Assembly: GCA_028873125.1 (NCBI GenBank)
Contig: JAGWMQ010000024.1
Span: 1-34,610, forward strand
Direction: 5' to 3'
Length of the DNA stretch: 34,610 nucleotides
From: Verrucomicrobiota bacterium
GTDB taxonomy: Bacteria; Verrucomicrobiota; Verrucomicrobiia; Limisphaerales; UBA11358
The position numbers and the translations under genes were made by a program. The notes beneath the pieces are model-generated. The model was given only the letters and a program-made list of their open reading frames with translations, was not told the DNA's origin and did not search any database. Position 1 is the stretch's first letter. Every line of letters begins with the position of its first letter. Shown here piece by piece: positions 1 through 34,610 of the stretch.

Positions 1-600
1 GTCCCCAACAGCGCCGACCTGGGCCTGGAAAACACGAAGGCGGACTTGGACGAGAAGGGTTTTGTCAAGGTCAACGAGCGGCTGCAGACCGCCGACCCGA
101 ACCTTTACGCCATCGGCGACATTGCCGGCGGCGTTTTGCTGGCGCACAAGGCGCACAAGGAGGCGCGCATTGCCGTCGAGGCCATCTGCGGCGGCCAGGG
201 CGCCTTTGAAAATGTCGTCATCCCCGCCGTGGTCTTCACCGACCCCGAACTGGCGTGGTGCGGGCTGACCGAAGCCGAGGCCCGGGAGCGCGGGGTAAGC
301 CATGAAGTGGCGAAATTTCCCTGGTCGGCTTCGGGCCGCGCCCTGTGCTTCGACCGCACCGACGGCCTGACAAAAATGGTGGTGGATCCGGAGACGGACC
401 GGGTGCTGGGGGTGGGCATTTGCGGCGCGGGCGCGGGCGAATTGATCGCCGAGGCGGTGCTGGCCATCGAAATGGGCGCCACCGCGGAGGACATCGCCCT
501 AAGCGTGCATCCGCATCCGACGCTGTCGGAAACGCTGATGGAGTGCGCCGACGCCTTTTACGGGCACGCGACGCACACGCTGTCGAAAAAACGATCCTGA
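1..600 (+). CDS. lpdA: Dihydrolipoamide dehydrogenase (E3), C-terminal part
   Basis: The reading frame is open from base 1, so the gene starts upstream of the window; about 199 codons are visible. It is the C-terminal third of a pyridine-nucleotide disulphide oxidoreductase. The segment YAIGDIAGGVLLAHKA is the FAD-contacting motif before the dimerisation domain, and VHPHPTLSE near the end carries the His of the His-Glu pair that protonates the partner subunit's active-site disulphide. E3 reoxidises dihydrolipoyl groups of 2-oxoacid dehydrogenase complexes using NAD+. The redox-active CxxxxC region lies outside the window, so a related flavin reductase cannot be fully excluded, but the HPHPT end fits Lpd best. 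It is followed by a 124-bp gap and rsfS on the same strand. Confidence 0.88.
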   Translation, partial: VPNSADLGLENTKADLDEKGFVKVNERLQTADPNLYAIGDIAGGVLLAHKAHKEARIAVEAICGGQGAFENVVIPAVVFTDPELAWCGLTEAEARERGVSHEVAKFPWSASGRALCFDRTDGLTKMVVDPETDRVLGVGICGAGAGELIAEAVLAIEMGATAEDIALSVHPHPTLSETLMECADAFYGHATHTLSKKRS

Positions 601-677
601 CGTGAGATGGCCTCCTTCTCGGCTTTTCGGATGGCGTGGACGAGGACGACGGCGCGAACCAAAGTCCCCGGCAATTT

Positions 678-706
678 AATTCGTGTCAATTCGCGGAATT
701 CGTGTC
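678..706. repeat. Degenerate tandem repeat, three units of 9-10 nt
   Basis: Three adjacent units, AATTCGTGTC (678-687), AATTCGCGG (688-696) and AATTCGTGTC (697-706), lie between lpdA and rsfS. They begin 78 bp after the lpdA stop and end 18 bp before the rsfS start. No protein reading makes sense of them. They resemble in style, but not in sequence, the other short tandem repeats at gene borders in this window. Confidence 0.6.
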
Positions 707-724
707 TAGAGTTGGGCGGCGAAT

Positions 725-1084
725 ATGGATTCGAGAAAACTGGCCCTGCTGTGCCGCGAGTTTGCGGATAACAAGAAGGCGGAAAACTGCGTCATCCTCG
801 ACGTGCGGAAATTGTCGTCGCTGACGGACTATTTTGTGATCGCATCGGGAACGAGCGAGCCGCATCTGCGCGCGATCCTGGAGCAAATCACCGTCCGGCT
901 GCGCGAGGAACACGGCCTCCGTCCGGCGCGAACGGACGGCCGGGCGGGCGGCTCGTGGGTGGCGCTGGATTTTTTTGACGTGGTCGTCCACGTCATGCGC
1001 GCCGAGACGCGGGAGCGTTACGATCTGGAGGGATTATGGGGCGATGCGCCGCGGGTGCGGCTGCGTAAAAGGGCCCACCTTTGA
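725..1084 (+). CDS. rsfS: Ribosomal silencing factor RsfS
   Basis: 119 aa, the usual length for the RsfS/YbeB/Iojap family. The signature runs from SSLTDYFVIASG (residues 31-42) through SWVALDFFDVVVHVM (77-91) to RERYDLEGLWGDA (96-108). Family members bind ribosomal protein uL14 on the free 50S subunit and block joining with 30S, lowering translation in stationary phase or starvation. In many bacteria the gene follows nadD; here it follows lpdA. The ATG at 725 is the natural start because it places the conserved core at the expected distance from the N-terminus. It converges with the PUR-like gene, leaving 67 bp between stops in which I see no clear terminator hairpin. Confidence 0.93.
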   Translation: MDSRKLALLCREFADNKKAENCVILDVRKLSSLTDYFVIASGTSEPHLRAILEQITVRLREEHGLRPARTDGRAGGSWVALDFFDVVVHVMRAETRERYDLEGLWGDAPRVRLRKRAHL

Positions 1085-1151
1085 AGCATCGAACCCTTCA
1101 GAGGTTGGAGCGGCGCGGGGTTCCCTTTGGACGCTGCGCTGCCGACGCACA

Positions 1152-1439
1152 TCACGGTTCGGGCTTGGCCGGAATTTCGTTCGCCGCCTTGACCATTTCG
1201 TCAAAGAGCTTCTTGAAAGCGTCCAGGCCGGTGGCCGGAATGATGATGGTGTCGCGGCGGCCGGCGACGTCCTCGGTGATGCGCAGGAAGCGGCCGCGCG
1301 GATTTTCCTTGAGGGTCAACAGAAAAGTCTTGCGCTCAACCTGGATCTTGTCGGCTTTGAGCGTTTCCTCATTGGTCGGCGCCTTGGGCGCACCGTAAGG
1401 CCGCCGCCCAAAAGGTGATGGTCGTTCATTCGAGATCAT
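1152..1439 (-). CDS. Small PUR-alpha-like nucleic-acid-binding protein (DUF3276 type)
   Basis: 95 aa, highly charged. The core, from KADKIQVERKTFLLTLKEN (about residues 29-47) through RGRFLRITEDVAGRRDTIIIP to a closing helix GLDAFKKLFDEMVKA, has the beta-beta-beta-beta-alpha pattern of one PUR repeat. Related small proteins occur in Bacteroidetes, Verrucomicrobia and spirochaetes and bind single-stranded DNA or RNA; the family assignment rests on this pattern and memory of the family, not on a search. The N-terminal 28 residues look disordered. The start is the ATG at 1439; a GGGAGA lies rather far upstream. It lies 202 bp downstream of the PhoH-type gene on the same strand and may be cotranscribed with it. 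Confidence 0.68.
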   Translation of the reverse strand: MISNERPSPFGRRPYGAPKAPTNEETLKADKIQVERKTFLLTLKENPRGRFLRITEDVAGRRDTIIIPATGLDAFKKLFDEMVKAANEIPAKPEP

Positions 1440-1641
1440 AATCCACGACGGATCTCCCGGCCCTTCTAAAAGTCCGGCGGCGGAGGCGGTTTGTCAACAG
1501 ACAAAAACGCCGATCGGCTTGAGTGGGGGCGGCGAGGCCCCGGCCCAATTTGCGGTTTAGGATTTCCCTCCCCTTTCCATGCCCGCGCGGATCGCGGGTT
1601 GAAGGCCGCGGGCGGGAGATTCGTTGCGTCCTCTCCCGCGT
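1440..1641. other. Gap between phoH-type gene and PUR-like gene, with a weak hairpin
   Basis: No convincing gene is seen here. One inverted repeat, GCCCGCG (1581-1587) with CGCGGGC (1607-1613), could form a hairpin after the PhoH-type gene. It has a 19-nt loop and no T-run on the minus strand, so it is at best a poor terminator. Confidence 0.35.
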
Positions 1642-2955
1642 TTAGAGGATGTTGGCCGCCAGTTCCGCCAGTTCCGAGCGTTCCCCCTTCTGCAATTCCA
1701 CGTGGGCCGCGAGCGCCTCGCCTTTGAACCGGCTCACGACGTAGTTGAACCCGTTGGAGGACGAGTCCACGTAGGGATTGTCAATCTGGTAAGGGTCGCC
1801 GGTGAACACGATTTTGGTGCCGTGGCCGACGCGGGTGATGATGGTCTTGGCCTCGAGCGGCGTGAGGTTCTGCGCCTCGTCAATGATCATGAACTGGTTG
1901 GCAATGCTGCGCCCGCGGATGTAGCTCAGGGCTTCCACGACGATCGTGCCCGAACGCATCAGGTCGGCGCTGCGGCGATGGTCGTGGCCCATGTTCAGGT
2001 CGCTCAACATTTCGAGCGCGTCGTGAATGGGCTGCATCCACGGCGCGAGCTTTTCCTCCAAGGATCCGGGCAAAAATCCCAGCTCCTTGCCCATGGAAAT
2101 GGTCGGACGGGCGACGACGAGCCGGCGGAATTCACGGTCGTGGACGACGCGCTTCAATCCCGCGGCCATGGCCAGCAGGGTCTTGCCCGTGCCGGCCTTG
2201 CCCATGAGGGTGACGAGCTTGACGCGATCGTCCAGAAGGGCGTCGAAGGCGAAGTGCTGCTCGCGGTTGCGCGGCTTGATGCCCCAGACCCCCTCACGGC
2301 TGTCAATGATGGGAACCAGCCTGGTGCCGGTCGCGTCCACCTTGGCGAGGGCGGCTTTCTTGGGGTTCGTTTCGTCGGTCAGCGAGCAGAATTCGTTCGG
2401 GAACCAGGTCTTGCCGCCGTCCAGTCCCAATTCGCCCCGGGCGCGGAAGGCGGCGATTTTGTCCGCGGCGGCGGCCATTTCCATCATGCCGGTATAGAGG
2501 TCGGTGATGAAGACGCGGTCGGTCTCGTAATCCTCGGCCTGCAAGCCAAGCGCGTCGGCCTTGATGCGCAGATTGATGTCCTTGGAAACGAGGATGGTCG
2601 GATTCTTCGGCTGTGATTTTTGGATGCCGGCGGCCAGCGACAGGATGCGGTTGTCCACGGTCAGGGCGTTGAAGGCGTCGTCGCCGTTGGCCACATGGCC
2701 GTTTTTGTAGAAGATAATTTTGAGCCGGCCGCCGGTAGGAAGTTTGACGCCTTCGCTCAAATGCCCCTGGCCGCGAAAGCCGTCGAGCATGCGCGAAACC
2801 GCCCGCGCGTTCTGGCCCAGCTCGGTGGACTCGCGCTTGAACCGGTCCATTTCCTCGATGACCTCGATGGGGATGAGGACCTGGTTGTCATCAAAGCTCA
2901 ACAGGGAATGGGGATCGTGCAGGAGGACGTTGGTGTCGAGAATGTAATTTTTCAC
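1642..2955 (-). CDS. PIN domain-PhoH family ATPase (PhoH2/YlaK type)
   Basis: 437 aa, the normal length of the two-domain PhoH2 class. The N-terminal PIN nuclease domain opens with YILDTNVLLHDP (acidic Asp7) and has further acidic positions around EVIEEMDRFK (31-40) and DNRIL (101-105). The C-terminal PhoH domain is an SF1-like ATPase: Walker A GKAGTGKT (252-259), Walker B IIDEAQN (357-363) and GDPYQIDNPYVD (386-397). Proteins of this architecture have been described as RNA helicase/nucleases, sometimes paired with a small antitoxin in actinobacteria; no such partner is visible here. The ATG at 2955 is preceded by a run of heptamer repeats that must lie in or near the 5' leader. The neighbours (RsfS, PUR-like) suggest RNA-related work, but that is only context. 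Confidence 0.93.
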   Translation of the reverse strand: MKNYILDTNVLLHDPHSLLSFDDNQVLIPIEVIEEMDRFKRESTELGQNARAVSRMLDGFRGQGHLSEGVKLPTGGRLKIIFYKNGHVANGDDAFNALTVDNRILSLAAGIQKSQPKNPTILVSKDINLRIKADALGLQAEDYETDRVFITDLYTGMMEMAAAADKIAAFRARGELGLDGGKTWFPNEFCSLTDETNPKKAALAKVDATGTRLVPIIDSREGVWGIKPRNREQHFAFDALLDDRVKLVTLMGKAGTGKTLLAMAAGLKRVVHDREFRRLVVARPTISMGKELGFLPGSLEEKLAPWMQPIHDALEMLSDLNMGHDHRRSADLMRSGTIVVEALSYIRGRSIANQFMIIDEAQNLTPLEAKTIITRVGHGTKIVFTGDPYQIDNPYVDSSSNGFNYVVSRFKGEALAAHVELQKGERSELAELAANIL

Positions 2956-2965
2956 GGCGGAGTGG

Positions 2966-2993
2966 AGAATTCAGAATTCGGAAATCGGGTGTC
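2966..2993. repeat. Degenerate heptamer repeat upstream of the PhoH-type gene
   Basis: Four adjacent 7-nt units in exact register: AGAATTC (2966-2972), AGAATTC (2973-2979), GGAAATC (2980-2986) and GGGTGTC (2987-2993). They begin 11 bp upstream of the PhoH-type start codon, in its leader or promoter region. No separate ribosome-binding site is evident. Confidence 0.65.
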
Positions 2994-3149
2994 GGGCCGG
3001 CGGGTGAGCCCGGCGCGTGATTTTTTTTAGGGTGAGACCGCCGCGCAACCCGTTTTGTTCAACGGGCGGAACGGGAAAGGCCGGCATCCTTTCAAAAGTC
3101 ACCGTGGTTTCGTGCCGGCTCCAGGGCCGCGGCGGGGATGGCAAAGGTC

Positions 3150-3815
3150 TCACCGAAGGTCTTTGAATTGGATCCCGCGCATGCGCCGGTGCCAGTCGCG
3201 GATCTGCTTGTGGCGTGGGGACAGTTCATAGTGGCCGGAGTAAAGAAAATTGCCGAGCATCCCGAACAGGTCGAAATCGGCAAAGCGCGGGCGGTCATCC
3301 AGCAGAAACGGCTCGTGGGTGAGCATCATCTCGAAAGGCATCAGGCGTTCGCCAAGCCGCCGGACCCAGAGCTTCTGTTCGCGACGCCATTGCTCCAGGC
3401 AGCCACGCCCGAACTTGCGCTCCTTGAACCGCAAAAAATCCAGTTGGTCGCGCGCCGGCACAAATTCCCGCCAGTAAATGTCGTTGAGCCGGAAGGTCGC
3501 GCCCTCGACCTCGCTTTCGATGTAGCGCCAGAGAATGGACTGGACGTCGCACCACTTCCTGGGGAACAGCTCCAGATCGAACTCCTCGTCGAGGTATTTG
3601 GCGATGACCTGGGAATCGTCGCTGATCTCGAAAATCACCGCTTTGCCGTCGCGGAGGATGGGCACGCCGTAGTAGCGTTGCCGGGTCAATTTCCAGACCA
3701 GGGAGCGGTCCTGATTGGGGATGTTGGTAATTTTGAAGCGAACGCCCGCGTATTCCAGGATGCGCCGCTGAACGATGCAGAACGGACTCCACGGGAACTG
3801 AATCAATTCGATCAT
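3150..3815 (-). CDS. Glutathione S-transferase family protein
   Basis: 221 aa from the chosen ATG at 3815; the frame is open for 22 more residues upstream, but MIELIQFPWSPFC is the natural beginning of a GST fold. The N-terminal thioredoxin-like domain has SPFC (possible catalytic Cys or Ser), the cis-proline in YGVPIL, and the glutathione-binding acidic-Ser pattern replaced by EISDDSQVIAKYLDE. An all-helical C-terminal domain follows (roughly residues 85-221). Which GST class it belongs to, and whether it uses glutathione, cannot be told from sequence. It is divergent from the polysaccharide block. Confidence 0.78.
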   Translation of the reverse strand: MIELIQFPWSPFCIVQRRILEYAGVRFKITNIPNQDRSLVWKLTRQRYYGVPILRDGKAVIFEISDDSQVIAKYLDEEFDLELFPRKWCDVQSILWRYIESEVEGATFRLNDIYWREFVPARDQLDFLRFKERKFGRGCLEQWRREQKLWVRRLGERLMPFEMMLTHEPFLLDDRPRFADFDLFGMLGNFLYSGHYELSPRHKQIRDWHRRMRGIQFKDLR

Positions 3816-4170
3816 TTGAAAGGCATTGGGCCCGCCAATTGTGAAACCATAATTTGCGCGGCGTGGAATGACAAGCCGCAATTTCCGCGATTGCCCGCGG
3901 CGTTGTCGCTTGACTCGATGGACAACTCATTCAAGATTTTCCGCCCGTGACGAGCAAGCGCCGACTGTCGGTGGAGACCTGCGCCCGGAGCCGCAACGCG
4001 CCGGTCGGGTCGCATGGCTTCGGGTCCGCCGCGGCGCGTGCGGTCCTGATCCGCTTCCCCAGCCTTCGTTCCCGACGGCCCGAGGACCCACGGCGCAGGG
4101 GAAAGGCATCCATCCCGCCGCACCATCCGGACCGGACACGCGCCGGCCGGAGGGTCTTGCCTCCGCTCGT
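3816..4170. other. Divergent intergenic region, GST-like gene / flippase gene
   Basis: 355 bp between two divergently read genes. The forward frame is open through much of it, but its translation is Arg/Pro/Gly-rich low-complexity sequence without any family look, so I treat it as noncoding. A weak sigma-70-like pair for the flippase is TTGACT (3910-3915), 17 bp, AAGATT (3933-3938), with a poor -10. Nothing else stands out. Confidence 0.4.
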
Positions 4171-5442
4171 ATGAAAAGCGATTCCCGCGCCGGGGGCCTG
4201 TTGCGCAGCGGCGTCACCTTCTCGATCATCAGCTTCGCCACCGGCCTGGGCAACCTGGCCTTCCAAGCCGTAATCGGCCGGCACCTGACCGTGCCGGGCC
4301 AATACGGCAATGCGAACAGCGCGTTGAACGGCTTCATGCCGTTGCTCTCGCTGCTGCCGGCGGTGGCCACCTTTGCGGTGACGCACTACATCGCCCAGTT
4401 CCATGCCCGCGGCGATCACGCGCGGCTGCAAGGGTTGCTCGTGGGTTGCCGCCGGTTTCTCTTCCGTCTCACGGCCGCCGGCTCGGTGCTGGCGGCGGTC
4501 GCGGCCAGGCCGTTGAGCGAATTTTTCCACTACCACCCCAGCCTGATGCTGGTGACGCTGATCGGCGCGCTGATGGGATTGTGGGGATCCTTCGCCACGG
4601 CGCTGTGCCAGGGACTGGCCTGGTTCAAGCGGCTGGCGCTCATCGGATTTCTGGTGATGGTGCTGCGGGTGTTGTTTGGCTGGTTTGTCACGCTCAGGTG
4701 GCCGGCGCCGGAGACGGCCGTGCTGGCTTCGGCCTTCGCGCTGCTGGCCAACCTGGTCCTGTTGTTCTGGCGGAAGGACCTGACGCTGCACGGTGAACCG
4801 GTCTCCCCTTGGAATCGGGAATTTGTGTTGTATCTGGCCGTCAGCGCCGCCTGCGTGGGCGGCGGATTTTTTTTCACCCAGGGCGATTTGTTGGTCGCCA
4901 AAAAATTCTTTTCCGGAGCGGACAATGACGCCTACAACTGCGCCGAACGGCTGGCGGTGGCGCTGCCGATGGCGGTTTCGCCGCTGCTGACCGTCCTGTT
5001 CACGTCGCGCTCCGGGGCACAGGCCGGGACCGTGGTGGCCGACCAGTTGAAACTGCTGGGGCTGTATGTCCTGGCGCTTCTGTTTGGGGCCGGCGCGCTG
5101 TTTCTGCTGCGCGGCTTCTGCGTCCAAATCATTTTGGGCCGGGCTTCACCCGAGGCCGCGGGCATGATTGCCCGGCTGTCCATGACGATGGTCTTTGTGG
5201 GATTGCTGCAGGCCCTGGCGCTGTGGTCCTTGGCCAGCCGCTGGCTGAAAATCTCCCTGTCCTACGGCGCGCTGGGGCTGGCTTACTGGCTGGCGCTGCT
5301 GCTCTTCGGCAAGACGCCGGCGGAACTGCTGCGGATCATGCCCGTCGTTGCCGGGATTGCGTTCGGCCTTTTGTTTGTTCTTTGGCTCCTGGCCCACAAG
5401 ACGTCCGGGACGCCAGGCGCCTTCAAACCTTCAACGACATGA
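4171..5442 (+). CDS. Oligosaccharide flippase (Wzx/MATE-like)
   Basis: 423 aa from the ATG at 4171. About twelve hydrophobic segments span the protein, starting with GVTFSIISFATGLGNLAFQ, as in the polysaccharide transporter branch of the MOP superfamily. Such proteins flip undecaprenyl-linked oligosaccharide units across the inner membrane. An open frame continues upstream to 3868, but that part is not membrane-like, and the chosen Met starts the usual short cytoplasmic leader. The last codons (AFKPSTT) lie in a short CTTCAA repeat. It is the first gene of the polysaccharide run and is followed after 84 bp by a glycosyltransferase. No Wzy polymerase or ligase is seen in the window. Confidence 0.82.
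   Translation: MKSDSRAGGLLRSGVTFSIISFATGLGNLAFQAVIGRHLTVPGQYGNANSALNGFMPLLSLLPAVATFAVTHYIAQFHARGDHARLQGLLVGCRRFLFRLTAAGSVLAAVAARPLSEFFHYHPSLMLVTLIGALMGLWGSFATALCQGLAWFKRLALIGFLVMVLRVLFGWFVTLRWPAPETAVLASAFALLANLVLLFWRKDLTLHGEPVSPWNREFVLYLAVSAACVGGGFFFTQGDLLVAKKFFSGADNDAYNCAERLAVALPMAVSPLLTVLFTSRSGAQAGTVVADQLKLLGLYVLALLFGAGALFLLRGFCVQIILGRASPEAAGMIARLSMTMVFVGLLQALALWSLASRWLKISLSYGALGLAYWLALLLFGKTPAELLRIMPVVAGIAFGLLFVLWLLAHKTSGTPGAFKPSTT
5421..5436. repeat. CTTCAA-type short repeat at the flippase 3' end
   Basis: Two adjacent 8-nt units, CTTCAAAC (5421-5428) and CTTCAACG (5429-5436), lie inside the last codons of the flippase gene. They are the reverse complement of the GTTGAAG repeat found after the tolC-type gene at 14559-14582. 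Confidence 0.5.
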
Positions 5443-5526
5443 GACAAACGGGTGCGCCAAGCCTGATTGCGAATCCGGCCTGACACCGGCGGATGACACG
5501 CCAACAACCCAACCTTGACCTCAAAC

Positions 5527-6762
5527 ATGGATTTGCCAACGTCCGCCGCTCCCGCCGCTCCGGGCCGCCCGCGCCTGGTTTGTTTTGCCAATGACATTTA
5601 CGACGAGAGCATGGCCGGCGGGGACATTTACTTCCACTTCACCGTCCGGGCCGCGTTGGAGGCCGGTCATCCGGTTCATTTCTTCGGGGGCCATGCCGCC
5701 AAAAAATATCTGGAAAGATGGCGGCTGCCCCCAAACCTGACCCTGACCGATGCCGGGCCGGGCAGGCTGGGCGACGTTTCAAAATTGTCCGGGCAGTTCC
5801 GGCTGTTGGGGGACTTTGGCCGGCGGCTGGCCGGCACGCTGCGGCGCCTGAACGAGGTCCAACCGCAGGACATCGCCTATGCCATGTCCGATTACTGGTT
5901 CGACGCGATTCCACTCGTTCGCTGCGCGGCCCGCTGGAAAATTCTGTACGTGGGCATGACGGCGCCGACGTTGAAGGAAGTGCTCCTCAAACAACGGCCG
6001 GACGTCACCTCCCTCCGGCTGGCGTCGCTCTATTATTGGTTGAGCCAGCAGATTTCCCTGCGCTGGTTCCGCCGCTGTCCTGGTGGCGTCGTCACCTACA
6101 GCCATCCGGACATTCGCCCTTACCTGCTGGGATTCGGCTACCGCGAATCGGATTTATGGTATGTCCCCAATGGCAGTGATACGGCGACGGCGGAACGGGT
6201 TCCGGCGCAACCCAAGCGTTTTGATGTGGCCTGGACCGGAAGGGTGCATCCGCAAAAAGGCGTGGAGGACCTCATGCACACCCTGGCGTGGCTGAAAGGA
6301 CGGTTGCCGGATTTCAAGGCCGTCGTCATCGGCAAGGGCAAGGACTTGCTTGAACCGCTTGCCGCGGAGATGGGGCTGGCCAAGAATGTCACCTTCAGCG
6401 GGCTGGTCCCGGAAGAAGAGAAGTTCCGGCTGCTCAAGTGCAGCCGCCTTTTTTTGATGCCCAGCCGATACGAAAGCTGGGGCATCGTGGTGGGGGAATC
6501 GCTCGTGGCCGGCGTGCCGGTGCTGGCTTACAAACTGGACTGTTATCCGGGGGTGTTTGGCGATTTTGTGCGCTATGTCACCCCGTTCAATCTGGATGAA
6601 TTCAAGCACGTCGCCGAGGACGAAATCCGCAAACAGCGGGCGGGCCGGAATTATCTCGCCTCGCTGGACTGGGCGGGTTTGAAGCAGAGACTGAGCTGGG
6701 CGGTCGCGCAGGAGAAATTCAAAAAGCTGCTGGACCGCCTGTCGGCTTGGCCACGCTGTTGA
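5527..6762 (+). CDS. Glycosyltransferase family 4
   Basis: 411 aa from the ATG at 5527; a TTG four codons upstream is also in frame. It has a GT-B fold. The N-terminal acceptor domain begins RPRLVCFANDIYDES; the C-terminal donor domain begins at VAWTGRVHPQKGVEDL and contains the GT4 E-x7-E region in SRYESWGIVVGESLVAGVPVLAY. Enzymes of this type are retaining transferases that add a hexose or deoxyhexose from a nucleotide sugar to a growing lipid-linked oligosaccharide at the inner face of the membrane. The sugar cannot be named. It is located between the flippase and rmlD, 33 bp before the latter, so probably in the same transcript. Confidence 0.85.
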   Translation: MDLPTSAAPAAPGRPRLVCFANDIYDESMAGGDIYFHFTVRAALEAGHPVHFFGGHAAKKYLERWRLPPNLTLTDAGPGRLGDVSKLSGQFRLLGDFGRRLAGTLRRLNEVQPQDIAYAMSDYWFDAIPLVRCAARWKILYVGMTAPTLKEVLLKQRPDVTSLRLASLYYWLSQQISLRWFRRCPGGVVTYSHPDIRPYLLGFGYRESDLWYVPNGSDTATAERVPAQPKRFDVAWTGRVHPQKGVEDLMHTLAWLKGRLPDFKAVVIGKGKDLLEPLAAEMGLAKNVTFSGLVPEEEKFRLLKCSRLFLMPSRYESWGIVVGESLVAGVPVLAYKLDCYPGVFGDFVRYVTPFNLDEFKHVAEDEIRKQRAGRNYLASLDWAGLKQRLSWAVAQEKFKKLLDRLSAWPRC

Positions 6763-6795
6763 CTCGAAACCCTGGCCACGAACAAAGTTCAACCC

Positions 6796-7665
6796 ATGAA
6801 ACGCATCCTGGTCACCGGCGGCGACGGTTTGCTGGCGCACGCGCTCCGGGAAATTGCGCCGCGCGATTTCGAAATGATGTTTCTCGGCCGCGCCGAGTTT
6901 GATCTGGCCCGTCCCGAAGTCATGGCGCGGCAGCTCGCGGCGCTTCGACCGCATCTGGTCATCAACACCGCCGCCTACAACCAGGTGGACCGGTGCGAAA
7001 TCGAGCGCGACCCGTCCTGGGCGGTCAACGCCACCGGGCCGGAAGCCCTGGCCCAATTGTGCGCGGCACGGGACATCCGGCTGGTCCACTACGGCACAGA
7101 TTACGTTTTTGACGGCGCCAGGAAGACGCCCTACAGCGAAACCGACCCGCCCAATCCGCTGAACCATTATGCCGCCGGCAAGCTGGCCGGCGAGCGGGGC
7201 GTGTTGCGCGCGTCGCCTCAGCACCTGGTCCTGCGCACGAGCTGGCTTTTCGGCTGGCACCCGACGCGGACCAAGACCTTTGTCCACACGATTCTGAAGA
7301 CGGCGCGCGAGGGACGCCCGCTCAAGGCGACAACCGACCAGGCCTCGGTCCCGACGTTCGCCCCGGACCTCGCGCAATGGACGCTGGAACTGATCCGGCT
7401 CGGAGCCGGCGGACTTTTCCATGCCGTCAACGACGAGGGGGTCAGCCGCTTTGACTGGGCCAAAATCATCCTCGAGGAGGCGGTCCAACGGAGGCTGCTG
7501 CCTGCGGCGCCTCCGGTCGAGCCGGTGTTGAGCTCGTTTTTCAATTCCGCCATGCGCCGGCCCGAGTACACCGTGTTGAGCAACCGCAAGCTGTCGGAGC
7601 GGCTCGGCCGCCCGGCGGGTTCCTGGCGCGCCGGCCTGCGAAAAATGCTCGCCCGGATGCGGTGA
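6796..7665 (+). CDS. rfbD: dTDP-4-dehydrorhamnose reductase
   Basis: 289 aa, standard length for RmlD. The Rossmann motif TGGDGLLAHAL (7-17) binds NAD(P)H. HYGTDYVFDG (98-107) is the conserved segment before the active site, with Tyr125 and Lys129 in NHYAAGKLAGE forming the short-chain dehydrogenase Tyr-Lys pair. The enzyme reduces dTDP-4-keto-L-rhamnose to dTDP-L-rhamnose, the last step of the pathway. The first two enzymes (RmlA, RmlB) are not in the window and must lie elsewhere. An RmlC-like gene follows after 22 bp. Confidence 0.88.
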   Translation: MKRILVTGGDGLLAHALREIAPRDFEMMFLGRAEFDLARPEVMARQLAALRPHLVINTAAYNQVDRCEIERDPSWAVNATGPEALAQLCAARDIRLVHYGTDYVFDGARKTPYSETDPPNPLNHYAAGKLAGERGVLRASPQHLVLRTSWLFGWHPTRTKTFVHTILKTAREGRPLKATTDQASVPTFAPDLAQWTLELIRLGAGGLFHAVNDEGVSRFDWAKIILEEAVQRRLLPAAPPVEPVLSSFFNSAMRRPEYTVLSNRKLSERLGRPAGSWRAGLRKMLARMR

Positions 7666-7687
7666 ATTCATCTAGGCTGGCCGGCCG

Positions 7688-8203
7688 ATGCCCACCATTT
7701 GGCAGCAAGTTGAAGTGCGCGGGATTTTGGACATCCCCGGATTGCCCGGCGCGCGGGTGGAGGCGCTGCCGATCTTTCGCGATTCGCGCGGCAGCCTGCA
7801 TGAACTCTACCGCGCCGACGAAATCCCCAAGGACTTCAAGCCGGTGATGGCGTGCAGTTCCTGGTCCGCCCCCGGCGTGACGCGCGGTCCGCACCAGCAC
7901 GTGCTGCAGGATGATTACTTCACTTTTGCCGGCCCGTCGGACTTCTGCGTTTACTTGTGGGATGATCGTCCCGGCTCGGCAAAAGCCGCGCGCGGCTGGA
8001 TCATCCAGACCGGGGCGGGCGCGCCCTCCCAAATCTACGTTCCGCGCGGCGTGGTCCACGCCTATCGCAACACCGGCCGCGTCCCCGGCCTCGTCGTCAC
8101 CGTGACCAGCCTGTTGTTCAAGGGCGAAGGCCGGCGCGATCCGGTGGACGAAATCCGCCACGAACAGAATCCCCATTCGCCCTACCGGCCCCCGCAACCA
8201 TGA
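7688..8203 (+). CDS. dTDP-4-dehydrorhamnose 3,5-epimerase family protein
   Basis: 171 aa, a single cupin-type barrel. TRGPHQH (65-71) corresponds to the RGLHFQ active-site strand of RmlC, with His69 or His71 as the likely base. IYVPRGVVHAYRN (117-128) matches the second conserved strand, and DEIRHEQNPHSPY near the end matches the C-terminal RmlC segment. It probably epimerises a 4-keto-6-deoxy sugar nucleotide. It is divergent enough from textbook RmlC that the product (3,5- or only 3-epimer) is open. The stop overlaps the start of the next gene by four bases (ATGA), indicating translational coupling with the methyltransferase. Confidence 0.78.
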   Translation: MPTIWQQVEVRGILDIPGLPGARVEALPIFRDSRGSLHELYRADEIPKDFKPVMACSSWSAPGVTRGPHQHVLQDDYFTFAGPSDFCVYLWDDRPGSAKAARGWIIQTGAGAPSQIYVPRGVVHAYRNTGRVPGLVVTVTSLLFKGEGRRDPVDEIRHEQNPHSPYRPPQP

Positions 8204-9447
8204 TTCATGAACGCACGCAGTGCCGCGCCTGCGGCTCGAGAAATCTGATGCTGATCCTTGACCTGGGGAAGACGGCGCTGGCGAATGATTTCTTGCCGCC
8301 GGAGGACGTGGAGAAATACCACACCTTTCTGCCGCTGCGGGTGATGCTGTGCCCGGAGTGTTCGCTCGTGCAACTGGCCGATACGGTGGACCCAACCATT
8401 CTCTATTCCCACTATGCCTACGTCACCTCCACGTCGGCGACGATGGATGCGCATTTGAACCAGCAGGCGGCGCATCTGCTGGCCACCGCCCACTTGGGCG
8501 CCGGCTCGAAGGTCCTGGAGATTGCCTCCAACACCGGCGTCTTCCTGAAGAAATTCAAGGAGCAGGGTTGCGAGGTCCTCGGGATTGAACCGGCCGGCAA
8601 CATTGCCGACATCGCCGTCGCCACGGCCATTCCGACGCGCAAGGAATTTTTCAACGCCGCCACCGCGCGCGGGTTGAAGGCCGGCTGGGGCGCGGCCGAT
8701 TTGGTCCTGGGCCGGCACGTGTTCGCGCACATTGACGACCTCCAGGATTTGCTGGCCGGGCTGGAAGGCATCTCGCACCAGGAAACGCTGGTCGCCTTTG
8801 AAGTGCCGTACCTGGCGGATTTCTTCGAGCACACGGAATACGACACCATCTACCACGAACATCTCTCCTACCTTTCGGTGCGCTCCATCGAGGCGCTGGT
8901 CCAGGACTCGGCGTTTATGCTGTCCCGCGTGGACCACTATCCCATCCATGGTGGCTCGATCCTGTTTCATCTCCGGCTTCGGTCGTCCCGGCCGGCGGTG
9001 CATGAAAGCGTCCCGAAGGCTCTGGAGACGGAACAACAGATGCGGTTGGCCGAGCCGGCCACGTGGGCGGCGTTCGCCCGGCGCGTCCATCACATCCGCG
9101 CCGAACTGCCCGCCTTGTTGCGCCGGCTGAAGGCGCAGGGCAAGCGCCTCATCGGCTACGGCGCGTCGGCCAAGGGCAACACGCTGCTCAACACCTGCGG
9201 GATCAGCACCCGGGAACTGGATTACATCATTGACAACACGCCGTTCAAGCAGCACAAGGTCGCGCCCGGCTCGTGGATTCCCATCCGCCCGCCGGAAAGG
9301 TTGTTGAGCGACCCGCCGGATCACGCCCTGCTGCTGGCCTGGAATTTTGCCCCGGAGATCCTGCGGCGCGAGGCTGAATTTCAAAAGCGCGGTGGACGGT
9401 TCATCCTGCCGATCCCGGAGCCGAAGATCATTCCGTTTCCCAGATGA
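8200..9447 (+). CDS. Sugar-nucleotide C-methyltransferase (TylCIII/TcaB9 type)
   Basis: 415 aa with the three-part architecture of this family. Four cysteines, Cys8, Cys11, Cys51 and Cys54 (CRACGS and CPECS), form an N-terminal zinc site. A class I SAM-binding fold follows, with VLEIASNTGVFLKKF (105-119). YHEHLSYLS (218-226) is the catalytic Tyr/Glu/His segment of 3-C-methyltransferases acting on 4-keto-6-deoxy sugars. The C-terminal Rossmann-like domain has IGYGASAKGNTLLN. The likely reaction is transfer of a methyl from SAM to a sugar ring carbon, giving a branched-chain deoxyhexose. It overlaps its neighbours on both sides by four bases, so it belongs to the same translationally coupled operon. 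Confidence 0.87.
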   Translation: MIHERTQCRACGSRNLMLILDLGKTALANDFLPPEDVEKYHTFLPLRVMLCPECSLVQLADTVDPTILYSHYAYVTSTSATMDAHLNQQAAHLLATAHLGAGSKVLEIASNTGVFLKKFKEQGCEVLGIEPAGNIADIAVATAIPTRKEFFNAATARGLKAGWGAADLVLGRHVFAHIDDLQDLLAGLEGISHQETLVAFEVPYLADFFEHTEYDTIYHEHLSYLSVRSIEALVQDSAFMLSRVDHYPIHGGSILFHLRLRSSRPAVHESVPKALETEQQMRLAEPATWAAFARRVHHIRAELPALLRRLKAQGKRLIGYGASAKGNTLLNTCGISTRELDYIIDNTPFKQHKVAPGSWIPIRPPERLLSDPPDHALLLAWNFAPEILRREAEFQKRGGRFILPIPEPKIIPFPR

Positions 9448-10526
9448 GCATGTTCGCCCCCGAACGGCCACCCCAGGCGGCGGCGCCGGCGCCGCTGATC
9501 TCCGTCGTGGTGGTGAATTACAATTGCCGGCGCTGGCTGGACCGCTTTTTTCCGTCCCTGCGGCAACAGACCATTTTCGAGCGCGTGGAGGTCGTTCTGG
9601 TGGACAACGCCTCCCGGGACGGTTCGGCGGAGATTTGCGAGAAGCAGATGGCGGCTTGGCGAAACGGGGTCTTCCTGCAGACCGGCGGCAACTACGGCTT
9701 CGGCGGCGGCAGCAACCGCGGCGCCAAAATCGCTCGCGGCAGGTGTCTTCTTTTCTTGAACCCGGATGTCTGGCTGGAAAAAAACTGCCTGGAGGAACTG
9801 TGGAGCCGGACGGAGACCGACGCCGCCCACGCGGCGTGCCCGCTGGTGCTGGACTATGACAGCGATGCGGTGCAGACGGTGGGGTCTTCGGGTTTCGATC
9901 TGTTCGGTTCCGTCATTCCCTCAAAGCCGGCAGAGCAACTTTCACGGATCTTTTCGGTGGGAACCTTCTTTTTCATTCGCCGCGACCTGTTTGAAAAGCT
10001 CGGCGGGTTTGACGAGGAGCTGTTCCTGTACAACGAGGAAATGGACCTGTCATGGCGCGCCTGGATGGCGGGCGAGCCGGTCACGTTGATTCGTTCCGCG
10101 CGGATTCATCACCAGGCGGCCTCGGCCGGGGATCGTCTCGTCGAGAACCGCACCAGTGACGCCAAACGCTTCTACGCCAACCGCAGCCAGTTGCTGACCC
10201 TTCTGAAAAACGCACAAGGCCCGCTCCTGTTGCTGGTGTTCACCCAGACGGCGCTCATCGCACTGGAAGCCGTCGTGGGGGCCGTACTGGCGCGGCGGCT
10301 CGCCTTTGTGCGGTGGGCCTTGTTCAAGCCGGTAGCCGATTGCTGGCGGTTGCGGCATCATGTCCTGCAACAGCGCCGGCACAATCGCACCTTCCGCCGT
10401 CATGGGGACTGGTGGATATTGCGGCGCTTTTTTTGTTTTGGGTTCGGGCGCTGGGCGGACGCAAAACGGCTGTTCAAGCTGGGCCTGAAAATTGACCCGG
10501 CGCCGCCGGGCGCGTCCGCCAAATAA
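9444..10526 (+). CDS. Glycosyltransferase family 2, rhamnosyltransferase-like
   Basis: 360 aa. The GT-A domain starts at ISVVVVNYNCRRWLDRF, with the donor-binding Asp in VEVVLVDNASRDGS, LNPDVWLEKN as the DxD-equivalent region, and GFDEELFLYNEEMDLSWR as the acceptor/catalytic segment (ED motif). The C-terminal 100 residues are basic and hydrophobic and probably sit on the membrane. The layout resembles WbbL-type rhamnosyltransferases. The ATG overlaps the methyltransferase stop by four bases. Its TAA stop is directly followed, with no intervening base, by the stop of the opposing glycosyltransferase gene. Confidence 0.85.
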   Translation: MSMFAPERPPQAAAPAPLISVVVVNYNCRRWLDRFFPSLRQQTIFERVEVVLVDNASRDGSAEICEKQMAAWRNGVFLQTGGNYGFGGGSNRGAKIARGRCLLFLNPDVWLEKNCLEELWSRTETDAAHAACPLVLDYDSDAVQTVGSSGFDLFGSVIPSKPAEQLSRIFSVGTFFFIRRDLFEKLGGFDEELFLYNEEMDLSWRAWMAGEPVTLIRSARIHHQAASAGDRLVENRTSDAKRFYANRSQLLTLLKNAQGPLLLLVFTQTALIALEAVVGAVLARRLAFVRWALFKPVADCWRLRHHVLQQRRHNRTFRRHGDWWILRRFFCFGFGRWADAKRLFKLGLKIDPAPPGASAK

Positions 10527-11423
10527 TCAGGCACCGCCGGGCGGGAAGCTGGGGTGCCGCCCCGTCCGGCCGCGCAACCCGTCGCACAGGCCCCGAAATG
10601 CGGCCGGCAATTTGGATTTGCGCCCCTTTTCCAAACAGAGAATCCGCCCCAGTTCCAACACCAGCCACGCCGCGTCGCGCAAAACCCAGAGCGGGGAAAC
10701 GGCGAGGTGGCGCCGGTAAAGGACCAGGCGGTTCCGCACGATGTAATAATACCGCCAGGCGGTATGGACGCGAAATGAGATCTGGAATCCAGGCCCGCGG
10801 CACGTCTGTTTTTCTCCCAGTTCGTGCTCCAAAAAAACTCCGGCCGCGCTCAAAATTTTGAATCCGCATTTTTGCAGCCGGAGACAGAAGTCGGTGTCCA
10901 CATAATCTATGAACAGCGCGTCATCAAAAGATCCGGCCGTCGAAAAGACTTCGGCCTTGATCAGGCTGCCCGAATTGACGGCCCCCCGGACGAACGACCA
11001 GGCCCCCCGCGCGGGTTGTGGCTTGCCCGCCCGGGCGCGCGGCTCGCCCCAGCCGCCGGGCACGATCATCCCCACGTTCCGGGAGGCCGGACACGTTTCG
11101 TAGGCTTGAAAAAGGCCTTCAAAATAATTCTCGGAAATGGCGCTGTCCTGGTCAAAGGTGGCGATCCAAGGCCGGCCGAAGGACAGGGCGCGGCGGATGC
11201 CCATGTTCAAGGCGGTGGCGATGCCGAGATTGGAGCCGTTGCGCCGGAGCTCCACTCCCGGCAACCTCGCGGCCGATTCAACAAACTGCAACGAACTGCC
11301 TCCGGAGCCATTGTCCACCAGAATGATTTCCGCAACCCGGCTGGAAAGCCGGTGCAAGTGGTCCAAGAGTTTTGCGTCCGGCTGGTAGGTGACGACCACC
11401 GCCGAAATCAAGGGCAAAACCAT
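10527..11423 (-). CDS. Glycosyltransferase family 2 (RfbF-like)
   Basis: 298 aa from the ATG at 11423, which puts LISAVVVTYQPDAKLL at the N-terminus as usual; in-frame starts also exist at 11459 and 11516, none with a clear ribosome-binding site. EIILVDNGSGGSS, IATFDQDSAISENY (the D-Q-D metal motif) and LFIDYVDTDFCLRLQ are typical of RfbF-type rhamnosyltransferases. It probably adds a deoxyhexose in the same glycan as the forward-strand block, although it is transcribed toward it. It is divergent from tig, with about 150 bp between the two starts. Confidence 0.82.
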   Translation of the reverse strand: MVLPLISAVVVTYQPDAKLLDHLHRLSSRVAEIILVDNGSGGSSLQFVESAARLPGVELRRNGSNLGIATALNMGIRRALSFGRPWIATFDQDSAISENYFEGLFQAYETCPASRNVGMIVPGGWGEPRARAGKPQPARGAWSFVRGAVNSGSLIKAEVFSTAGSFDDALFIDYVDTDFCLRLQKCGFKILSAAGVFLEHELGEKQTCRGPGFQISFRVHTAWRYYYIVRNRLVLYRRHLAVSPLWVLRDAAWLVLELGRILCLEKGRKSKLPAAFRGLCDGLRGRTGRHPSFPPGGA

Positions 11424-11573
11424 GGGCGGATGTTCAGAAGAAGGCCCAACGGTGTCCATAGAAATTTCAAAAACCGCCACGGTTCCGAACGACCGCTTCT
11501 GGAGACCGAAATCCATTGACGCGCCTTGCGGGATGGTTTTATGCTGCGCGGCTCGCTAGACGAGAAAATTGCC

Positions 11574-12887
11574 GTGAACGTCACCGTTGAAAATCTGGCG
11601 CCGTGCAAGAAATTGCTGCGCGTGGAACTGGACGCCAAAGCCGTGGATGAGGCCTTTGACACCGTCGCCCGGGATTTCCAGAAACAGGCCGCGCTGCCGG
11701 GCTTCCGTCCCGGCCGGGCGCCGCGCGACCTCGTCCTCAAGAAGTTCGAGAAGGACATCCAGGACGAGGTCAAACGCAAGCTCATCGGCGACGCCTATCG
11801 CCAGGCGCTCAAAGACCAGAAGATTGAGGCGCTGGGCTACCCGGACATCGAGGAAATCCAGTTTGGCCGCGGGCAGAATCTCCAGTTTGCGGCCACCCTC
11901 GAGACCCAGCCGGAATTTCAACTGCCCGAATACAAGGGCCTGCCCGTCCGGCGCGAAATCAAGTCCGTCACCGACGCCGACGTGGAGCGCGCGCTGAACC
12001 TGCTGGCGCGGCAGCACGTCCAATTCGAGACCGCGGCGCGCGAATTGAAAATGGGCGACGTGGCCGTCGTCAACTACGCCGGCGCCTGCGACGGCCAGCC
12101 GATCACGGCCACCGCGCCGACGGCGACCGGCCTGACGGAGCAGAAAAATTTCTGGGTGGACGTTGCGCCCGACGCCTTCATCGCCGGGTTTGCCGGCCAG
12201 CTCGTGGGCGCCAAGGCCGGCGACAAGCGGACGGTGACGGTGGATTTCCCGGCCGACTTCGTCACCCGGGAACTGGCGGGCAAAAAGGGCGTGTTTGAAG
12301 TGGAAATCATCGAGGTGAAGGAAAAGGCGCTGCCGACGATTGACGACGCCTTCGCCAAAAAATACGACGCGGAGAACCTGGAGAAGCTGCGCGAAGGGGT
12401 CCGCCGCGACCTGGAAAACGAGTTGAAATACTCACAGGACAAGGCCGTGCGCGCACAGATCGTCCGCGATTTGCTCGCCCGCGTGAATTTTGACCTGCCT
12501 GAAACGGCGCTCGCGCACGAAACGCGCAACGTGGTCTATGACATCGTGCGGGAAAACACGCGCCGCGGCGTCACGCGCGAGTCCATCGAACAGCACAAGG
12601 AGACCATTTATACCAGCGCCGCCAACAGCGCCCGGGACCGCGTGAAGCTGGCGTTCTTGATCCAGCGCATCGCCGAGAAAGAAGGCATCAAGGTGTCGCA
12701 GGAGGAACTGTTGCAGCGGGTGCAGACGCTGGCGGCGATGTACCAGATTCCGCCCGACAGGTTTCTCAAGGACCTGCAGAAGCGCGACGGCGTGCCGGAG
12801 CTTTACGACCAGATCGCCCACGAAAAGGTGCTGGGCTTTCTGGAAATTAACGCCAAGATCGAGAACGTCCCGGCGGCCGCAGGCTGA
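11574..12887 (+). CDS. tig: Trigger factor
   Basis: 437 aa from the GTG at 11574. This start puts the ribosome-docking signature GFRPGRAP at residues 43-50, the same place as in E. coli trigger factor; in-frame starts at 11526 and 11541 would add an unusual N-terminal tail. A GAGA lies about 8 nt before the GTG. The N-terminal ribosome-binding domain is followed by an FKBP-type prolyl isomerase domain (GDVAVVNYAGACDGQ through VFEVEIIEVKEKALP) and a helical C-terminal chaperone domain. It holds nascent chains at the ribosome exit, upstream of DnaK and GroEL. The usual downstream clpP-clpX genes are absent; a tolC-type gene follows after 158 bp. Confidence 0.95.
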   Translation: MNVTVENLAPCKKLLRVELDAKAVDEAFDTVARDFQKQAALPGFRPGRAPRDLVLKKFEKDIQDEVKRKLIGDAYRQALKDQKIEALGYPDIEEIQFGRGQNLQFAATLETQPEFQLPEYKGLPVRREIKSVTDADVERALNLLARQHVQFETAARELKMGDVAVVNYAGACDGQPITATAPTATGLTEQKNFWVDVAPDAFIAGFAGQLVGAKAGDKRTVTVDFPADFVTRELAGKKGVFEVEIIEVKEKALPTIDDAFAKKYDAENLEKLREGVRRDLENELKYSQDKAVRAQIVRDLLARVNFDLPETALAHETRNVVYDIVRENTRRGVTRESIEQHKETIYTSAANSARDRVKLAFLIQRIAEKEGIKVSQEELLQRVQTLAAMYQIPPDRFLKDLQKRDGVPELYDQIAHEKVLGFLEINAKIENVPAAAG

Positions 12888-13045
12888 AACGGGACAGCCG
12901 CGAGGAAAGGACAGGACCCGGGGAGATTTTCTCCCTCCGCCTTTTTGCGTTCGGCTGCCGCAGTTAACCGGTTGGTTACCTCGCCCGGCGGGCGGCTTGT
13001 CTTGCGTTTGACGAACGGGCGGGAAAGGCGCAAACTCGGCCCGCC

Positions 13046-14554
13046 ATGAAACGCTTCAACGTCATCGGGTTTTTTTTTGCCGCGGCCCTGGCCGCCGGAG
13101 CGCAGACCAATTCAACGGTCGTGGCAACCAACGCCAGCGTGCGCGCCATGTCGCTGCAGGACTGCCTTCAAGCGGCGCTGCGGCAGAATTTCGACGTGCA
13201 AATCCAGCGCTACAACCCGCAAATCCAGCTTTACAATTTGCGTGCGGCCTACGGCGGTTATGACCCCTCCTTCAATATTTCCGGGCAGCACAACTACAGC
13301 GTTTCGCCCAGCCGGTACAATCCCTACGCCACCAATCAAACTCCGGCCTCCGTGTCCGACGAGAACTCCTTCAACTCCGGCCTCGGCGGCTCATTACCCT
13401 GGGGATTGCAATACGGTTTGAGCGGCAGCGTTTCGGAAACGTACGGGAACAACGGGCTGCCGTTTGACAACTCCTTCGGCAACATCGGCGTCAATCTCAC
13501 CCAGCCGCTGTTGAAGAATTTCTGGATGGACAGCACGCGTCTGAACATCCGCGTCGCCAGGAACCGGCTCAAATACTCCGAACAAGGATTGCGCCAGCAA
13601 CTGATCACCACGGTCACCGCCGTCGAGGACGCCTATTACGAACTCATTTACGCGCAGGAAAGCGTCCAGGTCCAGCAGGAGGCGCTCAACCTGTCCCAAA
13701 CGCAATTGGACCAGGACAAACAGCGGGTGCAAATCGGCACGCTGGCCATTCTGAGCGTGCAACAGGACGAGTCGCAGGTGGCCCAGAACAAGGCCAACCT
13801 CATCGCCGCCCAAAGCACGCTGGACACGGACCAGAACACCCTGAAAAACCTGCTGACCGACCAGTATTCCAAGTGGCACGACGTGGACGTCGAGCCGACG
13901 GCCGCCTTGACGGCCTCGCCGCAAACGTTCGATTTGCAGGAAAGCTGGAACGCGGGCATGACCGAGCGTCCGGATTTGCTGCAGGCGCGTCTGAACGTGG
14001 AACGGCAGGGCATCCAGTTGAAATATGACCGTAACCAGCTTTTCCCCGAACTCGATTTGGTCGGCTCCTACGGTTTCAACGCCGGCGGGGGAAGGGAATT
14101 CAGCGACTCGTTCGGGCGATTCAACGAAGGCAACGCGCCGTTCTACAGCTACGGCGCGCAACTGAGGGTTCCCCTGAGCAACGTCGCCGCGCGCAACAAC
14201 TACAAGTCCACCCAGGCCACGTTGCAACAGGTCCTGCTCCAGCTCAAACAACTCGAGCAAAACGTCCTGGTGGAAATTGACAACGCGGTGAAGCAGGCGC
14301 AGTCGGCCTACCAAAGCGTGCAGGCCACGCGCCAGGCGCGCATCTACGCCCAGGCCGCGCTGGACGCCGAGGAGAAGACCTACGCCGTCGGCAAGGCTAC
14401 CACCTTCGAGGTGCTCCAATACCAAAACAACCTGACCGGCGCGCGCTCGCAGGAAATCCGCGCCCTGGCCAACTACAACGAGGCCCTGGCCAACCTCGCC
14501 CAGCAGGATGGCACCACCCTCCAACGCAACGACATCAACCTTGAGGAGAAATGA
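13046..14554 (+). CDS. TolC family outer membrane protein
   Basis: 502 aa. The N-terminal stretch MKRFNVIGFFFAAALAAGAQ is a signal peptide. SLQDCLQAALRQNFDVQIQRYNPQ is the typical opening of an outer membrane efflux protein repeat, and the long Gln/Ala-rich helices (roughly 175-260 and 380-490) fit the TolC periplasmic tunnel. YEELIYAQESVQ-like and YAVGKATTFEVLQYQNNL segments mark the ends of the two pseudo-repeats. It would act as the outer-membrane exit duct of a tripartite efflux or type I secretion system, but no membrane-fusion protein or pump is next to it. A GTTGAAG-type repeat starts five bases after the stop. Confidence 0.88.
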   Translation: MKRFNVIGFFFAAALAAGAQTNSTVVATNASVRAMSLQDCLQAALRQNFDVQIQRYNPQIQLYNLRAAYGGYDPSFNISGQHNYSVSPSRYNPYATNQTPASVSDENSFNSGLGGSLPWGLQYGLSGSVSETYGNNGLPFDNSFGNIGVNLTQPLLKNFWMDSTRLNIRVARNRLKYSEQGLRQQLITTVTAVEDAYYELIYAQESVQVQQEALNLSQTQLDQDKQRVQIGTLAILSVQQDESQVAQNKANLIAAQSTLDTDQNTLKNLLTDQYSKWHDVDVEPTAALTASPQTFDLQESWNAGMTERPDLLQARLNVERQGIQLKYDRNQLFPELDLVGSYGFNAGGGREFSDSFGRFNEGNAPFYSYGAQLRVPLSNVAARNNYKSTQATLQQVLLQLKQLEQNVLVEIDNAVKQAQSAYQSVQATRQARIYAQAALDAEEKTYAVGKATTFEVLQYQNNLTGARSQEIRALANYNEALANLAQQDGTTLQRNDINLEEK

Positions 14555-14558
14555 AAAC

Positions 14559-14582
14559 GTTGAAGGGTTGAGGCGTTGAAGC
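14559..14582. repeat. GTTGAAG-type tandem repeat after the tolC-type gene
   Basis: Three contiguous 8-nt units: CGTTGAAG (14559-14566), GGTTGAGG (14567-14574) and CGTTGAAG (14575-14582). They lie between the convergent tolC-type and CAAX protease genes. The same unit occurs inverted at the end of the flippase gene. Confidence 0.6.
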
Positions 14583-14625
14583 GGGAGGACCGGCGGCGAG
14601 GCGGCGCGCTTTCTCCGGTCACGAC

Positions 14626-15330
14626 TCATCCCCAAAACTGCCAGGCGCCCCGCCAGACGACCCAAATCCCCAGCAGAAAGTTCGTGACCGCGTGCGCCGT
14701 CATCGCGTCCCCCAGCCGGTTCTTGCGGAGCACCAGCCATTGAAACGCCGCGCCGCACAGCACCCCCGCCAGCCATTCGTTGTGCGAAAAGCCAAAGATC
14801 AGGGCCGTCACCCAAAACGGCCCCGGCAGGAACCGGTTCAGCGGCACGGACAGAAAATCCTGGCGCGCCGCGTAGCGATACAGGAACGACCGGTAAAAAA
14901 CCTCCTCGAGCGGCGGCACCACCAACGTCGAGCCAAGCAGCCGCGCCGCGATGAACATCCCGGCGAGCGCCGAGCCGCGGCCAAACAGCCCGTTCGGGTT
15001 CCACGGTGGGGTGAGCGGCGCATGGACCAGGCCGAGTTTGCTCCAAAGAGAGTTTTGCGTCGTCCAGTCGCCGGAGACGCCGACCCAGACGACGAAAATT
15101 CCCACACCCACGGCCACCGCCTCCCAACTGACCGCCCAGCGCATTTCCGAAACGAACGGGCGCATCTCCCGGATCAGCCACGCGCCCGCGAGCGTCTTGC
15201 CCAGGTAAAACCAGCAGGCCGAAGCCGCGCCGAAACGTCCCTGGCAGAAGGTCAGCGCCAGAAAAATGACGAACGGCGCGACGCGCACGGCGGGCGGCGA
15301 CCGGGCGAAGGGCTTTTCCAGAAAACGCAC
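14626..15330 (-). CDS. CAAX (CPBP) family intramembrane protease, exosortase-locus type
   Basis: 234 aa with several membrane segments. The catalytic motifs of CPBP proteases are present: EE-x3-R (Glu142, Glu143, Arg147 in PPLEEVFYRSF), His183 in FGFSHNEWLAG, and His213/Asn217 in AHAVTNFLLG. It is probably a metal-independent glutamate intramembrane protease. The length and the neighbouring ATPase and GspB-like genes match the CAAX protease-related proteins found in exosortase/PEP-CTERM loci, though no exosortase is visible here. It starts 20 bp after the GspB-like stop and is the last gene of the minus-strand run from hisC. Confidence 0.8.
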   Translation of the reverse strand: MRFLEKPFARSPPAVRVAPFVIFLALTFCQGRFGAASACWFYLGKTLAGAWLIREMRPFVSEMRWAVSWEAVAVGVGIFVVWVGVSGDWTTQNSLWSKLGLVHAPLTPPWNPNGLFGRGSALAGMFIAARLLGSTLVVPPLEEVFYRSFLYRYAARQDFLSVPLNRFLPGPFWVTALIFGFSHNEWLAGVLCGAAFQWLVLRKNRLGDAMTAHAVTNFLLGIWVVWRGAWQFWG

Positions 15331-15350
15331 GCAAAGCTCCGGTGGAGACC

Positions 15351-15959
15351 TCAGTCGCCCAGTTTCAGGTTGGTGACCGTTCCATCCGCGGCCTCCAAGG
15401 TGACGGCGGAATTTAAAATCGCCTTGACGCGAAACCGGCCCACGCGGTCGCCGACGCGGACGTTTTTGCCGTTCACGATGGCCCGCGGCGCGGCGGGATC
15501 AAAAAGGATGCCCTGCAATCGGGGGCCGGGCGGCGGGGCAACCGCGCCCGTGGCGTTGGAGGCGATCGCCGCGTTCGTTTGAGAAACGACCGGTGGCAAC
15601 GTTCCGTTGGCCGCCGGCGCCGGGGCAGGCGGAGATTGGCTTGGCGGCGTTGCAGGAAGCGCCGGCGCCGGAGACGACGCAGGAGGCGCAACAGCGGGAG
15701 CCGGGACCGGGTTCTTGACCACCGCCGGCGGCACGGCCGCGACAACGGCAGGCCTCGGCGGGCGGGTACGGCTGGCCGTGGCCAGCCCGATAAGAAAGCA
15801 CGCAACGGCCACCAACAGAACGATCCCCACCGCCAGAGTCCAGGCGAGACGGCCGGACGGGCGCGATTCCACCGGCAACAGCGGCGGTCCTCCGGCCGGG
15901 GGCGGATGGGGTGGCTGAGATTGCCGGGCGCGTTTGAGGGCGTCGTTGATCAGGCTCAT
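15351..15959 (-). CDS. GspB-like secretion accessory protein
   Basis: 202 aa in three parts. A short cytoplasmic start MSLINDALKRARQ is followed by one membrane helix (about 39-61), a long Ala/Pro-rich periplasmic linker (62-145), and a C-terminal domain LQGILFDPAAPRAIVNGKNVRVGD that matches the GspB/ExeB periplasmic domain. In type II secretion GspA-GspB pairs insert the secretin through the peptidoglycan. Here it follows an ExeA/GspA-type ATPase, as expected. The low-complexity linker makes its exact length unreliable for comparison. Confidence 0.78.
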   Translation of the reverse strand: MSLINDALKRARQSQPPHPPPAGGPPLLPVESRPSGRLAWTLAVGIVLLVAVACFLIGLATASRTRPPRPAVVAAVPPAVVKNPVPAPAVAPPASSPAPALPATPPSQSPPAPAPAANGTLPPVVSQTNAAIASNATGAVAPPPGPRLQGILFDPAAPRAIVNGKNVRVGDRVGRFRVKAILNSAVTLEAADGTVTNLKLGD

Positions 15960-15963
15960 GGCG

Positions 15964-15991
15964 GGTTTCAGGTTTCAGATCCCAGGTTTTG
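15964..15991. repeat. Degenerate heptamer repeat before the GspB-like gene
   Basis: Four 7-nt units in register: GGTTTCA (15964-15970), GGTTTCA (15971-15977), GATCCCA (15978-15984) and GGTTTTG (15985-15991). They lie in the 67-bp gap between the ATPase stop and the GspB-like start, five bases upstream of the latter. Confidence 0.65.
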
Positions 15992-16026
15992 CCGCGGCCA
16001 ACATCCTGCAACTTGGGATACGGACT

Positions 16027-16848
16027 TCATCCGTGGATGTCTCCTTCCAGTTCGCGCACGGCGCGGCTGATGGTGTGGTAGTTGATGCAGTCGGTCTGGG
16101 TGACGAAGCCGGCGAGCAACGCCTTGTCACAGACGGCGTTGATGAGCCGGGGGATGCCGCTACTATAGCGGAACACGCGCCAGAGGGCCGGACGCGTGAA
16201 GAACGGCGCGCCTTTGGACCCGGCCAGTTCGAGCCGGTGCTGGACGTATTGGCCGGTCTCAAACCGCGTCAGCGGCGCCAGATGATACCGCACCGTGATG
16301 CGCTGGCGCAGTTGCCGCAGACGGGGATGGTTCAGACGGTCGCGCAATTCGGGCTGGCCCAGCAGCACGATTTGCACCAGCTTGCCGTGGTCGGTCTCGA
16401 GGTTCGAGAGCAGCCGCACCTGTTCGAGCAGTTCGTCCGTCAAATCCTGCGCCTCGTCAATGATCAGCACGGTTTCCCGGTTCTGTTCGGCCTGCTTGAG
16501 CAGAAATTCATTGAGCAGGGCCAGGGTTTCCAGCCGGTCGAGGTTCAGGCTGTGGATCGGCAACCCAAACTCCCGCGCGATGGCCTTCATCAGTTCCCCG
16601 GCGCTCAACACCGGATTGAGAATGAGCGCGGTCGAAAAACGGCCGTCAAGTTGTTCGAGCGCCGCGCGGCAGAGCGTGGTTTTGCCGGCGCCGACCTCGC
16701 CGGTGAGCTGCACGAACCCCTTGCGCTCGCGAATGCCAAAGAGCAGGTGGTTCAACGCCTCGCGGTGCTTGGCGCTGTGAAAAAGGAAGCTCGGGTTCGG
16801 CGTCAGGTCGAACGGCGGGCGCGTCAAACCGTAGTATTCCAAATACAC
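16027..16848 (-). CDS. ExeA/GspA-type AAA ATPase (exosortase-system associated)
   Basis: 273 aa. MYLEYYGLTRPPFDLTPNP is the hallmark N-terminus of ExeA-like ATPases and of the XrtA/PEP-CTERM-associated ATPase. Walker A is GEVGAGKTT (50-58), Walker B LIIDEAQDL (about 126-134), and the region ending PRLINAVCDKALL is the sensor-2/winged-helix part. The start codon is GTG at 16848. Unlike full GspA it ends after the AAA module, without a long periplasmic peptidoglycan-binding part, which fits the PEP-CTERM subfamily. It probably works with the downstream GspB-like protein at the cell envelope. Confidence 0.84.
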   Translation of the reverse strand: MYLEYYGLTRPPFDLTPNPSFLFHSAKHREALNHLLFGIRERKGFVQLTGEVGAGKTTLCRAALEQLDGRFSTALILNPVLSAGELMKAIAREFGLPIHSLNLDRLETLALLNEFLLKQAEQNRETVLIIDEAQDLTDELLEQVRLLSNLETDHGKLVQIVLLGQPELRDRLNHPRLRQLRQRITVRYHLAPLTRFETGQYVQHRLELAGSKGAPFFTRPALWRVFRYSSGIPRLINAVCDKALLAGFVTQTDCINYHTISRAVRELEGDIHG

Positions 16849-16933
16849 GGCGGAGATTTAGCAGAAAGCGGGGGCGCGGCAAGCAAGGTTTTTGCACGCC
16901 CGCCGCAAGTCCTGAAAAGCGGAGTCCGCGGCG

Positions 16934-18115
16934 TCAGCCCCGGCGTAAGCCGATAATTTTCCGCGCCGCCTCGGCCAGCGCCTCCGCCTCTCCGGGCGTG
17001 CCGATGGTGATCCGCAGAAACGCCGCGACCTCCGGCTGGCCGAACCAGCGGACCAGAATCCGCCGCGCCCGCAATTTGTCCAGCCACACGCGCGCCGAAA
17101 ACCGGGGCGGCTGCGCCAGAATGAAATTTGTCCGGCTCGGGAAAACGCAGAAACCCAGTTTCGTCAATTCGCCGCCGAGCCATCGGCGCGTGGAAATGAT
17201 TTTGTGAAAATTCGCGCGATAATGATCCAGCTCGTCCAGCGTGGCCTCCGCGGCGACCTGACCCAGACCGTTGACGTTGTAGCTGTCCCGGATCTTGTGC
17301 AGCGCGCCGATGAGGGCCGGGTGGCCGACGTAGTAACCGACGCGCTGAAAGCAAAGGGAATAGGCCTTGGAGAATGTCCGCGCCACGAGGACGTGCGGGA
17401 ATTTCAGCGCCAGAGCCAGGGCATTTTCCCCGGCGAAGTCCACGTAGGCCTCATCGAGCACCACCACGCCGCGCTGCGCCCGGCACAGCGATTCCAGTTC
17501 GGACGTGGCATAGCCGCGCCCGCTCGGTGCGTTCGGGGTGGTGACGAAGGTGAGCGCCGCGCCGAAGTTCCAAATTTTTCCGCGCCTCAACTCCGCCACG
17601 GTCGGCAGGCCAAAATCCGGTCGGAGCGGCACGGGGTTCCTGACGGCGCCGTGAATGTCCGCCAGCACCGGGTAAAGCGAATAGCTGGGGGTGAAGTATT
17701 GAACGGCCGATTTCGCCCATTGCGAATTTGAGCCTTGGACCTTGGGCTTGGGACTGGGTTCCGCAAACGCCCGGGTCGCCAGCGCCAGCAACTCGTCCGA
17801 ACCGTTGCCCACGATGATGTTGTCCGGGGCACAGCCGTGCAGCCTGGCCAGTTTCTTGCGCAGCGGCTCGGCGGTGGGGTTGGGATACAGCCGCAACCGC
17901 CCGTCCACGGCCGCCCGGACCGCGGCCAGGACGCGCGGCGAGGGCGGATAGGGATTCTCGTTCGTGTTCAGCTTGATCAGGCCTTTGATTTTTGGCTGCT
18001 CGCCGTAGAGGTAAGGATGCAAGGCGCGCACGAGCGGTCGGATCAACGATTGCGGATTGCGCCCGCCACCATGACGAGTCGGCGGGGCGGAAATTGAAGA
18101 TGCCGGGACAGCCAT
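16934..18115 (-). CDS. hisC: Histidinol-phosphate aminotransferase
   Basis: 393 aa from the ATG at 18115 (a GTG directly before it is also in frame). Fold type I PLP enzyme: KLNTNENPYPPSP binds the phosphate substrate, VGNGSDELLAL and TPNAPSGRGY are conserved, VVVLDEAYVDFA holds the PLP-contacting Asp and Tyr, and Lys250 in RTFSKAYSL carries PLP. It converts imidazole-acetol phosphate to L-histidinol phosphate. About 17 residues (120-136, containing SPKPKVQGSNS) stand where most relatives run straight from ATRAFAEP into VQYFTPSYSLYP; the DNA there is a heptamer repeat (17732-17759). No other his gene is nearby, and the ATPase gene follows after 85 bp. Confidence 0.9.
   Translation of the reverse strand: MAVPASSISAPPTRHGGGRNPQSLIRPLVRALHPYLYGEQPKIKGLIKLNTNENPYPPSPRVLAAVRAAVDGRLRLYPNPTAEPLRKKLARLHGCAPDNIIVGNGSDELLALATRAFAEPSPKPKVQGSNSQWAKSAVQYFTPSYSLYPVLADIHGAVRNPVPLRPDFGLPTVAELRRGKIWNFGAALTFVTTPNAPSGRGYATSELESLCRAQRGVVVLDEAYVDFAGENALALALKFPHVLVARTFSKAYSLCFQRVGYYVGHPALIGALHKIRDSYNVNGLGQVAAEATLDELDHYRANFHKIISTRRWLGGELTKLGFCVFPSRTNFILAQPPRFSARVWLDKLRARRILVRWFGQPEVAAFLRITIGTPGEAEALAEAARKIIGLRRG
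17732..17759. repeat. Heptamer repeat inside hisC
   Basis: Four 7-nt units on the plus strand: GCCTTGG (17732-17738), ACCTTGG (17739-17745), GCTTGGG (17746-17752) and ACTGGGT (17753-17759), preceded by GAATTTG (17724-17730). It lies inside the hisC reading frame without breaking it and codes for part of a Ser/Pro/Lys/Gln-rich insert on the minus strand. Confidence 0.65.
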
Positions 18116-18201
18116 CACGCCATTTCAGGTGAAAACGGCCGGAAAGTCGAGTTTGCAACCGGACCGGAGTGTGGACGCGCGGGTGCGCGGGCGGGGCCGG
18201 C

Positions 18202-19311
18202 TTATTTCGCCTTTCCGTCCTGGACGGCGGCGACGATCAATCCGGCTGCCCGATTACACCGGCTTCCCGGATCGCCTGGCGAATGGTCCTGGTCCTTAAC
18301 GTTGGAATCGTTCCAGCAAACGATCAGGTCCATGCTTGGAATGATCCACAGCATGCATTCGCCGCCGTGGCCGCTGGCCACGCAGGTGTCGGGCGGCGCG
18401 TCCGCAAACAGGCGTTCTCCGGCGCGGTTCGTGCCATTGAGCCACCAATTGAAGCTGTAATAGCCCGGCCCCACCGGCGTGATGTTCCTGCCGCCGCCGA
18501 TGGTTCGTTGATGCGGCAACATCGGGGCGCTTTGGCCGCTGGTCAACGGAGTCCTCGGCGGAAGAGGACTGTGCATGGCCAGTTGGATCAAGTCGGGTTT
18601 CAGCAGTTGCCGGCCGCGCCATGTCCCGTTGCGCAGGTAGAGAAGACCGAAGCGGGCAAAGTCCCGGCGGGAAACCGCCAGTCGTCCGGCCCTGTCCTTC
18701 TTGCCGAACGCGTGGAACGTATAGCGGTCCTCAAACTGCAACGGCCCGGCCAGATAAGTTCGCAAAACCCGGTCGCCGCTCTGCCGGAAGACCCGGTCCA
18801 TCAGGGTGTTGTAATAGAGGGCCAGCGCGTAGTCGTTGTAGGCATAGGCCGCCCCCGGTTTTTCGATGAGGCCGTAGCCGGAGATTTGCATGGCCAAGTG
18901 CCGCCAGGTGATGTTGGCGTCCTTGCCGCCGTTCAACGTCCTGAGTCGCGGCTCGAAGTCGGCCACCGGGCTGTCCACTCCGGCGATTTTTCCGTCCTGC
19001 ACGGCGATCAGCATCAGCGTGGTGAGCACCGGCTTGAAGGCGGAAGCCACGTCGCTGCTTTTGTTCTGGTCGCCCCAGGAGTAAATCAGCCAGCCGTGCC
19101 GCACGACGCAGCCGCGTCCCCCAACGAGTTGGCTCAATTGTTCCAGCCTGTCGCGCGCCATGCCGACGGCTTCCGGGGAACGGCGTTGCCAATGTTCGCC
19201 GGGAAACACTTCGCCGGCGAGGCCGACACCGATGCCGCCCGGCAAAACGAACAGCAGCAGCAGCCCGGCGAACACGGCAAGGAGCGCAAGGGTGAAACGC
19301 CTGTGGCTCAC
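18202..19311 (-). CDS. Serine hydrolase, beta-lactamase/PBP4* family (exported)
   Basis: 369 aa with a signal anchor or signal peptide (about 6-32). The nucleophile motif S-x-x-K is SAFK (Ser90, Lys93); the second motif is AYAYNDY (Tyr157, Asn158), and GHGGE near the end takes the place of the K-T-G motif. This is the class C beta-lactamase / D-Ala-D-Ala carboxypeptidase / esterase fold (PF00144 type). Most relatives outside pathogens act on peptidoglycan fragments or esters, so an antibiotic-resistance role should not be assumed. Single gene; it ends 87 bp from hisC on the same strand. Confidence 0.8.
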   Translation of the reverse strand: MSHRRFTLALLAVFAGLLLLFVLPGGIGVGLAGEVFPGEHWQRRSPEAVGMARDRLEQLSQLVGGRGCVVRHGWLIYSWGDQNKSSDVASAFKPVLTTLMLIAVQDGKIAGVDSPVADFEPRLRTLNGGKDANITWRHLAMQISGYGLIEKPGAAYAYNDYALALYYNTLMDRVFRQSGDRVLRTYLAGPLQFEDRYTFHAFGKKDRAGRLAVSRRDFARFGLLYLRNGTWRGRQLLKPDLIQLAMHSPLPPRTPLTSGQSAPMLPHQRTIGGGRNITPVGPGYYSFNWWLNGTNRAGERLFADAPPDTCVASGHGGECMLWIIPSMDLIVCWNDSNVKDQDHSPGDPGSRCNRAAGLIVAAVQDGKAK

Positions 19312-19431
19312 GCCTGCAGGGTGTCAGAGGAAGCAAAGGGGAGCAAATGAAATGGCCCCAATTGTGTTGCGGTGGACCAGACTGTTGGCTTGCCAGCCGG
19401 CGCAAGGCGGCCGAAAATCCCGGCAAAGCTT

Positions 19432-19884
19432 ATGAACCCAATCCAAATTCCCTCCGACGGAGGCAAGAAGGTGAACGTCCTCGGCATTCCGATGGTCCTC
19501 CGCATCCACGGCCGCGACACCGGCGGCGTGGTCAGCGCCGTCGAGTCGCACGACGTGCCGGGCGGCGGTCCGCCGCCGCACATCCATCACCGCGAGGACG
19601 AGACGTTTCAAATTCTCGAAGGCGAATACGAGTGGACCGTTGGCGGCCAGACGTTCATCTCGCAAAAGGGCGCGACGATTTTTGCGCCGCGCGGGATTCC
19701 GCACAGCTACCGTTACCTCGGCCAGACGCCCGGCCGGCTCATGTGCGTCATGACGCCGGCGGGTTTCGAGGGATTCTTCGAGGAAATTGGCGCGATGACT
19801 CCGCAGCAACAGCAGGACATTCCGCGCGTGATGGGAATTGCGAAAAAATTCGGGCTGGAAATCCTGCGGCCGCCCGGCGCGTGA
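19432..19884 (+). CDS. Cupin domain protein
   Basis: 150 aa from the ATG at 19432; twenty more upstream codons are open but look noncoding. One cupin_2 barrel: GGGPPPHIHHREDETFQILEGEY supplies the first metal motif (His-x-His, Glu and a further His), and FAPRGIPHSYRYLG the second His. Metal-binding cupins of this size include small dioxygenases and isomerases, and many have unknown substrates. The C-terminus has a run of glutamines (TPQQQQD) and a short helix. No neighbour suggests a substrate. Confidence 0.75.
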   Translation: MNPIQIPSDGGKKVNVLGIPMVLRIHGRDTGGVVSAVESHDVPGGGPPPHIHHREDETFQILEGEYEWTVGGQTFISQKGATIFAPRGIPHSYRYLGQTPGRLMCVMTPAGFEGFFEEIGAMTPQQQQDIPRVMGIAKKFGLEILRPPGA

Positions 19885-19900
19885 ACAGTAAAATGCGAGG

Positions 19901-20366
19901 CTATAAATCTCGAAAGAGTTCACTGATGTTTGCATCTTCTGAGTCAGAGCGCTCATGATCTGAACCATCATAGTCTGGCTCGACAGGCAAATTTTCGCGT
20001 AAGGAATCAGCTTCAATTGAAAAATGGGCGGCGCACTGATTCAATGATTTCTTTTGATCTTCAGTCCAGATTGGAACACCAGCCAAATTTACAAAATAAT
20101 TTCGCAGGTTATCGAATCCATTCGCCCGTTCGGCTGCCTCATCATCATCCCTGGGAGCTTTGTAGCACGAGTTGTCGTCGGATGTCGCGCGTTCCGAAAT
20201 GGTTTCGAGCATACTTAGTAGTTGCTTGCGAACCCGAGGCTTTTCCAGAAATGAGGGGACGAAATCATTCAGAATATGCAGAAACTCTGCAACACGTTTA
20301 GGAACGCCGTCATCCTCCCAAATTGCTTCCTGCTCATCGAGCCAGCTCTTGGCGTCATCTAGCTAT
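19901..20366 (-). pseudogene. C-terminal remnant of an unrecognised acidic protein
   Basis: An open minus-strand frame of 155 codons, starting just after a TAG and ending at 19901. Only the last 103 codons follow an ATG (20212); the earlier ones (beginning DDAKSWLDEQEAIWEDD) have no start codon but read like the same protein. The product is hydrophilic and acidic, with GVPIWTEDQKKSLNQ and an Asp/Glu-rich tail. I do not recognise the family. The lack of a start and the abrupt junction with another gene fragment suggest a truncated gene, but a short protein from 20212 cannot be excluded. Confidence 0.5.
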
Positions 20367-20576
20367 TTGCCATTGAAATGTAACCCCATCCTACGGCACA
20401 TAGCTAAGTATGGTCCTCATATTCGAGGGAGTCACCAAATTTACTCGCCCGATGAAAACTACCTTTGCGTCCGCAATCAGTACTTGGGGATCAATAATTT
20501 GGAACATGCGTCCCAATGTCATGAGGGGAATCAGGGCCATCAACGTAATAAAAAGCATTCGTTTTCTGACGCTCAT
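20367..20576 (-). pseudogene. 5' remnant of an exported protein with an in-frame TAG
   Basis: ATG at 20576, then a signal-peptide-like MSVRKRMLFITLMALIPLMTLG and a start of mature sequence, DPQVLIADAKVVFIGRVNLV. The frame stops at TAG (20391-20393) in YVP*DGVTFQWQ. The reading continues sensibly for another eight residues past the TAG, in a place where a TGG (Trp) would be a one-base change, and then hits TGA at about 20367. So this looks like the beginning of a secreted protein gene broken by a nonsense mutation and cut off at the junction with the next remnant. Confidence 0.5.
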
Positions 20577-20694
20577 GTGGCCTAACAGATGATGCCCGTC
20601 GCGTGTCGCAGCCCATCGTTTTTAGACATTCAGCCGAATTTCGTTCTCAAATTTCTTTCAGGCGTAAGCTGGCTCGAAAAAGTTTTCCGAAACC

Positions 20695-20716
20695 GGCCGC
20701 GGCAAAGCCCGCGGCC
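20695..20716 (-). terminator. Hairpin downstream of the tetR-tolC operon
   Basis: A perfect 8-bp stem, GGCCGCGG (20695-20702) and CCGCGGCC (20709-20716), with a 6-nt loop, lies 42 bp beyond the tolC-type stop. On the minus strand it is followed by a modest T-rich stretch (GGTTTCGGAAAACTTTTT). It is a plausible but not ideal intrinsic terminator. Confidence 0.5.
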
Positions 20717-20758
20717 AGCATCCCGACTCCATCCCCGCCGTCCACTTCCGTCGAGAGG

Positions 20759-22174
20759 TTACTGCCCCGGCGTCGTCGTCGCCATGTTCTCGCCAATGGC
20801 GCGCTGTAGCCTGGCGACGGCCACGTCGTAATCGTGCAGCGCCTGGGCGTTGGTCGTGCGCGCCTGCGTCAGCGACGTCTCGGCGTCGAGCACGTCCAGT
20901 TGCGTGCCGGTGCCGGCCTCGGCGCGCGCGCGGGCCTCGCGCAACGCCTCCTCGGCCTCGGCTTGAACGGCCTTTTGCGAATCCAACACCTCCCGGGCCT
21001 CGACGAAATCGGAATAAGCGGTGCGCACCTGGAGTTCGATCTGGCGCGACTCGTCGGCCACGTCCGTCTGCGATTTTTCGTAGAGCGCCTTGGCCTGCAT
21101 GACCTTGCCGCGCGTCAGCATTCCGTCGAAAATGTCCCAGGTCAACTGTCCCCCGGCATTCCAGCCGTTCACATCGTGGCCGAGATCTTCGCTAAACTGC
21201 GAGTTGAACCAGGAATAGCCGGCAAAAAGCTGGACGGTGGGCTTGTAACCGGCCCGGGCGTTCACGACGGCCAGCCGCTGCAACGCCTCGGCCCTGCGCA
21301 GTGCCACCAGTTCGGTGCGGTCGGACAGCGCCTGTTGGATGGCCGAGGGCAGGTCCACGCGGAATGGCGGCGCGTCCAGTTTGTCGCTCAATTGCAGCGG
21401 GATGTCCTCCCAGATGTCGCGCGGCAGGTTGTAACCCAGCAGATTGGACAGGTTGTTTTTGGCGATACGGTAATTGTTGCGCGCCTGGATCAGCGCCGGA
21501 CGTTCGTTGGCCAGCGCAACTTCGGCGCGAAGCACGTTGAAATGCGGCACCGTGCCGGCGTTGTAGCGGCGCTGCTGGTCGTCCAGTTCCCGTTGCAGCA
21601 GCTTGACCGAGGCCTCATGCACGGTGATTTGCTGCTGGGCCAGCAGCACGTCGTAATACGCCACGCGCACCGACAGCAGGGTGTCGGCGAGCGTGGTTTG
21701 AAATTGCGCCAGGGCCTGCTCCTTGGTGAGCCGCGCCGCGCGAATCGCCGCCACCAGTTTTCCGCCCGAGTAAATGGTTTGGACAAGTTGGAAGCCCGTA
21801 TTCCAATTTTCATGGGGCTGGGTGAACGGCGGCGGCGCGCCGCCGCCAAAGGAGGGGAACCGGTCCACGGCCGTCAGTTCGCTGTCCGTGTATTTGCCGG
21901 TGGCCTGCAACCGCGGCAGCGCGACGGCGCGTGTCTGGACCACGACGCCGTAACTCGCCTGTAAATCATTCTTCGCCTTGAGGACGGCCGCATTTTGCTG
22001 CAGCGCCAGGTTCAGGCAATCCAGCATGGAAAGCGGCCGGCTGATCCACGGGGGCGCGTTGATGTCCGCGACGGTCCGGGAAGCGGCATTGGTGGCGGTG
22101 TCTTGCGCCCAAAGCTTCCAGCCGGCAACCAGACCAGCCAGCGACAAGAGTAAGAGGAATTTGATCGTTTTCAT
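20759..22174 (-). CDS. TolC family outer membrane efflux protein
   Basis: 471 aa with signal peptide MKTIKFLLLLSLAGLVAGWKL. Two outer-membrane-efflux repeats are seen: SMLDCLNLALQQNAAVLKAKNDLQ opens the first, and ETSLTQARTTNAQALHDYDVAVARLQRAIG closes the second. GTVPHFNVLRAEVALANERPALIQARN and GTGTQLDVLDAETSLTQAR are the paired turn-helix segments characteristic of TolC. It starts 15 bp after the TetR-type gene stop, so the two form an operon. In comparable operons an HlyD-type fusion protein and ABC or RND pump genes usually follow; here the transcript appears to end, and the other parts must come from elsewhere. Confidence 0.88.
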   Translation of the reverse strand: MKTIKFLLLLSLAGLVAGWKLWAQDTATNAASRTVADINAPPWISRPLSMLDCLNLALQQNAAVLKAKNDLQASYGVVVQTRAVALPRLQATGKYTDSELTAVDRFPSFGGGAPPPFTQPHENWNTGFQLVQTIYSGGKLVAAIRAARLTKEQALAQFQTTLADTLLSVRVAYYDVLLAQQQITVHEASVKLLQRELDDQQRRYNAGTVPHFNVLRAEVALANERPALIQARNNYRIAKNNLSNLLGYNLPRDIWEDIPLQLSDKLDAPPFRVDLPSAIQQALSDRTELVALRRAEALQRLAVVNARAGYKPTVQLFAGYSWFNSQFSEDLGHDVNGWNAGGQLTWDIFDGMLTRGKVMQAKALYEKSQTDVADESRQIELQVRTAYSDFVEAREVLDSQKAVQAEAEEALREARARAEAGTGTQLDVLDAETSLTQARTTNAQALHDYDVAVARLQRAIGENMATTTPGQ

Positions 22175-22189
22175 GCGTTTAAAAATGGC

Positions 22190-22891
22190 TCAGCCACGCC
22201 CGCGGACGGGCGCAATCCGCCTGCGCCTCAGGGTTTGAGGGTCGGACAAGCGCCGCATGGCGGCAAGCGAGAAGCGTGTGATGTGCTCGGCCAACGGCTC
22301 CACCGCCGCGGCATCGAGCTGTTGTTCGGGAAACAATCGCGGAATGACCGCCCGGCAATGCTGGAAGAAGACACACTGCCCGACGATGCTAAAGCAACAG
22401 AGCCGGACCCGTTCGTCTTTGAGCGGGCAACCCAGAATGGCCGCGACGAGGCGGCGAAGCCGATCAGCCATCGGGCGGATCCGTTCCTTGAGCAACCCAT
22501 CCAGCGCCGCGGTGGGATCCACCATTTCCCGCGACATCATGCGGCCGAATTGGGTGATGGGGCCCTCGTCAAACTGGCGGAGCAGAAAGGAACGGATGAA
22601 GGCGCGCAATTTTTCCTCCGGCGGCGCGTCCGCGGCCACGTCCAGCAGCGGCGGATATTTTTCAAACGCCTTCCGCTGCGAACGGCGCAGCACCTCGGCG
22701 TAGAGTGTTTCCTTGCCGCCGAAATGATAATTGACAGCGGCGATGTTCGTGCCCGCGCGCCGGCAAACCTCCCGCACCGTCGCGCAACGGAAGCCGACCT
22801 CGGCAAACACCGTGCCCGCCGCCTCCAGCAGGCGCCGGCGGGTCTCGTCTTGTGAAGCCGGATTGGAATGAGAAGGCGTCTTCAAATGCAC
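22190..22891 (-). CDS. TetR/AcrR family transcriptional regulator
   Basis: About 234 aa from the GTG at 22891; a TTG two codons later has a GGAG five bases before it and could equally be the start. In-frame ATGs further upstream (22993, 22975) lie beyond a good promoter and are unlikely. The N-terminal helix-turn-helix is ETRRRLLEAAGTVFAEVGFRCATVREVCRRAGTN with the follow-on VNYHFGGKETLYAEVL, a textbook TetR pattern. The C-terminal ligand domain looks like the CecR/DUF1956 group. It probably represses itself and the tolC-type gene by binding the 25-bp palindrome overlapping its promoter. Confidence 0.85.
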   Translation of the reverse strand: MHLKTPSHSNPASQDETRRRLLEAAGTVFAEVGFRCATVREVCRRAGTNIAAVNYHFGGKETLYAEVLRRSQRKAFEKYPPLLDVAADAPPEEKLRAFIRSFLLRQFDEGPITQFGRMMSREMVDPTAALDGLLKERIRPMADRLRRLVAAILGCPLKDERVRLCCFSIVGQCVFFQHCRAVIPRLFPEQQLDAAAVEPLAEHITRFSLAAMRRLSDPQTLRRRRIAPVRGRG

Positions 22892-22894
22892 TCC

Positions 22895-22919
22895 AAACGG
22901 ATGATTGAAACACCCGTTT
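22895..22919. promoter_or_regulatory. 25-bp palindromic operator of the TetR regulator
   Basis: An imperfect palindrome with arms AAACGG (22895-22900) and CCGTTT (22914-22919). Comparing the two strands, positions agree in the pattern AAACGG.TG.TT.AA.CA.CCGTTT. It overlaps the spacer and -10 region of the promoter read toward tetR, so a bound repressor would block it. The size and symmetry fit a TetR dimer site. Confidence 0.72.
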
Positions 22920-22929
22920 AACCTGTCAA
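22901..22929 (-). promoter_or_regulatory. Promoter of the tetR-tolC operon
   Basis: On the minus strand, TTGACA (22929-22924) is a perfect -35 box, followed by a 17-bp spacer and AATCAT (22906-22901), four of six matches to the -10 consensus. Transcription would start near 22894, giving an almost leaderless message for the GTG at 22891. Confidence 0.6.
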
Positions 22930-23173
22930 CAACAATGTTGCCGGGGATCGCGCCCCGGCAGCTTTTTGATTCCATTGGCGACGGACCATCCATTCGAGGT
23001 GGCGGAGGTCACCGGCGTATGGCGACGCTGACGGCGCCGTGTCCGGTTGAGAGGCCGGCCACGGGCCTCAAACGCGGTCGGCAGCCGCGGGTCTGAATGA
23101 CGTTACCAATTCATCCATAACCACTTCCAACTACTCTTGCAAATCGCGGCCGATCCACTACCTATTAGAGGGA

Positions 23174-24736
23174 ATGTCACGATATTACTGGCTGGGGTTG
23201 ATTCTGGGAGCGGCGGCGGCCACCACGGTCTGTGCCGGGCCGGAACAGGTTGAGGTGACGCTGGCTTACGTGGCCAGGCTGGCCGAAAAACGGGCGCAAC
23301 ATCCGTTTCGTTCGCCCCGCGAGAACCTGCCCAAGGTGCTGCGCAATCTGGATTATGACCAATACCGGGAAATCCGTTTCCGTCCGAACCACGCGCTGTG
23401 GACGGCAGACCGGCTGCCTTTCCGCATCGAATTTTTTCATCCGGGCTATTTGTACCAGGAACCGGTGCGCATCTATGAATTCACGCCCACCTATGTGCAG
23501 CCGATCCGCTTCGTGCAAAATTTTTTCAATTACGGCCGGTTGCATCTCCAAAACCAGATTCCCGCGGACACCGGCTACGCGGGGTTTCGCGTGCTGTATC
23601 CGCTGAACCAGACCAACAAACTGGATGAATTGAGCGCCTTTCTGGGGGCCAGCTATTTCCGCTTGTTGGGCAAGGGCCAGCATTACGGTCTGTCCGCGCG
23701 CGGTCTGGCGCTGGACTGCGGCGAACCGGATCGTCCCGAGGAATTTTCCATCTTCACCGACTGGTGGCTGGGCAAGCCGCAAAAGGACTCCGTGGCGTTG
23801 ACCCTTTACGCGCTGTTGGACAGCGTCAGTTGCACCGGCGCGTATGAATTCCTCATCCGCCCGGGCCAGACGACGGTGGCCGATGTGCAGGCGGTTTTGT
23901 TTTTTCGGCGGGCCAACGACGTGCGGGCGGTCAAGCCGGAGCGGAAGCCAATCACGACCATCGGGTTGGCGCCGTTGACCAGCATGTTCTGGTTTGGCGA
24001 AAATTCCGAGCGGAAGTTTGACGATTACCGCCCGGAGGTCCATGACAGCGACGGCCTGCTCATGCACATGAACAGCGGCGAATGGCTCTGGCGTCCGCTC
24101 GACAACCCGGCCGTCATGCGTCACCAGGTGTTTTGGGCGCCGGACATTCACGGTTTTGGACTGCTCCAGCGCGAACGTTCGTTTGCCGCCTATCAAGACT
24201 TGTTCAACCTTTACAACAAAGTGCCCAGCGTCTGGGTCGAGCCGCACGGCAACTGGGGCGACGGCCATTTGCACCTGGTCGAGTTGAGCGAAAACTACGA
24301 GGGCTTGGACAACATCGTCGCCTTTTGGGACCCGGCCAACAAGCCCGCGCCGATGCAGCCGTTCCGCTTCGGCTACACGCTTTACTGGTTCATGCAGCCG
24401 GAGCTCCTGAAATTTCCCGGGAACAAGGTCGTGGCCACGCGCGTCGGGCTGGATCCGCGCCGCGCCGGCGTCCGGCAGTTCGTGATTGATTTTGCCGGAC
24501 CTCAATTGGACGCGCTCCCCGAAAGCGCGCCGCCCCGCGCCATTTCCAATTGCAGCACCAACGCGGTAATTGTGGAAACCCAGGTGTTTCGCAACCGGTT
24601 TCTGAACACGTGGCGCGTCTTCCTCAAAATGCAGCCCAAGCCCGGCGACCGCGATCCGGTGGACCTGCGCTGCACGCTGCAGGCCAACGGGCATCCCGTG
24701 GGCGAGACCTGGACCTACGAGTGGAGTCCGCCATGA
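23174..24736 (+). CDS. opgG: Glucan biosynthesis protein OpgG/OpgD family
   Basis: 520 aa with a signal peptide (MSRYYWLGLILGAAAATTVCAG). The MdoG family is recognised by FRPNHALW after an N-terminal LAEKRAQHPFRSP, FEFFHPGYLYQEPVRIYEF-like strands, ASYFRLLGKGQHYGLSARGLALDC, and SMFWFGENSERKFDDYRPEVHDSDGL. These periplasmic proteins act on the beta-1,2-glucan backbone made by OpgH, adding or processing branches during synthesis of osmoregulated periplasmic glucans. An AGAGGG sits very close (2-3 nt) before the ATG. The TGA overlaps the next ATG by four bases, so translation is coupled to the small membrane protein and then to opgH. Confidence 0.9.
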   Translation: MSRYYWLGLILGAAAATTVCAGPEQVEVTLAYVARLAEKRAQHPFRSPRENLPKVLRNLDYDQYREIRFRPNHALWTADRLPFRIEFFHPGYLYQEPVRIYEFTPTYVQPIRFVQNFFNYGRLHLQNQIPADTGYAGFRVLYPLNQTNKLDELSAFLGASYFRLLGKGQHYGLSARGLALDCGEPDRPEEFSIFTDWWLGKPQKDSVALTLYALLDSVSCTGAYEFLIRPGQTTVADVQAVLFFRRANDVRAVKPERKPITTIGLAPLTSMFWFGENSERKFDDYRPEVHDSDGLLMHMNSGEWLWRPLDNPAVMRHQVFWAPDIHGFGLLQRERSFAAYQDLFNLYNKVPSVWVEPHGNWGDGHLHLVELSENYEGLDNIVAFWDPANKPAPMQPFRFGYTLYWFMQPELLKFPGNKVVATRVGLDPRRAGVRQFVIDFAGPQLDALPESAPPRAISNCSTNAVIVETQVFRNRFLNTWRVFLKMQPKPGDRDPVDLRCTLQANGHPVGETWTYEWSPP

Positions 24737-25317
24737 ACCTTGCTGGCGCGTCCGCCGACGCCTCCGGCCGGCTGGCTGGACGTCCTTTGGAAGAATGGAA
24801 CGCCGCTTACGTGAAGGTGGAGAACTATTTCCACGCCCTGCGCGTGCGCAACAAGGCCCTGCTGGGCCAGCTCGTCCTGCGCGTGCTCGAACGCGCCGCC
24901 CGCCGCGCCTCCGCCGAGCCCAACCAGCCGGCCACCCAACTGGCAGCGGTGGAAATGGACCGGCTGGTCACCGAATGGTTCGCCGAGTTGCTGGGCGAAC
25001 CGTCGGCCGCCGCCGATCCCCTGCTCTCGACTCGCGGGCGCCTGGCGCTGCTGCTGGCCGACATGCCGGGCAGATGGCAGGACCAATTCCTGCGTCCCGG
25101 CCCCTGGCCCGAGGAGTTCGTCGGCGCCATGCGTGAAATGTATCTCCGCGCCGGCCCAGATTTTCAACTCTCGCAAATGACGCCGCGTCCGCTCGACTTG
25201 GGGCCGATCGCCACGCTCACCCAGTTGGGCCGGATTCCCTACTTGAAAATGGCACTGACGTGGATGCTGTTCGCCCTGCTGCTGATCCTGATTTTCTTTC
25301 TCACGCACCATTATTAG
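24733..25317 (+). CDS. Small single-pass membrane protein between opgG and opgH
   Basis: 194 aa, no recognised family. ATG at 24733 overlaps the opgG stop. Residues 1-170 are soluble-looking with amphipathic helices (VENYFHALRVRNKALLGQLVLRV-like); a single hydrophobic helix, MALTWMLFALLLILIFFL, ends the protein, followed by only four residues. This is a C-terminally anchored protein with a cytoplasmic body, assuming the positive-inside rule. It ends five bases before the opgH start. The E. coli OpgH has a cytoplasmic N-terminal region of roughly 140 residues that the OpgH here lacks, so this protein may replace it; that is inference from size, order and topology, not from similarity. Confidence 0.75.
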   Translation: MNLAGASADASGRLAGRPLEEWNAAYVKVENYFHALRVRNKALLGQLVLRVLERAARRASAEPNQPATQLAAVEMDRLVTEWFAELLGEPSAAADPLLSTRGRLALLLADMPGRWQDQFLRPGPWPEEFVGAMREMYLRAGPDFQLSQMTPRPLDLGPIATLTQLGRIPYLKMALTWMLFALLLILIFFLTHHY

Positions 25318-25322
25318 AAGCC

Positions 25323-27494
25323 ATGGCCGGCGTTTTCCAAACCGCTCCGGTTTCGCGCCCGCCGTCCGCACGGCTGACGCCGATGCCGCGCGCGCGCCGC
25401 GGCTGGCGACTGTTCCTGTTTTATTCCTCCGCCGTGGCGCTGACGGGCGTCGTTTCGTGGCTGTTCGCCGATTTGCTCTGGCGCACCGGCTGGTCGGCGT
25501 CGCGGACGGCGCTGCTGGTCCTGTTTGTCATCCTGTTTTTCCAGGCCGCCCTCGGTTGCATGCACGGCCTTTATGGGTTCGCCTTGCGACGGTTGGGCAC
25601 CCGGCAACGGATCACCTGGTTGACGGATTACCGCGACAAGGACATCGCCGGGACCAGCACGGCCGTTGTCTTTTGCATTTTCAACGAAAACGTCACCCGC
25701 GTGTACGAGGGGCTGCGCGCCACGTACGAGTCCCTGGCCCGGACCGGCCGACTGGAGCGGTTCGACTTCTTCATCCTGAGCGACTCGACAAATCCGGACC
25801 GGTGGGTGGAGGAAGTGCGGCGCTGGTATGACCTGGTCCGCGAACTGGACGCGCTGGGCCGCATTTACTACCGCCGCCGGCTGTTCAATGAAGCCGGCAA
25901 GAGCGGCAACGTCCGCGACTTTCTCAATGCCTGGGGACGCCGCTACCGCTACTTCATGGTGTGCGACGCCGACAGCGTGATGCGGGGTGAAACGCTGGTG
26001 GACCTGGTGAAATTGATGGAGGCGCGTCCCGCCGCCGGATTGATTCAGACCGTTCCGGCCCTCGTCAATGCCGAGACGCTCTTTGGGCGGATCCAGCAGT
26101 TTTCCAACCGCCTCTACGCGCCGGTCTTCATCGCCGGCCTGAATTATTGGGCGCGCGACCTGGGCAATTACTGGGGCCACAACGCCCTTATCCGCACCGA
26201 ACCGTTCATGCAGTATTGCGATCTGCCGCAACTGCCGGGTCGGAAGCCCTTCGGGGGTCAGATTCTCAGTCACGACTTCGTGGAGGCCGCGCTGCTCCTT
26301 CGGGAGAACTGGGAGGTCTGGTTTGCCTACGACCTCGAAGGCAGCTACGAGGAAGCGCCGCAGAGCCTGATTGAAAACGCCCAGCGCGAGCGCCGGTGGT
26401 GTCAGGGCAATTTGCAGCACAGCCTGGTGCTTTTTGCCCTGGGCCTGCGCGGTGTGAGCCGGCTCCACTTGATGCTGGGCATCTACGGCTATCTGGCCGG
26501 CCCGCTCTGGCTGGCGTTCCTGATCACCTTCGACTGGATCCGCTGGTTCCACGAACACACCGGCCTGTCGGACATCACCGTCCACGCTTTCACGCCGTAT
26601 CTGAATCTGAGCGGCACGGCGCACGCGCTGTTGATTTTCGTCATCTGCATGGGGGTGCTGCTGCTGCCCAAGGCGCTGTCGCTGGCGGATTTGGCCCTGG
26701 ACCCGCCGCGGTGCGCCGCCTTCGGCGGATTGGCACGGGCGACGGCCGGCGTCGTGGGGGAAACGATTTTCTCCGCGTTACACGCCCCGTTATTGATGCT
26801 CTGGCACACCCGCTTCATCATCCGAAATCTCCTGGGCTTCAGCGTGACCTGGAAACCGCCCAAACGCGCGGTCGAGGGGACGCCGCGGACGTTTGCCGTA
26901 AGCCGGCATTGGGGCCACACGCTCATCGGGCTGGTGTGGGGCGCGCAAATGTGGGAACTGGACCGCGTTCTTTTTTGGTGGTTCACGCCCGTCCTGGCGG
27001 GCCTGGCCTTGTCCGTTCCGTTGAGTGTGTTCACCAGCCAGCGGAGGCCGGGCGCGCGCGCGCGAAGGCTGGGGCTGTTCCGGACGCCGGAAGAAACCGC
27101 CCCGCCGCCGGAACTGACCGCCCTGCGGGCGCGCATGAGGGTGCATGAAATGACCGACGACACCGCACCGCCGGGTTCCTGCGCGGGGTTGGCCGAGGCG
27201 GTGTTGGACCCTTACGTCAACGCCATTCACGTCTCGCTCCTGCGCGAGAACCGCTCCAATCCGGTCTATGCCGGGCAATTGGCCGAACTGGGCGCCGGGG
27301 GACAGGAGGTCCGCGCGTTGGGCGAACAATTGCTGGCAAAAGGTCCCCAGGCTCTGACGCCCGCCCAGCGGCTGCGCGTGATGGCCGACGCGCAGATGAT
27401 GGACTGGCTGCATCAGCAGGCCTGGCTGCGTCCGGATGAATCGCTGGCGACGTGGTGGAAGGCGGCGATCCGCGAATTCGGCCGCCGGGAATGA
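25323..27494 (+). CDS. opgH: Glucans biosynthesis glucosyltransferase OpgH
   Basis: 723 aa from the ATG at 25323. Two membrane helices (about 30-50 and 61-85) precede a processive GT2 domain: LSDSTNP (152-158), NEAGKSGN (189-196), CDADS (214-218) for metal and UDP-glucose, SHDFVEAALL, and QRERRW (354-359) in the place of the QxxRW motif. Further membrane segments follow from about residue 390. The enzyme polymerises beta-1,2-glucose from UDP-glucose and exports the chain. E. coli OpgH has about 847 residues; the missing length is at the N-terminus. The TGA stop directly abuts the stop of the alpha-galactosidase gene on the other strand. Confidence 0.9.
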   Translation: MAGVFQTAPVSRPPSARLTPMPRARRGWRLFLFYSSAVALTGVVSWLFADLLWRTGWSASRTALLVLFVILFFQAALGCMHGLYGFALRRLGTRQRITWLTDYRDKDIAGTSTAVVFCIFNENVTRVYEGLRATYESLARTGRLERFDFFILSDSTNPDRWVEEVRRWYDLVRELDALGRIYYRRRLFNEAGKSGNVRDFLNAWGRRYRYFMVCDADSVMRGETLVDLVKLMEARPAAGLIQTVPALVNAETLFGRIQQFSNRLYAPVFIAGLNYWARDLGNYWGHNALIRTEPFMQYCDLPQLPGRKPFGGQILSHDFVEAALLLRENWEVWFAYDLEGSYEEAPQSLIENAQRERRWCQGNLQHSLVLFALGLRGVSRLHLMLGIYGYLAGPLWLAFLITFDWIRWFHEHTGLSDITVHAFTPYLNLSGTAHALLIFVICMGVLLLPKALSLADLALDPPRCAAFGGLARATAGVVGETIFSALHAPLLMLWHTRFIIRNLLGFSVTWKPPKRAVEGTPRTFAVSRHWGHTLIGLVWGAQMWELDRVLFWWFTPVLAGLALSVPLSVFTSQRRPGARARRLGLFRTPEETAPPPELTALRARMRVHEMTDDTAPPGSCAGLAEAVLDPYVNAIHVSLLRENRSNPVYAGQLAELGAGGQEVRALGEQLLAKGPQALTPAQRLRVMADAQMMDWLHQQAWLRPDESLATWWKAAIREFGRRE

Positions 27495-29162
27495 TCAACG
27501 CCTCACTTTCAGCAACCCGCAACCGCGCGGCGGCAGTTCGGCCTCGAAATTTTTTTGCCGGCCCAAATCCCGACGCAGCCACAAATCCCGGACCGCAGGC
27601 GCTGATAAAAATCCCAGATTGCGCCATGGAAAATCCACTTTCACCGGCTGATCGGTCCGGTTGAAAAATCCCACGGCGAAACCGCCATCGGCCAGCTTCT
27701 TTATCCATGTCTCGGCAATTTGCGGCGGACCGAACAGGCGCTGCGCCGGTTTCCCCAGCGGGTCCTGGTCCACCGCCAGCACTTCGGGATTGGTCAGGAC
27801 CGCCGTCGTCCAGGCGTCATTGTCGGGCAGGTTCATGCCCAGCATCAGCGGCGAAGACGCCAGCGCCCAGAGCGACATCAGCGTGAGTTGTTCGTCGCGC
27901 GTGAAGCGCGTCCAGCGGTCGGGTTTCACGTCGCAATTGCGCTGGCAGATGTGGCCGAAGGGAATCATGTCGCCGTCCGGCCAATGCCCGGGGCCGGCGT
28001 CGGGCTCCCATTCGGAGAACAACTCGAAATTCCGGTCCAGCGAAGGCCAGTTGTCCCAAAAGTCCGGAGAAATGCGCCAGAGGTTGGCAAAGCGGGTCAC
28101 GTGCGGCGCGGCGTTCAGTGGCGTGGCCCCGGGCGAAAGACTCAATATGACGGAACGCCCGGAATCTTTCAGGGCCTCTGCCAGCGCCTCGATTTCGCTC
28201 GCGTCATAAAACCGGCCGCGCTGCAGATTGGCGATGTCGTCGCACTTGATGTAGTCCAGGCCCCACGCGGCGTATTGCCGGGCGATGCTTGCGTACCAGG
28301 CCCGGCCGGCGGGCGAGTCGCCGTTCACGCCGAACATGTCGCGGTTCCAGACGCACGTCCGGTTCGGGTCGCTTTGCGGCAGGACGGATTGGGCGGCGGT
28401 GAACTTTGAGCCGGCGATGGGGAGATTTTCTTCCACGGCCTTTCGGGGAATGCCCCGCATGATGTGAATGCCGAACTTCAAACCCATCGCGTGAATTCTC
28501 TCGGCCAGCGGCTTGAACCCCGCGCCGTTTGCGGCGGACGGAAAACGGTTCGCCGCCGGAATGCAGCGGCCGAAGGCGTCCAGGGTGTCGCCTTCGGGAT
28601 TCTGGCCGGATTGGCCGCGGGCCAGCCGGTCATACCAGCGGAAATCAATCACCACCGTGTCCCAGCCGAACGGCTGGAGATGCTCTTTGAGCCAGACCGC
28701 GTTGGACAGCACTTCGGATTCGCGCACGGAATCGCCGAAGGCGTCGTAACTGTTCCAACTCATCGGCGGCGTGAGCGCGAGCTCGTCGCCGCAGACAATT
28801 TTAATTTCGTCCGAGGCGGTCCCGGCGGCGTTTTGGGCACGCGCCAGAAAGGCGTAGTCGCCGGCGGATTCAAGTTTGCCGGTGAGGATTCCAGTTTCTG
28901 GATCCAGCTTCAATCCCCGCGGCATTTTTTTGGCGGAAAAGGACAGGGGGCGCTCGCCGCTGACGGCCAGCGAAAAAATCAGCGGCGTGTTGGGCCGGGC
29001 ACCGACGACGCTCGCGCCGTTGAACCGGGGCGCCGCTTCCGGCTTCGACGCGGCGATGATTTGTTCCTCGCGCGCGGTGAGGTTGGTGTCCGGTGAAAGA
29101 ATTCCGGCGCGCGGCGCGGGGATCCCCAAGAGCAGGAGGATGCAAATGGAGAAAATTTTCAT
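27495..29162 (-). CDS. Exported GH27 alpha-galactosidase with N-terminal Ig-like domain
   Basis: 555 aa with signal peptide MKIFSICILLLLGIPAPRAG. Residues about 45-125 look like a putative immunoglobulin domain of the He_PIG type (PRGLKLDPETGILTGKL, SAGDYAFLARAQNAAGTAS). The GH27 barrel begins TPPMSWNSYDAFGDSV (131-146). The nucleophile is Asp308 in DYIKCDD and the acid/base is probably Asp367 or Asp370 in RISPDFWD; WNRDMFG and MIPFGHICQRNC are also typical. A C-terminal beta domain closes the protein. It would release alpha-galactose (or a related sugar) from plant or microbial glycans outside the inner membrane. Confidence 0.87.
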   Translation of the reverse strand: MKIFSICILLLLGIPAPRAGILSPDTNLTAREEQIIAASKPEAAPRFNGASVVGARPNTPLIFSLAVSGERPLSFSAKKMPRGLKLDPETGILTGKLESAGDYAFLARAQNAAGTASDEIKIVCGDELALTPPMSWNSYDAFGDSVRESEVLSNAVWLKEHLQPFGWDTVVIDFRWYDRLARGQSGQNPEGDTLDAFGRCIPAANRFPSAANGAGFKPLAERIHAMGLKFGIHIMRGIPRKAVEENLPIAGSKFTAAQSVLPQSDPNRTCVWNRDMFGVNGDSPAGRAWYASIARQYAAWGLDYIKCDDIANLQRGRFYDASEIEALAEALKDSGRSVILSLSPGATPLNAAPHVTRFANLWRISPDFWDNWPSLDRNFELFSEWEPDAGPGHWPDGDMIPFGHICQRNCDVKPDRWTRFTRDEQLTLMSLWALASSPLMLGMNLPDNDAWTTAVLTNPEVLAVDQDPLGKPAQRLFGPPQIAETWIKKLADGGFAVGFFNRTDQPVKVDFPWRNLGFLSAPAVRDLWLRRDLGRQKNFEAELPPRGCGLLKVRR

Positions 29163-29256
29163 TTCTACCAGGCGCCGGGTTTTTCCAAGAGCGCAATGTG
29201 CCCGCGAAGGTTCACGGCGCGCATCATCCGGTTTGAACGTCCCGTGTCAAGCGGAC

Positions 29257-29290
29257 AAAAAAACGAGGCCGGAATTGCTTCCGGCCTCGT
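29257..29290 (-). terminator. Intrinsic terminator of the dnaK-groESL run
   Basis: A perfect 12-bp stem, ACGAGGCCGGAA (29263-29274) with TTCCGGCCTCGT (29279-29290), closes a TTGC tetraloop. Read on the minus strand it is followed at once by seven T residues (the A-run at 29257-29263). It is the strongest intrinsic terminator in the window and lies 58 bp after the groEL stop. Confidence 0.92.
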
Positions 29291-29348
29291 GTGATTCCCG
29301 GTTCCTCCGCTGCGGGTTCCCGACGACGAATCGGCAAGCCGCCTCGGA

Positions 29349-30983
29349 TCAATAATCCATGTCGCCCATGCCGTGACCGCCCGGCATCGGAGCTTTCTCC
29401 TTCTTCTCCGGGATCTCGGTGATGAGGCACTCGGTCGTGAGCAACAAGCCGGCAATCGAAGCCGCGTTTTGCAGCGCGGTGCGCGTGACCTTCTTCGGGT
29501 CCACCACGCCGGCCTTCACCAGGTCCTCGTATTCGCCGGTGGCTACGTTGTAGCCCTCGTTGCCCTTGCGCTTCTTGACTTCCTCGACGACGACGGAGCC
29601 TTCCACGCCCGCGTTGTCGGCCAGGCCGCGCAATGGCGACTCGACGGCGCGCTTCACGATGTCCACGCCGATCTTTTCGTCCTCGTTCGCGCCTTTGACC
29701 GCTTCAATGGCGGGCAGGCAGCGCAGCAATGCCACGCCGCCGCCGGACACGATGCCTTCCTCGACGGCCGCGCGGGTCGCGTGCAGGGCGTCCTCGACGC
29801 GCGCCTTCTTCTCCTTCATCTCGGTCTCGGTCGCGGCGCCGACGTTGATGACGGCCACGCCGCCGGCGAGTTTGGCCAGGCGCTCCTGCAATTTCTCGCG
29901 GTCGTAATCGCTGGTGGTCTCCTCAATCTGCCGGCGGATTTGATTTACCCGGCCCTGGATGTCGGACGACTTGCCGTTGCCCTCGACAATCGTCGTGTTT
30001 TCCTTGTCCACGACGACGTTCTTGGCCCGGCCCAAGTCGTTCAACTCGACGTTTTCGAGCTTGATGCCGAGGTCTTCGCTGATGAATTTGCCGCCGGTGA
30101 GCACCGCGATGTCCTGCAGCATCTCCTTGCGGCGGTCGCCGAAGCCCGGCGCCTTGACGGCGCAGACGTTGATCGTGCCGCGCAGCTTGTTCACCACCAG
30201 GGTCGCGAGCGCCTCGCCCTCGACTTCCTCGGCGATGATCAGCAGCGGCTTGCCGAGCTTGGCCGTCTTTTCCAGGATCGGCAGCAAGTCCTTCAAGCTG
30301 CTGATTTTCTTTTCGTAAATGAGGATGTAAACCTCCTCGAGCTTGGCTTCCATCGTCTCGGCGTTGGTGACGAAGTAGGGGGACAGGTAGCCCTTGTCGA
30401 ACTGCATGCCTTCCACCACGTCGAGCGTCGTCTCGATGGACTTGGCCTCCTCGACGGTGATGGTGCCGTCCTTGCCGACCTTGTCCATCGCGTCGGCGAT
30501 CTTGTCGGCGATGTCGTAGTCCCAGTTCGCCGAGACCGCCGCGACCTGTTTGATTTCCTCCTTGTCCTTCACCTTCTTGGCGATTTTGTCGAGCTGGCCG
30601 ACCGCGGCTTCCACGGCCTTGCTGATGCCGCGCTGGATGCCGATGGGATTGGCGCCCGAGGTGACGAACTTCAGGCCCTCGCGATAAATCGCCTCGGCCA
30701 GAACCGTCGCCGTCGTCGTGCCGTCTCCCGCCGAGTCGCTGGTCTTGCTGGCGACTTCGCGGACCATCTGGGCGCCCATGTTTTCGTAGGGATCTTCCAG
30801 CTCGATCTCCTTGGCCACCGTCACGCCGTCCTTGGTGACGGTGGGGGAGCCGAATTTCTTGTCAATGACCACGTTGCGGCCCTTGGGTCCGAGCGTGGCG
30901 ACGACCGCTTTGGAAAGCTTGGCGACGCCGCGCAGGACCGCCTGCCGCGCCTGTTCGTCGAATACTAGTTGTTTTGCTGCCAT
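29349..30983 (-). CDS. groL: Chaperonin GroEL
   Basis: 544 aa. All GroEL landmarks are present: [31 protein letters not shown]-type N-terminus, [19 protein letters not shown] (ATP-binding, with the catalytic Asp in DGTTT), the apical-domain stretch [18 protein letters not shown], and [16 protein letters not shown]. The tail [12 protein letters not shown] is a Gly/Met tail that is shorter than the E. coli GGM repeat. It folds proteins in the cytoplasm as a double heptameric ring with GroES. The leader before the ATG contains a short heptamer-like run. Confidence 0.98.
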
Positions 30984-30996
30984 AATGTTTTCGTTC

Positions 30997-31024
30997 GTTG
31001 TTGGTTCAATGTTCAGTGTTAATC
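30997..31024. repeat. GTT-type heptamer run between groES and groEL
   Basis: Four units in 7-nt register: GTTGTTG (30997-31003), GTTCAAT (31004-31010), GTTCAGT (31011-31017) and GTTAATC (31018-31024). The run covers most of the 35-bp gap and the last codons of groES. It is shorter and less regular than the others, so it could be chance. Confidence 0.4.
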
Positions 31025-31312
31025 CAGGACTGCAAGCACGTCGTCGGAGGACAGGATCTTGAATTCCTTGCCGTCAATCTTGATTTCCGTGCCGCCGTAT
31101 TTGGAGACCAGCACGCGGTCGCCGACCTTGACCTCGAAGGGGACTTTCTTGCCGTTGTCGTCGGTCTTGCCGGTGCCGAGCGCGCGCACGATGCCTTCCT
31201 GTGGTTTTTCCTTGGCGGTATCGGGGATGATGATGCCGCCCTTTTTGACTTCCTTTTCTTCAGCCGGTTCGACGAGAAGTCGGTCGCCGATCGGTTTCAC
31301 GTTTAGTGCCAT
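31019..31312 (-). CDS. groS: Co-chaperonin GroES
   Basis: 97 aa from the ATG at 31312, the normal GroES length; the open frame before it is leader sequence. [13 protein letters not shown] opens the protein, [16 protein letters not shown] is the mobile loop that docks on GroEL, and [22 protein letters not shown] leads to the C-terminal strand [12 protein letters not shown]. It caps the GroEL ring. About 275 bp upstream lies a second copy of its leader and first codons. Cotranscription from the dnaK promoter is likely because I find no strong promoter in the gap. Confidence 0.96.
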
Positions 31313-31390
31313 AGTTGGTTGTTTCCTGTTTTGTTGTTTGGTTTCTCCGAATTTACTCCCGGTCCGCACCCGCGGCGGGAAAATTTACCG

Positions 31391-31532
31391 TGCGTTTCGG
31401 GGAGCGCACGCGTCTCGCGTGCCGTCCGGCGCGTCCCGCGACGGACGTTCGTGGTGCGCGCGAACGAGTCAAATTGTCGGTCGCTCAACTCCGTACGGCT
31501 GGCGCGCGGGACGCGCGCGCTCCCCAAACGCA
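31391..31532. repeat. 142-bp element with terminal inverted repeats (MITE/REP-like)
   Basis: The two ends are inverted copies. The left end reads TGCGTTTCGGGGAGCGC from 31391; the right end, read inward on the other strand from 31532, is TGCGTTTGGGGAGCGC. About 32 bp align with three mismatches and one single-base gap. An internal small hairpin GTTCG...CGAAC lies at 31447-31465. The element carries no protein gene, and I see no clear target-site duplication. It sits exactly where the partial groES copy ends. Its minus-strand reading (SARVPRASRTE and FARTTNVRRGTR) resembles repeat-derived segments I associate with verrucomicrobial hypothetical proteins, but this is from memory only. Confidence 0.7.
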
Positions 31533-31587
31533 AAACCACCGGCTCGACCAGGATGCGGTCGCCGATCGGTTTCATGTTTAGTGCCAT
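31533..31587 (-). pseudogene. Partial groES duplicate (first 18 codons)
   Basis: ATG at 31587 followed by ALNMKPIGDRILVEPVV, nearly identical to the intact GroES start ([15 protein letters not shown]) downstream. After the 18th codon the sequence enters the 142-bp inverted-repeat element. The upstream leader is also duplicated: both copies share CCGAATT and CGCGGCGGGAAAATTT at matching distances before the ATG. The frame stays open through the element for 94 codons and stops at 31303, seven bases into the real groES gene. A functional co-chaperonin cannot be made from it. Confidence 0.82.
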
Positions 31588-31688
31588 GACTTTTTGTTGT
31601 TCCGTTTTTCGCCGAATTGAATTCCCTCCGCGCTCGCGGCGGGAAAATTTCTCAGTTCCAGCGGGACGGGCAATCGCCCAAACAAAAC

Positions 31689-33623
<1,935 letters not shown>

Positions 33624-33660
33624 AAAAAATCTCTCGCTAAATCATTTGGAACAATCTCAA

Positions 33661-33677
33661 AGCAATGCCGGTGCCAA
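33661..33677 (-). promoter_or_regulatory. Sigma-54 (-24/-12) type promoter of dnaK
   Basis: The minus strand reads TTGGCACCGGCATTGCT. The sigma-54 consensus is YTGGCACG, four bases, TTGCW; only one position (C for G after GGCAC) differs, and the invariant GG (33675-33674) and GC (33663-33662) are the required 10 bp apart. Transcription would start near 33650, leaving a 27-nt leader with a good ribosome-binding site. Sigma-54 promoters need an ATP-driven activator bound upstream; a candidate site is described separately. Confidence 0.62.
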
Positions 33678-33784
33678 GCGCCATGAACCTGCAAAGTTCA
33701 TTGATAACCAATGCAAAATGCGCTTTGGGTGCCGATTCGCGCCAACCCAAATCTGCGCCAACACGTCACACGCGCTCGAAGAAT

Positions 33785-33809
33785 GGCACAGTTGCCCGGC
33801 ACAGTTGCC
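33785..33809. promoter_or_regulatory. Tandem 12-bp dyads upstream of dnaK (possible enhancer)
   Basis: GGCACAGTTGCC occurs twice, at 33785-33796 and 33798-33809, one base apart. Each copy has inverted ends GGCA and TGCC. They lie about 135 to 159 bp upstream of the predicted dnaK start site, the distance at which sigma-54 activators usually bind. They also lie 33 bp upstream of the forward promoter at 33842. Confidence 0.5.
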
Positions 33810-33841
33810 AAATGCCGGGAAATTCCGGTGAGAAAGTCCGC

Positions 33842-33870
33842 TTGACGGTATTTCGCGCAAAATTTATGCT
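33842..33870 (+). promoter_or_regulatory. Sigma-70-type promoter of the GloVer-repeat gene
   Basis: TTGACG (33842-33847), a 17-bp spacer and TATGCT (33865-33870): five of six and four of six matches to the consensus with ideal spacing. It points to the ATG at 33888, only about 11 nt past the expected start site. Confidence 0.62.
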
Positions 33871-33887
33871 CCATAAGCTGTGGCAAA

Positions 33888-34610
33888 ATGAAGCTTATAA
33901 TTCCAACCCATTCCCCGGCCGCCACACGCGTTGTCAAAACCGGGTTTCCAGCTTTAGGCGGATGGGCAGGATTTAGCCCAGCGAACTTTCGGCCGGTGGC
34001 GGCACCCATCGGATTCCCAAACCCGCTGCGTTCGAGCGCGTGGAGGCTCACGGTGGCTGTGGTGTGCCTCGGAGCAGGCCCTGGATTGGCCGCGGCAACG
34101 ATTCAGGAAATCTACAGTTTCCCGATGGCTCCCGAAGTTCAATCGAGCCTGGTCGAGGGAAGCGATGGCGCATTCTACGGCACGACCGCCGGAGCGGGGA
34201 CGAATGGATTAGGCTCGGTATTCCGCGTCACGGCCAACGGAACCTTCACGACGATTGTTTCCTTTGACGGCACAAATGGGGCGATGCCATCAAGGACGCT
34301 AGTGGCTGACGGCGACAGCGCTTTTTACGGGACGACTCTCCGCGGCGGCACGAATGATTTCGGCACGATATTTCGCGTCACTGACGACGGAGCATTGACG
34401 ACCTTGATGGCGTTTGAAACCAACCGCCCCAGCCCAAGCGGATTGTTTCATGGAAACGATGGCGCGCTTTATGGGAATTATTCTTCGGTTCCTGATCCGG
34501 GTGTCACGAACGAGACCATTTTCAGGTTCTGCTCCAATCAATTGACCGTCGTGACGTCCTTCACTGTTACGAATCGAGTAACTTGGTACGATGGGATGGT
34601 GCAAGGAAAG
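33888..34610 (+). CDS. GloVer-repeat exported protein, 5' part (partial)
   Basis: The frame is open from the ATG at 33888 to the window end (241 codons, no stop). From about residue 85 it has tandem repeats of the Gloeobacter/Verrucomicrobia (GloVer, TIGR03803) kind: GAFYGTTAGAGTNGLGSVFRV, then SAFYGTTLRGGTNDFGTIFRV, then a weaker GALYGNYSS. Such repeats probably form beta-propeller blades in secreted or surface proteins, often with a C-terminal sorting signal. A signal-peptide-like segment, WRLTVAVVCLGAGPGLAAA, lies about 53 residues after the ATG, an unusually long N-region. A GTG at 33996 would give a more normal signal peptide. The divergent gene is dnaK. Confidence 0.75.
   Translation, partial: MKLIIPTHSPAATRVVKTGFPALGGWAGFSPANFRPVAAPIGFPNPLRSSAWRLTVAVVCLGAGPGLAAATIQEIYSFPMAPEVQSSLVEGSDGAFYGTTAGAGTNGLGSVFRVTANGTFTTIVSFDGTNGAMPSRTLVADGDSAFYGTTLRGGTNDFGTIFRVTDDGALTTLMAFETNRPSPSGLFHGNDGALYGNYSSVPDPGVTNETIFRFCSNQLTVVTSFTVTNRVTWYDGMVQGK

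Follow-up and report, generated by a model that had tools for sequence, protein, structure and literature searches.

How is dnaK switched on in a bacterium of the phylum Verrucomicrobiota? In most studied bacteria the gene is controlled by HrcA/CIRCE, by a heat-shock sigma factor or by HspR. The locus described here raises the question because a near-consensus sigma-54 element stands in front of its dnaK. The window, by which we mean the whole stretch of DNA analysed (34,610 nucleotides), takes up the whole of contig C50 in a draft genome of 3.74 Mb (G000) from a Limisphaerales-like member of the phylum. Among the matches listed in a comparison of DnaK, the nearest come from sequences titled Limisphaerales and Verrucomicrobia subdivision 3.

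The gene under control, dnaK, lies on the minus strand at 31689..33623, with its ATG at 33623-33621. It was identified from the open reading frame list and its translation, which is an Hsp70 of 644 residues (Pfam HSP70, E 4.1e-267). Downstream of it and codirectional are groES (31019..31312, minus strand, 97 residues with its start; Pfam Cpn10, E 2.6e-33) and then groEL (29349..30983, minus strand, 544 residues; Pfam Cpn60_TCP1, E 1e-79). We infer that groES and groEL are cotranscribed with dnaK. The region between the genes also contains a second, broken copy of the start of groES (MALNMKPIGDR...), within 31290-31600 on the minus strand and 275 bp upstream of the intact gene, and the 5' flank of this copy is duplicated too. 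An inverted repeat of 33 nt (31396-31428 and 31496-31528, 82% complementary) starts roughly at the break.

The sigma-54 element before dnaK

The first-pass annotation of this DNA claimed a near-consensus sigma-54 element before dnaK, and the element is real. It reads TTGGCACCGGCATTGCT at 33677-33661 on the minus strand and leaves 37 bases between itself and the ATG. The GG at 33675-33674 and the GC at 33663-33662 are separated by 10 bases and sit in a TGGCAY...TTGC context, so that this predicted -24/-12 promoter element differs from the sigma-54 consensus, YTGGCACGNNNNTTGCW, by a single deviation. Transcription from such promoters usually begins about 12 bases downstream of the -12 GC and needs both RpoN and an ATPase activator. 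By this geometry the start would be expected at 33650 on the minus strand. The earlier proposal depended on rpoN, and the gene is there: this genome has one match (PF04552, E 4.6e-59, on contig C143), and RpoN is present in 39 of the 40 genomes made up of this one and 39 relatives.

Taken alone, a sigma-54-like element is not enriched above chance across the genome. TGGCAC-N5-TTGC matches without mismatch at 13 places in the 3.74 Mb, the dnaK element being one of the 13, and when one mismatch is allowed there are 250 matches versus 285 for the reversed-pattern control. The decisive test is therefore whether the element and its position before dnaK are conserved in relatives.

Conservation of the element in relatives

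We fetched 110 dnaK loci (30 + 80), of which 107 had a located start and 104 remained after removing duplicates. The script did not locate the start in L027, L029 and L118; the duplicates were L070, L072 and L106. By title the loci represent Limisphaerales, Spartobacteria, Opitutae, Kiritimatiellae, Lentisphaerae and Methylacidimicrobium. They are mutually related, so the counts below are not counts of independent events.

Of the 104 distinct loci, 76 have the relaxed pattern GGCAY-N6-TGC within the 130 bp that precede dnaK. The same pattern is found on the opposite strand in 1/104, reversed in 1/104, in far-upstream windows in 6/744 and in coding windows in 0/824, and over 50 rounds of Markov shuffling it averaged 0.68/104 with a maximum of 3. 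A strict sigma-54 pattern precedes dnaK in 6/104 loci versus 0/744 control windows, and by a looser score 86/104 loci exceed at least 95% of their own shuffles. The composition of the element can be examined in the 103 loci that have the GG-N10-GC in the last 140 bp required by our selection. Among these, T precedes the final GC in 97, and the GGCA-type start is followed by C in 51 and by T in another 51, although the score gave no credit for T at this position. A median of 39 bases separates the end of the element from the ATG. The one locus without any GG-N10-GC in that interval is L079, an Opitutaceae-titled sequence whose DnaK is 81% identical to that of our bacterium.

The relaxed pattern is missing from 28/104 loci, many of them Spartobacteria/Chthoniobacterales or Opitutae, with Methylacidimicrobium (L113) also among them. 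Some GG-N10-GC is retained in the last 140 bp of 27 of these 28, which is weak evidence by itself. From these comparisons, the predicted sigma-54 promoter at dnaK is conserved in position before orthologous genes.

The upstream half-sites

Further upstream lies a putative enhancer. Two dyads had been described there, copies of GGCAACTGTGCC (GGCACAGTTGCC on the plus strand) at 33809-33798 and 33796-33785 on the minus strand, 13 bp from start to start. Both are present and both are part of an array, but the conserved unit is the half-site TGTGCCA/TGGCACA and not the GGCA-N4-TGCC dyad. Among the loci listed, what repeats upstream of the element in relatives is TGYGNCA / TGNCRCA. The first-pass annotation was nearly right about the enhancer: the GG-N10-GC element and the upstream sites, whose absence from close relatives would have refuted it, are kept, and the GGCA prefix of the dyads is not.

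In the window the array is on the minus strand throughout. The two dyads span its first two putative enhancer half-sites, TGTGCCG (33797..33803), whose last base is off consensus, and TGTGCCA (33784..33790), which lies 114 bases upstream of the -24 element and has the former as a tandem copy 13 bp upstream. Two more sites had been missed. TGTGACG (33770-33764) is a possible degenerate half-site, and TGGCGCA (33760-33754) is a putative half-site of opposite orientation, 84 bases upstream of the -24 element. Three bases lie between these two, which may be compared with TGTGCCA-N4-TGGCACA in L015.

Half-sites were counted in the 93 loci with full upstream DNA. Between -330 and -60 there are 2.95 per 270 bp; the reversed pattern gives 0.47, and the counts further upstream are 0.19 and 0.32. 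At least two are present in 77/93 loci, versus 9/93, 1/93 and 3/93 in three controls. Pooled over loci and measured from the -24 element, their density per kb, taken bin by bin (20 bp each) between -160 and -81, is 14, 43, 37 and 32. Elsewhere it is 1-2 per kb beyond -161, 5.4 between -80 and -61, 1.0 between -60 and -21, and 6.9 between -20 and -1. In NtrC-type enhancers, repeated sites for the activator lie some 80-200 bp ahead of the promoter, and in layout and position the predicted half-sites are what is expected of such an enhancer.

One common form in the genus is TGTGCCA-N12-TGGCACA. A search of the 40 genomes with the strict pattern TGTGNCA-N12-TGGCRCA gives 28 distinct sites in 22 genomes, and the reversed control gives 3 matches. 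Seventeen of the 28 precede dnaK, with 158-182 bases from site start to ATG (14 assigned by script and 3, in G001, G013 and G021, by coordinates); the other 11 are located away from dnaK. All 10 perfect TGTGCCA-N12-TGGCACA sites in the 40 genomes precede dnaK. Compared with its genus, the array in this window is irregular. It has 23 bases between TGTGCCA and TGGCGCA, not 12, and TGTGNCA-N11-13-TGNCNCA occurs at 3 places in this genome, none of them at dnaK, versus 5 for the control. Because of this irregularity, motif scans of this genome alone could not define the regulon. We also inspected 30 of its sigma-54-like sites, namely the 13 exact matches together with 17 of the 237 that have one mismatch. 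Only dnaK, with three, and one other site (L042) have at least two half-sites within 260 bp upstream. L042, at C176:21830, matches the sigma-54-like pattern exactly and has, about 110 bp upstream, two copies of TGGCACA separated by 8 bases; it is a possible second target of whatever factor would bind the half-sites.

Is sigma-54 the only sigma factor at dnaK?

Between the half-sites and the element lies an A/T-rich block, which in the genus often carries a CCTTTGTTT-like sequence. In the pooled loci the last 60 bp before the -24 element are 57-64% A/T, versus 41-47% further up; in this window the corresponding figures are 53% (33678-33737) and 42%. The block may bind a DNA-bending protein. It could also hold a -10-like site, in which case sigma-54 would serve an accessory promoter, used under some condition unrelated to heat, beside a housekeeping promoter of the sigma-70 type. 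There is a precedent for such an arrangement in C. trachomatis, where the available text of PMC7482065 and PMC8762339 describes tandem sigma-66/sigma-54 promoters before hrcA-grpE. We think it somewhat unlikely that dnaK is organized in this way here, but even if it were, the arrangement would be compatible with the activator proposed below.

A candidate activator and its kinase

A dedicated activator had been postulated in the first-pass annotation, plausibly correctly, and we can now name a candidate from a near-universal clade of NtrC-type regulators. This genome encodes 11 strong NtrC-type regulators; three weak PF00158 matches (E 1e-8 to 1e-4) were not counted as regulators. A tree was built by a quick method from 73 sequences of this and 13 further genomes, which were chosen partly for having few such regulators. 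Two sequences were left out, a fragment from G043 (L217) and the second regulator in L259 (G035), both less than 41% identical to our regulator and so no clear members. A single clade with support 100 is represented once, and only once, in 13 of the 14 genomes, G043 being the one that lacks it; the widest of the other clades seen in the tree reaches 8/14.

The clade member in this genome, at C103:14324-15679 on the minus strand, has a REC domain, an AAA+ sigma-54 activator domain and a Fis-type HTH. Of the 40 genomes, 37 have an orthologue with 67% identity or more, and the other regulators listed do not exceed 48%; G022 has an additional regulator fragment of 81% identity. The recognition-helix motif GxSRRT-x-[HY]R[KR], which was picked after seeing the members, is present in 12/13 members of the clade and in 0/60 other regulators.

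Directly before the regulator gene is that of a PAS histidine kinase (C103:15747-16991). The protein has about 36 residues followed by PAS, HisKA and HATPase domains, which leaves little room for a membrane sensor and so suggests a cytoplasmic signal. The kinase is found in 37/40 genomes, with one in-frame stop in G006, and all 25 of the good genomes have both kinase and regulator. The two genes are side by side in 34/37 genomes and on separate contigs in G004, G030 and G039. Neither was found in G014 and G016, which are 75% and 73% complete. G023 (84% complete) has no match to RpoN, the kinase or the orthologous regulator, yet its dnaK element and enhancer-like sites are present, and G043 has the dnaK element and no clade member. 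We considered whether the membrane protein gene behind the regulator is part of the system. Relatives of it occur in 4/12 neighbourhoods (L235, L236, L242, L244), and it was left out since the other neighbourhoods are without it. Three of the membrane proteins were scanned; one passes the Pfam PMT_2 cut-off, one falls below it and one has no family.

A search of the whole phylum at E 1e-50 matched the regulator in 193/193 genomes. Since other regulators within the order come as low as about 1e-112, we counted only matches with an exponent of at least 130 as likely orthologues; 162 of the 192 other genomes have one. The regulator is present in 16/16 distant neighbourhoods and the kinase in 9/16; in the remaining 7, including those of G084 and G105 (10 kb), the kinase was not found within the stretch fetched. 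G084 (L290) and G105 (L291) are single-contig genomes of 0.9 Mb, each with one strong NtrC-type match that keeps the SRRT helix.

Half-sites at the kinase-regulator operon

Kinase upstream regions came from loci of 30 of the 37 genomes, with 29 starts located. At least two half-sites lie within 260 bp before the kinase gene in 20/21 same-genus genomes, and the reversed pattern gives 0/21. The sites are also arranged alike: in 19/21 of these upstream regions TTGAC is followed 9-18 bases later by TGYGNCA, and in 18/21 there are direct half-site pairs 34-38 bp apart. Our own genome (L260) reads TGTGCCA...TTGACG...TGTGCCA. In other families of the order, 8/8 genomes have fewer than two half-sites before the kinase gene. 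Six further genomes were inspected by eye, with TGTGCCA in G044 and no array in G040, G041, G047 and G048. Among the 16 distant neighbourhoods, several of which have uncertain start points, only G069 has at least two (three).

Because the half-sites are common to the pair's own operon and to the sigma-54 target, and because the clade is near-universal, we name this clade as the candidate activator; the shared half-sites are evidence from one genus. A site shared by the promoter of a regulator and a sigma-54 target is what autoregulation would be expected to leave.

The same half-sites could belong to another factor, either a different NtrC-type activator or a repressor, which would act at a real sigma-54 promoter before dnaK and in this genus would control the kinase-regulator operon as well. 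There are 11 strong NtrC-type regulators in this genome to choose from. Outside the genus the kinase operon is mostly without half-sites while dnaK retains them, and 11 of the 28 strict sites in the 40 genomes are elsewhere than at dnaK. However, the named clade is the only near-universal one (13/14, against 8/14 for the next widest visible), and the place where the half-sites occur in 20/21 same-genus genomes is the usual place for autoregulation. We consider another factor improbable on these grounds.

The proposed circuit

We believe that the kinase and NtrC-type regulator pair activates dnaK, probably together with groESL, through sigma-54, and we would give this reading a probability of roughly 70% on the comparative evidence. 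A signal of misfolding stress, probably cytoplasmic, would reach the PAS kinase (C103:15747-16991), which would phosphorylate the regulator. The regulator (C103:14324-15679) would then assemble on the TGYGNCA/TGNCRCA half-sites 80-160 bp upstream and contact the sigma-54 polymerase across the spacer. ATP hydrolysis would produce the open complex, and dnaK, probably with groES-groEL behind it, would be transcribed by sigma-54 RNA polymerase from 33677-33661. In the genus, the half-sites at the head of the kinase-regulator operon would also give the regulator control over its own production. Binding by the regulator, activation, autoregulation and the stress signal are steps that we infer, and heat as the signal is the weakest of them. 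The original reading, in which RpoN and a dedicated activator drive the chaperone run, gains support from the presence of rpoN, the conservation of the element and the upstream sites, and the candidate activator.

The classical controls

It could be argued that dnaK is under HrcA/CIRCE, HspR/HAIR or sigma-32-type control here, as in most studied bacteria, and that the sigma-54 match is incidental. HrcA was detected in 7/14 control genomes but in 0/40 of the genome set (this one and its 39 relatives). The best match to CIRCE (TTAGCACTC-N9-GAGTGCTAA) in the 107 dnaK upstream regions has at least 5/18 mismatches. An absence of CIRCE before dnaK and groES had been noted from the start and is borne out, the best match in the window having 6/18 mismatches and the best around groES having 8. 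HAIR, the site of HspR, is CTTGAGT-N7-ACTCAAG, and its best matches near dnaK in the same 107 regions have at least 4/14 mismatches. Conservation of the sigma-54 element is, moreover, far above its controls. Given this conservation and the outcome for HrcA, CIRCE and HAIR, we regard classical control as very improbable for this locus. A chance resemblance, with both GG-N10-GC and the dyads coincidental, would fit the 250 versus 285 matches with at most one mismatch in this genome, but given the 76/104 loci versus 6/744 windows and the positional peak of the half-sites it is extremely improbable.

Comparison with known systems

The circuit we propose resembles NtrB-NtrC, in which a kinase and a REC-AAA+-Fis regulator act through upstream sites at the sigma-54 promoters of glnA / glnLG, including the regulator's own promoter. 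The likeness lies in the kinase, the architecture of the regulator and the upstream sites, again including its own promoter, although here binding is only predicted. The target and the half-site are different, and our regulator scores 410.5 with the NCBIfam NtrC model, below the cut-off of 558.6. The best NCBIfam matches are AtoS-AtoC, with 472.3 bits for our regulator to AtoC and 266.5 bits for a same-genus kinase (G013) to AtoS. These are far below the equivalog cut-offs of 714 and 646, so by the NCBIfam test the pair is not AtoS-AtoC.

The phylum of Chlamydia and the Verrucomicrobiota are grouped in the same superphylum. Compared by description, from the available parts of the chlamydial papers, the hrcA-grpE promoter is like ours in that a sigma-54 promoter heads a dnaK-linked operon and a kinase is joined with an NtrC-type regulator. 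There are also differences. HrcA/CIRCE is among the main heat controls of Chlamydia, where the sigma-66 promoter contains the sigma-54 site; here no HrcA was found in the 40 genomes, the regulator has a Fis-type HTH and the enhancer-like array is conserved. According to the same portions, C. trachomatis CtcC is without a DNA-binding domain, and on heat shock atoS/atoC transcripts go up and rpoN goes down (PMC8762339, PMC7482065). By analogy, the decrease of rpoN as given in the available text of PMC8762339 would count against the dnaK circuit we propose.

Chaperones have been connected with sigma-54 in other phyla. In Planctomycetota and Bacteroidota, the accessible part of PMC12316311 describes an enrichment of predicted sigma-54 promoters at the genes for DnaK, DnaJ, GrpE, GroES, GroEL and IbpA, and it calls grpE and groES of B. 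thetaiotaomicron and grpE of F. psychrophilum sigma-54-dependent. Classes of the Verrucomicrobiota are named in that part for motility, ABC transporters, nitrogen fixation and rpoN autoregulation, but for chaperones they are not. For the chaperones it gives no enhancer motif or activator. Among the titles and abstracts listed, none concerned sigma-54 control of dnaK in Verrucomicrobiota, which is no proof of absence from print.

What the circuit would mean

The work suggests an unusual control of chaperones in this bacterium and in most of the relatives examined. A much broader claim can be framed, which we put forward tentatively and on the whole think unlikely to hold in full. It is that the pair is phylum-wide and with sigma-54 runs the main chaperone of the Verrucomicrobiota, taking the role of HrcA or of a heat-shock sigma factor, that dnaK is its chief conserved target, that the regulator persists as the sole strong one of the NtrC type even in genomes of 0.9 Mb, and that CtcB-CtcC, the developmental switch of Chlamydia, descended from this proteostasis circuit and lost the DNA-binding domain.

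The more modest reading is important enough. It would place dnaK in many members of the phylum under a sigma-54 circuit driven by ATP and switched by a kinase. It may also offer the chlamydial sigma-54 switch an evolutionary context. With the promoter, the half-site and a candidate kinase-regulator pair all named, the way in which these bacteria may sense protein-folding stress becomes directly testable.
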